Source: Adhaeribacter pallidiroseus (GTDB lineage: Bacteria; Bacteroidota; Bacteroidia; Cytophagales; Hymenobacteraceae). Taken from it: 64,000 bases of DNA. Positions 1 through 64,000 of this stretch are shown piece by piece (position 1 is the first letter of the stretch; each line of letters begins with the position of its first letter). The stretch spans positions 4,278,001 through 4,342,000 of the forward strand of contig NZ_QASA01000001.1 in NCBI RefSeq assembly GCF_003340495.1, given 5' to 3'. The notes beneath the pieces were generated by a model. The model ran no database searches. It saw nothing but the letters and a program-made list of their open reading frames with translations, and was not told where the DNA came from. A program made the translations under genes and the position numbers.

Positions 1-2900
1 AGTGCCATGGTTCCTACCGCCGATGGTGGGTACTTGCTGGGCGGCACTTCGGATTCAGACCAAAGCGGTGATAAGTCACAGGCTAATAAAGGGGAAGTCG
101 ACATAAATGGGAATCCTACAACCGATTACTGGATCGTAAAGGTGGATGCCGCGGGTAACAAAGAGTGGGATCAAACCTATGGTGGTAACAGCTATGATGG
201 TTTAACTTCTTTGGTACAAACCAGTGATGGCGGTTACTTGTTAGGCGGAATATCTAGTTCTAACAAAAGTGACGATAAATCCGAAGATAATAAAAGCACA
301 GGTTCGTATGACGGCGACTATTGGATTGTAAAGCTAGACGCTACCGGAAAGAAAATGTGGGATAAAACGATTGGTGGTAATAGCTATGATGAATTAAAAA
401 CCGTCCGGCAAACCAGCGATGGCGGCTATATCTTAGGCGGAACTTCTACTTCTGACATAAGCGGGGATAAGACAAAAGCAAATAAAGGGTGGAAGGATTA
501 CTGGATCGTAAAACTCGATGCAGCGGGCAACAAACAATGGGATCAAACCTATGGCGAATTTTATGTTTATGATGGTCAAGTATATGGAGGAACTAGTGAA
601 TTGACCACCGTGCAACAAACCCCGGATGGCGGCTATATTCTCGGGGGATCTTCTACGCCGGAAGATGAAGAATATACCAAATTTTGGCTAATAAAGGTAG
701 ATGCGAGCGGCAACACACAATGGGCAAAACGTATAGGAGGAGGTAGTGAAGGGGATTATCTTACTACCTTGCAACAAACCCAAGATGGTGGCTATATTCT
801 GGGGGTGGTACACCTTCTTACGGAAATAGTGCCGGTGGAGACAAATCGGAAGATGGCAAGGGAGGCAACGATTACTGGGTGATTAAGCTGGATAGTAAAG
901 GCAACAAAGAATGGGATCGAACAATTGGCGGAAGATACCAGGATCAATTATCCGATATACAACAAACCCCCGACGGCGGGTACATTTTAGGTGGTAGTTC
1001 TTTGTCGGGCATCAGTGCAGATAAATCGGAAAACAACTATGGCGATTATTTCGTCTTCCAGGGCGTTGTTCAATATTCCAACTCCGATCTCTGGATTGTG
1101 AAGCTAAACGCTACCGGTGAAAAGATATGGGATAAAACCATTGGCGGCACTGGAAATGAAGGTTTAGCTTTCCTGCAACAGACTGGCGATGGCAGCTATA
1201 TTATAGGTGGTAGTTCTGCTTCCGATGTTAGTGGCGATAAATCCGAAGATAATAAAAGCACAGGTTCGTATGACGGCGACTATTGGATTATTAAAATTCA
1301 AGAAAACCAGCCTGTTACGACTGCCTGGAACAGGCGCTACGGTGGCAGTGGTACGGATAACCTTACCTCCACCATTAAGACCCAAGATGGCGGCTACTTA
1401 AGCGGCGGCTACACCAACTCCGGGGTAAGTGGCGATAAGTCGCAGAACTCGCAAGGTAAGAACGATTACTGGATTGTGAAATCCGACAAAAATGGCAAGA
1501 AACTCTGGGATAAACGTTATGGCGGCTCCGGTGAGGATTACCTGAACCGGGTGATACAAACAGCTGACGATGGTTACTTACTAGCGGGCTCTTCTTTTTC
1601 GGGCAAGAGCGGCGACAAGTCCCAGGCCAGTAAAGGTAACCGTGACTACTGGCTGGTGAAAACCGATCAGCTGGGCAACAAAGAATGGGATAAAACCTAC
1701 GGCGGCTCCGGCGAAGAGGAACTCGTCAAAGTCATTCAATTAGCTTCCGGTGAGTACGTGTTAGGCGGCTTCAGCAACTCCCCTATCAGCGGGGATAAAA
1801 CCCAAGCGCCTCAGGGTAGTTCAGACTACTGGCTCGTCAAAATTTCCAAAAACGGTACTATCATCTGGGATCAACGCTATGGTGGTTCTATGGAAGAAAA
1901 GCTAGGGAGCTTTATCGAGACTCCGGATGGCGGCTTCTTACTCGGAGGATCTTCCTTGTCCGGGAAAACCGGCGATAAAACGCAAAGTAGCCAAGGAGCG
2001 ATTGATTACTGGGTGGTAAAAACGGATAAACAGGGGAGATTAGTCTGGGAGAAAACCTATGGTGGCAGTAAAGCGGATCAAGTTTACTCGGTAGGTATGA
2101 ACTCCGCTAAGAACTACTTTATTTCCGGAACGAGCAGTTCGGGTAAGAGTGGCGACAAGACACAAGCCAGTCAAGGCGGGAAAGATTACTGGTTAGTTAC
2201 TTTAGATGAGAATGGCAATAAGCTGTGGGATAGAACCTATGGCGGAGACAAGGATGACGAACTCCGGGCCAGTACTTTCACCAGTAAAGGACATTACATA
2301 CTGGCGGGCCACTCCTCCTCCGAGGCAAGCGGCGATAAAACCCAGGACAGCCAGGGCGAAAGTGATTACTGGGTCGTAGCCGTAGACGAGCAAGGCAATA
2401 AAGTACAAGATTTACGCTACGGCGGCAGCGGTACGGAAGAACTCAGAACCGTAACCCAGACCAAGGATGGCGGCTTACTTTTAGGTGGCAGATCTAACTC
2501 GGGGGTAAGTGGCGATCGTACCCAACCTAGTCAAGGCAGCACCGATTACTGGCTCGTGAAAGTTGCGCCCACCCCTAACTCCTTGGTAGCTGCCAGAACC
2601 GCTTCTCTTTTAACAGAGGTAACCGGTGCCGCAGCGCCACTGGGCAACTTCCAAGCTTATCCCAATCCGTTCCAAGACAAAATAACCATCAGCTTCTCTC
2701 TGGAAACTACCCAATCCGTACATTTGGAAGTCCTCGACAGCCGGGGCAGAAAAGTAGCTACTTTGTTTCAAGGCCAGGCTCAGGCGAACCAAGTTTATCA
2801 GATAGAATGGCCCGCTAAAAACCAGACTAGTGGCTTATACTTGCTGCGTCTGCAAACACGAAATAAAATCCAGCATCAGAAAGTGCTCCTCACCCAGTAA
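1..2900 (+). pseudogene. T9SS-sorted repeat protein, 5' truncated by window edge and frameshifted
   Basis: One long reading frame enters from the left edge; the first in-frame Met lies inside a repeat and is not the true start. At least 14 degenerate repeats of about 65-75 residues are visible, with the pattern DYWIVK.D..GNK.WD.TYGG, then QT.DGGY.LGGSS and SGDK(S/T)Q. The C-terminal ~80 residues form a type A T9SS sorting domain (YPNPF motif, SGLYLLRL near the end), so the product should be exported through the outer membrane and then processed or anchored. The frame breaks at the five-G run at 801-805: adding one G joins the upstream frame (stop at 880-882) to the downstream frame and restores the missing GG-TPSYGNSAGGDKSED part of a repeat. 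It could be a true frameshift or a homopolymer sequencing error. Function of the repeat region is unknown; surface adhesin-like or beta-propeller-like folds are possible. Confidence 0.8.
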
Positions 2901-2911
2901 GCATTTCCTTG

Positions 2912-2956
2912 ATACACGCCTCGTTCAGCTACTTTGTGTTTGGCAGAGGCGTGTAT
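2912..2956 (+). terminator. Hairpin terminator after the T9SS repeat gene
   Basis: Perfect 11-bp inverted repeat ATACACGCCTC (2912-2922) / GAGGCGTGTAT (2946-2956), starting 11 nt after the stop codon. There is no long T-run, so termination is inferred from position and stem strength. Confidence 0.6.
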
Positions 2957-3170
2957 TACTAGAAAATACAACTTATAAGGGAGAGCCCCCTAAGTTTTTT
3001 TAAAAAAGAGTCGAAATACTAGCCATAAAAGCCATTTTAACTTAGCTTTTAAGATCCACATCGGCGTATACTTTCTTTTCTACACAATTTAAGACACAAC
3101 GGTATCCGGGTTAGGTGGTTATCCAGGTTTCCCAACTTCTCCGTAAGGCCTACCAACCCGAAAGAAAAAT

Positions 3171-4223
3171 TTGTTAAAATTGAGGAAAGCTTATTATTGG
3201 CGGGTTGTTTTTTCCGTTTGGTTAGGAAGTATCTTTTTGCTTGTAGCCTGCCAGCCGGGCAGTGAGCGACCCGTAACGAATAAAAATACTTTAAACAATT
3301 GCTTACCTATGAAAGCTACCTTTATTCGTCAGAAAGTATTGGCCAACCTGCCTTCGGGCTCTGGTATGGAAGTAATCGATCATCAGCTATTTGTTATCGG
3401 CGACGATTCGCCGTTGCTGTACCAATTGCAAGCCGATACCTGGGAACAAAGGGCTACCTATCCCTTATTTCAAACCAATTATTTTGCTACTGGCCGCATT
3501 CCCAAACCGCTGAAACCTGATCTGGAATGCCTGGCAAGCTTAAATTTTAAAAATAATACTTATTTACTGGCTTTTGGTTCGGGATCTACGGCGATTCGCC
3601 ATACGTGTTATCAAATACAATTATCTTCTGCCCCGGAAAAAAGCCCTGTTATTCAGGCTATATCGCTGCCATCTTTATACGAAGCCTTGCAAACCGATGT
3701 AGCCGTAACGGCGGGAGGTATTTTAAACCTGGAAGCCGCCGCCGCCTCTCCGGAACATTTGTACTTGCTGCAACGGTCGGTAAGTAACGGGCCCGATGCT
3801 TTGCTGATCTTTGCGCTGCCTGCGTTTATGGCTTACCTACAGCAGCCAACGGGGCCCGTGCCGGCGTATACCGTTATCCGGTTTCAATTACCGACGATTG
3901 ATGGTTTTAAAGCCGGCTTTTCCGGCGCCAGCTATTTCGATGATAAAATATTTATAACGGCTTCCGTAGAAAATACAGACAACGCCTACCTGGACGGGGA
4001 GGTGCTGGGTAGTTTTATCGGGTATATTCCCGTGCTGCAAGCCTCCCATCCAAAAGTACATACTACCCGCCTGCAGGATAGAAGCGGCCAATTTTACCCG
4101 GGCAAAGTAGAATCTATTAGCATTATCCGGAAAAGTGGCAACCATCAATACCGGGCCTTTGCCATCACCGACAACGACAATGGCCAATCGGAGTTGCTGG
4201 AACTGGAACTCACCTTACCCTAA
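3171..4223 (+). CDS. Putative secreted lipoprotein, unrecognised (propeller-like)
   Basis: 350 codons with a TTG start; the N-terminus is a hydrophobic signal followed by a lipobox (LLVAC, Cys about residue 27), so an exported lipoprotein is expected. The mature part is rich in beta-strand-like segments with recurring hydrophobic-Tyr-Leu patterns (EVIDHQLFVIGDD, YLLAFGSGS, ASYFDDKIFITASVE, YRAFAITDNDNGQSE), typical of beta-propeller proteins. I recognise no catalytic motif and assign no function; it resembles Bacteroidota DUF proteins of unknown role. It stands alone, with a strong hairpin terminator downstream shared with the convergent Kelch gene. No ATG is available upstream of the lipobox in this frame, which supports the TTG start. 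Confidence 0.7.
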   Translation: MLKLRKAYYWRVVFSVWLGSIFLLVACQPGSERPVTNKNTLNNCLPMKATFIRQKVLANLPSGSGMEVIDHQLFVIGDDSPLLYQLQADTWEQRATYPLFQTNYFATGRIPKPLKPDLECLASLNFKNNTYLLAFGSGSTAIRHTCYQIQLSSAPEKSPVIQAISLPSLYEALQTDVAVTAGGILNLEAAAASPEHLYLLQRSVSNGPDALLIFALPAFMAYLQQPTGPVPAYTVIRFQLPTIDGFKAGFSGASYFDDKIFITASVENTDNAYLDGEVLGSFIGYIPVLQASHPKVHTTRLQDRSGQFYPGKVESISIIRKSGNHQYRAFAITDNDNGQSELLELELTLP

Positions 4224-4466
4224 TCGGCAAAATTTATCTTTGTCAGAAATTATAAGGCTACGTACGCTGTACCAAGCAGTAAAATTTAAAAATTTCAAGA
4301 CTTTCGCCAAAACATTAATGCAAACCTTGCCCAAAGGCGGGGCTATTGCTTGTGTTTACATCCCTAACGTAAGGTATCTTTTGGCGGAAGGCCTAGTTTT
4401 ACTTATGTCCGGTTCGGCTATAGGTACTACCCAAAAATAAACTGCTGATAGTAGTATAAGCCAAAA

Positions 4467-4513
4467 CTACTCTCCGGAAAAAACAAAGGTTATTGGTTCT
4501 TTCCGGAGAGTAG
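4467..4513. terminator. Bidirectional hairpin terminator
   Basis: Perfect 14-bp inverted repeat (4467-4480 CTACTCTCCGGAAA and 4500-4513) between two convergent genes. The loop is AT-rich. It can serve both strands. Confidence 0.75.
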
Positions 4514-4522
4514 CCCCACTAC

Positions 4523-6598
4523 TTACTCGACTATTACTTTTGCTTGTTTGCTGCCCGAAGTACCCTGCGCTTTTACGATATAATACCCTTTCTGTAATCC
4601 ATTTATTGGCATGGTAAGCGCGCCTTTGCCCTCATAATTGGTCTGTAAAGTAGAAGTGTGCACTACTTTACCTAAAGCATTATACATAACCAGGCTAACT
4701 TGTTCATTCTGAGTAAAATTTTCGAGCGTTACCTGTAGGTTTGTTCCGGACCCAGGATTCGGGTACACGTTTAACTTTATGCCGGCCGGTTTGCCCGGTT
4801 CCGGATTTTTCAGAGCTGCCGGCCCACTAGCCGTTCTGCCGGCGGAATTTACTACCTGAAAGGCAATAGATAAAGCACTACCCGCCGTACCACTCGCGCT
4901 GGTTCCGGAATAAGGCGTGGCTTTTAAAGTATAGTTTCCTAGTTTTGGGACCCAGGCGTTATAGTTAGAATTAGATTCGCCAAAAACCGCATAAGGCGCA
5001 CTGCTTTCTATTTTAATTAAACTTTGCGCTCCGGTTAATTCTGCTTTTACACTGCCTACTGCGCTGGGGCTGGTATTAACCCGGATATTTAAATTTTTGG
5101 CAGGCAACTTCGCTATATCCAGGGTGGCGCCATCATTTAGCGTTTGAATATCTTTATCGCTGTCGGCGTTGATTAAGGTAAAGCTTACTACGCCCTGGCT
5201 GCCCGTGCTGGTACCCCCGACGGTTATATTTACGCAGAAGCTGGCGCTGCTGTAAGTAGTTCCGCTGCCGGTACTTTTGGCCGTAACGGTGGCCGAGTAA
5301 CTACCAGCGGCCAAGCCCGAGGTGTTAACAGTAGCTTCTACATCTATCCCGGTTGGGAGGGCAGTACCGCTGCTATTTTTTGTAATAGTTAACCAGCCCG
5401 CATTAGAACTTAAGCTGTAGGTTTTTTGATTTTCAACGGTATACAATAGGTTTTTAACAATTATTGTGGCGCCGGAACTTACCGATTTACTAAAACACTT
5501 GGCCGTAAAACCAAATTTGTAAGGTGTATGGCGGGTAAAAGAAGCAGTATACGTTTCCCGGCGTTCATCGCTTACTAATTTTTGTGCACCATGCGAAATA
5601 ATTAATTTAGTACCCACCACTTTTGCAGAAACGCCAAAGTAATACTTAGGCAAGGTATACTGCGTCGCATTAGACCAGGCACCGGAACCGCCGTTGGCAT
5701 CGGGATTAAACACAAATACGGTTTTTTGCGCATCATCGCCCGAGCCTTGACCACCCACCTGGTAAATTTTTCCGTCAACCGGGAAAGTACCCATCTCGTT
5801 GTGCGAACGGGGGGCCGGTAAATTGCTCAGGCGGGCCCAGGAGTTATTTACCGGATCGTAGGCGTGCACGTAGTTTAGTTCGGTAGCGCCGCAATCATGC
5901 TTTACCTGCCCGCCAATGGCGTATATTTTCCCATTTAGCACTACCGTACTAAAATGATTCCGGGCCAGGGGCATAGGCGCGCTTTTATTTTCCCATCTGG
6001 TGCCGCTAGGGTTTGCCCGCCATTTATCTACATCCAGAGTTAAGTGATATTTCGTCTGGTCGAGGCAGATAGTAGGGGAAAAACCGCCAAAAACGTGCAA
6101 GGTACGGCCTACTAAGGCCGCCCCACCACCACCCAATGGCAAAGCTCTGCCGGTGGCCGGATCGATTAACTGCGGACCATTTAGCCAACGGTTGTTGGTT
6201 ATATCGTAAATAATTACCTGGCTGGTAACTGGCCCATTGGTATCTACGGCCCGGCCACCAATGTGCCAGATTTTATCGTCAACCAACACCACGCCCTGGT
6301 GACTTACTTTTTTTCCGGAGGGAAAAGAGGCTCGTAAAGTCCATTTGTTAGTAGCCGGGTCGTACACTTCGCTGGTTTGTTCCAGGTTAGGAAACTCCCC
6401 GAAGCCGCCAAAAATGTAAATTTTATTTTTATACAAAACACTGGGGCACTCCGACCGCTTTTTAAGCGCATCGGCCCGGCGAGTCCATTGGGCAAAAGAA
6501 GAATTTGCTTGTAAAATCAACCAACAGGTAAGTAAAAAAATAACGCGAAATGGAGGGAGCCGCTTGCTAAGGGATCCTGTCAGGTAAACTTGTTTCAT
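4523..6598 (-). CDS. Kelch-repeat protein with BACON-like domain and T9SS type A sorting signal
   Basis: 691 residues. An N-terminal signal peptide ends near FAQ (about residue 37). Residues ~38-350 hold Kelch blades (IYIFGGFG, KIWHIGGRA, KIYAIGGQV, KIYQVGGQG, each followed by a conserved Trp region such as NKWTLRASFP), a predicted six- to seven-bladed propeller. Residues ~365-460 resemble a BACON/Ig-like domain (SSNAGWLTITK, LAAGSYSATVT). Residues ~470-590 form a beta-sandwich of the kind found next to malectin domains in Cytophagales (LNDGATLDIAKL, GNYTLKATPYSG, SALSIAFQV). The last ~80 residues are a T9SS sorting domain (VYPNPGSG, YYIVKAQGTSGSKQAKVIVE). The protein is thus likely secreted or surface-attached; ligand unknown. 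It is a single-gene unit, divergent from the glucuronokinase gene. Confidence 0.88.
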   Translation of the reverse strand: MKQVYLTGSLSKRLPPFRVIFLLTCWLILQANSSFAQWTRRADALKKRSECPSVLYKNKIYIFGGFGEFPNLEQTSEVYDPATNKWTLRASFPSGKKVSHQGVVLVDDKIWHIGGRAVDTNGPVTSQVIIYDITNNRWLNGPQLIDPATGRALPLGGGGAALVGRTLHVFGGFSPTICLDQTKYHLTLDVDKWRANPSGTRWENKSAPMPLARNHFSTVVLNGKIYAIGGQVKHDCGATELNYVHAYDPVNNSWARLSNLPAPRSHNEMGTFPVDGKIYQVGGQGSGDDAQKTVFVFNPDANGGSGAWSNATQYTLPKYYFGVSAKVVGTKLIISHGAQKLVSDERRETYTASFTRHTPYKFGFTAKCFSKSVSSGATIIVKNLLYTVENQKTYSLSSNAGWLTITKNSSGTALPTGIDVEATVNTSGLAAGSYSATVTAKSTGSGTTYSSASFCVNITVGGTSTGSQGVVSFTLINADSDKDIQTLNDGATLDIAKLPAKNLNIRVNTSPSAVGSVKAELTGAQSLIKIESSAPYAVFGESNSNYNAWVPKLGNYTLKATPYSGTSASGTAGSALSIAFQVVNSAGRTASGPAALKNPEPGKPAGIKLNVYPNPGSGTNLQVTLENFTQNEQVSLVMYNALGKVVHTSTLQTNYEGKGALTMPINGLQKGYYIVKAQGTSGSKQAKVIVE

Positions 6599-7135
6599 AA
6601 TAAAAAATTAGTGATTGGTAATAAGTTGGTAGTAAAAATTAAAACTCAGACGATATAGAACTCTACTGCCATTAAGGATTAACACAGTACAACAACTGCA
6701 AACACCGCTAACAAGAATTGTTGCTGGATACAGATCAGGAGCGCAACACTAATAATACAATCAAAGTTATATATTTAATTTCAGTAATTCGACAGAATTA
6801 TTATTTAATTTATAATAATTATATTTAATTTAATAAAAGTAGCTATTAATTATAATAATTCTGTGTTTCGTTGTGTATATTCCAACAAAACCTTTGTTCA
6901 GGTCGTAGCGGATTAGGATTACCTGGGTCCATTGATTTATATTGAATATCAAACTCAAACTTCATTTTATTTTCTTGTACTACATTCCGCAGGTTTACCT
7001 TAACCTTTTCAACTGTTTAAAGCCTAGTTTTTTAAAAAAACCTTCCTAAAGAATATTTGCCATTGTTTTTTTAAAAATTAAGCTCTTTTGTATTACATTT
7101 CCGATTCCAGTTCATTAAACTGCTACACCCGCACT
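6599..7135. other. AT-rich divergent spacer without genes
   Basis: About 540 bp between the Kelch gene (minus) and the glucuronokinase gene (plus). The centre (6770-6860) is almost purely A/T with repeated TAATTATATTTAATT words. It should hold both promoters, but I could not place a convincing TTG-N19-TAnnTTTG pair. No RNA gene or ORF of note. Confidence 0.5.
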
Positions 7136-8131
7136 ATGATTATCGAAGCCCGTGCTTATGCCAGAGCTGCCATTGTAGGTAACCCTTCGGATGGCTATAA
7201 TGGTAAAACAATCTCCTTGATTGTAAAGAATTTTGGCGCCCATATTTTACTGTACCAAACCCCGGAACTGGTCATCGAACCGCAACCGCAGGACATTAAT
7301 CAGTTTAAAAATATTTACCAGCTGCAGGACCAAATAAATTTAACGGGCTACCACGGCGGCGCGCCTTTGCTCAAAGCAGCCATTAAAAAGTTTGTAGAAT
7401 ATTGCCAGCACGAAAAAATAAAGCTGGAAAATAAAAACTTTACCATTCGCTACAACTCCTCTATTCCGCGCCAGATTGGGCTGGCCGGCAGCAGTGCCAT
7501 TGTTATTGCTACTTTGCGGGGTTTAATGCAGTTCTACCGGGTACAAATTCCGCAAGAAATATTACCGAACCTGGCCCTGGCTGTAGAAACCGAAGAACTA
7601 GGCATTAACGCTGGCTTGCAAGACCGCGTGATTCAAACTTACGAGGGCTGTGTGTACATGAATTTCGATAAACAGATTATAGCCGAGAAAAAACATGGTT
7701 TGTACGAACCGCTTGACCCGGATTTACTGCCAAACTTATACATTGCTTATAAAACAGAATTAGGCAAAGTATCGGGCAAAGTTTTAAACGACATTAAAAC
7801 CCGTTACGATAAAGGCGATCCGCACGTAATAGATACGCTAAACCGCATTGCCAGCTTAGCCGATGCGGGTAAAAAAGCCTTATTGGAGCGCGACTACACG
7901 ACCTTGCACCAACTCATGAACGAGAACTTCGACCAGCGTTGCCAGATTATGAAAATCAGCGACAGTAACATGGAGTTGGTAAACACGGCCCGTCAATGCG
8001 GTGCTTCGGCTACTTTCACTGGCTCGGGAGGTTCGGTTATCGGTATTTACCAAAACGACGACATGTTGAACAAATTAGTAGCCGAAATGCGTAAAGTAAA
8101 CGCCCGCGTGATTAAACCAACGATTGTTTAG
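7136..8131 (+). CDS. Glucuronokinase-like GHMP kinase
   Basis: 331 residues from the ATG at 7136; an in-frame TTG at 7088 would add 16 residues unlike the family, so the ATG is preferred. GHMP kinases phosphorylate small metabolites with ATP; this one carries the plant-type glucuronokinase pattern: an N-terminal ARAAIVGNPSDGYNGKTISL segment, the ATP-binding loop IPRQIGLAGSSAIVIA, the ELGINAGLQDRVIQ segment and the C-terminal FTGSGGSVIG loop. Such enzymes convert D-glucuronate to glucuronate-1-phosphate (known for the plant family; inferred here). The next gene, 230 bp downstream on the same strand, is a GalU-type uridylyltransferase, so the pair could supply UDP-glucuronate or another UDP-sugar. 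The spacer holds two degenerate heptad arrays. Another sugar specificity cannot be excluded. Confidence 0.82.
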   Translation: MIIEARAYARAAIVGNPSDGYNGKTISLIVKNFGAHILLYQTPELVIEPQPQDINQFKNIYQLQDQINLTGYHGGAPLLKAAIKKFVEYCQHEKIKLENKNFTIRYNSSIPRQIGLAGSSAIVIATLRGLMQFYRVQIPQEILPNLALAVETEELGINAGLQDRVIQTYEGCVYMNFDKQIIAEKKHGLYEPLDPDLLPNLYIAYKTELGKVSGKVLNDIKTRYDKGDPHVIDTLNRIASLADAGKKALLERDYTTLHQLMNENFDQRCQIMKISDSNMELVNTARQCGASATFTGSGGSVIGIYQNDDMLNKLVAEMRKVNARVIKPTIV

Positions 8132-8207
8132 GGGTTGCAGGTTGGAAGGTTTAAAGGTTGGAAAGTTAAAAGGTTGAAAGGTTACAAGTTGCAGGTTGAA
8201 AATAAAT
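8132..8207 (+). repeat. Degenerate 7-8-nt tandem array, GTT family
   Basis: Starts at the glucuronokinase stop. It parses into GTTGCAG GTTGGAAG GTTTAAAG-type units, mixing 7-mers (GTTACAA, GTTGCAG) with 8-mers (GTTGAAAG). Same family as arrays at 15.1, 16.85, 18.7, 19.1 and 55.5 kb. Confidence 0.75.
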
Positions 8208-8221
8208 ATTAGGTAAAAAGT

Positions 8222-8252
8222 TCTTCTTTGGAGGGGGTTGGGGGAGGATAAA
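8222..8252. repeat. G-rich dispersed motif
   Basis: TTTGGAGGGGGTTGGGGGAG; a similar motif in the opposite orientation occurs at about 16986-17008 near trpC/trpD. Probably a dispersed REP-like unit; only two divergent copies are seen. Confidence 0.4.
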
Positions 8253-8307
8253 CAAACGAACCTATCTCATAAAACTCAAAAAATTAAAATTTTTAAATTT
8301 TTCACTT

Positions 8308-8353
8308 CCATGGACCATCGACTGTGGACCGTGGACTAAGAACTATCGACTAA
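8308..8353 (+). repeat. Heptad array, GGAC/CGAC family
   Basis: Reads as TGGACCA TCGACTG TGGACCG TGGACTA AGAACTA TCGACTA, a 7-nt period. It ends just before the galU start. The same family flanks the GIY-YIG element at 12.5 and 13.1 kb. Confidence 0.75.
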
Positions 8354-8364
8354 ATTAAAAACTT

Positions 8365-9246
8365 ATGGTAAAAAAAGCAGTAATACCGGCCGCTGGTTTC
8401 GGCACCCGTTTTTTGCCGGCCACCAAGGCCCAGCCGAAAGAAATGCTACCGATTATTGATACGCCGACCATCCAGTACGTGGTGCAGGAAGCCGTTGATT
8501 CGGGCATTGAAGATATCTTGATTATCACGGGAAAAGGCAAAGGCGCCATTGCCGACCATTTCGACCGCAGCTTTGAACTGGAGCAACGCTTGCAGGAGAA
8601 AAACGAAGAAACCCAGTACAAAGAAATGCGCCGTTTATCCGAAATGGCCAACATTTACTTTATCCGGCAAAAAGAAATTAATGGCTTGGGCGATGCCATT
8701 AACCACGCCCGCAACCATACCGGCGACGAACCTTTTGCGGTGCTGCTCGGCGATACGGTTATCGATTCCATTATTCCGGTTACCCAACAGCTGATTGATA
8801 TATACCAGCAATACCAGGCTACCGTAATTGCCGTGGAAACGGTGCCGCACGATAAAGTAAACCGCTACGGCATTGTGGGCGGCCAATCTATCAGCGATTC
8901 GATTATGGAATTAAACACCTTAATCGAAAAGCCCGCCGTAGAAACGGCGCCTTCTAACCTGGCCATTGCCGGTCGGTATATTTTAACCCCCGAGATTTAC
9001 CGCTCCCTGGATGCCACACCGAAAGGTAAAAACAACGAAATTCAGCTAACCGATGCCATGTTGCATTTACTTTCTACCGAAAAGGTTTACTCCTGTTCCA
9101 TCGAAGGCAAACGCTACGACATTGGCAACAAGCTCGATTTTTTAAAAACCAACGTGGAATTCGCCTTAAAACGCAAAGAATTCGCCGCGCCATTTTTAAA
9201 ATACCTCCAGGAAATTGTGCGCAGCCACGAGTCGCTGCATAAGTAA
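8365..9246 (+). CDS. galU: UTP--glucose-1-phosphate uridylyltransferase (GalU)
   Basis: 293 residues, the usual GalU length. It makes UDP-glucose from UTP and glucose-1-phosphate for cell-envelope polysaccharides. The nucleotide-binding signature AAGFGTRFLPATKAQPKEML is at residues ~9-28, followed by IQYVVQEAVDSGIEDI, KEINGLGDAI, FAVLLGDTVID, and NNEIQLTDAM with KRYDIGNKLDFL near the C-terminus. It lies downstream of the glucuronokinase-like gene, so it could also accept glucuronate-1-phosphate, although classical GalU prefers glucose-1-phosphate (inference). The downstream spacer ends in an intrinsic terminator. Confidence 0.95.
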   Translation: MVKKAVIPAAGFGTRFLPATKAQPKEMLPIIDTPTIQYVVQEAVDSGIEDILIITGKGKGAIADHFDRSFELEQRLQEKNEETQYKEMRRLSEMANIYFIRQKEINGLGDAINHARNHTGDEPFAVLLGDTVIDSIIPVTQQLIDIYQQYQATVIAVETVPHDKVNRYGIVGGQSISDSIMELNTLIEKPAVETAPSNLAIAGRYILTPEIYRSLDATPKGKNNEIQLTDAMLHLLSTEKVYSCSIEGKRYDIGNKLDFLKTNVEFALKRKEFAAPFLKYLQEIVRSHESLHK

Positions 9247-9566
9247 GTTTTTTTGTTTAGGCGCGTGGCGCAGCTTGGCAATTGGTAGCTTGTTTTGATA
9301 GAGTTATAAGAATAAGCTAGAACGCGTACGCGCCAACAATTTCTCTTTTTTTCCATCATTTAAGCGCAGCAGGTTACCAAACTTGTTGCGCTTTTTTATT
9401 AATCTCCCACCCGATATAAACAAATTTTAAAATTTAGAATTGCTTAACCTGGCAACAATAATCCGGGGACCACGCCAGCCACTAAAAAATTTAAAAAAAT
9501 GCCATAAAATCCGCTAAATAACTGATTACTTGTATCTTTATATTAAACTCTAACAAGTAACCCACC
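9247..9566. other. galU-RDD spacer with tRNA-sized fold and terminator
   Basis: 320 bp without a protein gene. 9260-9334 has a 7-bp closing stem (GGCGCGT / ACGCGCC) and a tRNA box-A-like stretch (TGGCGCAGCTTGG) but no T-arm. A terminator follows at 9362-9398; the rest is AT-rich leader of the RDD gene. Confidence 0.5.
9362..9398 (+). terminator. Intrinsic terminator downstream of galU
   Basis: AAGCGCAGCA (9362-9371) pairs with TGTTGCGCTT (9384-9393), with one G.U-type pair, and is followed by a T-run. Confidence 0.75.
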
Positions 9567-9974
9567 ATGATTAATCCAACTATCGACTTCAGTTATCCTT
9601 CCATCCGCCGTCGGCTGTTGAGCTACTCCGTGGACTTGTTTATTGTAATTTGTGTGTTTATGCTGGTGGGAGTAATAATTGATTTGGCAGGCACAGCCCC
9701 GGATTGGCTGCGCGGGTTTATTTTACTTTTTATGCTGTTTTTATACGAACCCGTTTTTGTCTCGATCTTTGGCGGCACCCTGGGCTATCAGCTATTCCGG
9801 ATGCGGGTGGTAAATGAAAAAACGTATGAAAACCTGCCCTTTCTACTGGCAGTCTGGCGCTTTGTAGTGAAACTCTTTTTTGGTTGGCTGTCTTTTTTAA
9901 CGGCTACCTTTAATCCGCGCCGCAGAGCCATTCACGATTTATTCGCTGGCGCTTTAATGGTTCAAGTTGGTTAA
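9567..9974 (+). CDS. RDD family membrane protein
   Basis: 135 residues with three hydrophobic helices (about 19-41, 47-68, 92-112). RDD hallmarks: the first-helix pattern RRRLLSYSVDL with the conserved Arg and Asp, GGTLGYQLFRMRVV between helices 2 and 3, and RRAIHDLFAGALMV at the end. RDD proteins are inner-membrane proteins of mostly unknown function; some act in Na+/H+ exchange or transport. Monocistronic by spacing (75 bp from a convergent gene). Confidence 0.88.
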   Translation: MINPTIDFSYPSIRRRLLSYSVDLFIVICVFMLVGVIIDLAGTAPDWLRGFILLFMLFLYEPVFVSIFGGTLGYQLFRMRVVNEKTYENLPFLLAVWRFVVKLFFGWLSFLTATFNPRRRAIHDLFAGALMVQVG

Positions 9975-10049
9975 GCCCTTTTAACAGACTATCTTTACTT
10001 AGCCAAATTCTGATTTTTGTAGTTTAGTTACTATAACAATCCAGGCCGC

Positions 10050-10478
10050 CTACTTAATTCTGGTTAAGTGAAAAGTGTACTTGGGATAACCTTCCTGACC
10101 GCCTTCCGGATGATTAGTGGTAACAAACACCATTTTTTGGGGCGTTAGTAAAGTAATTTTCCGGTGCACCTCGCGAGTACCGCTATAGTTTTTCAGCTGA
10201 AGATCAGGAACCCGGATTAGAATAGAATCTTCTAATTTCCAGGTACCCGATCCCCGGAAAACGGCCATTTTATCGCTGCTCTTCCAGCGGCCATTTTTTT
10301 CTATGGTAAGAACCGAGGTAGCCTTGTTCCCCGATGGAGATCCGTTTTCGCCTACCGTTGTTTCTACTAATTGCCATTTACCAATTAGCAAACTTTTATC
10401 AATCCCTGGACTTTGGGCCTGCGCGTAAGCAAAAGCCAGAAATAAGAAAATAGCAAGAATTACTGACCGGGTATTCAT
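10050..10478 (-). CDS. Secreted lipocalin-like protein
   Basis: 142 residues with a signal peptide cleaved near AQAQ (about residue 22). The mature part has the short lipocalin-like pattern LIGKWQLVETTVG...VLTIEKNGRWKSS...GSGTWKLEDSILI, then two more beta-rich segments ending KYTFHLTRIK. These small periplasmic or outer-membrane-associated barrels are common in Bacteroidota and have no assigned reaction. Convergent with the RDD gene; the 75-bp gap has no strong hairpin. Confidence 0.7.
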   Translation of the reverse strand: MNTRSVILAIFLFLAFAYAQAQSPGIDKSLLIGKWQLVETTVGENGSPSGNKATSVLTIEKNGRWKSSDKMAVFRGSGTWKLEDSILIRVPDLQLKNYSGTREVHRKITLLTPQKMVFVTTNHPEGGQEGYPKYTFHLTRIK

Positions 10479-10558
10479 AAGTTTTAAACTTTTAAATTAA
10501 GATGTATAAACAGCAATGATCCTCTCCGGGAATGACTTTAAGCTATTGCCGACCCACC

Positions 10559-11299
10559 TTAGCTGGCAGGTGCAAACTGTAATTCGGCCGCAGCGGCGCG
10601 GTCCAGGTACACGAGGGCATCCGGTAAAGTTTGCAAAATGCTGGCGGGAACCTGGTTGGTCACTTCCCCTTCCAGCGATTGCGCAATGATGGAAGCTTTT
10701 TTACCACCCGCCGCAATTAAGATCGGAATGCGCGCTTCCTGAAAATGTTTCAGGCCCAAGGTTATGCCATTGGTTAAAGGCGTTGGTTGTTTAAAGTATT
10801 TCTGACCGACCGTGATAGTCATTTCGGCCAGAGGCGCGTGGTGGGCGTACAAATCAAACGAAGTACCGGGTTCGTTCAGGCCAATGTGCCCGTTTAAGCC
10901 AATGCCTACCAGCATGATATCCAGCGGGCCGTTTTGTTGAATAAAGGTATTTACGCGTTGGCATTCCTGATCCAGATCGGCGGCTTTGCCGTTGAACACC
11001 ATGACTTTTTCGGGTGCTAAGTCTAATGGATCAAATAAATTTTGTTGCAAAAAATACCGGCAACTGCCTTCGTTACTTTCATCCAGTCCAACCCACTCGT
11101 CTAAACCAATTAATGTACACTGGCTTACATCCACTTGGCCCGCCCGCACCGCTTGCACCAGGTACCGCAAAACGCCGGTCGGCGACTCGCCCGAAGGAAA
11201 ACACAACAAGGCATTTGGTTTTTCCTTTACGTACTGGATGATGTACTCGGCGACAGCTTTCGACAAATCATCGAAATCATGCTGGATCATTATAATCAT
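10559..11299 (-). CDS. nagB: Glucosamine-6-phosphate deaminase family protein
   Basis: 246 residues, normal for NagB. It converts glucosamine-6-phosphate to fructose-6-phosphate and ammonia, the committing step of amino-sugar catabolism. Visible motifs: the phosphate loop LLCFPSGESPTGVLRYL (~31-47), LIGLDEWVGLD with the conserved Asp, and the active-site segment GIGLNGHIGLNEPGTSF. The Asn before Gly-His is common in the Gram-positive/Bacteroidota branch. The start could be the first or second ATG (3 codons apart). Related to 6-phosphogluconolactonase, but the GHIGLNEPG motif favours NagB. The kinase at 22.6 kb and hexosaminidase at 30.5 kb are likely pathway partners although not linked. Confidence 0.88.
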   Translation of the reverse strand: MIIMIQHDFDDLSKAVAEYIIQYVKEKPNALLCFPSGESPTGVLRYLVQAVRAGQVDVSQCTLIGLDEWVGLDESNEGSCRYFLQQNLFDPLDLAPEKVMVFNGKAADLDQECQRVNTFIQQNGPLDIMLVGIGLNGHIGLNEPGTSFDLYAHHAPLAEMTITVGQKYFKQPTPLTNGITLGLKHFQEARIPILIAAGGKKASIIAQSLEGEVTNQVPASILQTLPDALVYLDRAAAAELQFAPAS

Positions 11300-11484
11300 A
11301 GCGGGCTTTTATTTTACCGGTTAAACCTGATTAAATTATCAATTTACGTTTAATCCATTATTAAGTACAGATTACAACCAAGTTATAAATTTTGCCCGAA
11401 TAATGTAGATCCGGAACTTTAAAGTACGGCGAAAAGGAAAATTTTTAAATTTTTTAAAAATTGAGTTAATTTTCAGGTGTCAGG

Positions 11485-12498
11485 TTACCCCAGTTTTTGC
11501 CGCAACTCGTAAGTAGCCCGTAATTTTTTCACCAGCCTTGCTGATTCGGTAAAGTTTAAGGTTTGCGCCCCATCCGAAGCGGCTTCTTCGGGCTTTTCGT
11601 GGGTTTCGTAAATAATGCCGTCGGCACCGGCCATTACGGCGGCTAAGGCCATGGGCTCAATATAATCCCGGATACCAATGCCGTGCGACGGATCCACGAT
11701 AACGGGTAAATGCGTTTTGTCTTTTAAAATCGGCACAGCGTTTAAATCCAAAGTATTGCGGCTGGCCGTTTCGTAAGTCCGGATGCCGCGCTCGCAGAGC
11801 ATGAGTTTTTCGTTACCCCCTGAAAACACGTACTCCGCCGAATACAGTAATTCATCGATGGTGCCGGAAATGCCGCGTTTAATCATCACGGGTTTATCCA
11901 CTTTGCCCAGTTCGTCGAGTAAATTAAAATTTTGCGTATTGCGGGCACCTACCTGGTAAATATCGGTATAGTCGTACATGGGCGCAATTTGCGATACCTG
12001 CATCACTTCGGTGACAATTTTAATGCCGTGTTCCTGGCATTTGGCGTAGAACATTTGTAAACCGTCAATGCCCAAACCCCGGAAGGAATACGGCGAACTA
12101 CGCGGTTTAAACACGCCGCCCCGCATCACCCGCACGTTGTTGGCTACCAAATGCGCAATGGTTTTTTCTACCTGTTCTTCGGTTTCGATGGAGCACGGAC
12201 CGGCCATTAAAGTAAAGTTACCTTGCTTTATTTCCACGCTATCACCCAGGTCTACCACCGAAGGGTTTACTTTCCACTTCCGCGAAACCAGTTTATAATC
12301 ATCCGACACAATGTGCAGGTCTTTAATACCGGGCATGTGGCCCAAGCTACGGATATCAAACTCCGCTTTGCCAATGCCAATTAGGTAATCGCCCCGCTGG
12401 GTTTTTACCGGGGTAACTTTGTAACGAAAGCTTTTAATCTTTTCGATAATGGCTTTTCTATCCGCTTCAGCAACTTGGTTTTGTAATTGAATGATCAT
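11485..12498 (-). CDS. aroF: DAHP synthase, type I-beta with N-terminal regulatory-like domain
   Basis: 337 residues from the ATG at 12498; an upstream in-frame ATG at 12525 falls within a repeat array and is disfavoured. It condenses phosphoenolpyruvate and erythrose-4-phosphate, the first shikimate step. Residues ~1-68 form the small ferredoxin-like domain of AroA-beta enzymes; the barrel carries [49 protein letters not shown] and VDPSHGIG (metal and substrate ligands). The gene is in the same orientation as and downstream of trpA, separated by the GIY-YIG element and two heptad arrays, so it may once have been the last gene of the tryptophan operon. The N-terminal domain suggests feedback control in relatives. 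Confidence 0.93.
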
Positions 12499-12500
12499 GT

Positions 12501-12546
12501 GTTTAGTCAATAGTCCCTGGTTCACGGTCGATAGCCGATAGACTAG
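12501..12546 (-). repeat. Heptad array, GGAC/CGAC family (minus orientation)
   Basis: Read on the minus strand: CTAGTC TATCGGC TATCGAC CGTGAAC CAGGGAC TATTGAC, period 7. It overlaps the upstream edge of aroF and is inverted relative to the array at 13077-13116. Confidence 0.7.
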
Positions 12547-12664
12547 GTGGGTTAGTTAGATGAAATTTGTAATCTGATTTTTTAAATTTTTCTCATTTTA
12601 GAGAAAGCTGAAGAGCTAATATTAGTGACATAATAAGTTAAATCTTCAGGAAAGACTTAGAGCG

Positions 12665-13040
12665 GTCATTCAGGAAGAACCTATTTGGCTACGCAGCTAA
12701 TCCGTTACTACCAGAAAAGCCCAGTCCGGATTAGCTTCCCGGATGAGTGCTTCTTTTGCTTCACGGCTTAAATCCTTGATTTCTTTTTCTCTTTCAATGG
12801 CCATAGTAGCATTTGAATATCGTTCGTAATACACCAATTTATAGCAGTAATATTTGCCGGCAAAAGTTTCCGGGTTTCCCCGATTTTGGTAATGCTGTTG
12901 TAAGCGCACTGTTAAGTTGTTAGTTACGCCGGTATAAAGCACCGTTTTCCGGGGATTAGTCGTAATATACCCAAAGTAATTCCCTTGCATCTGCCTGGAC
13001 CCTTATTGCTGCGTAGCTAAATAGTTTCCTCCTGAATGAC
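12665..13040. mobile_element. Candidate GIY-YIG-bearing inverted-repeat element
   Basis: 376 bp bounded by 33-bp inverted repeats at 12665-12697 and 13008-13040 that match at 30 of 33 positions (outer ends GTCATTCAGGA, inner ends GCTACGCAGC). The only gene inside is a GIY-YIG ORF; its stop codon abuts the left repeat and its start is 17 bp from the right one. The same arms occur without a gene as fused palindromes at 15221-15277, 32764-32811 and 53892-53951. I saw no clear target duplication. Calling this mobile is an inference from structure and copy distribution. Confidence 0.65.
12697..12990 (-). CDS. Small GIY-YIG nuclease superfamily protein
   Basis: 97 residues, a stand-alone GIY-YIG domain. 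Motifs in order: GYI (residues 7-9) as the GIY equivalent, VLYTGVTNNLTVRL as the YIG segment with the catalytic-type Arg, KLVYYE, and the metal-ligand Glu in AIEREKEIK, then NPDW near the C-terminus. Relatives include UvrC N-domain, Slx1 and the short YhbQ/endonuclease-like proteins; targets of the single-domain group are poorly known. The ORF fills the interior of an inverted-repeat element between trpA and aroF, which suggests it acts on, or travels with, that repeat (inference). Confidence 0.85.
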   Translation of the reverse strand: MQGNYFGYITTNPRKTVLYTGVTNNLTVRLQQHYQNRGNPETFAGKYYCYKLVYYERYSNATMAIEREKEIKDLSREAKEALIREANPDWAFLVVTD

Positions 13041-13076
13041 CCGCTGAGGTATTATGTTTATTACACTGCTATTAAG

Positions 13077-13116
13077 CCATCGACCATGGACTATGGACCA
13101 TGGACTATTGTCTAAC
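13077..13116 (+). repeat. Heptad array, GGAC/CGAC family
   Basis: CATCGAC CATGGAC TATGGAC CATGGAC TATTGTC: period 7. It runs into the trpA stop codon and faces the inverted array at 12501-12546 across the GIY-YIG element. Confidence 0.75.
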
Positions 13117-13906
13117 TAAATATCTCCTCGCCAGATTTAATCAGGTAGATAAAATCGCGGATGTTTTCCTGCAAGCCGGTGGGTTGCTGAATAACTTTGA
13201 TAAAAGCGCTACCGATGATGGCGCCTTCGGCGTAGCGGCAAGCCAAATCGAACGATTTCTTATCGGAAATCCCAAAGCCGATCAGCTTCGGATTTTTTAA
13301 ATTCATCTGTTTGATCCGCTCAAAATAAGCCAACTGGTTATCAGTGCCGGCTACGGTATTACCCGTGGTGCTGGCCGTGGAAACCATGTAAATAAAAGAA
13401 TTAGTAAGCGCATCAATTTTGCGGATGCGATCCTCGGAGGTTTGCGGCGTAATCAGGAAAATGGCGCTCAGGTTATACCGTTCGAAAATAGCCTGGTATT
13501 CTTCTTCGTATTCGATCAAAGGCATATCCGGAATAATCAGACCATCTACCCCTACCCGGGCGGCTTCGCGGCAAAAGTTTTCGAAACCATACTGCAAAAC
13601 CGGGTTTAAATAGCCCATCAGAATAATGGGCAAAGTAACGGTATCGCGTACGTTGTTCAGTTGCGCAAACAGTTTTTTAATGGACATGCCATTGCGCAGA
13701 GCTACCGCGTTACTCTGCTGAATAGTCGGGCCATCGGCCAGGGGATCGGAATACGGCATACCAATTTCTACTAAATCGGCGCCAGCTTCCTGCAGAGTTT
13801 GCAAAATTGTGGTGGTGGATTCTAACTCCGGAAAACCCGCCGTGAAGTAAACGTTTAAGTTTGGACCCGATTGATTTTTAAAAAGTTGGGCTATTTTATT
13901 TTCCAT
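13112..13906 (-). CDS. trpA: Tryptophan synthase alpha subunit
   Basis: 264 residues. It cleaves indole-3-glycerol phosphate to indole and glyceraldehyde-3-phosphate in the TrpA2B2 complex. Catalytic Glu47 lies in [17 protein letters not shown] with the partner Asp58; the phosphate-binding region [11 protein letters not shown] and the downstream GSAFIKVI are present. The start overlaps the end of trpB by 11 bp, which implies translational coupling. It is the last canonical trp gene before the GIY-YIG element. Confidence 0.97.
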
Positions 13907-15089
13907 CTTGCTCGTCGAGGTAATTAATAATGGTTTGCAAATCTTTATCGCCTCGGCCGGATAGGTTTAATACCACAATATCGTCGGGCTTTAATTGCAT
14001 GTAATGCAAAGCGGCAATGGCGTGTGCCGATTCAATGGCCGGAATAATGCCTTCCATGCGGCTGCATAATACAACGCCCTGCATGGCTTCTTCGTCGGTG
14101 ATGGCGTAAAATTTAGCGCGGCCGCTGTCGTATAAGTGCGCGTGCATCGGCCCAATACCCGGATAATCCAGACCCGCCGAAATAGAATGGGGTTCTACAA
14201 TCTGGCCGTCTTCGGTTTGCATGAGTAAGGTTTTACTTCCGTGAATAATACCCAGAGAACCCAACACCGAGGTGGCCGCGGATAAACCCGAGTTTACCCC
14301 GTGCCCGGCGGCTTCTACGGCTACCAGATTTACGGCCGGTTCGTTTAAGTAATGATAAAAAGCACCCGCCGCGTTGCTGCCACCACCTACGCAAGCCACC
14401 ACGTACGTCGGGAATTCGGTACCTTCTTTGTAAAGCAATTGCTGCCGTACTTCGGCGCTGATGACCGCCTGAAAACGGGCGACCATATCGGGGTACGGGT
14501 GCGGACCTACCACCGAACCAATAATGTAATGCGTGTCTTCGGGGTTACTGATCCAGTCGCGGATGGCTTCGTTGGTAGCATCTTTTAAGGTTTGGCTGCC
14601 GGAAGTTACCGGTATCACTTTAGCACCCAGCAACTTCATGCGGGCCACATTGGGCTTCTGGCGTTCGGTATCAATCTGGCCCATGTACACAATGCATTCC
14701 AAACCGGCTAGGGCGCAAACCGTAGCGGTTGCTACGCCATGCTGACCGGCACCCGTTTCGGCAATAATGCGGGTTTTACCCAGGCGTTTGGCCAGTAAAA
14801 TTTGCCCGACGGTATTGTTTATCTTGTGCGCGCCGGTATGCGCCAAGTCTTCGCGTTTGAGGTAAATTTTGGTGTTAAATTTTTCGGAAAGACGCTTGGC
14901 GTAATACAAAGGCGTCGGCCGCCCCACGTAATCGCGCAGCAGCTCATCTAATTCTTCCTGAAAGCTGGGTTCGTAGATGATATCCAGGTATTTCTGACGC
15001 AGTTCTTCTACGTTCGGGTATAACATTTCCGGGATATAAGCGCCACCGAACTTACCATAATACCCACGTTCATCAACAGAAAAATCCAT
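13896..15089 (-). CDS. trpB: Tryptophan synthase beta subunit
   Basis: 397 residues, the standard TrpB1 length. PLP-dependent condensation of indole with serine. The PLP lysine is Lys89 in [19 protein letters not shown], the phosphate-binding GGGSNA loop and the C-terminal NLSGRGDKD are present. Upstream, the spacer to trpF (255 bp) holds a heptad array and a decayed palindrome, so trpBA may be a sub-block of the operon. Confidence 0.98.
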
Positions 15090-15097
15090 ATTTTTTT

Positions 15098-15180
15098 GGT
15101 TACAGGTTACAAGTTGCAGGTTACAAGTTGATTTTACTTAGTTTAAAGGTTGGAAGGTTTTAAAGTTGAAAAGTTGATCT
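15098..15180 (+). repeat. Heptad/octad array, GTT family
   Basis: GTTACAG GTTACAA GTTGCAG GTTACAA GTTGATTTT, then octads GTTTAAAG GTTGGAAG GTTTTAAA GTTGAAAA. Lies between trpB and trpF. Confidence 0.8.
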
Positions 15181-15220
15181 TGTTCTTTGACTTAAAATTC
15201 CAGGAGTCCCCACTTCTTTT

Positions 15221-15277
15221 GTCATTCAGGAGGAACCTATTTGGCTACGCAGCAAGAAAGCTCCTCTTGAAAATCAC
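15221..15277. repeat. Gene-less copy of the GIY-YIG element palindrome, one arm decayed
   Basis: The left arm (15221-15253) matches the element arm almost exactly (GTCATTCAGGAGGAACCTAT, then TTGGCTACGCAGC). The right arm (15254-15277, CTCCTCTTGAAAATCAC) is recognisable but mutated. Confidence 0.7.
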
Positions 15278-15345
15278 TTAACTTACTTTATTTATTCTCC
15301 CATTACGCCTCTCTTACAAACCCACATTCTTTTTAAAATTTATTA

Positions 15346-16014
15346 TTATCGAAACGCTTTTAGCATTTTTTTCACTTTGGAAATATTTTTTAAGCCGGGT
15401 TCCAGTTCAAACCGGCTGTTGATGTCGATGCCCCGGAGTTGGGGCCATCGGCCGGCCTTAATCGCGGGAGCATGTTCCAGATCCAGGCCTCCACTCAGGA
15501 AAAAAGGCGTATTTAAGTGATACTGCTCCAATATATCCCAATTAAAAGTAATCCCGTTGCCGCCGTGTTGCTGGCCTTTGGTATCAAACAAATAATAATC
15601 GCAGGTTCCCTCGTAAGGTTCTAAAATTTTAAAATCAAAAGCATCGTCCAGCGCAAAAGCTTTTAAAACTAAAAACCCAGCTTGCTTTAATTGACTACAA
15701 AATTCCGGGGTTTCGTGACCGTGGAGTTGCACCGCTTGTAAGCAAAACTTTTTCGTCAAAGTTCGGATGTTTTCCAGCGATTCATCCACAAACACGCCTA
15801 CTTTTTGCACGGTTGCCGGCAGGTGTTTGATGTATTCGGGATTTAGTTTTTCGCCGGCGTACCGCGCCGATTTCCGGTAAAATATAAAACCAATGTAATC
15901 GGGTTGCAAGGCTACTAACGCCCCAATGTTTTCGGGCTCCCGCATGCCGCATACTTTTACTTGCAAAGTAGTAGGTTCCGTTTTTAAGAAAGTCGACACG
16001 GGAATAGCAGTCAT
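15346..16014 (-). CDS. trpF: Phosphoribosylanthranilate isomerase
   Basis: 222 residues, a small TIM barrel. It isomerises phosphoribosylanthranilate to CdRP. The N-terminal VKVCGMREPENI carries the general-base Cys; IGFIFYRKSARY, VQLHGHE (with the conserved His), FDTKG and FFLSGGLDLEHAP follow, with GIDINSRFE near the end. It starts 21 bp after the trpC stop, in the same operon. Confidence 0.96.
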   Translation of the reverse strand: MTAIPVSTFLKTEPTTLQVKVCGMREPENIGALVALQPDYIGFIFYRKSARYAGEKLNPEYIKHLPATVQKVGVFVDESLENIRTLTKKFCLQAVQLHGHETPEFCSQLKQAGFLVLKAFALDDAFDFKILEPYEGTCDYYLFDTKGQQHGGNGITFNWDILEQYHLNTPFFLSGGLDLEHAPAIKAGRWPQLRGIDINSRFELEPGLKNISKVKKMLKAFR

Positions 16015-16035
16015 TTTTTAAAATTTTAAAAATTT

Positions 16036-16842
16036 TTAAGCGAAGGCCGGCTTGGCGGTTTTTAAAGATTCAATGAGCGCGGCTAAAGTTTTTTCGGGTC
16101 GGCTGGTTTTCATAAAAGCTTCGCCCATTAAAAAACCGCGGTAACCGTAAGACCGCAAATCCAGAATGGTTTCGGCCTGGCCAATGCCGCTTTCCGAAAC
16201 TTTCACGAAGGTATCGGGAATGAGCGCGGCCAGTTCTTTGGAAGTGTTGATGCTGACCGTAAAATCTTTTAAGTTCCGGTTGTTCACGCCAATGGCATCT
16301 ACCTGGTCGGTTAAGGTGCGTTCCAGTTCTTCGCGGTCGTGTACTTCCAGTAAAATTTCTAAACCCAAAGATTTCGCGAAAGTGGCTAAGCGCGTTACTT
16401 CGTCGGCTTCCAGAATACCGGCAATTAACAAGATAACATCCGCCCCAATGGATTTAGCTTCAATAATCTGGTACTCGTCGATAATAAAATCTTTGCGTAA
16501 AATCGGGCAGAAATTATACTTCCGCGCAGTAGTTAAATCTTCGTTTTTCCCGCCGAAAGAAGGCGTATCGGTGAGCACCGATAAAGCCGAAGCGCCGGCC
16601 TGCATGTAACCAATGGTGGTACGCTCCACGGAAGCGTGCCCGTTAATTACCCCCAGCGAAGGCGATTTGCGCTTAAACTCCGCGATAATGCCGTGCAAGT
16701 CTTCGCGCAGCAGATACTTGCGGAAAGACACGGGCTGCGTTTCGAAATAAATGCTTTGCTCCAGTAATTTCACCGGAAACAAAGCTTTGCGTTCGGCCAC
16801 TTCCTGTCGTTTATAAGCGGCAATTTGTTCGAGTATGTTCAT
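16036..16842 (-). CDS. trpC: Indole-3-glycerol phosphate synthase
   Basis: 268 residues. It closes the indole ring from CdRP. Motifs: IAEFKRKSPSLGVIN with the catalytic Lys, DTPSFGG, LRKDFIIDEYQI with a second Lys, DVILLIAGIL, EVHDREE, GVNNRNLKDF, VSESGI and GFLMGEAFM. Between trpC and trpD lie heptad arrays and a REP-like stretch (16843-17099). Confidence 0.97.
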   Translation of the reverse strand: MNILEQIAAYKRQEVAERKALFPVKLLEQSIYFETQPVSFRKYLLREDLHGIIAEFKRKSPSLGVINGHASVERTTIGYMQAGASALSVLTDTPSFGGKNEDLTTARKYNFCPILRKDFIIDEYQIIEAKSIGADVILLIAGILEADEVTRLATFAKSLGLEILLEVHDREELERTLTDQVDAIGVNNRNLKDFTVSINTSKELAALIPDTFVKVSESGIGQAETILDLRSYGYRGFLMGEAFMKTSRPEKTLAALIESLKTAKPAFA

Positions 16843-16913
16843 GTTGGTTGCAGGTTGTTGGTTACAAGTTGCAGGTTACAGGTTGCGCTTTTATCTAATT
16901 TTCTAGTTTCTTA
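16843..16913 (+). repeat. Heptad arrays, GTT family and TCTAGT family
   Basis: 16843-16888: GTTGGTT GCAGGTT GTTGGTTACAA GTTGCAG GTTACAG GTTGC. It is followed by TCTAATT TTCTAGT TTCTTAG at 16893-16913. Located directly upstream of the trpC start. Confidence 0.7.
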
Positions 16914-17012
16914 GCTCCCCGCCTAAGCTTAGGAGGGGTAAGAGGTGGTTGATTTTTTAAAAATTTTAAATTTTCGTAATTCCTGATCCTCCCCCTACCC
17001 TTTCCAAACGGG
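16914..17012. repeat. REP-like G/C-rich stretch between trpC and trpD
   Basis: A 10-bp perfect palindrome CCTAAGCTTAGG is embedded in CTCCCCGCC...GGAGGGGT, and 70 bp on there is TCCTCCCCCTACCC with a Gs-rich return arm. The second half resembles the motif at 8222-8252. Confidence 0.45.
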
Positions 17013-17040
17013 GACTTTTTACTGGATTTACGTTAGCCAT

Positions 17041-17093
17041 TTTAGTTATGAATCTAGCATCTAACGTCTATTTTCTAGTGTCTTACATTTCAA
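17041..17093 (+). repeat. Heptad array, CTAGCAT family
   Basis: CTAGCAT CTAACGT CTATTTT CTAGTGT CTTACAT: period 7, ending just before the trpD stop codon. Confidence 0.65.
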
Positions 17094-17099
17094 ATCCAA

Positions 17100-18086
17100 C
17101 TAAGCTATCAACTTTTTAAACGACTCCAGGGCTTTGCCGGATTCTAATGATTCGCGGGCGGCAGCTACGGCTTCGTCAATCGAGAAATCTTCTTTCATTA
17201 AGTACAAACCCATAGCGGCATTGGCAATTACAGCATTGGCCTGCGCCGTGGTTCCGCGATTTTCCAGTACGTCGGTGAAAATTTTGGCCGATTCTTCTAC
17301 GGTTTTGCCCCCGGCTAATGCCTCTTGTTTTACTTCTTTAAAGCCGATTTTTTGCGGAGTTAAAATTTGTTCGCCGTTTTCGGTTACCACTTTAAACGAG
17401 CCGGTTAACGAAATTTCGTCGTAGCCATCCAGGGCATGCACTACCATAAAGTGCTTGTCGGTTTGCTGGTATAAATAGGCGTACAAGCGCAGCAGTTCCA
17501 GGTTAAAAACCCCTACCACCTGGTAGTCGGGCTTAGCCGGGTTTACCATCGGGCCCAGCATGTTAAAAAACGTTTTTAAACCTAATTGCTTCCGGATAGG
17601 TCCTACGTGGCTCATGGCCGGGTGAAACGCGGGGGCGTGCAAAAAGCAAATATTCGAAGCATCGAGTTTGCGGCGCAAGTAATCGCTATCGGGGGTAAAC
17701 TGGTAACCGAAATGCGCCATGATATTAGACGACCCGCAAACCGAGGATACCCCGAAATTGCCGTGTTTGGCTACTTTATAACCCGCTCCAGCTACCACAA
17801 ACGACGCCAGCGTTGAAATATTAAAAGTGTCTTTGCCGTCGCCGCCGGTACCGCACATATCAATCACTTCATGCGTGCCCAGGTTGGGTTTAATGCAGAG
17901 TTCCAGCAAAGCATCCCGGAAACCTTCCAGCTCATGCACGGTAATGTTGCGCATCAGGAAAACCGTTAAAAAAGCGGCCATCTCGGACTGGTTGAACCGG
18001 CCCTGCCCTAAATCCACTAAAACGTTGTAAGCCGCTTCTTTGGTGAGCGCTTTCTGCTCGAATAACTGCTGTAGTATTTCTTTCAT
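17100..18086 (-). CDS. trpD: Anthranilate phosphoribosyltransferase
   Basis: 328 residues. It transfers phosphoribosyl from PRPP to anthranilate. The PRPP loop DMCGTGGDGKDTFNIST is at ~80-96, with KHGNFGVSSVCGSSN after it and the anthranilate-site segment HAPAFHPAMSHVGPIRKQLG. ATGA overlap (4 bp) with the end of trpG implies coupled translation. Confidence 0.97.
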   Translation of the reverse strand: MKEILQQLFEQKALTKEAAYNVLVDLGQGRFNQSEMAAFLTVFLMRNITVHELEGFRDALLELCIKPNLGTHEVIDMCGTGGDGKDTFNISTLASFVVAGAGYKVAKHGNFGVSSVCGSSNIMAHFGYQFTPDSDYLRRKLDASNICFLHAPAFHPAMSHVGPIRKQLGLKTFFNMLGPMVNPAKPDYQVVGVFNLELLRLYAYLYQQTDKHFMVVHALDGYDEISLTGSFKVVTENGEQILTPQKIGFKEVKQEALAGGKTVEESAKIFTDVLENRGTTAQANAVIANAAMGLYLMKEDFSIDEAVAAARESLESGKALESFKKLIA

Positions 18087-18682
18087 ATCCAGCTTTTTTT
18101 AGGCGTGATAGAACCTTTTAACCAGCTGCGCATCAGGCTTTCGCCGTGTTCGGTTAAAATAGATTCCGGGTGAAATTGTACGCCTTTCACGTTGTATTGC
18201 TTGTGCCGCAAAGCCATAATTTGGCCGTCGGCATCGAGTGCGGTTACTTCCAGTTCTTTCGGCATGGTGGCAGGCACTACTACCCAGGAATGGTAGCGGC
18301 ACACTTTAAATTCAGTGGGCAAACCCCGGAAAATGGTTTCGTTTTTAGAGGTAATTTTAATATTAGTAGCCACGCCGTGCATGGGCTCGGGCAAATTATA
18401 TAATTCAGCGCCAAACACTTCGCCAATCGCCTGGTGGCCCAAACAAACGCCCATTATTTTTTTCGTCGGCGCATATTCCTTAATTAAGTCCATCATTATC
18501 CCGGCTTCGGAAGGCACGCCCGGCCCCGGTGACAGCAGAATGCTGTCGTATTCTTCTACGTCGGCCAAGCTGATTTTATCGTTCCGGTACACCTCCATGT
18601 TCATGCCGTAGCCCAGCTTTTTTACCAGCTGCACCAGGTTATAAGTGAACGAATCGTAATTATCTAAAACTAGTATTTTCAT
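18083..18682 (-). CDS. trpG: Anthranilate synthase component II (glutamine amidotransferase)
   Basis: 199 residues. Class I GATase supplying ammonia to TrpE. Motifs: LVLDNYDSFTYNLVQ at the N-terminus, LSPGPGVPSEAG, nucleophile Cys in GVCLGHQAIGE, and the His-Glu pair in VQFHPESILTEHG. Its start lies against the heptad array that borders the inserted four-helix-bundle gene; trpD overlaps its end. Confidence 0.96.
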   Translation of the reverse strand: MKILVLDNYDSFTYNLVQLVKKLGYGMNMEVYRNDKISLADVEEYDSILLSPGPGVPSEAGIMMDLIKEYAPTKKIMGVCLGHQAIGEVFGAELYNLPEPMHGVATNIKITSKNETIFRGLPTEFKVCRYHSWVVVPATMPKELEVTALDADGQIMALRHKQYNVKGVQFHPESILTEHGESLMRSWLKGSITPKKSWI

Positions 18683-18750
18683 GGTAAAGGTTGCAAGTTG
18701 CAGGTTACAGGTTGCAAGTTGTGAATTACAAATTGCAGGTTGTAAGTTAT
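18683..18750 (+). repeat. Heptad array, GTT family, left border of the inserted gene
   Basis: GTTGCAA GTTGCAG GTTACAG GTTGCAA GTTGTGA ATTACAA ATTGCAG GTTGTAA: eight units of 7 nt, immediately upstream of the trpG start. It is inverted relative to 19139-19160. Confidence 0.8.
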
Positions 18751-19131
18751 TTAGTTGTTATTAGGTTGTCGGTTTTTTAAATATTTGCTAAAAGCTGCTA
18801 ATTGCCGGGATAACTGAATCAATTCATCGTATTTATTTTGGTAATAAGCATCGTCTATCATTTTAAGTTCTTTTAAAACATACAGCTGGTTTCTTAGTTC
18901 CCCCGCCGATCCTTTCGCATATTTTAAAAATCGGATAAAATCGGCATTGTTGTCGTATTCAAATCCTTCCGCTATATTATTGGAAATAGACATAGCAGCT
19001 CGTTGCATTTGGTCCCGGGTACCGTAATCTATTTTTACATTTCCTTCAGCAAACATCTTATAGATATCAATCGCAATTGAAATTGCCTGTTGATATATTT
19101 TCAAATCTTCAAACCTTTCTACTTTTGCCAT
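18751..19131 (-). CDS. Four-helix-bundle protein (23S rRNA IVP / Avd-like family) inserted in the trp operon
   Basis: 126 residues, fully helical in appearance. Family signature: FEDLKIYQQAISIAIDIY at the N-terminus, DQMQRAAMSISNNIAEGFE in the middle, FIRFLKYAKGSAGELRNQL, and a C-terminal helix ending in QLAAFSKYLK. Known relatives are encoded in intervening sequences of 23S rRNA (for example Leptospira) and as accessory protein Avd of diversity-generating retroelements; they bind nucleic acid as pentameric barrels. It has no known role in tryptophan synthesis. The gene sits between trpE and trpG, bounded on each side by GTT-family heptad arrays in inverted orientation, so I infer that it arrived as a unit with those repeats. 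No reverse transcriptase or variable repeat is nearby, so a DGR is not supported. Confidence 0.85.
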   Translation of the reverse strand: MAKVERFEDLKIYQQAISIAIDIYKMFAEGNVKIDYGTRDQMQRAAMSISNNIAEGFEYDNNADFIRFLKYAKGSAGELRNQLYVLKELKMIDDAYYQNKYDELIQLSRQLAAFSKYLKNRQPNNN

Positions 19132-19138
19132 CTCCTAA

Positions 19139-19160
19139 AATCAACTTGTAACCTGCAACT
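19139..19160 (-). repeat. Heptad array, GTT family, right border of the inserted gene
   Basis: On the minus strand: AGTTGCAGGTTACAAGTTG, i.e. three heptads. It touches the trpE stop codon (19159-19161). Confidence 0.75.
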
Positions 19161-20571
19161 ATATCGAAGCTGCCTTTTCCATGGCGGAGCGGAGGGCGGC
19201 TAGTTTGTGGTGTACTTCGTTGAGTTCGGATTCAGGGTTAGATTTGGCTACCACGCCGGCGCCGGCCTGATAATGCAATTGGTTGCGGGTACTCAAAAAA
19301 GACCTAATCATGATGGCGTGGTTAAAGTCGCCGTTAAAGCCGATGTAGCCGATGCAACCGCCGTAATAACCGCGGCCGGTGGGTTCCAGTTCGTCGATAA
19401 TGGTCATGGCGCGGTACTTGGGGGCGCCGGATAAAGTACCGGCCGGAAACGTATCGGCTACCATGAGCATGGGCGCTACTTCTTTAGACCGCTGACTGGT
19501 AACTTTCGAAACCAAATGGATGACGTGCGAGTAATATTGTACTTCTTTAAAAACCTCTACCGCTACTTGGTCGCCGTGACGGCCTAAATCGTTGCGGGCC
19601 AAATCTACCAGCATCACGTGTTCGGAGTTTTCTTTTGGGTCGTCGTAGAGTTTGCGGGCGAGTTCGGCGTCGGCGTTGTCGTTGCCGGTTCTTCTAAAGG
19701 TGCCGGCAATCGGGTAAATGCTGGCTTTGTTGCCTTTTAAGGTAATCTGGGCTTCTGGCGAAGACCCGAAAATTTTAAAATTTCCGTAGTCGAAGTAAAA
19801 CAAATACGGCGATGGATTGATAGAACGCAAGGCCCGGTACACGTTAAACTCATCGCCTTTAAAGCCTTTCGAGAACTTGCGCGACAATACAATCTGGAAT
19901 ACGTTGCCCAGTTTGCAATGGCGCTGTCCTTCGTTTAAAACTTTTAAAAAATGGTCGTCGGTGAAGTTTGAAGTTTCGTCGGCATCGGGCGTAAAGGTAA
20001 AAGCCGGGATGTTTTTGTTTTTGATCAGCGCTTCTATTTGCTCCAGGCCTGGACCGGTGGTGTTTTCGTCAATGCTGTGTTCAAAAATATACAGCTCGTT
20101 TTTAAACGGATCTACCACCACAATAAACCGGTACAAGCGGTACAAGATTTCGGGCAACTCCGGGTAAGCCGTTTCTTTCGGCCGGAAAGCAATGTCTTCG
20201 TAATACGTAACGGCATCGTAGGTCATGTAGCCAAACAAGCCGTTGTTTATAAAATTATAGTGATTATTCCGGACGTAAAACGAATTAATAAACTGCTGCA
20301 AATGCTTCACGGCATCGCGCCGGTCTTCCAGCGGAATTTGCTCTTCGGTTCCATCCGGAAAGTACTGGCTGATGACCTGGTCTTTTAACTCAAAACCCCC
20401 GATCGGGTCGCAGCAAATGTAGGAAAAACTGTTTTCGTTGCCGTGGTAATCCGAGCTTTCGAGCAAAATGCAGTTGGGGTATTTGTCGCGCAACTGTAAA
20501 TAAATGCCAACGGGCGTAACGGTATCGGCGAGGAGCTGTTTATGCGTATGGTACAGCTTGTATTTATTCAT
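19159..20571 (-). CDS. trpE: Anthranilate synthase component I
   Basis: 470 residues. It converts chorismate and ammonia to anthranilate with TrpG. The chorismate-binding core is C-terminal: QIVLSRKFSKGF, SPSPYLFYFDYG-like segment, IFGSSPEAQ, PIAGTFRRTGN, VDLARNDLGRHG, DTFPAGTLSGAPKYRAM and GYYGGCIGYIGF. The N-terminal regulatory half is shorter than in enteric TrpE, but an ESSDYHGNENSFSY segment resembles the LLES...S allosteric Trp site. A leader peptide with two Trp codons and an intrinsic terminator lies 150-270 nt upstream, so transcription is probably attenuated. Confidence 0.96.
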   Translation of the reverse strand: MNKYKLYHTHKQLLADTVTPVGIYLQLRDKYPNCILLESSDYHGNENSFSYICCDPIGGFELKDQVISQYFPDGTEEQIPLEDRRDAVKHLQQFINSFYVRNNHYNFINNGLFGYMTYDAVTYYEDIAFRPKETAYPELPEILYRLYRFIVVVDPFKNELYIFEHSIDENTTGPGLEQIEALIKNKNIPAFTFTPDADETSNFTDDHFLKVLNEGQRHCKLGNVFQIVLSRKFSKGFKGDEFNVYRALRSINPSPYLFYFDYGNFKIFGSSPEAQITLKGNKASIYPIAGTFRRTGNDNADAELARKLYDDPKENSEHVMLVDLARNDLGRHGDQVAVEVFKEVQYYSHVIHLVSKVTSQRSKEVAPMLMVADTFPAGTLSGAPKYRAMTIIDELEPTGRGYYGGCIGYIGFNGDFNHAIMIRSFLSTRNQLHYQAGAGVVAKSNPESELNEVHHKLAALRSAMEKAASI

Positions 20572-20720
20572 TTTTTAAATTTCTGGTTTTTCTCTGCTAA
20601 TTATATAAAGGAATTTGGCCGGAGTACACCGGGTAAAAAGCAAATTAGCCTTGCCAATAATAATTAGTCCGGAAGAAAGAATAATGCATCCTAGATACTC
20701 TTTATAAAATGGTTTAAAAT

Positions 20721-20749
20721 AAAAAAAGCCCAAGTGAACTTGGGCTTTT
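20721..20749 (-). terminator. trp leader attenuator terminator
   Basis: On the minus strand AAAAGCCCAAG (20749-20739) pairs with CTTGGGCTTTT (20734-20724) around a TTCA loop, an 11-bp perfect stem followed by a T7 run. It lies 150 nt before trpE and has no gene of its own to terminate. Confidence 0.88.
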
Positions 20750-20805
20750 CTGCTATTTATAGCTGTATACAAACGTGCCGGTTCACTCTTTTAGCATTCT
20801 AAAAG
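20733..20805 (-). promoter_or_regulatory. trp leader alternative pairings
   Basis: Two competing structures can be drawn on the minus-strand RNA. First, CTTTTAG (20805-20799) with CTAAAAG (20794-20788), a 7-bp hairpin that overlaps the end of the leader ORF just past the Trp codons. Second, AGTGAAC (20787-20781) with GTTCACT (20739-20733), which would invade the terminator loop and stem as an antiterminator. A ribosome stalled at the tandem Trp codons would cover the first hairpin and favour the second. Confidence 0.6.
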
Positions 20806-20844
20806 GTGCCACCAGCCAGCAGTATATAGTTGTTTCATGGTCAT
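20791..20844 (-). CDS. trpL: trp operon leader peptide with tandem Trp codons
   Basis: A 17-codon ORF, MTMKQLYTAGWWHLLEC, with a possible internal start at the second ATG (20838). TGG TGG occupies 20814-20809, 15 nt before the TAA. It is too short to be a random find given its position: it begins just after a Bacteroidota promoter and precedes a hairpin series and terminator upstream of trpE. The predicted 5' UTR is only a few nucleotides, so translation is near-leaderless. Role inferred by analogy with enteric trpL. Confidence 0.8.
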   Translation of the reverse strand: MTMKQLYTAGWWHLLEC

Positions 20845-20851
20845 GATGCTG

Positions 20852-20881
20852 CAAATATAGCACTCGTATTTAACCGTACAA
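20852..20881 (-). promoter_or_regulatory. Bacteroidota-type promoter of the trp operon
   Basis: On the minus strand TTG (20881-20879), a 19-nt spacer, then TATATTTG (20859-20852), an exact match to the -7 consensus TAnnTTTG. Transcription would start near 20847, a few nt before the leader ATG. The promoter lies right after the esterase stop codon. Confidence 0.78.
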
Positions 20882-20889
20882 CTATTTTT

Positions 20890-21969
20890 TTAATTTTTTG
20901 CGTAGAGCCATTGAAAAGCTTCCGGAAATTCGCGGCGCCAGAACCATTCGCTGTGGTCGCCATCGGCCCGGGTCTGGTACCAAATATGTTCTTCCGGAAA
21001 GCCCTGGGCCATTAATTGTTCGTAAAGCTGGCGCATATTAGTTATCATTTCCTCGCCTTCCTGCTCGCCAGCCAGTAAAACTAGACGAGTATTTTTAAAA
21101 TCTTTTTTAGCCACCTTAAAGATTTTATTTGAAAACCACAACGACGGCGAGAGCACCATGGCTTTGCCAAAAACCTGCGGGTAATGCGCTGCGGCGTACA
21201 AAGAAATCAAGCCGCCCAAAGAAGAACCGCCAATGCCGGTATGTTCGGCTTCTGGTTTAGTCCGGAAATGCGCATCAATGTACGGTTTTAAGTCCTGCAC
21301 AATAAATTGCAGGTATTTTTTGCCGTCTCCGCCGCCGTATTCCGGGTTTTTGTACGGGGTTAGTTCGTTAATCCGTTCTTCGCCGCCGTGTTCAATACCC
21401 ACTACTATTACTTGAGGCCCACCGGTCTGCGCCATTTGGTCCAGCGTTTCGTCTACGCCCCATTCGCCGCTAAAGCTGTAGTAAGCGTCGAATAAATTTT
21501 GGCCATCGTGTAAGTAAATTACCGGATAACGTTCTTTACTGGTAGCGTAGTGCAAAGGTAAATACAACCAGATGCGCCGGGTACGGCCCAGTTCGGGCAT
21601 TTCAAAAGCCGCATCTAGCACTTGTACCTGGGGGCTGGCCGTGTGTTTGCGCGGTGGCCGGACTACCAGATCGGTCCAGGCGGCCACTTGCACCGCAACC
21701 GTTTCCGGCGAAGGCAATTTTATAATCCGGTTGGGCATGTCGCTGCCATCGGCAGCAGCTTCCACCGACTCCCAGGTACCGCGGGTTACTTTAAATTCTA
21801 TCGGGCGGTTCATGAGCGGTACTTTTACTGCATAGGTACCGTCAGGTTGCGGTTTTAACTGGTAAGCCGGGGCGCCCGGTTGCCATCGGTTAAAGTTGCC
21901 CACCAGATACAAATGCGCATCAGCCGGTGTATTATCCGGTATTGTATCTATAATTATTTTCATGGGCAC
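20890..21969 (-). CDS. Esterase family alpha/beta hydrolase with N-terminal CBM48-like domain
   Basis: 359 residues. Residues ~1-95 look like an Ig-like/CBM48 module (LYLVGNFNRWQPG, DGTYAVKVPL, EFKVTRGTWESVE). Residues ~110-355 are a putative-esterase (D-type) hydrolase: RIWLYLPLHYA, YPVIYLHDGQNLFD as the oxyanion region, EWGVDETLDQM, nucleophile Ser in GIGGSSLGGLIS, and a terminal GDHSEWFWRREFPEA with the catalytic His. Relatives include ferulic-acid and siderophore (Fes-like) esterases and S-formylglutathione-type hydrolases; the substrate is unclear. No signal peptide, so cytoplasmic. Same strand as trp but ends before the trp promoter. Confidence 0.87.
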   Translation of the reverse strand: MPMKIIIDTIPDNTPADAHLYLVGNFNRWQPGAPAYQLKPQPDGTYAVKVPLMNRPIEFKVTRGTWESVEAAADGSDMPNRIIKLPSPETVAVQVAAWTDLVVRPPRKHTASPQVQVLDAAFEMPELGRTRRIWLYLPLHYATSKERYPVIYLHDGQNLFDAYYSFSGEWGVDETLDQMAQTGGPQVIVVGIEHGGEERINELTPYKNPEYGGGDGKKYLQFIVQDLKPYIDAHFRTKPEAEHTGIGGSSLGGLISLYAAAHYPQVFGKAMVLSPSLWFSNKIFKVAKKDFKNTRLVLLAGEQEGEEMITNMRQLYEQLMAQGFPEEHIWYQTRADGDHSEWFWRREFPEAFQWLYAKN

Positions 21970-22574
21970 ATTACCGGCAAAAGTAATACAGGGTAAGAAT
22001 TAAGACCAAATTACTACTAGTAAGCAAATTACTTTCTTAAAACGTGTACTCCTTGCTAGCTAAATAGTTTGCCCCTGGTTTTTTAAAAATCTGTTATCCA
22101 ACAGGGGCATATATCCGGTTTTTTTAAAATTTCAGGTAAAATGGAGGGTAAACCAGTTCTTATAAACCAAAAATTTAGAATAACAACCGATGTAAAGAAA
22201 ATGGAAAACCTATGATTTATTATATAAAACTGATTCAGCTCTACTGATAAAATTGCCAAGGTAAAAACCATTTACTAGTACTTTGATTTCTAGATAGCTA
22301 AGTTTCCAGTATAGCCTTAAAAATTTAAAAATTAAAGCCATCTTTTACTTTCATCTAAAAAGAGAAAGGATTATTCCGGTAATTTTAACGCAATAGGGCC
22401 AGTTCTTTGCATAAAATGAAATATTTCTGGCTGCTTAGTTATTAAATTATTAATTATTTATCTTAAGTTTACAAACCTTTTACTTCCAGCAGGAGCAATT
22501 AAATATTTTCCAAAACCGAGCACTACGTATTTCATTAATAAACAGCTTAAACCCATATAACATATTTTTTTCAC
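21970..22574. other. Divergent AT-rich spacer
   Basis: 605 bp between the esterase and the BadF-type kinase. It contains a decayed fragment of the GIY-YIG palindrome (GCTAGCTAAATAG at about 22056) and a 7-bp inverted repeat GCCCCTG/CAGGGGC (22071-22077, 22102-22108). A 62-codon minus ORF here lacks homology features and is not called. Confidence 0.45.
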
Positions 22575-23435
22575 ATGGTAATTATTGCAGATGGTGGTTC
22601 AACCAAAACAAGTTGGTGTTTGATAACAGACTCCAATACCAAGGTTTATTTCAACACAGAAGGTTATAACCCGTATTTTTCGGATACCCCTACTATTATT
22701 GCTTCGCTCCAAAAAAACTTACCGGAAAATCTTCGTAAAGAAGCCGTTAATGAAGTAAATTACTACGGTGCCGGCTGTTCTGTTCCTGAAAAAATTGAAG
22801 TTGTGGCAGCAGCCATGCGAGCTGTTTTTACCAATGCCAATGTGTACGTAGGCCATGATTTACTGGCTGCCGCCCGGGCCTTACTGGGAGTAGATCCCGG
22901 ATTTGCCGCTATTTTGGGTACGGGTGCCAATACTTGCCTGTACGATGGCAAAAACGTTACCTTAAACATTGACTCGTTAGGTTATTTTCTGGGCGACGAA
23001 GGCAGCGGTTCGCACATTGGCAAGCGTTTGGTACGCGATTACATGCGCGGTTACCTGCCCGAAGGTATGCAGAAAATTTTCCGGGACACCTACGAACTAA
23101 CCAACGAAGATATTTTTGATAATTTATACAACAAACCTTTACCCAACCGCTTTCTGGCCAGCTTTAGCAAGTTTTTGTACGAAAACAACAACTTCTCGTA
23201 CTCCCGCGAAGTAGTAAAGGAATCTTTTGAAGCTTTTTTTAAAAATCTGGTTTGCCATTACCCAAACTACGAGCAGTATTCTTTAAACTGCGTAGGCTCC
23301 GTGGGTTATAACTTCCGCGATGTATTAGAAGAAGTAAGTGCCGAGCACAACATGGCCTTCGGTAAAATTATCCGCTCGCCCATAGATGATTTGGTATATT
23401 ACCATTCCGTATTATCGCCCCAAACGCAGATATAA
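22575..23435 (+). CDS. BadF/BadG family ATPase, N-acetylglucosamine kinase-like
   Basis: 286 residues, ASKHA fold. Phosphate-1 loop IADGGSTKTSWCLI at the N-terminus, phosphate-2 and adenosine elements FAAILGTGANTCLYDG and GYFLGDEGSGSHIGKRLVRDYMRG, and a late CVGSVGYNFRDVLEE. Proteins of this type in Bacteroidota resemble eukaryotic NAGK and are thought to phosphorylate N-acetylglucosamine. Together with NagB and the GH20 hexosaminidase in this window it would channel chitin- or peptidoglycan-derived GlcNAc (inference, genes unlinked). Terminated by a clear hairpin at 23547. Confidence 0.85.
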   Translation: MVIIADGGSTKTSWCLITDSNTKVYFNTEGYNPYFSDTPTIIASLQKNLPENLRKEAVNEVNYYGAGCSVPEKIEVVAAAMRAVFTNANVYVGHDLLAAARALLGVDPGFAAILGTGANTCLYDGKNVTLNIDSLGYFLGDEGSGSHIGKRLVRDYMRGYLPEGMQKIFRDTYELTNEDIFDNLYNKPLPNRFLASFSKFLYENNNFSYSREVVKESFEAFFKNLVCHYPNYEQYSLNCVGSVGYNFRDVLEEVSAEHNMAFGKIIRSPIDDLVYYHSVLSPQTQI

Positions 23436-23546
23436 GTAGTTGGCTATTAGATGCTAGACTTATAATTATTAAAAAATTTAATTGTTACTATTATTGCGCT
23501 GATAATTTATAATTAAAATAAATAGCCAGTTATCTCTAGTCTTTTT

Positions 23547-23577
23547 AAAAGCTTCTGTTATCCGCAGAAGCTTTTTT
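23547..23577 (+). terminator. Intrinsic terminator
   Basis: AAAAGCTTCTG (23547-23557) / CAGAAGCTTTT (23565-23575), perfect 11 bp, followed by T-run. Confidence 0.88.
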
Positions 23578-23617
23578 GTTTTTCAGTCGGCCCGAATAAA
23601 TCCGGTATATTTGCCCC

Positions 23618-24568
23618 GTGAAAATGCATCAGTACACTTTGTGGGTAAAAATGAGGTTTGTAAAAGCGTGGTTACTCGTTAGTCCGCTTTTTTTAATTTT
23701 CGGGCCAACCCTGGCGCAAACTGATTCTACCGTTATCTTTTACTCGCAAAACAAACAACCCTCCCGCACCAAATTAAAAATAGTGGGGATTAGCAGTGGG
23801 GTAGTTTACGGTAGTTTATTGGCCGCCGCCAGCCAGGCCTGGTACAAAGATATGCCGCGTACCCGTTTCCATTTTTTTAATGATAACCAGGAGTGGCGGC
23901 AAGTAGATAAAGTCGGGCATTTCTGGGGAGCCTTTCACCAGAGCCGGTTGGCGGTTGGTGCTTTGCATTGGGCCGAGGTACCCGCTAAAAAAGCCATTAT
24001 CTGGGGCAGTTTAGCCGGTGTAATTTTACAAACGCCGATTGAGATACTGGATGGCTACGCCGTTAATTACGGCGCTTCTACTGGCGATTTAGTAGCTAAT
24101 GCATTGGGGTCGGCGGCTGTTTTAGCGCAGTACCTGGCTTGGTCGGAGCTGCGCATGCAACCCAAGTACTCGTTTCATACCACGCGGTTTGCCCGCGAAC
24201 GCCCAACGGTTTTAGGCAGTAATTTACCCGAACAAATGCTGAAAGATTATAATGGTCAAACGTACTGGCTGGCGGTGGAAGCCGCCGCCTTTTTACCTAC
24301 CACTACCCGCTTTCCCACGTGGCTGAACGTAGCCGTGGGCTACGGTACCGAAGAAATGGTTTACAACGACCCAGCCACCAACCAGCAGGCAGGTTTCCGG
24401 GCCTACCGGCAATTGTACCTGGCCCCGGATTTAAATTTATCGGCTTTAAAAACCCGAAGCAAATTTTTAAAAACCGCGTTTTTTATTCTGGATATGGTGC
24501 ATCTGCCGTTACCAGCCCTGGAGTACAGCTCTCGTCAGAAATTTAAATTTCATGCCTTGTATTTTTAA
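23618..24568 (+). CDS. DUF2279 family exported protein
   Basis: 316 codons. The reading frame offers GTG at 23618, ATG at 23624 and ATG at 23651; the last gives the most compact signal peptide (MRFVKAWLLVSPLF... cleaved near LAQT). A TATATTTG -7-like box ends at about 23612, so a start at 23624 would be almost leaderless. DUF2279 features: KIVGISSGVVYGSLLAAASQAWY, VDKVGHFWGAFHQSR, TPIEILDGYAVNYGASTGDLVANALGS, and a WLNVAVGYGTEEMVY C-terminal part. These are YfiM-like envelope proteins of unknown role with membrane-embedded segments. Confidence 0.82.
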   Translation: MKMHQYTLWVKMRFVKAWLLVSPLFLIFGPTLAQTDSTVIFYSQNKQPSRTKLKIVGISSGVVYGSLLAAASQAWYKDMPRTRFHFFNDNQEWRQVDKVGHFWGAFHQSRLAVGALHWAEVPAKKAIIWGSLAGVILQTPIEILDGYAVNYGASTGDLVANALGSAAVLAQYLAWSELRMQPKYSFHTTRFARERPTVLGSNLPEQMLKDYNGQTYWLAVEAAAFLPTTTRFPTWLNVAVGYGTEEMVYNDPATNQQAGFRAYRQLYLAPDLNLSALKTRSKFLKTAFFILDMVHLPLPALEYSSRQKFKFHALYF

Positions 24569-24706
24569 AAATCAAACTAGTCCGTAGCGTTGTTTATCAG
24601 TACAGGATGCAGTTGATTTAATTAATCAGTCTTGATTATTGTTTGTCCGTAAAAGATAAAACTGGGCTTATTACAAGTAAATTATAGAAAATTAGAAACT
24701 AGTAAC

Positions 24707-25678
24707 ATGAACATAGGTGATCGCGTGCGTTTGTTGCACGGCAAAGAACAAGGCATTATTACCCAATTTATTGGCCCCGACCAGGTTGAAATCGCCATTG
24801 ACAATGATTTTACCATTCCGGTTTTGCGCCGCGAAGTGGTGGTGATTGCCGAGGAAGAAGATACATATTTAAAAAATAATGGTGTAGAGCAACCCACCAA
24901 AGAAATTCGCAAAAACGAACCGGCTCCTTTACCAGTAACGGCTACCGCCGGCATTTACGTGGCTCTGGTTCCGCAAACCGAAGAATTACAGGCCGTAACC
25001 ATTCTTAACTTTTCGGATTTTGATTTGCTTTTTACGTACGGCGAAGAAACCAACGACCGGTACAGAGGCATCCAAAGCGATAAATTAACGCCGAAGGGTA
25101 GTAAGGTAGTAAGCCATTTGCATTTAAAAGATTTTGATAAGTGGCCGGATTTGGTTATCCAATACTTACAACACCGGGCCAGTGGCACTGCTTTGCTGGA
25201 ACCCGTGGTAAAACGCATTAAATTTAAAGCTTCCTCGTTTTACAAAAGCAAAAAAACGGCCCCAATTATTAAGAAAGAAGCGTACTTGTTTTCCCTGGAT
25301 CAAAAACCCGTAGAAGTAAATCCAGCCAAAATTCTGGAAAACTTAACGGAATCCGAAACCAAGAACCCGGAAGCCTATCAATTAAAAACGCCGTCGCACG
25401 AAGTAGATTTGCACATCGAAAAACTAACCGATCTGGACCCGGCATTGATGAGCAACAGCGAAATGCTGCGCACCCAATTAGCCGCTTTTCAGGATAACCT
25501 GGACCGGGCGTTAGCCACCAACATGCACGAGATTATTTTCATCCATGGCACAGGCAACGGCGTGCTACGCAAAGAAATTCATAAGATATTAAGCCAACGG
25601 CGCACCCAGATTAAGTTTTACGAAGATGCCCGCAAAGAAAAGTTTGGCTACGGTGCTACGCTGGTGCGTTTAAAGTAA
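24707..25678 (+). CDS. DUF2027-Smr domain protein
   Basis: 323 residues. Residues ~1-50 are a small barrel resembling a KOW/Tudor fold (GDRVRLLHGKEQGIITQF); ~80-210 is DUF2027; the last ~95 residues form an Smr domain with the DLHIEKL start (the typical DLHG region), FIHGTGNGVLRKEI (the HGxG loop) and FGYGATLVRL. Smr domains are nucleases or RNA/DNA binders also found at the C-terminus of MutS2; the DUF2027 version is typical of Bacteroidota and its substrate is unknown. Single-gene unit. Confidence 0.9.
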   Translation: MNIGDRVRLLHGKEQGIITQFIGPDQVEIAIDNDFTIPVLRREVVVIAEEEDTYLKNNGVEQPTKEIRKNEPAPLPVTATAGIYVALVPQTEELQAVTILNFSDFDLLFTYGEETNDRYRGIQSDKLTPKGSKVVSHLHLKDFDKWPDLVIQYLQHRASGTALLEPVVKRIKFKASSFYKSKKTAPIIKKEAYLFSLDQKPVEVNPAKILENLTESETKNPEAYQLKTPSHEVDLHIEKLTDLDPALMSNSEMLRTQLAAFQDNLDRALATNMHEIIFIHGTGNGVLRKEIHKILSQRRTQIKFYEDARKEKFGYGATLVRLK

Positions 25679-25944
25679 AGTTGTATCTACTGGTAATAAA
25701 ACGGACGAAATACTGCTAATTTTAAAAATAAGGCTTAAGAGAAAAATTAAAATAAGTCCTTAACCCTTATTTTTAATTTTTCTCCTAGTAATAAAAAGAG
25801 CTGATGCTGCGCGTTTAGTTTTGTATTTACTTGCTGTTTACAAATCCGAATAAAAACGAATACTTTTAAAAATAAGCGCAAATCTGCGTCAGTTATAGAA
25901 TTGGGTGTTAGTGAAAGCACCCCACTACTAACAACCAGACAACA

Positions 25945-26700
25945 ATGGCCAATAACTTCTATTACAAATTCATCAAACCCGATTCGGCGCTTTCTGATTT
26001 TGTAGAAAGTATCGGTATGTTTCACAATCAATCAGCGGAAGAAAAAGCAGTGGTGGTCATGCCTGATGGAAGAGTTGATTTGTTTTTTTCGCAATCTGCC
26101 TCAGAGCCTTTTCATGTTACACTGATTGGCTTAGAAACTTTACCGGAACAAAGAAGCATTCTGCCGCACACACTCGCATTTGTTATTAGTTTTAAACCGT
26201 TGGCCGTTGAGTATATTTTATCTACTTCTATCGCTGATTTATTAAATACTGCCAAAGATGTTGCACCTGATTTTTGGGGTTTTAATACAGATGATTTAAA
26301 AGATTTTGATGTATTTTATCAAAAAGCAGCCAGGAAAATTACAGAACTTTTACCTGATGAAATAGATGAAAGAAAACGCACACTTTTCGAGTTAATTTAT
26401 TCTTCCAACGGCCAAATGAGCGTAACAGAGCTTTCTCAAAAAGTGTGTTGGAGCAGCCGGCAAATTAATCGGTATTTTAATCAACAACTCGGGCTTTCCT
26501 TAAAAGCTTATTGCACTATTTTGCGTTTCCGGGCATCATTAGAACATATTGCCCAAGGCCAACTTTTTCCGGAGTTAAAATTCACGGACCAAACCCATTT
26601 TATTAAAGAAATAAAAAAGTTCTCAGGCGCCGCACCAAAGGAATTATCAAAAAATAAAAACGACCGATTTGTACTATTATCCGTCTTAAAGCAGCAATAG
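25945..26700 (+). CDS. AraC family transcriptional regulator
   Basis: 251 residues. The N-terminal half matches the AraC-associated cupin-like sensor seen in Bacteroidota (YYKFIKPDSALSDFVESIGMF, VVMPDGRVDLFF, FVISFKPLAVEYIL). The C-terminal ~90 residues are a helix-turn-helix pair: MSVTELSQKVCWSSRQINRYFNQQLGLSLKAYCTILRFR and FTDQTHFIKEIKKFSGAAPKEL. It sits 30 bp upstream of an FAD monooxygenase on the same strand and probably controls it, possibly in response to its substrate. Confidence 0.9.
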   Translation: MANNFYYKFIKPDSALSDFVESIGMFHNQSAEEKAVVVMPDGRVDLFFSQSASEPFHVTLIGLETLPEQRSILPHTLAFVISFKPLAVEYILSTSIADLLNTAKDVAPDFWGFNTDDLKDFDVFYQKAARKITELLPDEIDERKRTLFELIYSSNGQMSVTELSQKVCWSSRQINRYFNQQLGLSLKAYCTILRFRASLEHIAQGQLFPELKFTDQTHFIKEIKKFSGAAPKELSKNKNDRFVLLSVLKQQ

Positions 26701-26730
26701 TTTTGCGTTTGTAAAACTAAATTTTAAAAA

Positions 26731-27891
26731 ATGCTGCTAGAACAGAAATCAATCGCCATAGTTGGCGGCGGCCCCGGCGGACTTACTTTAGCGCGATTGC
26801 TGCAAATGCAAGGCGCCCATGTAAAAGTGTACGAAAGAGATTTTCATGAAAATGCCCGGGTGCAAGGCTCTCCGCTGGATATGCATCAAGAATCCGGGTT
26901 AGCGGCTTTAATTAAAGCAGGTTTGTTAGACGAGTTCAAAAAGCATTTCCGACCGGGTGCAGACAAAATGGTTATCGTGAATGAATGCGCCGAGCTGTTT
27001 TTCAGTGACCCCGAAGCGAAACCCCAAGAAGATTTCGGGAGTGCGTATTTCCGCCCCGAAATAGATCGTGGGCCCTTACGGAATATGCTGCTGGCAGCAT
27101 TAAAACCAGCAACCGTGGTATGGGACAGCCATTTTCTCTCTCTGGAGAAACAAAATACGGGTTGGTTGTTGCATTTTAAAAATGGCTTATCAGCTTATGC
27201 TGATCTGGTAATTGCTGCCGATGGGGCAAATTCTAAAATCCGCCCGTACATTACCCCTGTCAAATCTTTTTACACCGGCATTACCATGTTGGAAGGTAAT
27301 GTTTATAATTCTAATAAAACAACGCCTCGTATTGCTGCGCTGCTAAACGGCGGGAAAATAATGGCTTTCGGGAACGCAAAAAATTTACTGATTGGCCAAA
27401 AAGGCAACGGCGATTTAGGTTTTTACGCCAGTTTTAAAGCAGATGAAAATTGGCACCTAAATAATAGCGTAGATTATGCGGATAAAAACCAACTGTTAGC
27501 GTGGTTTAAAACAGAATATGCTGAATGGAGTGTTGTTTGGTACGAACTGTTTGAAAATGCGGAAACGCCCTTCGTGCCGCGGCCCCTTTATTGTATGCCC
27601 TTAGATCAAACCTGGGAAACCTTGCCCAACTTAACCATGTTGGGCGATGCTGCCCATGTAATGCCGCCTTTTGCCGGCGAAGGGGCCAACATGGCTATGC
27701 TGGACGCGTTGGAATTAAGTGCCTGTTTAACTTCTGGTAAATACGCTACTTTACCAGAAGCTATTTCGTTTTTTGAAGTAAATATGCGTAAAAGAGCCGC
27801 CCTGGCTGCCCAGGAATCGCTGGAAAATGGGGAGCGAATGCACTCGGAGAATGCATTGCATACGATGGTGCATATGTTCCAGGGCCATTAA
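26731..27891 (+). CDS. FAD-dependent monooxygenase, TetX-like
   Basis: 386 residues, single-component class A flavin monooxygenase. FAD motif IAIVGGGPGGLTLARLLQ at ~9-26, ERDFHENARVQGSPLDMH, the DG motif LVIAADGANSKIRPYI, and the second FAD motif LGDAAHVMPPFAGEGANMAMLDALEL. The arrangement is closest to the TetX group, which hydroxylates tetracyclines, but the group is broad in Bacteroidota and includes enzymes with other substrates; I make no resistance claim. Co-oriented with the AraC regulator just upstream. A hairpin follows at 27905. Confidence 0.87.
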   Translation: MLLEQKSIAIVGGGPGGLTLARLLQMQGAHVKVYERDFHENARVQGSPLDMHQESGLAALIKAGLLDEFKKHFRPGADKMVIVNECAELFFSDPEAKPQEDFGSAYFRPEIDRGPLRNMLLAALKPATVVWDSHFLSLEKQNTGWLLHFKNGLSAYADLVIAADGANSKIRPYITPVKSFYTGITMLEGNVYNSNKTTPRIAALLNGGKIMAFGNAKNLLIGQKGNGDLGFYASFKADENWHLNNSVDYADKNQLLAWFKTEYAEWSVVWYELFENAETPFVPRPLYCMPLDQTWETLPNLTMLGDAAHVMPPFAGEGANMAMLDALELSACLTSGKYATLPEAISFFEVNMRKRAALAAQESLENGERMHSENALHTMVHMFQGH

Positions 27892-27904
27892 AAACAGAAT
27901 ACAT

Positions 27905-27934
27905 AACCAGAAAACAGGATTCGGTTTTCTGGTT
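27905..27934 (+). terminator. Hairpin terminator
   Basis: AACCAGAAAAC (27905-27915) / GTTTTCTGGTT (27924-27934), perfect 11-bp stem, 14 nt after the monooxygenase stop. No long T-run. Confidence 0.7.
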
Positions 27935-28195
27935 AAATGCTCCACTGAGCGCTTTTATTAAACTTTTTGAGCTAAACCGGGATCTTGCAATACTATTTTC
28001 GCCACACGGCAGACACTTAACTGGTTCGTAATTCTATTTAATGAAGTAAGTTAACATCAATAGTAGGTGTACTTGTCCGTATTTACGTTTTCCAGAACAA
28101 GAATTTATTTTTAATTCAATTTTTTGCAATTATCTCTACAGGAAGATGTATAGACGAAGCAAATACTGTAAATAATAGTTAAATTTGTAAAAATA
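27935..28195. other. Spacer upstream of rnpB
   Basis: No gene. It must carry the rnpB promoter; a reasonable candidate lies in the AT-rich 40 nt before 28196, but no exact TAnnTTTG box is seen. Confidence 0.4.
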
Positions 28196-28329
28196 TAGCA
28201 AGCCGTCTTATCGCTGCGCCGCAGGGCGGAGAGGAAAGTCCGGGCAACGTAGAGCAGCCTACTTCCTAACGGGAAGGGTTCCGGAGCAATCCGGGATACA
28301 GCCAGTGCCACAGAAAATAACCGCCGCTA

Positions 28330-28400
28330 CATTTACCAGGTATCATTTACCATTTACCGAACTTTGAACTGGTAAATGGTAATTTGGAAAATGGTAAATG
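28330..28400 (+). repeat. Heptad array inside rnpB, GGTAAAT family
   Basis: CATTTAC CAGGTAT CATTTAC CATTTAC CGAACTT TGAACTG GTAAATG GTAATTT GGAAAAT GGTAAAT: exact 7-nt period, with the two halves complementary, so it can extend an RNase P helix. Confidence 0.85.
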
Positions 28401-28533
28401 CAAAGGTAAGGGTGAAAAGGTGCGGTAAGAGCGCACCAGTACGCGGGCGACCGTTGTAGCTGGGTAAACCTTAGGCGTTGAAAGACCAAATAGGCTGGCA
28501 GCTTTTTTACTTTATTAATCGGCTAATTACTTC

Positions 28534-28568
28534 GGTAATTGGTAAACGATAATTGGTAAATGATAAGG
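28534..28568 (+). repeat. Second heptad array inside rnpB
   Basis: GGTAATT GGTAAAC GATAATT GGTAAAT GATAAGG, period 7, within the region that lies between the GACCAAATAGG and GGGTAGG conserved blocks. Confidence 0.8.
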
Positions 28569-28850
28569 GCGGCTCGTCCGATGCCAGTGGGTAGGTTGAT
28601 GGAGCCCCGCTGCGAGGTGGGGCCTAGATAAATGATAAGACGTGCCGGAGTTTACTTTGGCGCGACAGAACCCGGCTTACAGGCTTGCTATATTTTTAAT
28701 TTTTTAAATTTTCGGCTGGCTGCCAACGCCAGGAGAACTTTTTCTTGCCTCCAGTAATCTTTTTATGGCTGTTAACCTTGTTTTTTAAATAAGGAAACGA
28801 GATCAGCATGCATCTTTCCGGGAATAATCTACCAGCAGAAATTACCAATA

Positions 28851-29405
28851 ATGTTATCCGAAAAAGAATTGGTGCGGCTTAGTAAATTGCTAAGTTTGGT
28901 GCCGCGGCATCAACCCGAAAAGATTGGCATTGCGCTGGATGAAAACGGCTGGATCGAAATAACTACATTAATTGAACAAGCCAATAAAAACAACGTGAAA
29001 CTCTCCCGGGAGATTTTAGAGGAGGTAGTAGCAACCAATACTAAAAAACGATTTGCTTTTAATGCGGATAAAACAAAGATCCGGGCCAGTCAGGGGCATT
29101 CTATTGCGGTATACCTGAATTACACACCACAGACTCCACCCGCTATTCTCTACCACGGTACCAGCGAGCGCGCCTTAAAATCTATTCTGGAGAATGGGCT
29201 GCAAAAACAAAACCGCCACCACGTGCATCTATCTACGGATGTAGTTACGGCCCGAAACGTAGGCCAACGGCACGGCCGCCCCATAATTTTGCGCATCGAC
29301 GCCGCGGCAATGACTCAGAATGGCTATTTATTTTATTTATCCGAGAACCAGGTTTGGCTCACGGATCAAGTACCAACCAGATACCTGCACGTTCAAGCTT
29401 CCTAA
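28851..29405 (+). CDS. kptA: RNA 2'-phosphotransferase (Tpt1/KptA)
   Basis: 184 residues. Tpt1/KptA transfers an internal RNA 2'-phosphate to NAD+. Hallmarks: KLLSLVPRHQPEKIGIALDENGWI with the Arg19-His20 pair, KKRFAFN, ILYHGTSERALKSILENGL, HVHLSTDVVTARNVGQRHGRPIILRI, and WLTDQVP at the C-terminus. Residue 18 is Pro where most members have Leu. In fungi the enzyme completes tRNA splicing; bacteria have no such pathway, so its role is unknown (a cytophagal Runella enzyme is well studied). Located next to rnpB but with its own leader. Confidence 0.93.
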   Translation: MLSEKELVRLSKLLSLVPRHQPEKIGIALDENGWIEITTLIEQANKNNVKLSREILEEVVATNTKKRFAFNADKTKIRASQGHSIAVYLNYTPQTPPAILYHGTSERALKSILENGLQKQNRHHVHLSTDVVTARNVGQRHGRPIILRIDAAAMTQNGYLFYLSENQVWLTDQVPTRYLHVQAS

Positions 29406-29721
29406 ACGCATTCTGTCTTTCTCTTTTCTGCTCTTGCTGCCGGTAAAAAGCTGGTAAAAATTTAAAATTTTTAAAATTTCTCAATCAGTTAACAAAATAA
29501 AATACAATTCCGGCGTTATAGCCACATTAAGAACCACAATACTTTAAAGTTGGCCCTTATAACCTGGCTAAAGTGGTTCTTTAACTCCTTCCTCTACTAC
29601 TTTTAAAATTTTTCATTGCTATCAGGCCTTTAGCTGCTGGCTATGGCTTTAGCTTAGTAAGATTTGTAACCGTTTATCGGCTTTAAATTTTTATAAATAA
29701 ATCTTTATCCAAACTAAGTTT
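29406..29721. other. Spacer with hairpin
   Basis: 316 bp. It contains AAGAACCAC (29529-29537) / GTGGTTCTT (29573-29581), a 9-bp stem that may terminate kptA. The rest is AT-rich; no gene. Confidence 0.5.
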
Positions 29722-30384
29722 ATGAGAAAAGTAGTTTCCATGGTATGCTTGTTTTTGTTGGTTTCCACGATTAGTTACAGTCAGAAATCTTATGGCGTGA
29801 AAGCCGGACTCAATGTAACCAGGATGAATGTAAATGAAGCTTACACCTTAAAAGTTAAAAATCGGTTAGGGTATCACCTCGGTTTATGGAAGGAATCTAC
29901 CTTTTCGCCTAAAGTCTTTTTACGGATAGAATTATTTTATACCCAAAAAGGAAGTAGGTATTCCGATACTTTAACCTTGCCTTTTACTAAGGAAACGATC
30001 CGGAGTAAGGGAACGCTCATTTATAACTATCTTACTCTTCCCTGGCTACTCGGCTATAACCTTAATAGCAAAACAGCCATTTTCCTAGGTCCGGAACTTA
30101 GTCTTTTAATCGCTCCTCTTGCCAGAAGCAATGGGGGAAAGGCCCATAACATGCGGCATATTTTAAGGTATAATGCTCCGGATTTAGGACTCACGGCTGG
30201 CTTCCGGTACAATCTAAACAATAAGTTAAGCGCAGATCTCCGGTACACTTATGGTTTTAGCACTATGCTGCAATACGAGGCTACCGATGCGCAGGGAAAT
30301 ACTTACCTATCCAAACAAAGCCATAATCAAGCAGCTCAGTTAGGTTTAAGCTATCGGTTAAAAACAAAGCCAGGAAAAATCTAA
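29722..30384 (+). CDS. PorT family outer-membrane beta-barrel protein
   Basis: 220 residues with a signal peptide (cleaved near YSQK). The mature chain opens with YGVKAGLNVTRMN, then alternating beta hairpins: YHLGLWKESTFSPKVFLRIELFYTQKGSRY, YNYLTLPWLLGYNL, KTAIFLGPELSLLI, DLGLTAGFRYNLNNKLSADLRYTYGFS and AQLGLSYRL at the end. This is the eight-stranded outer-membrane barrel family (PF13568-like). Ligand and partner are unknown. It converges on the hexosaminidase gene across a long hairpin terminator. Confidence 0.88.
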   Translation: MRKVVSMVCLFLLVSTISYSQKSYGVKAGLNVTRMNVNEAYTLKVKNRLGYHLGLWKESTFSPKVFLRIELFYTQKGSRYSDTLTLPFTKETIRSKGTLIYNYLTLPWLLGYNLNSKTAIFLGPELSLLIAPLARSNGGKAHNMRHILRYNAPDLGLTAGFRYNLNNKLSADLRYTYGFSTMLQYEATDAQGNTYLSKQSHNQAAQLGLSYRLKTKPGKI

Positions 30385-30439
30385 ATTCGCTATTTTTTCT
30401 TTCGAAATCTAACTGGGATGAAGCCTTTGCTTTAAATAA

Positions 30440-30494
30440 AGACACGTACTTATTTTATTGTTGCCTATTGAAACAATATAATAAATACGTGTCT
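30440..30494. terminator. Bidirectional terminator with ~23-bp stem
   Basis: AGACACGTACTTATTTTATTGTT-type left arm (30440-30462) pairs with 30472-30494 with two non-Watson-Crick positions. Lies between convergent genes. Confidence 0.8.
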
Positions 30495-30515
30495 GAAACT
30501 CACACCTAAAACTAA

Positions 30516-32438
30516 CTACTTCTTTTTGGGCGCACGCTGTTCTAAATCTTTAATGGGTAAAGTTATTAAACGACCTACTGGCTTGTTACCTCGGTAGGTA
30601 ATTAATTTTAACATAGCCGCATCTTTGGGCGGTACCAGCGGTTCCAGGTACTTCGGGTAAAAACGGTCCGGGAAAGAATTGTCGAAGGTGTAGTAAATAT
30701 CCAGGCCTTCTACTTCAGTGCTTAACTCCAGACGCAAATAATCGTCGGGGGTGCGGGTTACGTTTACAATGGGTTCGTACACGCTGGGCGCGTAATTTTT
30801 TTCGGCAAATTCGTAGCGGGTAAAATGGTTTTCGACGCGGTTAACGAAGTCGGGCCAGCTTTTTGTTTCTTTCGGCGACCACAACGATTCAGCAATGGCA
30901 AAGCCGCGGGGCCAGGTCATGTACTGCGCGTGGCGCATGTTGTACACTTGCTCGGTCCAGAGATTGGCCTGACCGCCTTTAATGTACTTCGGATCTACGC
31001 TGTCGGGCAGGGGCTCAAACTGATACGCTTTGTTTAACCGGAGCGAGGCGTAAACCTTGGGTTCAATGGCGGGGTCGCCTTGCATGTAATCAATGTACGC
31101 AAAGTCGGTGGGGCTCATAACGACATCGTGTTTCTGGCGAGCCGCTTGAATGCCCCCTTTCATGCCGCGCCAGCTCATAACGGCCGCACTCGGTGCCAAA
31201 CCGCCTTCCAGAATTTCGTCCCAGCCCATAAACTTTTTACCTTTTGCCAGCACTATTTTCTCCAGCCTTCTTTCGAAGTACCCCTGCACTTCGTGCATAT
31301 TTTTTAAATTTTCTTTCTTCATCAGGCCTTTAATGGCGTCATTTTTCTCCCAGAAGTTCTGGGGTGTTTCGTCGCCGCCCACGTGGATATACTCGAACGG
31401 GAACAGCTGGGCAAGTTCGGTAATTACCTTATCTAGGAACTCGTATACCTTTTCGTTGGCGGGGCACAGCGTATTATCTACCAAAGCAATGGGCGGGGCG
31501 CCGCGCGACCAATCCATAATTTGTTCGCCGGAGCGTACCCGGTAATTCTCCACGCCGGGCGTGCAGGACAACTCCGGATACGAAACCACCGCGGCCAAGC
31601 TATGCCCCGGCACATCTATTTCGGGCAAAATATTTACGAAACGATCTTTGGCGTACTGCACTAATTCTTTAATGTCGGCTTGGGTATAGAAACCACCGTA
31701 GGTGCGCGGTTCTTCGGGCGTAGGCGGCGCGAACGAACCAAAGTAACCTACTTTTTTTACACTCCAGGCACCAACCTGGGTCAGTTTGGGTAAACTCTTT
31801 ATTTCGATGCGCCAGCCTTCGTCGTCGGTTAAATGCAGGTGCAGCAAATTATACTTATAGCGCACCATATCGTCGATGTATTGTTTTACTTCGTTTTTAG
31901 TGAAGAAATGCCGCGACACATCGAACATTAAACCGCGCCAGCCAAACCGCGGATGATCCATTACGGTAACGCAGGGAATCTGCCAGTTTACATTTTTCAC
32001 TAGCGTAGCACTTTCGATTTCGGCCGGAAACAGCTGCACCAACGATTGTGCTCCGTAAAACAAACCCGCCGGCTGGTTGGCCCGGATTAAGATACTTTTG
32101 GGAGTAACCGTTAACCGGTAGCCTTCTTTGCCAATAGCATTATCGGTGGTTTGGTTTAGAATTAACCGGATAGTAGCGGAAGCCGAAGGTTGACTAACAG
32201 TTACGTTCCGGCCAGTGGGGGTAGCTAAACGATTTTTTAAAAAAGCGACCGTTTGCTTTAGCTCCGGGTGCGTACTGGCGGCAATGACTACGTTTTTAGG
32301 CAACAAAAACTGACCATTATCCACGGTCATCGAAACAGGTTGGGGAATAATGGCTGGGGTAGTTTTACTCGCGGAAGTTTGGCCGAAAGAAGTTAAAGCT
32401 ACTAAGCAAAAAGCCAGCTGCAGGTACATTTTTTTCAT
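30516..32438 (-). CDS. Beta-N-acetylhexosaminidase, GH20
   Basis: 640 residues with a signal peptide (cleaved near FGQT), so periplasmic or outer-membrane. Residues ~28-150 are the GH20b N-terminal domain (IIPQPVSMTV, GYRLTVTPKSILIRA, GLFYGAQSLVQLFP); ~155-500 is the TIM barrel (FGWRGLMFDVSRHF, LHLHLTDDEGWRIEIK, GGDETPQNFWEKN with catalytic Asp356-Glu357, WDEILEGG, GGQANLWTEQVY). The C-terminal ~100 residues form a small beta domain. It releases terminal GlcNAc/GalNAc from chito-oligosaccharides or glycans and fits the NagB and GlcNAc-kinase-like genes elsewhere in the window. Confidence 0.95.
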   Translation of the reverse strand: MKKMYLQLAFCLVALTSFGQTSASKTTPAIIPQPVSMTVDNGQFLLPKNVVIAASTHPELKQTVAFLKNRLATPTGRNVTVSQPSASATIRLILNQTTDNAIGKEGYRLTVTPKSILIRANQPAGLFYGAQSLVQLFPAEIESATLVKNVNWQIPCVTVMDHPRFGWRGLMFDVSRHFFTKNEVKQYIDDMVRYKYNLLHLHLTDDEGWRIEIKSLPKLTQVGAWSVKKVGYFGSFAPPTPEEPRTYGGFYTQADIKELVQYAKDRFVNILPEIDVPGHSLAAVVSYPELSCTPGVENYRVRSGEQIMDWSRGAPPIALVDNTLCPANEKVYEFLDKVITELAQLFPFEYIHVGGDETPQNFWEKNDAIKGLMKKENLKNMHEVQGYFERRLEKIVLAKGKKFMGWDEILEGGLAPSAAVMSWRGMKGGIQAARQKHDVVMSPTDFAYIDYMQGDPAIEPKVYASLRLNKAYQFEPLPDSVDPKYIKGGQANLWTEQVYNMRHAQYMTWPRGFAIAESLWSPKETKSWPDFVNRVENHFTRYEFAEKNYAPSVYEPIVNVTRTPDDYLRLELSTEVEGLDIYYTFDNSFPDRFYPKYLEPLVPPKDAAMLKLITYRGNKPVGRLITLPIKDLEQRAPKKK

Positions 32439-32576
32439 GAATGCGTTGGGTTATTCGGGTATTTGTTTTTTCTAAAGTTAATAATAGGGAATAAATCTGT
32501 AGGATGGAAAATAAAGAACTCGGATATGATAATAGTTTGCTCGGCTGAAGCTATAGTTTCCTAATTTAGGTATTTA

Positions 32577-32627
32577 CCCTTCCGCCCTAAAGGGCACCTT
32601 CCCTAAAAACAGGGAAGGAAATGCTGC
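32577..32627 (+). repeat. REP-like double-hairpin unit, copy A
   Basis: CCGCCCTAAAGGGCACCTT then CCCTAAAAACAGGGAAGG: two short hairpins in tandem. Near-identical to units at 37719-37769 and, inverted, 32908-32955 and 37917-37970. Confidence 0.75.
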
Positions 32628-32763
32628 TTTCCTTTAAGATAGTAGAAATCAAGCCGTTTAATAAGGGCTGAATAACAGAGCCGTTTAGAGCTATTACTCA
32701 AACCAAGCTTATCCTATTAAGTGTATGGCTACTAAAATCATAAAAATTTTAAAAATATGGTTT

Positions 32764-32811
32764 TTCAGGAGGAATTTATTTGGTTACGTAGCTAAATAGA
32801 TGCCTCCTGAA
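32764..32811. repeat. Gene-less copy of the GIY-YIG element palindrome
   Basis: TTCAGGAGGAATTTATTTGG to CCTCCTGAA with GTTACGTAGC at the centre; 48 bp imperfect palindrome. Confidence 0.75.
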
Positions 32812-32907
32812 GGACGCCTAAAAAGAAGGGTTTAGTTAAATCAATAAGTGTAGGATGTACCTATGAATGCTAAACTTCGTTCTCACTAAGAGAGTCAAAA
32901 AAGCAGT

Positions 32908-32955
32908 AACCGCATCTCCTCCCCTGTTTTTAGCTTGCCTTTAGGCGGAGGGATC
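32908..32955 (-). repeat. REP-like unit, inverted copy A'
   Basis: ATCTCCTCCCCTGTTTTTAG ... CCTTTAGGCGGAGGGATC, the reverse complement of copy A with a few changes. Confidence 0.7.
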
Positions 32956-33098
32956 AACCAAAGCTCAGAGATTTGAAAAGGCTCCAAGTAGATCAAATTA
33001 AAAATTACATCAAAAACACGATACAAATTTCATTTAAGAAAATCTATTCCGCTTGGTTTCTCCGTACGTACCACCTTATAAACTAAACCCAACTAACT

Positions 33099-33935
33099 AT
33101 GAATTTTATCTTGAATAAAAACGTCAGTACTGGCGAAGAAATAAAAATAGCTTATGCCGACTACGGCAGCGGTAGACCCGTAGTGTTGATTCACGGCTGG
33201 CCTTTAAGTAAAGACATGTGGGAATACCAGGTAGGTCCGCTGGTAGAATCGGGGCACCGGGTAATACAATACGACCGCCGCGGTTTTGGTCATTCCGAAA
33301 AACCGTGGAGTGGTTACGATTACGATTCCCTGACCAGCGATTTACACGCGCTCATCGAAGAATTAGATTTAAACGATGCGGTGCTGGTAGGCTTTTCCAT
33401 GGGCGGCGGCGAAGTAGTGCGGTATTTGAGCCGCTATGGCAGCAGCCGGGTTTCCAAAATAGTATTGGTTTCAGCGGTTACGCCTTACCTGGGTAAAACA
33501 GAAGATAATCCGGATGGCGTAGATCAAAGCGTTTTTGCGGAAATGCTTACCCAAATAAAAGAAGACCGCATTGGGTTTCTGGATAGTTTTGGCAAAAAGT
33601 TTTTCGGTGTAAATTTAATTAATCACCCGGTGAGTGCGCCTTTACTGGATTATTACCGCATGCTGGCTTCCGTGGCTTCGCCGCGAGCTACCGAGCAATG
33701 CGCCATTGCTTTTGCGCAAACGGACTTCCGGCAAGATGTGCAAGCCATTTCGGTACCTACCTTAATTATTCACGGCGACGCCGACCAAACCGTGCCCATT
33801 GAGGCCAGTGGTAACCGCACTGCCAGCATGATTCCGGCGGCTCAGTACCTGGTATACGAAGGGGCGCCGCACGGACTTTTTTACACCCACAAAGAACGCT
33901 TAAATCAGGATATCCTGCAGTTTATCGCTTCTTAA
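33099..33935 (+). CDS. Alpha/beta hydrolase, non-heme chloroperoxidase-like
   Basis: 278 residues, no signal peptide. HGWPLSKDMWEYQ (oxyanion region), YDRRGFGHSEKPW, nucleophile Ser in VLVGFSMGGGEVVRY (~95-109), acid Asp in IIHGDADQTVPIE, and His in EGAPHGLFYTHKE give the full catalytic triad. The pattern matches cofactor-free haloperoxidase/arylesterase-type hydrolases, which act on small esters; the native substrate is unknown. Preceded by a long repeat-rich spacer and followed by an intrinsic terminator. Confidence 0.9.
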   Translation: MNFILNKNVSTGEEIKIAYADYGSGRPVVLIHGWPLSKDMWEYQVGPLVESGHRVIQYDRRGFGHSEKPWSGYDYDSLTSDLHALIEELDLNDAVLVGFSMGGGEVVRYLSRYGSSRVSKIVLVSAVTPYLGKTEDNPDGVDQSVFAEMLTQIKEDRIGFLDSFGKKFFGVNLINHPVSAPLLDYYRMLASVASPRATEQCAIAFAQTDFRQDVQAISVPTLIIHGDADQTVPIEASGNRTASMIPAAQYLVYEGAPHGLFYTHKERLNQDILQFIAS

Positions 33936-33959
33936 GTTTTTTAACTTTCCGTTTTGCCA

Positions 33960-33993
33960 AAAAAGGTTCTGTAATACAACAGAGCCTTTTTTT
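33960..33993 (+). terminator. Intrinsic terminator
   Basis: AAAAGGTTCTGT (33961-33972) / ACAGAGCCTTTT (33979-33990) with one G.U pair, followed by T-run. Confidence 0.85.
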
Positions 33994-34143
33994 GTTTTAC
34001 AACAGGTACTAGAGCCATTTTTTAAATTTTAACATTTTCCGGCTGCTATCGGGCTTACAAATTTTAAAAAATTTAAAAATCTGCTTTTAAAATCACATAA
34101 GATAAAATACTATCTTAAAGAGTTTTACCGAAAGCCACTGCCT

Positions 34144-35541
34144 ATGCCAACTCTACCGGAGCCCTCTGTTCCCGAGAATCAACTAATATTCCAGGACCCC
34201 TACGTTATAACTAACAGCAAAATTCAGGAACCGCCCACTACCCTGCGCGGCATTGCCCGCCACTTAGGGCCAGGCTTTGTGTTGTCGGCGGCGATAGTGG
34301 GTTCCGGCGAGCTAATTGCCACTACCGCTTTGGGGGCGCAAGCGGGGTTTGTTACGTTTTGGGTAATAATTTTAAGTTGTTTGGTAAAAGTAGCCTTACA
34401 GCTGGAATGGGGCAAACACGTTATTCATTCCGGCGAAACGTCCATGGCCTCGCTGAACCAACTGCCGGGTTTTAAAATGGGCAAAGCCAATTGGAGCATC
34501 TGGTTGTGGTTGTTCATTCAACTATTTAAACTATTGCAGGTGGGCGGCATTGTGGGCGGCGTGGCCATTACGCTGAACATGATGGCACCGGCTATAAGTA
34601 TACCGGTGTGGGCCGTGGCTATTACCTTAATCACGGCTTTACTGGTTTACAAAGGCTACTACAAAGTGGTCGAGCAGTTTTCGCTTATCATGATGGTGTT
34701 TTTTACGGTTTTTACGTTGGCTTCGGTGTTTTTTCTGCAATACACGCCTTTTGCGATTTCGTGGGCCAATATACAGGAAGGTTTGCAACTAAAGCTGCCG
34801 CCCAGTACGGTAGCGATTGCTATTGCGGCTTTTGGCATTACCGGCGTGGGCGGCGACGAAATTATGTATTACAACTACTGGTGCATCGAGAAAGGCTACG
34901 CCGGATTTACCGGCGTGCGGCAAGACACCCCGGAATGGCAGAAAAGAGCCAAAGGCTGGATTAAAATTATGTACTACGATGCTTTACTGGCCATGGTGGT
35001 TTACACGTTGGTAACCGCGGCTTTTTACATTCTGGGCGCGGCCGTGCTGCACAACCAGGGCCAGGTGCCCGAAGGCTACAACATGGTAAAAGTATTATCG
35101 GGCATGTACACCAAAACGTTAGGGCCTTGGGCCGAAACAATTTTTATGATCAGCGCTTTTATGGTGTTGTACTCTACCATGTTTACGGCTACCGCCAGTT
35201 TCACGCGCATCTTCGCCGATGCTTTTGGGCAATTGGGCTGGCTGTCGTTTACAAATTATACTACCCGCAAAAAAACCATTGCCGTGTTGGCCTGGGCCTT
35301 TCCGATTAGCTGGTGCTTGCTGTTTCTTTTTATAAAGCTACCCATGAGCATGATTTTACTGGGTGGGTTTATGACTTCCATTTTACTATTACTGGTGGTA
35401 TACGCGGCTATTTATTTCCGGTATTGGCGTTTACCGGCTGCCCTAAAACCTACCCGCTGGTACGATGCGGCTTTTTGGCTGAGTTGTACTACAATTTTGG
35501 CTATTGCGGTGTACGGCATTGTGCAGGCTGTAAAATTGTAA
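34144..35541 (+). CDS. Nramp-family transporter lacking the DPGN metal motif
   Basis: 465 residues with about 11 membrane helices. The Nramp framework is clear: LGPGFVLSAAIVGSGELIAT in the position of TM1, GAQAGFVTFW, a central AFGITGVGGDEIMYYNYW in the position of TM6, then a long set of helices. In canonical Nramp proteins TM1 carries DPGN, which binds Mn2+/Fe2+; here the aligned stretch reads GSGE, and TM6 has GVGGDE rather than a Met-containing metal site. Transition-metal transport is therefore doubtful; other divalent ions or non-metal substrates are possible. About 45 hydrophilic residues precede TM1. It is upstream of a DUF1080 gene with 165 bp between. Confidence 0.85.
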   Translation: MPTLPEPSVPENQLIFQDPYVITNSKIQEPPTTLRGIARHLGPGFVLSAAIVGSGELIATTALGAQAGFVTFWVIILSCLVKVALQLEWGKHVIHSGETSMASLNQLPGFKMGKANWSIWLWLFIQLFKLLQVGGIVGGVAITLNMMAPAISIPVWAVAITLITALLVYKGYYKVVEQFSLIMMVFFTVFTLASVFFLQYTPFAISWANIQEGLQLKLPPSTVAIAIAAFGITGVGGDEIMYYNYWCIEKGYAGFTGVRQDTPEWQKRAKGWIKIMYYDALLAMVVYTLVTAAFYILGAAVLHNQGQVPEGYNMVKVLSGMYTKTLGPWAETIFMISAFMVLYSTMFTATASFTRIFADAFGQLGWLSFTNYTTRKKTIAVLAWAFPISWCLLFLFIKLPMSMILLGGFMTSILLLLVVYAAIYFRYWRLPAALKPTRWYDAAFWLSCTTILAIAVYGIVQAVKL

Positions 35542-35707
35542 ACCATAAAATCATTTGATTTCAGCCCCTCCTTCTGCGGCTTAAACCTGGATTATGCTTA
35601 TAAAAGTAAGGTTAATCTCTTACAGAAAGATTTTGGAGTGTGTAACTTATTGCAAACTTTTGTTTAATTTTCAACCCGATAAAAATTTTAAATTTTTTAA
35701 ATTTTCT

Positions 35708-36532
35708 ATGAACGTGTATAGCTCTTTTTCTAAGAAGTTTATTCTGGCTAGTATGGCCCTGGGGATTTTTGCCATTAACCAAACCCAGGCCCAAGCGCAA
35801 CAAACCGTACCTACGCCGCCTAAAATGGTACCCGAAATGACCGAATTCTGGGAACCGGAAGTAAAGGTAGTAACCCCAGGCACCGGCGCCGGTATTGCCG
35901 CTCCTTCCGATGCTATTATTTTGTTCGACGGCAAAGATTTATCGCAGTGGGTTTCGGTAAAAGATCCGGCAGCTCCTGCTGGCTGGACCGTGAATAAAGG
36001 AGCCTTTACCGTTAAAAAAGGTACCGGTAACATTCAAACCAAGCAATCTTTCCAGGATTACCAATTACACATCGAGTGGCAGATTCCGGCTAATATTACC
36101 GGCAAAAGCCAGGGCCGGGGTAACAGCGGTATTTTCTTAGCTTCTATTGGCAACGGCGACGCTGGTTACGAATTGCAGGTACTCGATAGCTATAACAACC
36201 GGACTTACGCCAACGGCCAGGCCGGTAGTATTTACAAGCAATTCCGTCCGTTGGTAAACGCCATGCGCAAACCCGGCGAATGGAACGTGTACGACGTAGT
36301 ATTTACCGCGCCGCGTTTTAAAGAAGATGGTACTTTGTTCAGCCCGGCCCGGGTAACGGTTATTCATAACGGCGTGTTAATTCAAAACAATACCCAGATT
36401 AAAGGCCCCACCCAGTACATCGGTATTCCGGATTACAACCAGCCGCACGGCAAAGCGCCCATTAAATTACAAGACCACGGCGATCCCAGTGAGCCCATCA
36501 GCTACCGCAACATTTGGATTCGCGAATTATAA
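35708..36532 (+). CDS. DUF1080 (3-keto-disaccharide hydrolase-like) exported protein
   Basis: 275 residues from the ATG at 35708, which opens a normal signal peptide (FSKKFILASMALGIFAINQ, cleaved near AQAQ). An upstream in-frame extension to 35594 would put 38 extra residues ahead of it and is rejected. The DUF1080 jelly-roll (concanavalin-like) domain spans ~75-275: IILFDGKDLSQWVSV, FQDYQLHIEWQIP, RGNSGIFLAS, YELQVLDSYNN, WNVYDVVFTAPRF, VTVIHNGVLIQNN and the terminal YRNIWIREL. Family members hydrolyse 3-keto-glycosides or act in polysaccharide use. Terminated by a 20-bp hairpin. Confidence 0.92.
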   Translation: MNVYSSFSKKFILASMALGIFAINQTQAQAQQTVPTPPKMVPEMTEFWEPEVKVVTPGTGAGIAAPSDAIILFDGKDLSQWVSVKDPAAPAGWTVNKGAFTVKKGTGNIQTKQSFQDYQLHIEWQIPANITGKSQGRGNSGIFLASIGNGDAGYELQVLDSYNNRTYANGQAGSIYKQFRPLVNAMRKPGEWNVYDVVFTAPRFKEDGTLFSPARVTVIHNGVLIQNNTQIKGPTQYIGIPDYNQPHGKAPIKLQDHGDPSEPISYRNIWIREL

Positions 36533-36935
36533 TTTTCTACGGTCAGTAATCGGTAAAAATTAAAAAATTTAAAAAAGCAAGGTTCCTGTTAACAGGAGCC
36601 TTGCTTTTTTAAATTTTAGCCCACTGGCAAGGTCTACCGCGGCGCCTCAGCCATCAACAGCAATTTCTTCTCGCAATTTTAGTTCAGATGTAAGCAAAAG
36701 GAAAAAATTATTTTTCAGTAGATGATGCCGCTGTTTTCGTTATAAAACATTAATATATAATACTTTACTAAAACAAAAGTCTAGCAGCTAATATCTTGAT
36801 ACTGGTGTCTTTTTACTTATCTATTTAAAAAATTGCTTTTCCAGAATTATCTTCTTTTACTTGTTGGTTTAAATTTTTTTAAAATACCGGGCGGTACAAA
36901 CTTTAACTCTTACTTAAAATTTAATTAATTCCAGT
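36533..36935. other. AT-rich spacer upstream of the SDR gene
   Basis: 403 bp; apart from the terminator at 36571-36612 I see no gene or RNA. Confidence 0.5.
36571..36612 (+). terminator. Intrinsic terminator, 20-bp stem
   Basis: AAAAAAGCAAGGTTCCTGTT (36571-36590) / 36591-36610 with a single G.U pair; ends in T6. Confidence 0.88.
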
Positions 36936-37718
36936 ATGGCTTTATTTGATTTATCTGGTAAAACAGCCGTGGTTACGGGCGGCGGCAGTGGCATTGGTAA
37001 AAGTATTGCGCAGTTATTTGCGCAGCAGGGAGCGCACGTTTTTATTCTGGAACTAAACGCCGAGGCTGGCGAAGAAACTATCCGGGAAATTACCACAACG
37101 GGCGCTAAAGCTACTTTACGCACCTGCAACGTAGCCAAACAAGCCGAAGTACTGGATGTTTTTGCTGGCATAGAACAAGAAGTGGGCACCATTGATATTT
37201 TAATTAACAATGCGGGTATTGCCCACGTGGGAAATTTAGAAAACACCGCTGAAGAAGATATTGACCGCATTTACGCCGTTAATATCAAAGGCATGTATAA
37301 TTGCATGCTGGCCGCGGTAAAAAGTATGAAAAAAGCCAACAAAGGCGTTATCACCAACATGGCTTCGGTGGCGGGTTCGTTAGGTATACCCGACCGCTTT
37401 GCCTACTCCATGAGCAAAGGTGCCGTTATCGCTATGACTTATTCCGTAGCCCGCGATTATTTAACGTCCAACATCCGGTGCAACTGCATTTCGCCGGGCC
37501 GGGTGCATACGCCTTTCGTAGATGGGTTTATCGCCAAAAACTACCCGGGGCAAGAGCAGGAAATGTTCGAGAAACTATCCAAAACGCAACCCATTGGCCG
37601 CATGGGCACTCCTAACGAAATTGCACATTTGGCCCTTTATCTCAGTTCCGAAGAAGCCAGCTTTATTACTGGTACCGACTACCCGATCGACGGTGGTTTT
37701 ATTACTTTAAACAGTTAA
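36936..37718 (+). CDS. SDR family oxidoreductase
   Basis: 260 residues, classical short-chain dehydrogenase. NAD(P) loop VVTGGGSGIGKSIAQ (~12-26), acidic ELNAEAG after the second strand (suggesting NAD+), NNAGIAHVG, catalytic Ser in MASVAGSLG, the YxxxK pair in FAYSMSKGAVIAM, and the closing GTDYPIDGGF. Together with the FAH hydrolase 286 bp downstream it fits 2-keto-3-deoxy-L-fuconate dehydrogenase of the non-phosphorylating fucose route, but SDR specificity cannot be read from sequence. Confidence 0.93.
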   Translation: MALFDLSGKTAVVTGGGSGIGKSIAQLFAQQGAHVFILELNAEAGEETIREITTTGAKATLRTCNVAKQAEVLDVFAGIEQEVGTIDILINNAGIAHVGNLENTAEEDIDRIYAVNIKGMYNCMLAAVKSMKKANKGVITNMASVAGSLGIPDRFAYSMSKGAVIAMTYSVARDYLTSNIRCNCISPGRVHTPFVDGFIAKNYPGQEQEMFEKLSKTQPIGRMGTPNEIAHLALYLSSEEASFITGTDYPIDGGFITLNS

Positions 37719-37769
37719 CCCCTCCGGCCTAAAGGCCACCTCCCCTAAAAACAGGGGAGGAGATGCCGG
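37719..37769 (+). repeat. REP-like double-hairpin unit, copy B
   Basis: CCTCCGGCCTAAAGGCCACC then TCCCCTAAAAACAGGGGAGG. It begins at the SDR stop codon. Confidence 0.78.
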
Positions 37770-37916
37770 TAATGCTGCGTAGCTTATTTAGTTCTGTTTT
37801 GCTACACCGCATCAAACAATTTTTTAATTATAAATATCTTAAAAGAGTATTGTTTTGCATACTAAAACAAACAAAATTATTCTCTTACCAGAAGCAGTAA
37901 CAAAATTAAACGCAAC

Positions 37917-37970
37917 AAACCGCCTCTCCTCCCCTGTTCTTAGGGGAGGTGCCCTTTAGGGCGGAGGGGT
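37917..37970 (-). repeat. REP-like unit, inverted copy B'
   Basis: CTCCTCCCCTGTTCTTAGGG to CCCTTTAGGGCGGAGGGGT; with copy B it brackets 147 bp of AT-rich DNA. Confidence 0.78.
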
Positions 37971-38004
37971 AAAATAAACTTTTATAACTCACTGTATAAA
38001 CTAA

Positions 38005-38859
38005 ATGAAATTAATTCGTTTTGGAGAGCCCGGCCAGGAAAAGCCCGGTTTGCAATTGCCCGATAACCGCCGTATTGATGTTAGCGCTTTCGGCGAAGAT
38101 TATACCGAACAATTTTTCGCCACCGATGGCTTAACCCGCCTGCAGGCCTGGGCCGATGCTAATGGTGCTACGGCTCCCGAAATTGGCAACAGAGTTCGCT
38201 TAGGTCCGCCGATTGCCCGGCCCAGTAAAATTATATGCATTGGTTTAAATTACTCCGACCACGCCAAAGAAACAGGCGCGGCCACGCCAGCCGAACCTAT
38301 TGTTTTCTTTAAAGCCACTTCTTCTTTGGTTGGCTCCCATGATGATTTAATTATTCCGAAAAACAGCGAAAAAACCGATTGGGAAGTAGAACTGGCGGTA
38401 ATAATCGGCAAAAAAGCTTCTTACGTAGACGAAGCCGATGCCTTGGATTACGTAGCCGGTTACGCCTTACATAATGATTACAGCGAACGGGCTTTTCAGC
38501 TGGAGCGCGGCGGCCAGTGGGTAAAAGGCAAAAGCTGCGATACATTTGCCCCTTTAGGACCTTTTCTGGCTACCAAAGACGAAATAGCGGATGTGCATAA
38601 CCTGCGGTTGTGGCTCACTTTAAACGGCGAGAAAAAGCAAGATGGCAACACCAGCAACCTTATTTTTAACGTGCCTTTTGTAGTGAGTTATTTAAGCCAG
38701 TTTATGTCGTTACTGCCCGGCGATATTATATCTACGGGTACTCCGGCCGGCGTTGGTTTAGGCTTTAAACCACCGCAGTACCTAAAACCCGGCGATGTAG
38801 TAGAGTTGGGCATAGATGGTTTAGGCTCTTCCAAGCAAGTAGCTAAAGCCTATAGCTAA
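38005..38859 (+). CDS. Fumarylacetoacetate hydrolase family protein
   Basis: 284 residues. FAH-type fold with metal ligands Glu-Glu-Asp: KIICIGLNYSDHAKETGAATP, then TDWEVELAVIIGKKASYV (metal Glu pair), NDYSERAFQLERGGQWVKGKS, and GDIISTGTPAGVGLG. The N-terminus (KLIRFGEPGQEKPGL) is typical of the bacterial branch that includes 2,4-diketo-3-deoxy-L-fuconate hydrolase and ureidoglycolate lyase-like enzymes. The nearby SDR, sugar lactonase (44.6 kb) and LutB (46.8 kb) make the fuconate role attractive, giving pyruvate and L-lactate. Ends at a perfect hairpin. Confidence 0.92.
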   Translation: MKLIRFGEPGQEKPGLQLPDNRRIDVSAFGEDYTEQFFATDGLTRLQAWADANGATAPEIGNRVRLGPPIARPSKIICIGLNYSDHAKETGAATPAEPIVFFKATSSLVGSHDDLIIPKNSEKTDWEVELAVIIGKKASYVDEADALDYVAGYALHNDYSERAFQLERGGQWVKGKSCDTFAPLGPFLATKDEIADVHNLRLWLTLNGEKKQDGNTSNLIFNVPFVVSYLSQFMSLLPGDIISTGTPAGVGLGFKPPQYLKPGDVVELGIDGLGSSKQVAKAYS

Positions 38860-38878
38860 AACAATTTAATAGTAAGTA

Positions 38879-38926
38879 ACGCACGCCGGTTATATAATCT
38901 TCTAAGATTATATAACCGGCGTGCGT
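38879..38926 (+). terminator. Perfect 23-bp hairpin
   Basis: 38879-38901 (ACGCACGCCGGTTATATAAT...) is exactly complementary to 38904-38926 with a 2-nt apex. Downstream is ATTTAATT. Most likely the terminator of the FAH gene. Confidence 0.75.
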
Positions 38927-38988
38927 ATTTAATTACCTGAGCCGGGAGTTACACCCCTAACTTTTAAATTCAACTTAATAACAGGTAA

Positions 38989-39025
38989 GTAGTTGTTGGT
39001 TATTAGTTGTTCGTTGTTCGGTTTG
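38989..39025 (+). repeat. Heptad array, AGTTGTT/CGTTGTT family
   Basis: AGTTGTT GGTTATT AGTTGTT CGTTGTT CGGTTTG, period 7. Confidence 0.7.
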
Positions 39026-39361
39026 TATATATTTGATGATCAGTACGATATCACCAATGATAGTCTAAATTAATTTCGGCAAAGCACTTATTTTGAATTA
39101 TTTTTATAATATTTAAATTTCAGTGAAAAAATATTAAATTTAATTTATCTACTGTCAATTTACATCCATCTTGCATTTTTAAAATATACACGCTCAAATA
39201 CCACAATAATAAAGGTTTATTCCTAATCTAAACTCGCTGCGCAACTACCTTTATTTTAAATACTCTGAATTATTTTCTAATTTTGTCTGTAATATAAATT
39301 ATAACTCTTCTAATAAAGCACAGTTATTGCTAAGGAACCAAACATCCAACTCTAAACCTGA

Positions 39362-42300
39362 ATGCCTGAAAACAATTTTCCTTTTCTTTCTGAGCAAGAA
39401 GAAGCAGAACGATTAAATGCGTTGTACCAGTACGACGTACTAGACACCGAAGCAGAATCTGACTTTGATGCTATAACTCAATTAGCCGCTTACATTTGCG
39501 ATACCCCCATTGCCCATATTTCGCTAATTGATCGAGACCGGCAATGGTATAAATCTAAAATCGGACTGAATCATACCGAATTTCCACGGGAAGTATCTTT
39601 TTGCCAGCATAGCATTTTAAATGACAGCATTCTGGAGATAAATGACATGCTGCAACATGATTTATTTTGCACTTACCCAAATGTAACCCAAGATCCTCAT
39701 ATCCGGTTTTATGCCGGCGCTCCCCTTATTAGTCCGGGTGGCTACCGGATAGGAGCGCTCTGCGTGATTGATACGAATCCTAAAACCTTAAACGAAGCGC
39801 AACGCCAGGCCCTGCAAACACTAGCCCGGGAAGTAGTATCGCACTTAGAACTGCGGCGCCACCGTAAAATCCTGGAAAAAGAAAACCAAAAGCTGCATCT
39901 CTACCAAATGCTGTTTAACCACAGTAACGAGATGATGTGCATTATAGAGCCCAAATCCGGGTTATTTTTAGAAGTAAATGCCGCTTTTAAGCTGTTTATG
40001 GGTTACGAAACGCATGAACTGGTAGGCAAATCGTTTGCAGAATTTATTTATCCCGAAGATTTACTTCACTGCCGAAATTTACTGGGAACCCTGCCCATTA
40101 ATCAGGTGGTAGAATCCGAATCAAGGTATTACGCGAAAGACGGCACCCTCCGGTGGATTGGTTGGCGCGCCCAAAGTATTCACGGAATGTTGTTTTTTAC
40201 CGCTCGCGATATTACCCAATTGCGCAAAACAGGCAGCGAAAACCTGAATCTGGAAAATTTACTTATTAATGTACTGGACAATTCACCTTCCGGCGTTTGT
40301 GCTTTCCATAGCATCCGGAACGAGGCCGGAGAAATTGTAGATTTTAAATGGCTGATGCTTAATCAGGCAGTGGAGAAAATTGTTGGTAAAACAGCCGGCG
40401 AATTAATTGGCCACTCCCTTTCCGGTTCAACGCATCCCGAAAATTTAAAAAATCTACTGCCTTTAGCCAATCGGGTTATTGATCAAAATCAGCCGCTGCA
40501 ACAAGAACTGCATTTTTACGGGGAAAACAACCAGCGAAAATGGTACTATCTCATCGCCAATAAAATGGCCGACGGTTTGGTATTGGTGTTAAATGATATT
40601 TCTGAACGGAAATCCAGTGAAGAAGAACTGCAGCACCAACGCACTTTTTACGAAAGTATCCTCAACAACATTCCGTCGGATGTAGCCGTGTTCGACCAAG
40701 AAGGACGTTATTTGTTCGTTAATCCCCAGGCCATTAAAAATCCGGAAATACGGCAATGGATTATTGGGAAAAACGATCAGCAATACGTTACCTACCGCAA
40801 ACGCGATCCCAAGATTGCGGAACAACGCAGGCAACGCCTGGTAAAAGCCGCTGCTACCAAACAGATTATACACTGGGAGGAAATGATGACCACCCCGGAA
40901 GGAGAAATCAAGCATTTTTTACGACGTTTAAATCCAATTTTTAATGAGGCCGATAAGCTGCAGTATGTAGTGGGTTACGGTTTTGATATCACGGATCGTA
41001 AGGCCGTAGAAATTGAGTTGCAATACCAAAGAGGGTTAGTGCAACAAGTAATTGATACAAGTCCTAACTTATTATACCTGAAAGATGAAGCAGGCAAATT
41101 TACTTTAGTGAATAAAGCTTTTGCCAACTTTATCGGACTTTCTGCCGAACAGTTGATTGGCCAGGATTCGCAAAATTTTGAAATTTCCACGGAGGCAGCG
41201 GCATTAAGTCGGCAACAAGACTGTCAGGTACTGGCATCTCACCAGCCTCTGGAGATAAAAGAAATGCACCTGACGCATCCGGGCAACGGGGAACCCGTAT
41301 GTTTTAATTTAGTTAAAATACCTTTTATTCAGCAGGACAAACAGCCCCAGATACTCTGCATTGCTACTAATATTACCGAAGCCAAACGCGCCGAACACAA
41401 GCTGCTGGAAAGTCAGAAAATATTAACCGAGTCGCAGCAAATTGCGCATTTAGGTTCCTGGTCCTGGGACATAAAATCAGACAAAGCGATCTGGTCCGAC
41501 GAAACGTATCACATTTTTGGTTTAGAGCCTCAGGAAGAAGCTCCTCCTTTTGAAGAGTACCTTCAACTACTGCATCCGGATGACGCCGTGGCGCTATCGG
41601 CAAAGGTGCAGGATGCCATAACGCAACAGACCTCTTTTGCTTTAGAATTACGGGTACTGCTCCCCGATGGCCCGATACGTTATATTTACGAGATGGGCCG
41701 CTTGGAGTATAATGCAGCCGGGGAACCTTGTCGCTTAATAGGTACTATCCAGGATATTACGGACCGAAAGAAAATTGAGCAAGAGTTAATTCTGGCCAAA
41801 GAACAGGCCGAAGAAGTAGTACGGGCCAAGGAAATGTTTTTATCTATGATGAGTCACGAAATCCGGACTCCGCTGAACGCCGTGATTGGCATGTCGCACC
41901 TACTCTTACAAAACAGTCCTAAGCCCGAACAAATCGAAAATTTAAAAGTTTTGCATTTTGCCGGCGAAAACCTGCTTATTTTAATTAACGATATCCTGGA
42001 TTTTAGCAAGATAGAGGCCGGCAAAATTAATTTTGAAGCTGTAGATTTTAGTCTGTCCGATTTAATTACGAGCGTACGGCAGTCGTTCCGGTACCAGGCC
42101 GATGAAAAGAATTTAAAAATAAAGGCCCGCTTTGATGCCGCTTTACCCCAAATTCTGGTGGGTGATCCGGTTCGCTTAAATCAAATTATAACTAATTTAC
42201 TTTCCAATGCGTTTAAGTTTACCGCCCAAGGCGGTATTACCATCGACATTCTGCTGGAAGAAGAAACCACTGAGCAAGCTACCTTATCAATTGTAGTAAC

Positions 42301-42979
42301 AGATACCGGCATTGGCATTCCGGAAGATAAGTTATCCCTTATTTTCGAAAGTTTTACCCAGGCGCAATCCGATACTACCCGTAAATATGGCGGCACCGGC
42401 TTAGGCTTAACTATTACGAAACGTCTGGTAGAATTACAAAATGGCACCATTGCGGTAACTAGTACTGTAGGAAAAGGCAGTGTATTTACAGCAACCATTC
42501 CGTTTAAAAAAAGTCAGCAGCAAGTAGCGCCACCGGATCAGCATTACTTTACCAATACCTTCCAGAATTTAGAGCACGTGCGTTTGTTGCTGGTAGAAGA
42601 CAATGAAATAAATCAGTTTATTGCCCTCCAGTTTTTAGAAAAATGGGGCATTCGCACGGATTGTGCTTTAAACGGCCAGGAAGCCGTAGAAATGGTGCAA
42701 CAGCAAACGTATGATGTTATTTTGATGGACTTACAAATGCCCGTAATGGATGGCTTTGAGGCCACCCAGCGCATCCGGGCTTTAGATGGTAAAAACGCCA
42801 CTGTTCCCATCATTGCTTTAACGGCTTCGGCCATGCTGGATGTTCAAAATAAAGCACTGCAATTGGGTATGAACGAATATGTGAGCAAACCTTTTAATCC
42901 GAACGAGCTTTACCTGAAAATTGCCAAGTATACGGTGTCTGAAACTTTACCTACCGTTACGGGCAATTATAATTTTTAA
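39362..42979 (+). CDS. Hybrid histidine kinase: GAF, multiple PAS, HisKA-HATPase, receiver
   Basis: 1205 residues with no membrane helices, so probably a cytoplasmic sensor. Residues ~20-165 are a GAF domain of the type in RERLNALYQYDVLDT kinases (ERLNALYQYDVLDTEAE, IDRDRQWYKS, GAPLISPGGYRIGALCVID). About five PAS/PAC units follow (~180-820; e.g. LFLEVNAAFKLFMGYE, YLFVNPQAI, FTLVNKAFANFIGLS, PAC ends such as GTIQDITDRKKIEQEL). HisKA: SMMSHEIRTPLNAVIGMSHLL with His832. HATPase: NLLSNAFKF, DTGIGIPEDKL, KYGGTGLGLTITKRL. The receiver is C-terminal: LLVEDNEINQFIALQFL and phospho-acceptor Asp1123 in VILMDLQMPVMDGFEA. No separate response regulator is adjacent, so phosphorelay partners lie elsewhere. 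Signal unknown. Confidence 0.95.
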   Translation: MPENNFPFLSEQEEAERLNALYQYDVLDTEAESDFDAITQLAAYICDTPIAHISLIDRDRQWYKSKIGLNHTEFPREVSFCQHSILNDSILEINDMLQHDLFCTYPNVTQDPHIRFYAGAPLISPGGYRIGALCVIDTNPKTLNEAQRQALQTLAREVVSHLELRRHRKILEKENQKLHLYQMLFNHSNEMMCIIEPKSGLFLEVNAAFKLFMGYETHELVGKSFAEFIYPEDLLHCRNLLGTLPINQVVESESRYYAKDGTLRWIGWRAQSIHGMLFFTARDITQLRKTGSENLNLENLLINVLDNSPSGVCAFHSIRNEAGEIVDFKWLMLNQAVEKIVGKTAGELIGHSLSGSTHPENLKNLLPLANRVIDQNQPLQQELHFYGENNQRKWYYLIANKMADGLVLVLNDISERKSSEEELQHQRTFYESILNNIPSDVAVFDQEGRYLFVNPQAIKNPEIRQWIIGKNDQQYVTYRKRDPKIAEQRRQRLVKAAATKQIIHWEEMMTTPEGEIKHFLRRLNPIFNEADKLQYVVGYGFDITDRKAVEIELQYQRGLVQQVIDTSPNLLYLKDEAGKFTLVNKAFANFIGLSAEQLIGQDSQNFEISTEAAALSRQQDCQVLASHQPLEIKEMHLTHPGNGEPVCFNLVKIPFIQQDKQPQILCIATNITEAKRAEHKLLESQKILTESQQIAHLGSWSWDIKSDKAIWSDETYHIFGLEPQEEAPPFEEYLQLLHPDDAVALSAKVQDAITQQTSFALELRVLLPDGPIRYIYEMGRLEYNAAGEPCRLIGTIQDITDRKKIEQELILAKEQAEEVVRAKEMFLSMMSHEIRTPLNAVIGMSHLLLQNSPKPEQIENLKVLHFAGENLLILINDILDFSKIEAGKINFEAVDFSLSDLITSVRQSFRYQADEKNLKIKARFDAALPQILVGDPVRLNQIITNLLSNAFKFTAQGGITIDILLEEETTEQATLSIVVTDTGIGIPEDKLSLIFESFTQAQSDTTRKYGGTGLGLTITKRLVELQNGTIAVTSTVGKGSVFTATIPFKKSQQQVAPPDQHYFTNTFQNLEHVRLLLVEDNEINQFIALQFLEKWGIRTDCALNGQEAVEMVQQQTYDVILMDLQMPVMDGFEATQRIRALDGKNATVPIIALTASAMLDVQNKALQLGMNEYVSKPFNPNELYLKIAKYTVSETLPTVTGNYNF

Positions 42980-42999
42980 CGCTGCCAACTCTGTAAATA

Positions 43000-43024
43000 A
43001 GTTGCTGGTTGTTCGTTATTCGGC
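43000..43024 (+). repeat. Heptad array, AGTTGTT family
   Basis: AGTTGCT GGTTGTT CGTTATT CGGC; inverted relative to 43111-43140. Confidence 0.65.
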
Positions 43025-43110
43025 AAAATAATGCTGTGTTCATTCATACGGCTTTATTAAGTTAGTTTATGTATAGCTTAAATTGCTGGCTTATTAATAA
43101 TTTAATAAAT

Positions 43111-43140
43111 CTAACAACCAGAAACCAGCAACTAACCACT
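43111..43140 (-). repeat. Heptad array, AGTTGTT family, inverted
   Basis: On the minus strand AGTGGTT AGTTGCT GGTTTCT GGTTGTT. The pair brackets ~85 bp without a gene. Confidence 0.65.
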
Positions 43141-43255
43141 AAATTCAAGAGCCTTTCGCCCAAAAGATTAAGCTATTAAATTACCCCGCTAACCAACAGG
43201 CCGACAACCCGTTTACGTAGTTTACGCTAAGTAAAAAGGTTTAAACGCGTACTAT

Positions 43256-44596
43256 ATGCCATTAAAACGGGGCTTAATCGGACTATTTATTAAATTTTTT
43301 CTTTTATTTCTGTTTATAACGGTTCGTATTGCCTGGTCGCAAGAGAAAGGCGCACTGGTAGCTTCACCGGTCAATGCTGTTCCTTCGCCTCGCCCGGATC
43401 GTATTGTTTTAAGTTGGGTAGCCGATCCCACCACTTCATTTACCGTAACCTGGCGCACGAATAATGCGGTAAAAACGCCCAAAGCCGAAGTAGCCGTAGC
43501 CGATGCTTCTCCTTTGTTTACCCAGCAAGCGCAGGAAGTACTGGCCGAAACAGAATCAATTAAAACGGAAAGCGGCGCGGCTCTTTACCACCAGGTTACT
43601 TTCCAAAATTTAAAACCCAACACTCAGTATGCTTACCGGGTAGGCGATGGCACTTACTGGAGCGAGTGGTACCAGGTAAAAACTGCCAATAATCAACCAG
43701 AACCGTTTTCTTTTATTTATTTGGGCGATGCGCAAAACGAGCTTTTTTCTTTGTGGTCGCGTACTATCCGGGCAGCTTATGCGGCAGCTCCGCAAGCTAA
43801 ATTTATAGTTCATACCGGCGATTTAATTAACCACGCCGAAGCCGATGCCGAATGGCAGGAATGGTTTAGCGCCGGCAGCTTTATTCATGCTACTATCCCT
43901 AGTTTACCTACGCCGGGCAACCACGAATACACCCGCACGGTGGGTATCCCGACGCTTACCCGTTTGTGGCAACCGCAATTTACTTTGCCCAGCAACGGCA
44001 TAAAAGATTTAAAAGACACCAATTATTACGTGGATTATCAGAATGTCCGGATAATATCGCTTAATTCTATGATGCACGTACCCGCTCAGGCCGATTGGCT
44101 CGAAAAAATTTTAAAAAATAATCCGCAGCAATGGACCTTTGTTTTTTTTCATTACCCGGTTTTCTCTACGTCCGGCCGCAACGAAATTGGCCATTTAGAA
44201 AAACACTGGAAACCTATTTTTGACAAATACCAAGTAGATTTAGTAATGCAAGGCCACGAACATAATTACGCCCGGGGCACCAATTTGCCTTTTGGCGTGA
44301 ACTACCGGGATAACCAAACCGGTACAGTGTACGTGGTTTCGGTAAGCGGCCCTAAAATGTACGAACTTACCCCCGAGCCCTGGATGAACCGCACCGCCGA
44401 GAACACCCAATTGTACCAGGTTATTACGGTAAATAACGACCAAGTACTATTTAAAGCCATAACCGTTACCGGCGAGATTTACGATCAGTTTGAACTGCGT
44501 AAAAAACCGGGTCAGCCAAATACCTTAATCAATATAAAAAACAGTTGGAACCCAGAAAGGCATTTTAATAACACCTTATCTAAACCCCAAAATTAA
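43256..44596 (+). CDS. Purple acid phosphatase-like metallophosphoesterase
   Basis: 446 residues, N-terminal signal peptide (cleaved near WSQE). Residues ~45-140 form a fibronectin-like domain common to purple acid phosphatases (RIVLSWVADPTTSFTVTWRT, LKPNTQYAYRVG). The catalytic part has the metallophosphoesterase blocks FIYLGDAQ, VHTGDLINH, PTPGNHEY, FFHYPVFS and MQGHEHNYARG, i.e. the Asp, Asp/Tyr-region, Asn-His, His and His-x-His ligands of a dinuclear metal centre. Exported phosphate-scavenging phosphomonoesterase is the likely role. Its stop is 3 bp before the amidohydrolase start, so the two are co-transcribed. Confidence 0.92.
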   Translation: MPLKRGLIGLFIKFFLLFLFITVRIAWSQEKGALVASPVNAVPSPRPDRIVLSWVADPTTSFTVTWRTNNAVKTPKAEVAVADASPLFTQQAQEVLAETESIKTESGAALYHQVTFQNLKPNTQYAYRVGDGTYWSEWYQVKTANNQPEPFSFIYLGDAQNELFSLWSRTIRAAYAAAPQAKFIVHTGDLINHAEADAEWQEWFSAGSFIHATIPSLPTPGNHEYTRTVGIPTLTRLWQPQFTLPSNGIKDLKDTNYYVDYQNVRIISLNSMMHVPAQADWLEKILKNNPQQWTFVFFHYPVFSTSGRNEIGHLEKHWKPIFDKYQVDLVMQGHEHNYARGTNLPFGVNYRDNQTGTVYVVSVSGPKMYELTPEPWMNRTAENTQLYQVITVNNDQVLFKAITVTGEIYDQFELRKKPGQPNTLINIKNSWNPERHFNNTLSKPQN

Positions 44597-44599
44597 CCC

Positions 44600-45433
44600 A
44601 TGAAAATAGACGCGCACCAACATTTCTGGCAATACTCCCCCACTACTCACTCCTGGATTACTCCCGCCATGGCCGTATTGCAGCGCCATTATTTACCCCA
44701 AGATCTGGAAGAAAATTTAAAAAAATGCGGCTTTTCCGGCTGCGTAGCTGTGCAAGCGGCTCAAACCGAAGCCGAAACCGAATTTTTATTAAACTTAGCG
44801 GCGGCGTATTCTTTTATAAAAGGCGTAGTAGGCTGGGTAGATTTGCGTGCCAAAAACGCACCGGAAAGAATCGCTTCCTTTGCGCAAAATCCATTGTTAA
44901 AAGGTTTGCGCCACGTAGTGCAGGACGAGCCCGATGATTTGTTTTTAGTACAACCCGCTTTTTTGCGGGGTATTTCTTTATTGCAACCCCTGGGTTTAAC
45001 TTACGATATTTTAATTTTTCCGCGCCATTTACCGGTAGCAGCGCAATTTGTGGAGCAGTTCCCGGAGCAACAGTTTGTGCTGGATCACTTGGCCAAACCA
45101 TTCATTAAAAAAGCCACGTTACAACCCTGGGCCGAAAATTTAAAAAAACTAGCCGCTTACCCAAACGTCAGCGCCAAACTATCCGGACTGGTTACGGAGG
45201 CCGATTGGGATAACTGGCAACCCCAGGATTTAAAACCTTACCTGGATATTGCTCTGGAAGCTTTTGGTTCGGAGCGCCTCCTGATTGGCTCCGACTGGCC
45301 CGTTTGCCGGCTCGCGGGTGCGTACGACCAAGTAATGCAGGTTGTAATCGATTTTATCGCTAAACTTTCGCCGACCGAACAAGCCGCTATAATGGGTAAC
45401 AATGCCGTACGTTTTTATAATTTAAAAATGTAG
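44600..45433 (+). CDS. Amidohydrolase family protein, sugar lactonase-like
   Basis: 277 residues. Metal-dependent TIM-barrel (amidohydrolase_2): DAHQHFWQY at the N-terminus (HxH), VQAAQTEAETEFLL, GLRHVVQDEPDD, QFVLDHLAKPFI, VSAKLSGLVTEADW, LLIGSDWPVCRLAG with the conserved Asp, and NAVRFYNL at the end. This set is typical of L-fucono-1,5-lactonase and L-rhamnono-lactonase; the lactonase identity is inferred. It starts 3 bp after the purple acid phosphatase stop. Confidence 0.9.
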   Translation: MKIDAHQHFWQYSPTTHSWITPAMAVLQRHYLPQDLEENLKKCGFSGCVAVQAAQTEAETEFLLNLAAAYSFIKGVVGWVDLRAKNAPERIASFAQNPLLKGLRHVVQDEPDDLFLVQPAFLRGISLLQPLGLTYDILIFPRHLPVAAQFVEQFPEQQFVLDHLAKPFIKKATLQPWAENLKKLAAYPNVSAKLSGLVTEADWDNWQPQDLKPYLDIALEAFGSERLLIGSDWPVCRLAGAYDQVMQVVIDFIAKLSPTEQAAIMGNNAVRFYNLKM

Positions 45434-45527
45434 TTTAGCGTTTCAAACACGTACGTACCCTTTTTTTAAATTTTAACCGCGTTGCTCGCCGGGTGGCAGC
45501 TTTTAATTAATTCTTTATTCTCTCTTT

Positions 45528-46403
45528 GTGAAATACTTCATCTATCTTTCGATAAAAATAAGAAATAAATTTCTCTGCTATTTTGCTATTGTACTAAGTG
45601 CCGGAATAGTAACTGCTTGTAACAACGACAACAAGGAAACTACCCAATCCGACACAACAGCGCAAGCCCCGCCACCGGTAGTAAGTCCGGTTAATTTAAA
45701 TTACGAGGTGGTAAACACCTTTCCGCACGATACCAGCGCGTTTACCGAAGGCTTTTTACTGCACCAGGGCCAGCTGTATGAGAGTACCGGCTCTCCCACC
45801 GAAATGTCCCAAACCCGCTCGCTGATTGGCACCGTTGATCTAAAAACTGGCAAAATCGACAAAAAAATAGAACTGGACAGAAGCAAATACTTCGGGGAAG
45901 GCATGGTTATATTAAACGATAAAATATACCAACTAACCTATACTACCAAGGTAGGTTTTGTGTACGATGCCAAAACTTTTAAAAAACTACAGGAATTCAC
46001 TTTCCCGAACCAGGAAGGCTGGGGCCTAACCACCGATGGCACCCATTTAATTATGAGCGACGGTACCAGCCAGCTCACGTACCTCGATCCGACCACTTTC
46101 AAAACCATTAAAACCTTACAGGTAAAATTCAACTACGACCCCTTAGTAAACTTAAACGAACTGGAATACATTAAAGGGGTAATTTACGCCAACATCTACA
46201 CCACCAACAGTATTGTTCGCATCGACGAAGCTACCGGCCAGGCTACCGGCATTTTAGATCTTACCGCCTTAACCAATCAGGTAAAAAGTAAATATCCCCC
46301 TGCCTTGGAACTAAACGGCATTGCTTTTAACCCAACGGCCGGCACTATTTACGTTACCGGTAAACTCTGGCCCAGCATTTTTGAACTGAAAATCAAAGCT
46401 TAG
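45528..46403 (+). CDS. Glutaminyl-peptide cyclotransferase, lipoprotein
   Basis: 291 residues with a GTG start. Signal peptide with lipobox IVTACNN (Cys about 31), so a lipid-anchored envelope protein. The body is the five-bladed beta-propeller of plant/bacterial glutaminyl cyclases: FPHDTSAFTEGFLLHQGQLYESTG, GEGMVILNDKIYQLTY, EGWGLTTDGTHLIMSDG, NELEYIKGVIYANIY and ELNGIAFNPTAGTIYVTGK. It forms N-terminal pyroglutamate on exported proteins, frequent in Bacteroidota because signal peptidase cleavage often exposes Gln. Ends before a hairpin at 46658. Confidence 0.93.
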   Translation: MKYFIYLSIKIRNKFLCYFAIVLSAGIVTACNNDNKETTQSDTTAQAPPPVVSPVNLNYEVVNTFPHDTSAFTEGFLLHQGQLYESTGSPTEMSQTRSLIGTVDLKTGKIDKKIELDRSKYFGEGMVILNDKIYQLTYTTKVGFVYDAKTFKKLQEFTFPNQEGWGLTTDGTHLIMSDGTSQLTYLDPTTFKTIKTLQVKFNYDPLVNLNELEYIKGVIYANIYTTNSIVRIDEATGQATGILDLTALTNQVKSKYPPALELNGIAFNPTAGTIYVTGKLWPSIFELKIKA

Positions 46404-46778
46404 TAAAAGCCCCAATGCGAATAGCCTAAGAGCCATTTTCGATAAAAATTTTTAGAAATTACTTACCGGAAAACGATTTATCAGTAAACTAAACCGTTGT
46501 TTTTTTAAAGCATATAAAAGACAAGGAATAAAATCAATGATTTGCTGCCAACTCTCCCCCGAAATACCTCACCAGAAATTATTGCAAATCCTTTGTAGCT
46601 TGCTTACCTTAGCTATTCTTACGTATTTAATAAATAGTAAATAATTCAACAGAATCAATCCAGGGTATATTTATTAATAAACCCTGGATTATTAGCCCCT
46701 TATTATTCGTATAGCGAATAACGAACAACTAATTACTATTTTTTATTAAGCTATTTCACTTTTAAAGAAAAAAGCACT
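46404..46778. other. Spacer between the QC and lutB genes
   Basis: 375 bp. It contains hairpin ATCCAGGGT (46658-46666) / ACCCTGGAT (46681-46689) and a heptad array at 46703-46737. No gene. Confidence 0.5.
46703..46737 (-). repeat. Heptad array, AGTTGTT/GTTATTC family
   Basis: On the minus strand GTAATTA GTTGTTC GTTATTC GCTATAC GAATA. Confidence 0.6.
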
Positions 46779-48161
46779 TTGACGAAGATAAAACAGTTTT
46801 TGCAGGATTCAGAAACCAAGTCGTTTGACCTGAACCACCGGCAGATTATAAAATACAACATTGGCAAGTATAACCTGGCCGTAAAGCAAGGTTTACAGCA
46901 ATACCACAACCACGAGCTGGCGCGCGACCGGGCTTCTTTTATTAAAACCAATGTTATCAATAACCTGGATAAATACCTGATTGAGTTCGAGAACAACTTT
47001 ACGCAACGCGGCGGCAAAGTTATCTGGGCACAAAATAAAGAAGAAGCCTTGCGCGAAATTGGGCAGATTATGAAACGCAAACGGGCTAAATCGGTGGTAA
47101 AATCCAAGTCGATGACCACGGAAGAAATTCACTTAAATGAGTTTTTGGAGAAAAATGGCATTGAAACCGTAGAAACCGATTTGGGCGAATACATTGTGCA
47201 ACTCGCCGACCAGCGGCCTTACCACATTGTAACGCCAGCCATGCACATGTCGAAAAAAGATATATCGGACCTTTTCGTAAAAAAATTAAAAACCCAACCT
47301 ACCGACGATGCGCAGGAATTAGTACTAACGGCTCGCCGGTTAATGCGCGATAAATACACTGCCGCCGAGGTAGGCATTACCGGGGGCAACTACATTATTG
47401 CCGATATTGGCGGCATTGCCGTTACCGAAAACGAAGGCAACGGCCGCTTATCTACGGCTTTCCCCAAAACGCATATTGCGGTAGTAGGTATTGAAAAAAT
47501 AATTCCGAGCATTATGGATCTGGATTTGTTCTGGCCGTTGCTGGCTACGAGTGGCACCGGCCAAAATGTAACCGTTTATAATACGATCTTTACCGGTCCC
47601 CGGCAGCCCCAGGAGAAAGACGGTCCGGAAGAAATGTACGTAGTTTTGCTCGATAACGGCCGCACCGATTTGCTGGCTTTACCGGACAAACGCGAAGCCT
47701 TAAATTGTATTCGGTGCGGCGCTTGTTTAAACGTGTGCCCGGTGTACCGCAACATTGGCGGGCATACCTACGAAACCACCTACAGCGGTCCGATTGGCTC
47801 GGTAATTTCGCCCCACTACGATGGCATGGCCGAGCACAAACACTTAAGTTACGCCAGTTCGCTGTGCGGAGCCTGTACCTCGGTGTGCCCGGTAAAAATT
47901 AATATTCACGAGTTGTTATTGCTTAACCGCCAGCAAAGCGTAGCAGAAGGTTTAGCCGACAACCAGGAAAAGCTAACCTTTAAGATGTGGGCCCGGGCCA
48001 TGAAAAACCGGCGCATGATGGACTTAGTGCCTACCCGGATGAAGAATATGGCCTTACGCTTTATTTTAAAAGACACCTGGAGCCGCAAACGCGAACCCTT
48101 GCAGGTTGCGCCTAAGTCGTTTGGTAAGCTGTACAAAGAATACCAGAAAAAGAAAAAGTAA
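46779..48161 (+). CDS. lutB: LutB/LldF-type L-lactate oxidation iron-sulfur protein
   Basis: 460 residues from a TTG start (no ATG nearby; the TTG is needed to keep the family N-terminus). Residues ~60-285 are the LUD domain (AKSVVKSKSMTTEEIHLNEFL, GITGGNYIIADIGGIAVTENEGNGRL, KIIPSIMDLDLFWPLLATSGTG). The C-terminal part has two 4Fe-4S motifs, CIRCGACLNVCPVYRNIGG and CGACTSVCPVKINIHELL. In other bacteria LutABC oxidises L-lactate to pyruvate; lutA and lutC are not in this window. Oxidising L-lactate is the expected end of the fucose-type route suggested by the SDR, FAH and lactonase genes. A terminator follows. Confidence 0.93.
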   Translation: MTKIKQFLQDSETKSFDLNHRQIIKYNIGKYNLAVKQGLQQYHNHELARDRASFIKTNVINNLDKYLIEFENNFTQRGGKVIWAQNKEEALREIGQIMKRKRAKSVVKSKSMTTEEIHLNEFLEKNGIETVETDLGEYIVQLADQRPYHIVTPAMHMSKKDISDLFVKKLKTQPTDDAQELVLTARRLMRDKYTAAEVGITGGNYIIADIGGIAVTENEGNGRLSTAFPKTHIAVVGIEKIIPSIMDLDLFWPLLATSGTGQNVTVYNTIFTGPRQPQEKDGPEEMYVVLLDNGRTDLLALPDKREALNCIRCGACLNVCPVYRNIGGHTYETTYSGPIGSVISPHYDGMAEHKHLSYASSLCGACTSVCPVKINIHELLLLNRQQSVAEGLADNQEKLTFKMWARAMKNRRMMDLVPTRMKNMALRFILKDTWSRKREPLQVAPKSFGKLYKEYQKKKK

Positions 48162-48188
48162 GCCTGTTGCTAAACTAATAAACAACGC

Positions 48189-48215
48189 AAAAGCCTCCTG
48201 GAACGGAGGCTTTTT
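48189..48215 (+). terminator. Intrinsic terminator after lutB
   Basis: AAAAGCCTCC (48189-48198) / GGAGGCTTTT (48205-48214), then T and G. Confidence 0.88.
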
Positions 48216-48323
48216 GTGCCCAAAATAAACAGTTTTTTCTGCCGATTAAGCCCAATACTACTGGAACAGAAGCTAAAATTTTTTACCTTAACCACAGAAA
48301 TTTAAAAAACAAGCAATTCCTAC

Positions 48324-49304
48324 ATGCCTCTTCTCTGTTTCCGGTCATTGCTTAAAAAGGCTTTTACATTTAACGAAACAGGCCCAAAACATTTTTTTTT
48401 AAATTTTAATTATCCTGCTCGCCGCAAAGCTAACTTTTTCTATTGGGAACATCTTTTTTTTAAAAATTTGGCTTTACTGGGATTACTCTTGGCAGTAAAC
48501 GTGCTTTTAACCGGTTGTTCTCCCGACACTCCGGAAAAAATCCGGTTGGTGCACCAGAAACGGAAAGTAATGCTCACCGCCCATCGCGGAGCTTCCGGCG
48601 TAGCGCCCGAAAATACCTTAGCCGCTATTCAAAAAGCGCTGGACTCCCCGGCCGATTTCATCGAAATTGATATTCACCAAACCCAAGACTCGCAGTTAGT
48701 TGTCATGCATGATGCTACCCTGGATCGTACTACCACCGGCCAAGGCGCCATTGCCGCACATACCTTAGCCGACATTAAAAAACTGGATGCGGGCAGTTGG
48801 TTTAAACCGGAATTTAAAAACGAACAGGTGCCTACCCTCGAAGAAGTACTGCGATTGGTAAAAGGCCGTAAGAAACTGCTCATTGAGTTAAAGAAAGGTC
48901 GTGATTTTTACCCCGGTATGGCGAACCAGGTAATTGCCCTACTCCGGCAATACCGCGCCCGGGAATGGTGCGTGCTCCAATCTTTTCACGACGAAATCTT
49001 ACAGCAAATCTGGCAGAATGAGTACCACGTACCTACGCATAAATTAATGGTAGGGAAACTGCCCCTCTTACCCGTTTACTTTGATACATCTTTGCGTTTT
49101 GGCTCGTTCGATAAATACTACCGGGCTTCGGCTATTAATGTACACTATTATTTTGCCAGCCGCCGCTTCGTAAAAATGGTGCATAACGCCGGCTTTAAAA
49201 CTTTCGTCTGGACGGTAGATGATCCCGCAGAAATTAATAAATTAGTAAACCGGGGCGTAGATGGTATTATGAGCAATGCCGCTGCTACTTTAGCCGTAGA
49301 GTAA
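48324..49304 (+). CDS. Glycerophosphodiester phosphodiesterase, lipoprotein
   Basis: 326 residues. A lipobox (LLTGCSPD, Cys ~65) follows a hydrophobic stretch, but ~45 extra hydrophilic residues precede it; no ATG lies nearer, so the start may be a rare codon downstream of 48324. GDPD barrel: TAHRGASGVAPENTLAAI with the catalytic His, FIEIDIHQTQDSQLVVMHDATLDRTT with Glu/Asp/His, GVDGIMSNAA at the end. It cleaves glycerophosphodiesters to glycerol-3-phosphate and an alcohol. Monocistronic. Confidence 0.9.
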   Translation: MPLLCFRSLLKKAFTFNETGPKHFFLNFNYPARRKANFFYWEHLFFKNLALLGLLLAVNVLLTGCSPDTPEKIRLVHQKRKVMLTAHRGASGVAPENTLAAIQKALDSPADFIEIDIHQTQDSQLVVMHDATLDRTTTGQGAIAAHTLADIKKLDAGSWFKPEFKNEQVPTLEEVLRLVKGRKKLLIELKKGRDFYPGMANQVIALLRQYRAREWCVLQSFHDEILQQIWQNEYHVPTHKLMVGKLPLLPVYFDTSLRFGSFDKYYRASAINVHYYFASRRFVKMVHNAGFKTFVWTVDDPAEINKLVNRGVDGIMSNAAATLAVE

Positions 49305-49408
49305 ATTTACTTTCTCCGATTAATAGCAAACTTTAAATATTACCGAAGAATCCATCTTTTAATTTGATAGATGAGATTAACTAATCCGGAATCAATGCGT
49401 TTAATTCT

Positions 49409-50349
49409 ATGCTCCACATCTTAAACGGCGATGCTACGGCGGCCATTTTCCGGCAAACTGGTATACCCGGAAAGTTACTGGTCTGGCGGGAAATTCTTTC
49501 GGAGGGCCCCATTGGTGGCCATGCGTTACCCGCGGATTTCTGGCAGGCTCGTCAGCATTATCTCACTCAAACGTATCAGGAAGACGCTGTTAGCTGCTTC
49601 ATAAAAGTTACCGCCGAAGTAAAGTTGCTGGCAACGTATCCGCAGCATGATGCGGTAGTCTTGTGGTTCGAACACGATTTACTTTGCCAAGTTAATTTAT
49701 CGTATATTTTACATTGGTTTGCGCAACACGATTCAGAATCCACACCGCTTAGTTTAGTGTGCATTGGGGAGCATCCGGATAAACCCAACTTTAAGGGTTT
49801 GGGAGAACTGGTGCCCTTCAACTTGCGACCTTGTTTCCAGCTCGCCAAGTACTTTCGTTAGAAGATATAGCTTTAGCAAACAGGGGCTGGAATGCTTATG
49901 CCACCGAAACACCCGAAGCACTTGTATACTTTTTACAAACCGAGGATTTTAGCCGGCTTCCCCTCCTACCTAAAGCGCTGCAAGCGCATCTCACGCGTTT
50001 TCCGTCGGTGCAAAATGGCTTAAACGCAATGGAGCAATTGTTACTGGCACCAGCAGCAGATCATAATCTTTTGCTCATTGAACTAATGGAAGAATATTGG
50101 CAACGTACCAGTTTGTTCGGGATCGGCGATGCCCAGATTATTAATTACCTGCAAGAACTCGAACAGGCCGGATTAATTCAGTTGCAAGAAAAAATAACGG
50201 TAACTGCTTTAGGTTTTAAAATTTTGCGCGCCGAAGCCGATTACGGGCAATGAAAGCCTTATGACCGCTGGTTGGGCGGCGTACACCTACAACCTGGTTT
50301 ATCGCGGTGGCGCTGAGATACGGTTCTGGAAAAAATAGTAAAAATTTAA
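49409..50349 (+). pseudogene. Decayed DUF1835/DUF3658 protein: one frameshift, two in-frame TGA
   Basis: The 5' part (49409-49861) opens with MLHILNGDATAAIF and has LVWREILSEGPIG and VLWFEHDLLCQVNL, the DUF1835 signature, up to LVCIGEHPDKPNFKGLGEL. A missing base at about 49814-49820 shifts the frame; the next frame continues the family as QLATLFPARQVLSLEDIALANRGWNAYA and on to ALGFKILRAEADYGQ. That frame then meets TGA at 50251, but reading on gives KPYDRWLGGVHLQPGLSRWR, a second TGA at 50314 where a Trp is expected (WRWD), and ends at 50349. The continued homology past both stops argues for real decay rather than a single sequencing error. The original protein would be about 310 residues. 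An IS5-family element starts 83 bp downstream. Confidence 0.8.
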
Positions 50350-50431
50350 AAAATCAATCTTCAAACGGTTACCAGCCAAGGGTGCGGGCTCTATTTTGTT
50401 CCTCCGGAAAAGGCAACTATTAATTAGTTTA

Positions 50432-51535
50432 GACTTTGTTGCAACGTTGAGAATGGGATAGGTAAAAAAGGGATTGCAGTCTATCTTTGTAGTGACGAAA
50501 CCATAAAGAAGAGATGTTACCATCGCCTACAATCCCGGCTAAAGATAGGTATAAAGTTAAAAATTGGAAAGCCTATACTAGCAGTTTAGTTCAAAGAGGT
50601 AGTTTGACTTTATGGCTGGAAGATTCCGTGTTAAGAGCGTGGCGCGAGATTGATCCGAGCCAGAAAGTAGTAGGGGAATGCTTATATGCTGATTGTGTAA
50701 TCCAATGCTGTTTGTTGTTAGGCCAGGTGTATCATCAGCCGCTGCGGCAGACGACCGGCTTTGTTTCTAGTTTGCTGGCGATGTTAGGCTATAAAGATTA
50801 TGCCGTACCAGATTATACTACTCTTTGCCGCCGACAAAGCTGCCTGCCAGTAGAAGTAAGTAAAGCATTAGCCCGCAACCGAAAGCTAGCTATTGCGCTC
50901 GATTCTACCGGTTTAAAAGTATACGGGGAAGGCGAGTGGAAAGTAAGAAAACACGGGGCTTCCAAGCATAGAACTTGGCGCAAATTGCACATCGGTATTG
51001 CTGTTGATACCCAAGAGATCGTTTTTGTGGCGTTGACTACGAATGGGGAAGATGATGCGGTGGTCGCGGGCAAGTTGCTGCAAGGCAAGACTGCTCAGCT
51101 GAGTAGTTTTATAGGGGATGGCGCTTATGATGACTTTAAGTTGCGAGAGCTCCTAGCAGGGGGCATTAAGCAAATTATACCCCCGTCCAAAGATGCAGTG
51201 GTACATAAAGGTACCCAGAAGAAGCCGGTACCAGAATACCTACGGCAGCGCAATGAGGCAGTCGAATATAGGCAAGAGCACGATCGAAAAGCCTGGAAAA
51301 TCCAAGCTGGCTATCATCGCCGAAGTTTAAATGAGGTAGCTATGTTTCGCTACAAAACTACTTTCTCCGCCCAGATGAGGACCCGGAAAATAGAAAATCA
51401 GAAAACAGAAGTAGAACTAAAATGTAAAATCTTAAACATCTATCGCCACCAGGGAATGCCTCTGGCCTACCTAGTAGCTTAGCTACTGCTCGCTATAAGC
51501 GAGCTAGTAGAAAAGAGTCCCGTTGCAACAAAGTC
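50432..51535 (+). mobile_element. IS5-family insertion sequence
   Basis: 1104 bp bounded by 15-bp perfect terminal inverted repeats GACTTTGTTGCAACG (50432-50446) and its complement (51521-51535). One transposase gene inside. No convincing target-site duplication: the flanks read TTTA at left and ATTC at right. Confidence 0.88.
50514..51482 (+). CDS. IS5-family DDE transposase
   Basis: 322 residues, apparently intact. First Asp in IALDSTGLKVYGEGEW (~143), second Asp in FIGDGAYDD, and the C-terminal signature Y-(2)-R-(3)-E-(6)-K is exact in YHRRSLNEVAMFRYK. The N-terminal ~110 residues contain the usual helix-turn-helix region with YTTLCRRQSCL. It sits between 15-bp inverted repeats with little non-coding DNA. 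A hairpin with GCTCGCT/AGCGAGC follows the stop. Confidence 0.95.
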   Translation: MLPSPTIPAKDRYKVKNWKAYTSSLVQRGSLTLWLEDSVLRAWREIDPSQKVVGECLYADCVIQCCLLLGQVYHQPLRQTTGFVSSLLAMLGYKDYAVPDYTTLCRRQSCLPVEVSKALARNRKLAIALDSTGLKVYGEGEWKVRKHGASKHRTWRKLHIGIAVDTQEIVFVALTTNGEDDAVVAGKLLQGKTAQLSSFIGDGAYDDFKLRELLAGGIKQIIPPSKDAVVHKGTQKKPVPEYLRQRNEAVEYRQEHDRKAWKIQAGYHRRSLNEVAMFRYKTTFSAQMRTRKIENQKTEVELKCKILNIYRHQGMPLAYLVA

Positions 51536-51778
51536 ATTCTCATACCATATTTTAAACTACCGGCAGATTACTGCTATTTTATAAAATTCTCGCTTTGTTA
51601 CAACAATGCATACAGTTTATTTACAACAACTTACAACTTCTATCCGCGTCGTATTTATAATTTAAAATTTTCTACCCGCTTAAAATTACGAATATATACG
51701 TATTAATATTTACATAAATTTTAGTAATTTGCATAGTTCTTAAATAGTGCCTCACGCCATTAACAATTAATCACGCTT

Positions 51779-52558
51779 ATGAAAATTCTTTACGTATCCG
51801 TCCTTTTTACCGGCTTGTGCTTGTTGCAGCACCAGGCCTCCGGTCAGTTACTCAACAAAATGCGGCAAAAACTTGAAAATGCGGCCGAGCAATCCGTGAA
51901 TAAAGCTTTAGGAACCGACAAAAATACCATCAATACTTCTACGGGCACTTCTACCTCGTCGGGGAGCCGGGCCCGGAACAAAGGCGGTGCCGGTTTGGTA
52001 ACTACGCCCCCGGACGTAAAAGAAAACTTAACCGATGCCGAAAGCAAATACAAAGCGGGCCAATACGCCCAAAGCCGTTCGGCCTTACAGCAAGCCATGT
52101 TGGGGGTTGAAATGGAAATCGGGCAGAAAATTTTAAAATCTTTACCAGAATCCATTGCGGGCTTAAAGAAAAATGCCGAAGCCGATCAGGTTACCAGCAC
52201 CGGCTGGGGTTGGGTAGGTCTTACCATTCAACGCCAGTACACCGATGGCAACGAGAAAGAATTAACCACCACTATCGCCAACAATGCGGTTTTGCTTTCG
52301 GCGGTAAACCTGTATTTAACCAACGGCGGTTACAGCCAAACTACGGGCGGCAAGCAAGATTGGAAACAAACGAAAGTAAAAGGCAACAAAGCCGTGATTG
52401 AGTACGACGAAAGCACCGGCTACAAACTTACCGTGCCCTTAGGGCAATCGTCGATGCTGGTGTACGAAGGTGTGAATTTTAAAAACGAAGCCGAACTAAT
52501 GGCAGCCGCTAACGCGGTGGACATTGCGGGCATCAAAAAAATGTTAGGCGAAAAATAA
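51779..52558 (+). CDS. Secreted protein, paralogue of the next gene
   Basis: 259 residues with a signal peptide (cleaved near SGQL). After ~60 low-complexity, Thr/Ser-rich residues comes the shared domain: LTDAESKYKAGQYAQSRSALQQAMLGVEMEIGQKILKSLP, a central GWGWVGLTIQRQYTDGNEKELTTTIANN, KVKGNKAVIEYDES, and ...INSMLVYEGVNF-like beta segments ending in IAGIKKMLGE. The first half looks helical (TPR-like or coiled), the second beta. Function unknown. The 120-bp spacer behind the IS element is very AT-rich. Confidence 0.8.
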   Translation: MKILYVSVLFTGLCLLQHQASGQLLNKMRQKLENAAEQSVNKALGTDKNTINTSTGTSTSSGSRARNKGGAGLVTTPPDVKENLTDAESKYKAGQYAQSRSALQQAMLGVEMEIGQKILKSLPESIAGLKKNAEADQVTSTGWGWVGLTIQRQYTDGNEKELTTTIANNAVLLSAVNLYLTNGGYSQTTGGKQDWKQTKVKGNKAVIEYDESTGYKLTVPLGQSSMLVYEGVNFKNEAELMAAANAVDIAGIKKMLGEK

Positions 52559-52560
52559 GC

Positions 52561-52610
52561 AGTTGGTTCTAAGTAGTTGTTCGTTTTTAGTTGTTCGTTG
52601 TTCGATCGTT
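52561..52610 (+). repeat. Heptad array, AGTTGTT/CGTTGTT family
   Basis: AGTTGGT TCTAAGT AGTTGTT CGTTTTT AGTTGTT CGTTGTT CGATCG, between the two paralogous genes. Confidence 0.7.
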
Positions 52611-52703
52611 AAGAAGTTGATTATTAGATGCTTAAACTTAGGTTTTTATCAACTTAATTTTGTCCAAGTACTTATTATTCCTTTTTAATTCTATTTATTC
52701 ATC

Positions 52704-53306
52704 ATGAAAAAGATATTTAGTTTATTTGTTATATGCGCTTGTGCCCACGTGTCGCTGGCGCAGGATTTTAATAAAAATTTAACCGAAGCCCGTTCTTCTT
52801 ACGCGGCCGGTAACTTAAGCAATTCGCGGTTTGCCATGGAACAAATGCTGCATACCTTGGATGCCGCCATCGGGAAAGATATTTTAAAATTACTGCCCAC
52901 CAAAATGGATGCCTTAACCGCCAATGTAAAAGCCGACAACACTACTGGTACCGGCACCAACGGCGGTTTGGGTCTTTATGTGCAACGCACTTACGGTAGC
53001 GGTGCCAAAACCGCCACTGTAGATATTATTAATAACTCGCCCTTAATTACGTCTTTAAATGCGCTGTTGTCGCTACCCTTTATCGGTCGGGGCGGCGATG
53101 GTAACCAGAAAGTAATAAAAGTGCAGGGTTACAAAGCGGTACTAACTAAAACTGAAAATACGGATACGAAAAAGTTAGATTACGACTTGCAAGTTCCTTT
53201 GCAAAATACTTTAGTTACTTTTAAAGTAACCGAAACCCAGGAAGCCGAGGTGCTGCGGATGGCCAATACTATTCCGTTGGAGAAGATTGCGCAAATGGCG
53301 CAGTAG
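52704..53306 (+). CDS. Secreted protein, paralogue of the previous gene
   Basis: 200 residues, signal peptide cleaved near LAQD. Same domain as its upstream neighbour but without the Ser/Thr-rich insert: LTEARSSYAAGNLSNSRFAMEQMLHTLDAAIGKDILKLLP, GLGLYVQRTYGSGAKTATVDIINNSPL, VQGYKAVLTK and TETQEAEVLRMANTIPLEKIAQM. A TAATTTTG box lies ~60 bp upstream. Unknown function; a tandem duplication is the simplest origin. Confidence 0.8.
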   Translation: MKKIFSLFVICACAHVSLAQDFNKNLTEARSSYAAGNLSNSRFAMEQMLHTLDAAIGKDILKLLPTKMDALTANVKADNTTGTGTNGGLGLYVQRTYGSGAKTATVDIINNSPLITSLNALLSLPFIGRGGDGNQKVIKVQGYKAVLTKTENTDTKKLDYDLQVPLQNTLVTFKVTETQEAEVLRMANTIPLEKIAQMAQ

Positions 53307-53719
53307 GGTTGTTTTTTAAAATTTTGTTGGATTTACGGCTCAGTAACTGGAAAAATTGCCTGTTGTGTTTGGAGCTGGTTTTGGGCTTAATTCAACTGGC
53401 GTCAACGTTTAGCATAGCGGCATTGGTAACTTTTGGACAAGAGCCAGTCTTCTGATTGGCGAATCTGCTTTGTTTATCTTTGGAGCCTTTTCAATACTCC
53501 ATGCATGGGTGCAATCTAACTTGCTGAGTTCAAGGTTTGCCTCGTGGCCGGCGGGCCTCGTTTGGCTCTTTCGGGCGGTCTAAGCTCTCTTTCCTCGACT
53601 CCGTCTGCGGAATGCTGCTGCGCAGAACCAGAACCTTAGAAGGCCCTCCTGAGCCAAACTGGTGTCTTTGCGCTTAGCTACTGCTTTCCTGATTCACTTT
53701 GTAAAGAATGGGCATAGTT

Positions 53720-53756
53720 ATGGGTAGAGTTCGCGGTAGCGGTCTCTACCCATTTT
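53720..53756 (+). terminator. Hairpin ATGGGTAGAG/CTCTACCCAT
   Basis: Perfect 10-bp stem (53720-53729 and 53744-53753) followed by TTT. Over 400 bp past the last gene, so it may belong to a remnant element. Confidence 0.5.
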
Positions 53757-53891
53757 CGGATGGCCAATCTCTGATTGGCTTAGGAAGGAATTTAACTAAA
53801 AGCCAATCTAAATTTAGTCATACCCAAAGTGCTGCGAGTAATTCGCTAACTTTAAACATCCATCACCTAGATTCTATATTTTTTAAATTCT

Positions 53892-53951
53892 CTGTCATCC
53901 AGGAGGGACCTATTTAGCTACGTAGCCAAATAGGTCCCTCCTGGATGACAG
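53892..53951. repeat. Gene-less GIY-YIG palindrome, best-preserved copy
   Basis: 60-bp near-perfect palindrome: CTGTCATCCAGGAGGGACCT at one end, GCTACGTAGC at the centre and the complement at the other, with one mismatch. It lies 58 bp from the ackA stop. Confidence 0.85.
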
Positions 53952-54009
53952 TATATTGGTAAATTTGTGGATCAGATAATCATTAGTAGTTTCAGCTCAT
54001 CATCAACCT

Positions 54010-55227
54010 TTAACTGCTACTTTCAGTAGTTTGCAGCAATAACTCATAGCATTGCTTCGCGATTTCCAATTCCTCGTTGGTCGGGATTACGAGTACTTTT
54101 ACCCGAGAGTCTGGTTGATTGATTTCGCGTGGTTCTTTGCTGCGGATTTTATTTTTTTCTTCGTCCAGGTGTATGCTCAGGTAATCTAGGTTGCGGCACA
54201 CGCGGGCGCGTACTTCGGGGTCGTTCTCTCCTACGCCGGCGGTAAATACTACGGCATCTAAACCGTTTAACACGGCCGCATAAGCGCCTAGGTATTTTTT
54301 AATGCGGTACGCGTACAAATCATACGCCAAATCAGCGGCAGCATTGCCTTCCTGAATAGCTTTGGTAATATCGCGCATGTCGCTGTAGCCGGTTAAACCC
54401 AACATGCCGCTACGTTTGTTGAGTAAAGTATTTACCTGTTCCGGGTCGTAGCCCAACTGATTTATCAAATGAAAAACGACCGATGGATCAATATCACCGG
54501 ATCGGGTACCCATTACTAAACCGCTTAAAGGCCCAAAACCCATGCTGGTATCCAGTGATCGATTAGCTTTCACCGCGGCCATGCTGCAACCATTGCCCAG
54601 GTGAATGGTAACCAACCTGGCTTCCGGATTTTTTAAAAATTGGGTGGCCTGCTCGGCTACGTACTTATGACTGGTGCCATGAAACCCGTAAGTCCGGATG
54701 CCTAAATCGGTGTAAAAAGCTTCGGGCAGGGCGTAGCGAAAAGCGTATTCGGGCAAAGTTTGGTGAAAAGCAGTATCGAAAACGGCTACCTGCCAGGATC
54801 TTCTAAACGTTTTCTCGGCTACTTCAATGCCCAGGTAGTTCGAGGGGTTGTGCAAAGGGGCTAGCGGAAACAATTTTTTAATTTCGGCTTTTACCTCTGG
54901 GGTAATAATAACGGTCGCCGCAAAGCTTTCGCCGCCGTGTACCACCCGGTGCCCTACCACATCAATTTCAGCCGGATCCTGAATAACCCCGGATTCTGGA
55001 TCGGCCAGCAACTGACCTACTTCCTGTAAACCAGCGGCATGATCGGGCAAGTCTAAGTTGCGGCGAATCGTTTTTTCCTCGGCACCGGTAAATATTTGGT
55101 GCGTAATAACGGCATCTTCTAAACCAATTCTTTCTACCAACCCGCTACAAATCGGCTTCTCGGAAGGCATCCGGAACAGCTGGTATTTAATAGAACTACT
55201 GCCAGCATTTACAACAAATATATTCAT
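54010..55227 (-). CDS. ackA: Acetate kinase
   Basis: 405 residues. It converts acetyl phosphate and ADP to acetate and ATP. ASKHA fold with FVVNAGSSSIKYQLF at the N-terminus, VVHGGESF, FDTAFHQTLPEYAFRYALP, YGFHGTSHKYV, TIHLGNGCSMAAV, DTSMGFGPLSGLVMGTRSGDIDP, and FTAGVGENDPEVR. Same orientation as pta, 344 bp downstream of it with a long repeat array between them. Confidence 0.97.
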   Translation of the reverse strand: MNIFVVNAGSSSIKYQLFRMPSEKPICSGLVERIGLEDAVITHQIFTGAEEKTIRRNLDLPDHAAGLQEVGQLLADPESGVIQDPAEIDVVGHRVVHGGESFAATVIITPEVKAEIKKLFPLAPLHNPSNYLGIEVAEKTFRRSWQVAVFDTAFHQTLPEYAFRYALPEAFYTDLGIRTYGFHGTSHKYVAEQATQFLKNPEARLVTIHLGNGCSMAAVKANRSLDTSMGFGPLSGLVMGTRSGDIDPSVVFHLINQLGYDPEQVNTLLNKRSGMLGLTGYSDMRDITKAIQEGNAAADLAYDLYAYRIKKYLGAYAAVLNGLDAVVFTAGVGENDPEVRARVCRNLDYLSIHLDEEKNKIRSKEPREINQPDSRVKVLVIPTNEELEIAKQCYELLLQTTESSS

Positions 55228-55571
55228 GTAGTTTTAAGTAATAAGTATTCCGTATGATGTGATACGTTTTTATAAGCGAGCTTATTTATAGGCGAACTCC
55301 TTTGGCTTACTAGGTTTATTATCAAATCTTTAATTAATAGAATTATAATTTTACTTCCTCGTAGCTCAGGTTCTTCGGTTCGCCCGGCCAGAGGCCTACC
55401 AAATAGTAAACACGAGCGAAGACGCTCGCGCCAGCAATCTGCCAACAAAAATTTAAAAACTTTAAATTCTTCAACCTTTCAACTGGTCATCCTTCAAATT
55501 TCCAACTTCAAAACCTTCTAACCTTCTAACTTTTCAATCTTCCAACTTGTAACTTGCAACCTGCAACCAAA
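55228..55571. other. Spacer between pta and ackA
   Basis: 344 bp. About 100 bp next to pta is an array of heptads/octads; the rest is AT-rich, with a GAAGACGCTCGCGCCAG block near 55420. No gene. Confidence 0.5.
55471..55569 (-). repeat. Heptad/octad array, GTT family
   Basis: On the minus strand: GTTGCAG GTTGCAA GTTACAA GTTGGAAG ATTGAAAA GTTAGAAG GTTAGAAG GTTTTGAA GTTGGAAA, then ...GTTGAAAG GTTG. It begins at the pta stop codon and is the longest array in the window. Confidence 0.8.
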
Positions 55572-57662
55572 TTACCCCATGCTTTGGATAGCGGTAATAA
55601 CCACGGTATTGAATATATCATCGACGGTGCAGCCGCGGCTTAAATCGTTTACGGGTTTGTTCAGGCCTTGCAGCATAGGGCCAATGGCTAGTGCACCGGT
55701 TTCGCGTTGCACGGCTTTGTAAGTGTTGTTACCGGTATTTAAATCCGGGAAGATCAACACACTCGCCTGGCCGGCTACTTCGGAGTTTGGTAATTTTTGT
55801 TTCCCTACTTCCGGGTCTACCGCCGCGTCGTATTGGATCGGTCCTTCTACTTTTAAATCGGGCCGCTTTTGTTTGACGATTTCGGTGGCTAAGCGCACTT
55901 TTTCTACCTCGGTGCCTTCGCCGGAAGTACCCGACGAATACGACAATAGGGCAATGCGGGGCTCAATACCAAAACGCTGGCTGCTCTCGGCCGAAGAAAT
56001 CGCAATCTCGGCCAGTTGCTCGGCGGTGGGGTTGGGATTGACGGCGCAATCGCCAAAAACCGAAACCCGGTCGGGCAAACACATAAAAAAGACTGATGAC
56101 ACGATAGAAACACCCGGCTTGGTTTTCACGAACTGCAAAGCCGGCCGGATGGTGTGCAAGGTGGTGTGCACCGCGCCCGACACCATGCCGTCGGCGTGGC
56201 CTTTGTACACCATCATCGTCCCGAAATACGACACATCCGTCATCAGATCGTAAGCCATTTCGAGCTCTACGTTTTTGTTTTTCCGGAGCTCGTACAAGGT
56301 TTGCACGTATTCTTCGTAGTATTCGGATTCCGCTGGGTTAATAATGCGTACGCGGCTCATATCTAAAGGTAAGCCCATGCGTTTTACCGCGGCGGTAATA
56401 TCGACCGTGTTCCCCAAAATGGTTAAATCTACCACTTCCTGGTTAATTAAACGGGCGGCGGCTCGCAAAATCCGGTCGTCGTTACCCTCGGGCAACACAA
56501 TGTGCTTTTTCTGACTTTTAGCCCACTTTACCAATTGGTACTGGAACATGTGCGGCGTAATACCTTCGGCGGTAAACGTAACTATTTTCTCGTCCAAGGC
56601 GGCTACGTCCACGTATTTTTCAAAAGTATCAATGGCCAGCTCAATTTTTTTTAAATTATCCGGGCTTATCTGCGATTTAATGGCCCCAATTTCGGTAGTG
56701 GTCTGGAAAGTACCGGTTTTTACCGCGATAATCGGCACTACTGTTTGTAAACCTTCTATCAGCCGCAGAATTGGTTCTTCGGGTTCGGAGCCGGCGGTCA
56801 GTACAATACCGGCTATGCGCGGGTAATTCACGGATAAGTTGGCCTGCAAGGCGCAAATGATAATATCGCCCCGGTCGCCGGGCGTTACAATCAGTACATT
56901 ATCTTTAATGTGTTTCAGAAAGTTAGGCACCTGCATGGCTCCGGTTACGAAATTATCGACCTGGTTGCTGAGTTGCTGCTCCCCGAACAAGAGTTTACCT
57001 CCTAAAATCTGGTAAATTTCCTGCATCGTCGGGTTTTTTAAACTTTTATCTTCCGGAATTACCGCCGAAATTAATTCTCGGGGTAGTTGGCCGTGCAATA
57101 GTTCCCGCACGTCATCAGTTTGGGCCGGGTTCACCTTATTAGCGATAATTGCAATAATCTGTACTTCGCGGGCTTCGAAATTCCGCAACGTGGTAAATAC
57201 CGAATTTATAACCTGGGCGGTCGTTTTATTTTCGCCGGATACCACCAGCACCACCGGAATACCCAGGTTTTTAGCTACTGTTACGTTAATATCAAATTCA
57301 AAAGCCGTACCCTCGCCGGTAAAATCGGTCCCTTCTACCAGGGTAAAATCGTAATTTTCTTCGAACTGCTTGTATTTACTAATAATGGTGTCAATAATTT
57401 CCCCTTGGTTATTGGCTTCAATCAAGCGCATCACTTCGCTGCCGGTAAAGGCAAACGTATCGGCGTACTGCACCGGTAAATTAAAATAATGCACGATGGT
57501 TTCGATGTGCACGTCTTTTTTATTCGTCGGACTGCTATTGATGATGGGTTTAAAGTAACCAATCTTTTTGGCCTTGCCCAGTAACATGTTTACCAAACCC
57601 AACGCCACCATGGATTTGCCGCTGTAGGGCTCTGCTGACGCAATAAAAATCGTTTTTGTCAT
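55572..57662 (-). CDS. pta: Phosphate acetyltransferase (long form)
   Basis: 696 residues, the three-domain form. Residues ~1-220: a P-loop BioD-like domain (FIASAEPYSGKSMVALGLV). ~220-340: DRTGG-type domain (NVLIVTPGDRGDIIICAL). ~370-690: the catalytic domain (HIVLPEGNDDRILRAAARL, GMVSGAVHTT, FMCLPDRVSVFGDCAVNPNPTAEQLAEIA, ALLSYSSGTSGEG, QYDAAVDPEVGKQKLP, VLIFPDLNTGNNTYKAVQR). It makes acetyl phosphate from acetyl-CoA. With ackA it forms the acetate overflow/activation pathway. Confidence 0.97.
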   Translation of the reverse strand: MTKTIFIASAEPYSGKSMVALGLVNMLLGKAKKIGYFKPIINSSPTNKKDVHIETIVHYFNLPVQYADTFAFTGSEVMRLIEANNQGEIIDTIISKYKQFEENYDFTLVEGTDFTGEGTAFEFDINVTVAKNLGIPVVLVVSGENKTTAQVINSVFTTLRNFEAREVQIIAIIANKVNPAQTDDVRELLHGQLPRELISAVIPEDKSLKNPTMQEIYQILGGKLLFGEQQLSNQVDNFVTGAMQVPNFLKHIKDNVLIVTPGDRGDIIICALQANLSVNYPRIAGIVLTAGSEPEEPILRLIEGLQTVVPIIAVKTGTFQTTTEIGAIKSQISPDNLKKIELAIDTFEKYVDVAALDEKIVTFTAEGITPHMFQYQLVKWAKSQKKHIVLPEGNDDRILRAAARLINQEVVDLTILGNTVDITAAVKRMGLPLDMSRVRIINPAESEYYEEYVQTLYELRKNKNVELEMAYDLMTDVSYFGTMMVYKGHADGMVSGAVHTTLHTIRPALQFVKTKPGVSIVSSVFFMCLPDRVSVFGDCAVNPNPTAEQLAEIAISSAESSQRFGIEPRIALLSYSSGTSGEGTEVEKVRLATEIVKQKRPDLKVEGPIQYDAAVDPEVGKQKLPNSEVAGQASVLIFPDLNTGNNTYKAVQRETGALAIGPMLQGLNKPVNDLSRGCTVDDIFNTVVITAIQSMG

Positions 57663-57988
57663 AGTTGTAGAGGATAGGTTAGCTGCTAAACCGGCTTGGC
57701 CCGCAATATAACCGGATACAAGACATACTAGCGAACCTTAGTTTTAGTTTTTTAAAGAAACACTTCCGCCAAGGGCCAACTGCTGGTAGGGGTACTTTTG
57801 GGATTGCCGAAATTTTAAAATTTATAGGATGAGGAAAGGAAAAAATTTAAAAATTTACGCTGCTATTCCAATGCAGGCCGGTTCCCGAAGCGAACCGAAT
57901 TACCAGCGTAAATGTTTTGAAGGTTGCTGGTTATAGTCATACGTTTTTAGCAGGGTCTTAAACAGACTAGGCGCTCACAAATTAAAAA
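57663..57988. other. Divergent spacer between pta and the DUF922-like gene
   Basis: 326 bp; a structured stretch sits at 57853-57913: ATTTACGCTG / CAGCGTAAAT (10 bp) enclosing CGGTTC / GAACCG. No gene. Confidence 0.5.
57853..57913. other. Nested double-stem hairpin
   Basis: Outer 10-bp stem (57853-57862 / 57904-57913) and inner 6-bp stem (57879-57884 / 57892-57897). Could be an RNA leader of the following plus-strand gene or a DNA site. Confidence 0.45.
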
Positions 57989-59167
57989 ATGGTATATCCA
58001 ATCTCTTTCACTATCTTTTTACACTTGCTGCCACATCTTTTTAGAGTAAACCGGCTGCCTTACAAAAGCGTTGGTTTTTGCTTTTTTTTAAATTTTTGCC
58101 TTGCGGGCAGCCTTATGGCCCAACCCACGGTAAAAGTTACGCCCATTACGCTGCGCACCGAACCGTTAAAATTTACGCCTAAAGAGTTTTATATTGCCGA
58201 AGTGGTTGACGACCGGACCGATAAAAAAGCCGTAACGTATTTAATTCCCCCACCTACTTCGTCCACCGCTCCTTTAACCGCCACCGCCCAACCCGCTGAT
58301 TTGCAAGGCGGCGGTTTACAAGCCATTCAGGATTTTATAAAACAAAGCTGGCCCCAGAACTCCAAGCTGCGGCCACTCATTATTCGTTTAAAAGAATGCC
58401 AGGTACTGGAAACAACGAATGGCAAAGGGCGCGTAGAGGGGCGGGTGCGAATAGCCATGGCTTTTGAATACCGCCGCGCCGGTAAACCGGTGCATTTGGT
58501 AGAATACCGCGGGGGAGCGCGTTACGGCCGGCCCACTGGTTCGCTTACCGTGGTGGAACCTACGCTGCGGCAAGCTTTAATAGCGGGGCTCAGTTATATA
58601 AATACCTGGATGAATCAGGAAGCTGGTAAAAACGAGAAACTGGCGACGGGTATTCAAGTAAACTTCACCGATTACGTCCGGAATGCTGAGGACGATACGG
58701 TTTTTTACGCGCCTAACCGCCCGCTGAACTGGAACGATTTTACCGCTACTCCCCGGGGTACCCGCTATGCCGCGCTGGTTTTTCCGGGCTTTGCCTACCA
58801 AGGCGGCAGTGAGGTAGTAAACGGCGTAATTCAACTGAATTTAACGGTAAAAGTGTACGTTATCCGGAGTTCGTCGTGGGTAAAACCCATTGCCCGCGAT
58901 CCGTACAGCTTAAATCACGAACAACGCCATTTTGATATTGTAAAAATAGTAGCCGAGCGTTTTAAGCGCAAAATTCAACCGGATAGTTTAACGCTGGAAG
59001 ATTATAACAGCATAGTGCAGTACAAGTTTATCGAATCGTACCGCGAAATGAACCGGCTGCAGGAAAAATACGACAGTGAAACAGGCCACGGCACTAATCA
59101 CGGCGCGCAGGAAGCTTGGAATAGCCGCTTAGCAGCTGATCTACGAAAATATGGTATTAAAGAGTAA
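57989..59167 (+). CDS. Exported protein with C-terminal DUF922-like domain
   Basis: 392 residues; hydrophobic segment at ~35-45 ending SLMAQP suggests a signal peptide, with ~35 residues ahead of it, so the true start could be internal. Residues ~40-220 are beta-rich and unrecognised. From ~235 the DUF922 pattern appears: RPLNWNDFTATP, RYAALVFPGFAYQGG, and SLNHEQRHFDIVKIVAERF with a HExxH-like arrangement (HEQRHFDI), then a second motif ETGHGTNHGAQEAWN near the end. DUF922 members are predicted zinc-binding proteases; the activity is unproven. Confidence 0.8.
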   Translation: MVYPISFTIFLHLLPHLFRVNRLPYKSVGFCFFLNFCLAGSLMAQPTVKVTPITLRTEPLKFTPKEFYIAEVVDDRTDKKAVTYLIPPPTSSTAPLTATAQPADLQGGGLQAIQDFIKQSWPQNSKLRPLIIRLKECQVLETTNGKGRVEGRVRIAMAFEYRRAGKPVHLVEYRGGARYGRPTGSLTVVEPTLRQALIAGLSYINTWMNQEAGKNEKLATGIQVNFTDYVRNAEDDTVFYAPNRPLNWNDFTATPRGTRYAALVFPGFAYQGGSEVVNGVIQLNLTVKVYVIRSSSWVKPIARDPYSLNHEQRHFDIVKIVAERFKRKIQPDSLTLEDYNSIVQYKFIESYREMNRLQEKYDSETGHGTNHGAQEAWNSRLAADLRKYGIKE

Positions 59168-59357
59168 TTGCTATCATACCAACTTACCGGAATGGTAAAA
59201 AATTTAGAAATTGGTATTAAAATAAAAAGTTAATAAAGTTTAAGTTTAATAAAATCAACCGGTTAAGTAAAAATTTAAGGGCAATTTTGGAAAAACAGGT
59301 ACTTTTAAAGTAATTAGCTATCTTATAATAACCAATGCTTTAATAATTTGTGCGTAC

Positions 59358-60077
59358 ATGTCCGCTTCTTTGATGATTAATTCTCCAATTAAATGCCTAA
59401 TTATAGACGACGATATTTTTTCGGCTAGAATTATTCAAAAATTTACGGCGGATACAGATATTCTGGAGTTAGTAGGTACGGCCAACGGGGGAATTGAAGC
59501 AGCTAGTATTTTACGGGATACGTCCGTGGATGTCTTATTCTTAGATATAGAAATGCCGGACATGTCGGGCTTGGATTTGCTTACTACCATCCAGAATAAA
59601 GATTTACTGGTAATTGTTACCAGTGCCAGCCGCGAATACGCCGTAGAAGCTTTTGAGCAAAATGTTATTGATTATCTGGTAAAACCTATTACGTACTCCC
59701 GTTTTTTAATTGCCGTTCAAAAAGCGCACGAGCGGTTAAACCAACGGCAGCAAACCAGTGCGCCCGCCGATTTCACTTTTGTAAAAGTAGAACAGAAACT
59801 CATTAAAATTTACTTTGCCGATATCCAGTACATCGAAGCGCTGGGCGATTACGTGCACATTGTATCGAACGGCAAAAAAACAATTGTATACGCTACTTTA
59901 AAAGCCACCGTGAGCCGGTTTCCGGCCAGTAAGTTTATCCGGGTACACCGCTCCTTTATCGTGAATATAGATGCCATTACGGCCGTAGAAGGCAATAATG
60001 TAGCTATCAGCAATAAATTTATTCCGATTGGGGCTACTTACGCCAAAAGCGTATTGCAACTGCTGAGCAAATACTAA
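59358..60077 (+). CDS. LytTR-family response regulator
   Basis: 239 residues. Receiver domain ~11-125 with LIIDDDIFSARIIQ, phospho-acceptor Asp63 in VLFLDIEMPDMSGLD, and the Lys of YLVKPITYSRF. LytTR DNA-binding domain ~140-239 with FTFVKVEQKLIKIYFADIQYIEALGDYVHI, RFPASKFIRVHRSFIVNIDAI and FIPIGATYAKSV. It binds imperfect direct repeats in relatives. No histidine kinase is adjacent. Its stop codon overlaps the creatininase gene's stop by 4 bp (tail to tail). Confidence 0.93.
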   Translation: MSASLMINSPIKCLIIDDDIFSARIIQKFTADTDILELVGTANGGIEAASILRDTSVDVLFLDIEMPDMSGLDLLTTIQNKDLLVIVTSASREYAVEAFEQNVIDYLVKPITYSRFLIAVQKAHERLNQRQQTSAPADFTFVKVEQKLIKIYFADIQYIEALGDYVHIVSNGKKTIVYATLKATVSRFPASKFIRVHRSFIVNIDAITAVEGNNVAISNKFIPIGATYAKSVLQLLSKY

Positions 60078-60859
60078 ATACTCTGGTTTTGCTCGTATAA
60101 ATTATTTAAATCGGCGTGAGCTAGTTCTACTAAATAACGGGCAATGTTAGCGGCCGTTGCTGCCAAAAATCTTTCACCTTTCTCGGGAGTAGAGCGAGCT
60201 GGGTTTCCCACACCGGTGTCGTTGGTTGCTTTGGTCCAGGCCCGGGGAGTCCAAGCCCAACCTTCCTGATGCGCTTTTAATTTTATCTTGTTGCTTTTTC
60301 CCAAGCCGGCTTCCGATAAAGGTAAAACCAAATCGGGAGCAATATGCATCACGGCACTGGTTTCAAGTTCGCCGGCATGGTCGCCGGGTTCCTCGAAAAA
60401 GTCGGTGTCTTTAGCCGTTCGCCACCAATTTACCGTCGACACAAACATATCCGGGCAAGTGCCCTGTAACTCCCGGATCATCTGCCGGAAATCATTACCT
60501 CCGTGGGCATTTAAAATCACCAGTTTTTTAATATTTTGCCCCGAAAGCGAATCTACAATGTCGCGTAGTACTAAAGCTTGGGTGGCTGGGTTCAGGTTAA
60601 TAGTAAAAGCAATATCTAATTGGCCGGTATTTACGCCAAAAGCCATGGCAGGTAGTACCATTACTTTCGCCTCTTGTTCCCAGGCTAACCGGGCAGCTTC
60701 GGCGGCCACGTGTTCCGCCAGAATAGTATCGGTGGCATAAGGCAGGTGGTAATTGTGGGCTTCGGTAGCTCCCCAAGGTAAAACCGCTATTTTATACCGG
60801 TTTTCTTTTACCGTTTTCCAATTTGTTTCGCTTAAGATGTAAGGTCTGGGCGGCATCAT
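60074..60859 (-). CDS. Creatininase family protein
   Basis: 261 residues. Metal-dependent amidohydrolase-like fold with the creatininase metal ligands: Glu33-x-His35 and Asp44 in GATEAHNYHLPYATD, His in LNAHGGNDFRQM, and Glu in GDHAGELETSAVM. Family members hydrolyse creatinine or the formamide intermediates of riboflavin/F420 and mycofactocin pathways; this branch is of unknown substrate. Cytoplasmic; single gene. Confidence 0.93.
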   Translation of the reverse strand: MMPPRPYILSETNWKTVKENRYKIAVLPWGATEAHNYHLPYATDTILAEHVAAEAARLAWEQEAKVMVLPAMAFGVNTGQLDIAFTINLNPATQALVLRDIVDSLSGQNIKKLVILNAHGGNDFRQMIRELQGTCPDMFVSTVNWWRTAKDTDFFEEPGDHAGELETSAVMHIAPDLVLPLSEAGLGKSNKIKLKAHQEGWAWTPRAWTKATNDTGVGNPARSTPEKGERFLAATAANIARYLVELAHADLNNLYEQNQSI

Positions 60860-61976
60860 TTTTAATTTTTTAAATTTTAACGGGCTCTCCGGGCCAAATT
60901 ACGGATTTTGCTTTAGCTATTACTACAACGGCGGGTAAATTACAACTCTATATCACCTAAATTTAAGCCTCTTCAAGAGCAGATTTCTCTTAGAACAACA
61001 TTGGAAACAAGTGTTTTTTTGACAATAAATATTTGTATTATTTTGTACTACATTTTCTTTAAAACTGGTTCAACCACCAGTCTGCTGGCGAATATTTGTA
61101 CCCGGGCGCATTTAACAGAAAGTAGCTATGGGTTTACTGGTTTAAAATACCTAAAAAAAAAGGCTAACTTTATCAGTTATACAAAAACAAGCTTCGTTTA
61201 AACAAAACTCATTTTGGAAATTAATTTTTATTTAAAAAATTATAAGTTAAGTAATAAATTTTCACTTTATCAGGCTTCTTCTTAACAGCTTTTTACTGAA
61301 TTCTTACTTGTACTCAAATTTTTGTATCTCAACTTTTTCGCCCGATATACAAAGGTTGCTTTTTTTAAAATTAGCGGTTAAATAGCAGTGTGAACGGCAA
61401 CATTAAAATAAGGAAATAAAAGTTGCTTAGGTGCCTTAAATTCTAATAGTGGTACTGTAGCGTATTCCGGTAAGTGAAAGCTTGGTTTTAAAATTAACTT
61501 ATTAGACATATTACTATTATCAGAGCTTATTTTTTAATCTCTTTTAAGAACAGCTGATTGAGGGTACTTTTTACCAGTAATATTTATTTAAAAACCAGTA
61601 GATGCATCATCAATTAGCTTTAATACAAGAGGGGTTAAAGCTAGTATTTTAAAAAATCTGATGGTGTTTATACGAATACAATAAAATTTTAAATTTATAA
61701 TTATTCTAATAAATTAAATAATGATTTTTAACCTAACTAAGCCATATATGTAAGACACAGCGACTAACTACTTTACGATGGCTGAATACTCTTGACACGC
61801 TTACCCATTCTGTCCATCTTTCACATCTTTTAAAAACAGGGTACTTTTATTTATTACTCCTTCTCTCGTCTCGTTCGGGTTATAGTTTGCAACCTGCCTT
61901 TTCTATGTGGTTAGATAAAGAATAAAACCACAGCTATACATAACATGCATTACTACATCAGAAAACAAACAATAAC
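60860..61976. other. 1.1-kb AT-rich upstream region of the SusC gene
   Basis: No credible gene: one 66-codon ORF at 61001-61201 has no recognisable features. The region is AT-rich throughout with scattered TTTTAAA words. A G/C-rich patch GTCTCGTTCGGGTTATAGTTTGC lies at about 61868-61890 and may belong to the promoter. It is long for a plain spacer and could hold a regulated promoter or a small RNA that I cannot see. Confidence 0.45.
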
Positions 61977-64000
61977 ATGAAGATTAGTTTACCCTTTCAA
62001 AATAGGAGCCGCGCAGATGTACACGAATTACATTTACCGCTGAGGACTATGTTAAGATTTACTTGTTTCGTTTTAATTTTTTTCTGGACCACCGCGTTTA
62101 CATTTGCCCAAACCGCAATTTCGGGTAAAATATCCGACGAAAAAGGCGAAGGAATCCCGGGAGCCACTGTTTTAGTGAAGGGTACCACCGCCGGGGCAAC
62201 CACCGACCCTAACGGCAGTTTTACCCTGAATGCCCCGAATGGCACCGGCGTTTTAGTAGTATCTTTTATCGGGTATCAAACCAAAGAAGTGCCTATTAAT
62301 AACCAGTCTACCATTAACGTAACCTTAGCTCCCGATACCAAAGCACTGGACGAAGTAGTGGTAATTGGTTACGGTACGCAACGTAAATCTGATTTAACCG
62401 GAGCAGTAGCTACTGTAAAAGCCGAGCAATTGCAGGAACGGCCATCTCCTTCGTTAAACCAAGCTTTAGCCGGTCGTATGGCAGGAGTACAAGTTAACAA
62501 CAACTCGGGGCGCCCGGGTGGCCGTACTACCGTGCGGGTGCGGGGCTTTAGCTCTATTAACTCCTCTAACAACCCATTATATGTGGTAGACGGCGTAATG
62601 CTGCCCCAAGGGAACCAGGCGCAGTTTAGTAATGCCATCGACTACATTAACCCGAACGATATCGTATCGGTGGAAGTTTTGAAAGATGCTTCTTCTACGG
62701 CTATTTACGGTGCCAGAGGTGCCAATGGGGTTATTCTGGTAACTACGAAACGCGGCAAAGCCGGCGAAGGCCAAGTAACCTATAATGCGGATTTTAGCGT
62801 GAACACCATTGGTCCGAACCGCCCAGAAGTACTAAATGCCCGGGAATACCTGGCTACTGAGGATTTAGCCTATGCCAACATAGCTAAGTACGATCCTAAA
62901 GGTTGGGCTGAAGGTAAATATGCTAATTTGGATCCCATAAAGAGAAGAACAGATTTCAGTAAACTTTATCCAGGTGTTTTCGACGCAAACCTACAACCTT
63001 TGTACGACACCGACTGGATGAAAGAAATTACCCAAAACAAAATTTCTCAGAACCATCAGTTAGGCTTTAGTGGCGGTAACGAACGCACCACTTATTCCTT
63101 CTCTTTAGGTTACCGCGACGACGAAGGCTTAGTAAAAACGTCGTACATGAAGCGCTACTCCGGCCGGTTTAGCATTGATGACCAGGTAAAAAAATGGTTA
63201 AAAGTAGGCGGTACCCTGAGCTATAATACGCAAACCGAAAACTTAGTGGATATTAACGATGCCGTAGCTCGCCAAATGGTAGAAGATTTCCCTTTCTTAC
63301 CGGTAAGATACGCGGATGGCACTTACGCCAATAACCGGGATTATCCGCAGGCGGAAGGTACCATGAGTTCGTATCACCGTTTAATGGGTCGCCGGTATAT
63401 TTTAAATACCCAAACCACCAACGGTAACGTGTACTCCAATATTACCTTCTTCCCGGGTTTAGAAATGCGTACGGTATTGGGTGCTAATATCCTGACCCAG
63501 GAAAACAATGAATCCAGCACCCGGACTTTATCTATCGCGGATCAAGGCTTTGCCGCGGCCCGTAACCGGAAAGAAACTTTCTGGTCTCTGGAAAATTATT
63601 TAACCTACAATAAAAAGTTTGCCGAAATCCACTCTATTACCGCATTAGCGGGTATTTCGTGGCAGGAAACCAACTTTTTTAATGTGGAAGCATTGATAAG
63701 AGGGTTTGCCACAGACTATTTTGGCTTTAACAATTTAGATGCTGGTTCCCTCCGGCCAGAAGTTTACTCAGATGCCAACCGGTTTGCCTTTAGCTCTTAC
63801 TTTGGCCGGATTAACTATAGCTTAATGGACAAATACCTCCTTACGGTAACTGGTCGGGCCGATGGTTCTTCTAAATTTGGAGCTAATAATAAATTTTCTT
63901 TCTTCCCTTCGGCGGCTTTAGCCTGGCGGGTATCCGAAGAAGAGTTCCTGAAAAGCAATCCCGTTATTTCTAATTTAAAAGTACGGACCAGCTTTGGTTT
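61977..64000 (+). CDS. SusC/RagA family TonB-dependent receptor, 3' end beyond the window
   Basis: At least 674 codons, open at the right edge. ATG at 61977 is taken because such receptors often have ~20 residues before the hydrophobic signal; ATG at 62049 is the alternative. After cleavage (near TFAQ) comes a carboxypeptidase-regulatory-like domain (GKISDEKGEGIPGATVLVK, GSFTLNAP, VVSFIGYQTKEV), then the TonB box/plug start VVVIGYGTQRKSDLTGAVA, plug segments RMAGVQVNNNSGRPGG, YVVDGVML, IVSVEVLKDASSTAIYGARGANGVILVTTKRG, and barrel strands. SusC proteins import glycans or other oligomers with a SusD partner, which would be expected just beyond 64000. The substrate cannot be told. Confidence 0.95.
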   Translation, partial: MKISLPFQNRSRADVHELHLPLRTMLRFTCFVLIFFWTTAFTFAQTAISGKISDEKGEGIPGATVLVKGTTAGATTDPNGSFTLNAPNGTGVLVVSFIGYQTKEVPINNQSTINVTLAPDTKALDEVVVIGYGTQRKSDLTGAVATVKAEQLQERPSPSLNQALAGRMAGVQVNNNSGRPGGRTTVRVRGFSSINSSNNPLYVVDGVMLPQGNQAQFSNAIDYINPNDIVSVEVLKDASSTAIYGARGANGVILVTTKRGKAGEGQVTYNADFSVNTIGPNRPEVLNAREYLATEDLAYANIAKYDPKGWAEGKYANLDPIKRRTDFSKLYPGVFDANLQPLYDTDWMKEITQNKISQNHQLGFSGGNERTTYSFSLGYRDDEGLVKTSYMKRYSGRFSIDDQVKKWLKVGGTLSYNTQTENLVDINDAVARQMVEDFPFLPVRYADGTYANNRDYPQAEGTMSSYHRLMGRRYILNTQTTNGNVYSNITFFPGLEMRTVLGANILTQENNESSTRTLSIADQGFAAARNRKETFWSLENYLTYNKKFAEIHSITALAGISWQETNFFNVEALIRGFATDYFGFNNLDAGSLRPEVYSDANRFAFSSYFGRINYSLMDKYLLTVTGRADGSSKFGANNKFSFFPSAALAWRVSEEEFLKSNPVISNLKVRTSFG

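Follow-up and report, generated by a model that had tools for sequence, protein, structure and literature searches.

REPs have been split into two superfamilies, tagged GTAG and CGTC, and in the available part of the census that describes them the GTAG repeats have RAYT transposases (Di Nocera 2013, PMC3733652). The CGTC repeats, in the same part of that paper, 'seem lacking a dedicated transposase', and the guess made there is that they are either dying out or mobilised by many kinds of enzyme; no RAYT or IS200 transposase gene flanked by CGTC REPs was recorded in it (PMC3733652). CGTC-tagged REPs include dRS3 of Neisseria and RPE-4 and RPE-6 of Rickettsia.

Here a locus is described in which the gene for a single-domain GIY-YIG protein, a predicted nuclease, lies between inverted GTC-tagged REPs. 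The reading that we favour, and consider probable, is that this is a compact REPtron-like element, the scattered REPs being its non-autonomous relatives.

The gene, its arms and their gene-less copies

The features of the window, by which is meant the whole 64-kb stretch of DNA analysed, are collected in Table 1. The two arms at the gene form an inverted repeat of 34 nt that is 91% complementary, and the whole arm-gene-arm unit is 378 bp long. As the first-pass annotation had described, the repeats hug the ORF, its stop codon contacting the left arm and its start lying 17 bp from the right arm. The assignment of the gene to the GIY-YIG family was also correct: a profile search with the minus-strand ORF gave PF01541 with E=3.6e-13. 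There was no match for the 97-aa protein in NCBIfam. Comparison of the window gene with its ortholog in genome G009 gave a dN/dS of 0.16 and the gene is therefore under purifying selection.

Table 1 Features of the window (positions count from its first letter)
Feature	Position	Strand	Basis
Left arm, REP unit GTC...GCTACGCAGC, outer end GTC-tagged	12664-12697	+	inverted-repeat search
GIY-YIG nuclease gene (predicted), 97 aa, single domain, ATG start	12697-12990	-	ORF list, PF01541
Right arm, REP unit in reverse orientation	13008-13041	-	inverted-repeat search
Single REP unit (half-element), GTCATTCAGGAGGAACCTATTTGGCTACGCAGCA, without gene	15221-15254	+	pattern match
Gene-less palindrome, two units fused tail to tail, 83% over 24-nt arms, centre GTTACGTAGC	32764-32811		inverted-repeat search
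Gene-less palindrome, 97% over 30-nt arms, centre GCTACGTAGC	53892-53951		inverted-repeat search; DNA fold z=-14.3

An AlphaFold2 model of the protein had a mean pLDDT of 95.1. When it was compared with the PDB using Foldseek no match below E 0.001 was obtained, the best being UPF0213 protein BH0048 (1.4e-3) followed by Slx1 (0.04). In an alignment of 32 rows Y8, Y19, R29 and E68 are invariant and N87 is nearly so; from other GIY-YIG enzymes we take these five to be the catalytic residues. The model and the alignment point to a protein that has the GIY-YIG fold and the active-site residues, and it is predicted to be a nuclease.

Gene-less palindromes of the same arms had been claimed at three sites in the window. 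Two of these are indeed palindromes (Table 1), but the third is a half-unit only: no inverted repeat and no partner arm was found within 15221-15277, where the half-unit is followed by unrelated sequence. This half-unit is common to genomes G000, G009 and G024 and is not in G003. The search of the complete genome for the arm that the first-pass annotation had proposed was carried out allowing up to three mismatches, in a count in which each palindrome scores twice. The window has 7 matches against 0.00 expected and the 6.43-Mb genome has 58 (32 forward, 26 reverse), two of them being those that flank the gene, and the pattern read backwards has none. The genomic copies are either full palindromes (GTC[A/C]TTCAGGAGG...CCTCCTGAA[G/T]GAC) or single units. 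Seven half-units of the window genome, picked by eye, have an identical end point, ...GCTACG(C/A)AGC-A, after which the sequence is unrelated; as all seven end alike, the unit has defined ends, GTC outside and AGC(A) inside. The fused palindromes fold very strongly as DNA (z about -14), and the window's own unit as a single strand has a weak stem (z=-0.5) and no stable hairpin.

The window genome has one further GIY-YIG gene of the same kind, with 62% identity. It lies inside a different inverted repeat, GTCATTCTGAAAGAATCTTCTGA, and palindromes related to that repeat, e.g. GTCATTCTGGAAGAATCTAACCGG...AATGAC, are scattered genome-wide at fixed spacing.

Some other repeats were seen in the course of this work. 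GTC-tagged units whose starts are 121-123 bp apart form inverted pairs around intervening sequence at G000:C1:1740653-1740791 (L194) and at three loci of G009 (L195-L197), the spacing of compact inverted GTC pairs being 37 bp; the wider pairs are possibly a longer gene-less element. A dispersed motif, TCCCTAAAAACAGGGAAGGA, is found near REP units at window 32600-32640 and in two other flanks, and a longer dispersed repeat (CAGTTTGGCT..GGGCCTTCTAAGGTTCCGG) is near several units (L010, L029 and one further flank). The small gene at window 18751-19131, presumably with a helix-bundle-like product, was considered as a second case of a gene within 'inverted repeats' and was rejected, its repeats being low-complexity GTTGCAGGTTACAAGTTG. 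Low-complexity repeats like these also flank relatives of that gene in three other genomes of the genus.

Pairing of gene and repeats in other genomes

Homologues were tested for inverted repeats scoring at least 15 within 250 bp on each side, using the best match per genome, so that the sets contain related loci that are not independent. Such repeats flank 26 of 31 homologues from the same family, 6 of 29 in a phylum sample (16 of 29 at a score of at least 12), 7 of 14 in a plasmid collection (loci chosen for spread from 34 records) and 32 of 80 in an all-phyla set, which is the best 80 of the 543 loci confirmed when GTDB genomes were scanned. At pseudo-gene positions in the same loci the corresponding counts were 0/553, 0/519, 13/245 and 13/2841. 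In the all-phyla set (best 80 of 543) 48 homologues are without a clear repeat pair at this score, and no inverted repeat was found at loci L099 and L100. For loci from the GTDB scan the orientation was guessed by motif, and for at least one (L040, on a long branch) wrongly; the flank tests treat both orientations alike, and the ORF ends of motif-oriented loci may be off. Cross-pairing the flanks of different homologues was tried as a null and dropped: its scores (930 pairs, median 10, 90th percentile 26, maximum 150) overlap the true values of 10-57 because relatives share arms.

A second test required each side of the gene to have a GTC tag with an exact hairpin immediately behind it, pointing inward. 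With stems of at least 5 bp this arrangement was found at 12/31, 12/29, 8/14 and 49/80 loci (family, phylum, plasmid and all-phyla sets), against 0/163, 1/122, 1/63 and 13/697 in the null. With stems of at least 6 bp the counts drop to 1/31, 0/29, 5/14 and 6/80 (null 0/163, 1/122, 0/63 and 1/697), since the stems of many Bacteroidota units are 5 bp long; the enrichment of GTC hairpins rests on stems of at least 5. When all 64 triplets were ranked as tags at that stem length GTC came top, with 209 of 308 flanks against 104 for the next, a ranking made after the one at stems of at least 6, in which GTC was third (46) behind GAA (56) and CAT (47). Outward-facing pairs with stems of at least 5 occur at 16%, 38%, 29% and 26% of loci in the four sets, so inward orientation is a tendency and not a rule.

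Genes other than GIY-YIG genes gave far lower figures. Four 200-kb stretches were covered, with 565 ORFs, of which 14 had inverted repeats scoring at least 15 (two of these being GIY-YIG genes and four lying by low-complexity repeats) and 6 had inward tags on both sides; for 112 small ORFs the counts were 7 (again including two GIY-YIG genes and four with low-complexity repeats) and 0. The other ORFs in the homologue loci themselves had such repeats in 0/9, 0/27, 2/10 and 4/152 cases (family, phylum, plasmid and all-phyla sets) and tags on both sides in 0/9, 3/27, 0/10 and 11/152. In a tree of 150 homologues 116 were positive by a looser rule, for which either inverted repeats scoring at least 12 or tags on both flanks sufficed, and the state changes at least 30 times across the tree. 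The association that the first-pass annotation had proposed, in which a GIY-YIG protein takes the place that the Y1 transposase has in the REP/RAYT pair, therefore holds against controls in many phyla. The outcome that it said would count against this, no association of repeats and GIY-YIG genes elsewhere, is not what is seen, yet the homologues without a clear pair are many.

Genome G165 has three tandem REP-gene-REP units, 411-419 bp apart (L208, G165:C86:44500-47000). dRS3 repeats surround the GIY-YIG gene at a Neisseria gonorrhoeae locus (L103), and their tags are directed toward the gene, the opposite of the usual arrangement; the record has 73 pattern matches.

The pairing was also compared between subfamilies. 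In 185 gammaproteobacterial genomes the GIY-YIG matches form two separate score classes with different flanks. The strong, REP-type class is found in 39 genomes (E <=4.2e-20); 30 of its loci were fetched and 28 scored, two being dropped for short flanks. The weak class, which we take to resemble YhbQ, was represented by 20 chosen loci. Inverted repeats were found at 21/28 strong-class loci and at 1/20 weak-class loci, where the repeat is not a REP, so the pairing belongs to one subfamily and not to GIY-YIG genes at large. Tagged hairpins were present on both sides at 18/28 and 0/20 respectively, and an inward tagged hairpin was present on at least one side at 26/28 and 6/20. Many of the strong-class arms are textbook CGTC repeats, CGTCATTCCSGCGNNNGCSGGAATCCA. 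The small GIY-YIG gene at the Radiobacillus locus L104, of the UPF0213/YhbQ/YazA kind, again has no REP flanks.

The REP content of these genomes was also compared with the presence of the gene. At least five REPs were counted in 12 of the 39 genomes with a strong-class gene and in 11 of the 146 without one (Fisher p=4e-4), at least one REP in 22/39 and 22/146, and the association had p<=0.0024 whichever of four cut-offs was applied. That 11 genomes are rich in REPs and have no such gene means either that the repeats can persist after its loss or that the drafts are incomplete. G003 and G024 are two further genomes that are REP-rich without the gene. Within genus g3 REP count against gene presence gave a one-sided p=0.054 (22 strong, 11 weak). 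A generic REP pattern for the family to which the window genome belongs occurs in 52 of 100 genomes (control 0); genera g4 and g5 have GIY-YIG matches but no genome with the generic pattern, which means that these genera have REPs of another form or lack REPs altogether.

In Azospirillum, Aeromonas, Neisseria gonorrhoeae and many Gammaproteobacteria the flanks of the gene are CGTC-tagged REPs. Judged by sequence, then, the arms in many Proteobacteria are known CGTC-tagged REPs and the repeats themselves are no new kind. The GTC outer ends in the window and its relatives agree with the CGTC/TGTC tag. Folding shows a stem of 8-9 bp starting AT in Azospirillum (z -4.05), the sequences show one in Aeromonas, Neisseria and many Gammaproteobacteria, and the window unit has none (z -0.5). 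The unpaired tail, assigned by eye, is ATCCA in many Proteobacteria and ATCT in many Bacteroidota relatives, and the window unit has neither. With its GTC tag present and its single-strand stem weak, the window's own unit is best described as a putative divergent version of the CGTC type.

Site histories and rival explanations

Two orthologous sites have versions with and without the gene. Between trpA and aroF (names that we assume for the flanking genes from their ORF translations) G000 and G009 have the gene-bearing unit, and G003 and G024 have a gene-less fused palindrome in the same place; a family search found no GIY-YIG match in G003 or G024 at E <=0.001. G019, G014 and G034 have neither gene nor palindrome there and G029 has a different neighbour. 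A tree of the trp region groups G000 with G024 (support 89/98), so the pattern at this site needs two changes in either direction. In Sphingobium, the gene of strains TomTYG46 and TomMM7A is enclosed by CGTC repeats. At the same spot TomTYG74 has a hairpin without the gene; this has the length of one REP, carries GTC at either end and is not clearly a fusion of two units. TomTYG72 has neither gene nor hairpin. These sites support the idea, put forward in the first-pass annotation, of a palindrome opened by the gene or of palindromes derived from the unit by deletion. That annotation had also suggested looking for empty sites and target duplications: gene-less versions were found at the two orthologous sites, but there was no target-site duplication or base-exact empty site at the compared loci, the flanks being too diverged. 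In the 200 kb around the window locus in four genomes of the genus there was no clean empty site and intergenic DNA was too diverged to fix junctions. Shinella H4-D48 is without the gene, but is too diverged to place the junction, and Sinorhizobium pSymB was rejected as an empty site since a relative also carries the gene.

Other sites bear on the unit as a whole. In Azospirillum lipoferum 4B a REP pair, the gene and a second REP pair occupy a 617-bp gap between sufB and sufC; the same gap in A. ramasamyi, A. oryzae and B510 is 87-129 bp, with flanks that are 94-95% identical. In the 4.94-Mb record of Aeromonas caviae KAM479 the pattern GTCATYCCCGCN{3,8}GCGGGRATCC has two exact matches, lying exactly at both flanks of the gene, and in G422 the exact matches to the REP pattern are again only two, both at the gene flanks. 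These two cases look like recent arrivals of the whole unit from which no copies have been seeded yet. The Aeromonas element had no match in E. coli genomes, and the Aeromonas protein had no tblastn match in phage records.

In the mechanism that we propose the nuclease would recognise the hairpin or cruciform formed by its own REPs, probably in ssDNA or in branched DNA at replication forks, and would cut near the GTC tag. The break would then be repaired by copying a REP-bearing template. Single units and fused palindromes could spread by such cutting and copy-repair, as could, now and then, the unit complete with its gene, and loss of the gene from between the arms would leave a palindrome behind. 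In its widest form, to which we give an even chance, the proposal is that small GIY-YIG nucleases are the dedicated mobilisers of the CGTC-tagged REP superfamily across bacteria, beside RAYT and the GTAG repeats, cutting hairpins without a Y1 transposase.

Homing is the main rival: a freestanding nuclease would cut REP palindromes that are already there and insert a copy of its own gene, and the palindromes, merely its target, would owe their spread to something else. The gene-less palindromes and hairpins at orthologous sites (G003, G024 and Sphingobium TomTYG74) do resemble empty homing sites, and REPs persist in genomes without the gene. However, Aeromonas caviae KAM479 and G422 have only two exact matches, both flanking the gene, which suggests that the unit brought its arms along; these cases speak against homing as the whole story. 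The Azospirillum gene, moreover, has REP pairs on each side, and the trp-region tree (G000 with G024) needs two events either way. Overall, we regard homing as unlikely. Distinctly less likely still is hitch-hiking, with RAYT/Y1 or other enzymes moving the REPs, the GIY-YIG gene spreading by REP recombination or co-mobilisation, and the nuclease having no role. REPs recombine readily, all eight genomes of the genus have Y1_Tnp matches, and three of eight Y1 loci (L268, L264 and L269) have within 600 bp inverted repeats that score 20-29 and are possibly the loci's own terminal repeats. Against this, the three Y1 matches in G000 are weak (E of at least 1.6e-6), of the eight Y1 loci, taken from 27 listed places and including one from G000, none is next to a REP of the window type, and the link is specific to one GIY-YIG subfamily. 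The absence of RAYT and IS200 genes flanked by CGTC REPs from the available part of the census also argues against it (Di Nocera 2013, PMC3733652).

Chance or composition would make the pairing a coincidence between small genes and REPs that are both intergenic, and REPs are described as mainly intergenic in the available part of the census (PMC3733652). This explanation is already disfavoured, and we consider it very improbable, since the same-locus controls, the 565 ORFs and the 112 small ORFs are all far lower than the homologues and the YhbQ-like class gave one case in 20, with a non-REP repeat. Just as improbable is a role for the arms at the RNA level only, as a terminator or stabiliser around a cargo or defence gene: the palindromes do fold very stably and sit between genes, but there was no Rfam match within window 12000-16000, and the dispersed gene-less copies, the tandem units and the GTC-class arms in many phyla are left unexplained. 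A REPtron-like element thus remains the reading that we prefer.

Novelty and comparison with known systems

No report linking GIY-YIG genes to REPs was found in the open-access PMC literature (subscription papers and preprints being outside the scope of the search), in which 'GIY-YIG' never occurs together with 'repetitive extragenic palindromic' or with 'dRS3'. The terms GIY, nuclease, RAYT and transposase are absent from the available part of RepRanger 2025 (PMC12306157). A further paper has the CGTC census among its references, in the part available (PMC6006769). The intragenic list in the available part of the census leaves out REPs inside hypothetical proteins of <120 aa (PMC3733652). One REP-flanked GIY-YIG gene (L259) carries the annotation 'excinuclease ABC subunit C'. 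That omission and this label may be why the link was missed. The system had been called possibly undescribed in the first-pass annotation; this looks right for the partner gene, which appears unreported, but not for the repeats, which in many Proteobacteria are the known CGTC-tagged REPs.

A linked enzyme makes the origin of the CGTC-tagged REPs, one of the two REP superfamilies, directly testable. It also suggests a role for genes that are now labelled only 'GIY-YIG nuclease family protein' or 'excinuclease ABC subunit C'. If the proposal is true, GIY-YIG nucleases join the enzymes that may drive mobile palindromes, and there is a second, independent REP-nuclease mobile system beside RAYT and GTAG.

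Among known proteins the small GIY-YIG proteins of the UPF0213 kind, for which we take YhbQ and YazA to be subfamily names, have the fold and size of the window protein and include the nearest solved structure (1zg2), but they appear to be a distant class without REP flanks (1/20 in Gammaproteobacteria, none at L104). Slx1, a eukaryotic repair enzyme, is the next-best fold match after UPF0213 and processes branched DNA according to PDB entry titles; it is larger and has a partner protein. GIY-YIG homing endonucleases, of the I-TevI kind, are likewise nucleases linked to mobility for which gene-less versions of the site exist; here, in contrast, no intron or intein was seen, there is no extra DNA-binding domain and the repeats are dispersed in many copies. 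The CGTC-tagged REPs, dRS3 among them, share with the arms described here the GTC tag, in many Proteobacteria a hairpin starting AT, and possibly an ATCCA or ATCT tail. They have been described as having no dedicated transposase, whereas a partner gene is proposed here, and the window unit differs from them in its degenerate stem. The REPtrons (RAYT/TnpA-REP) are like the window unit in having an enzyme gene inside inverted REPs and dispersed copies that are single or palindromic. Their enzyme is a Y1/HUH transposase and their tags are GTAG, whereas the enzyme here is a predicted GIY-YIG nuclease (PF01541) and the tags are GTC/CGTC.
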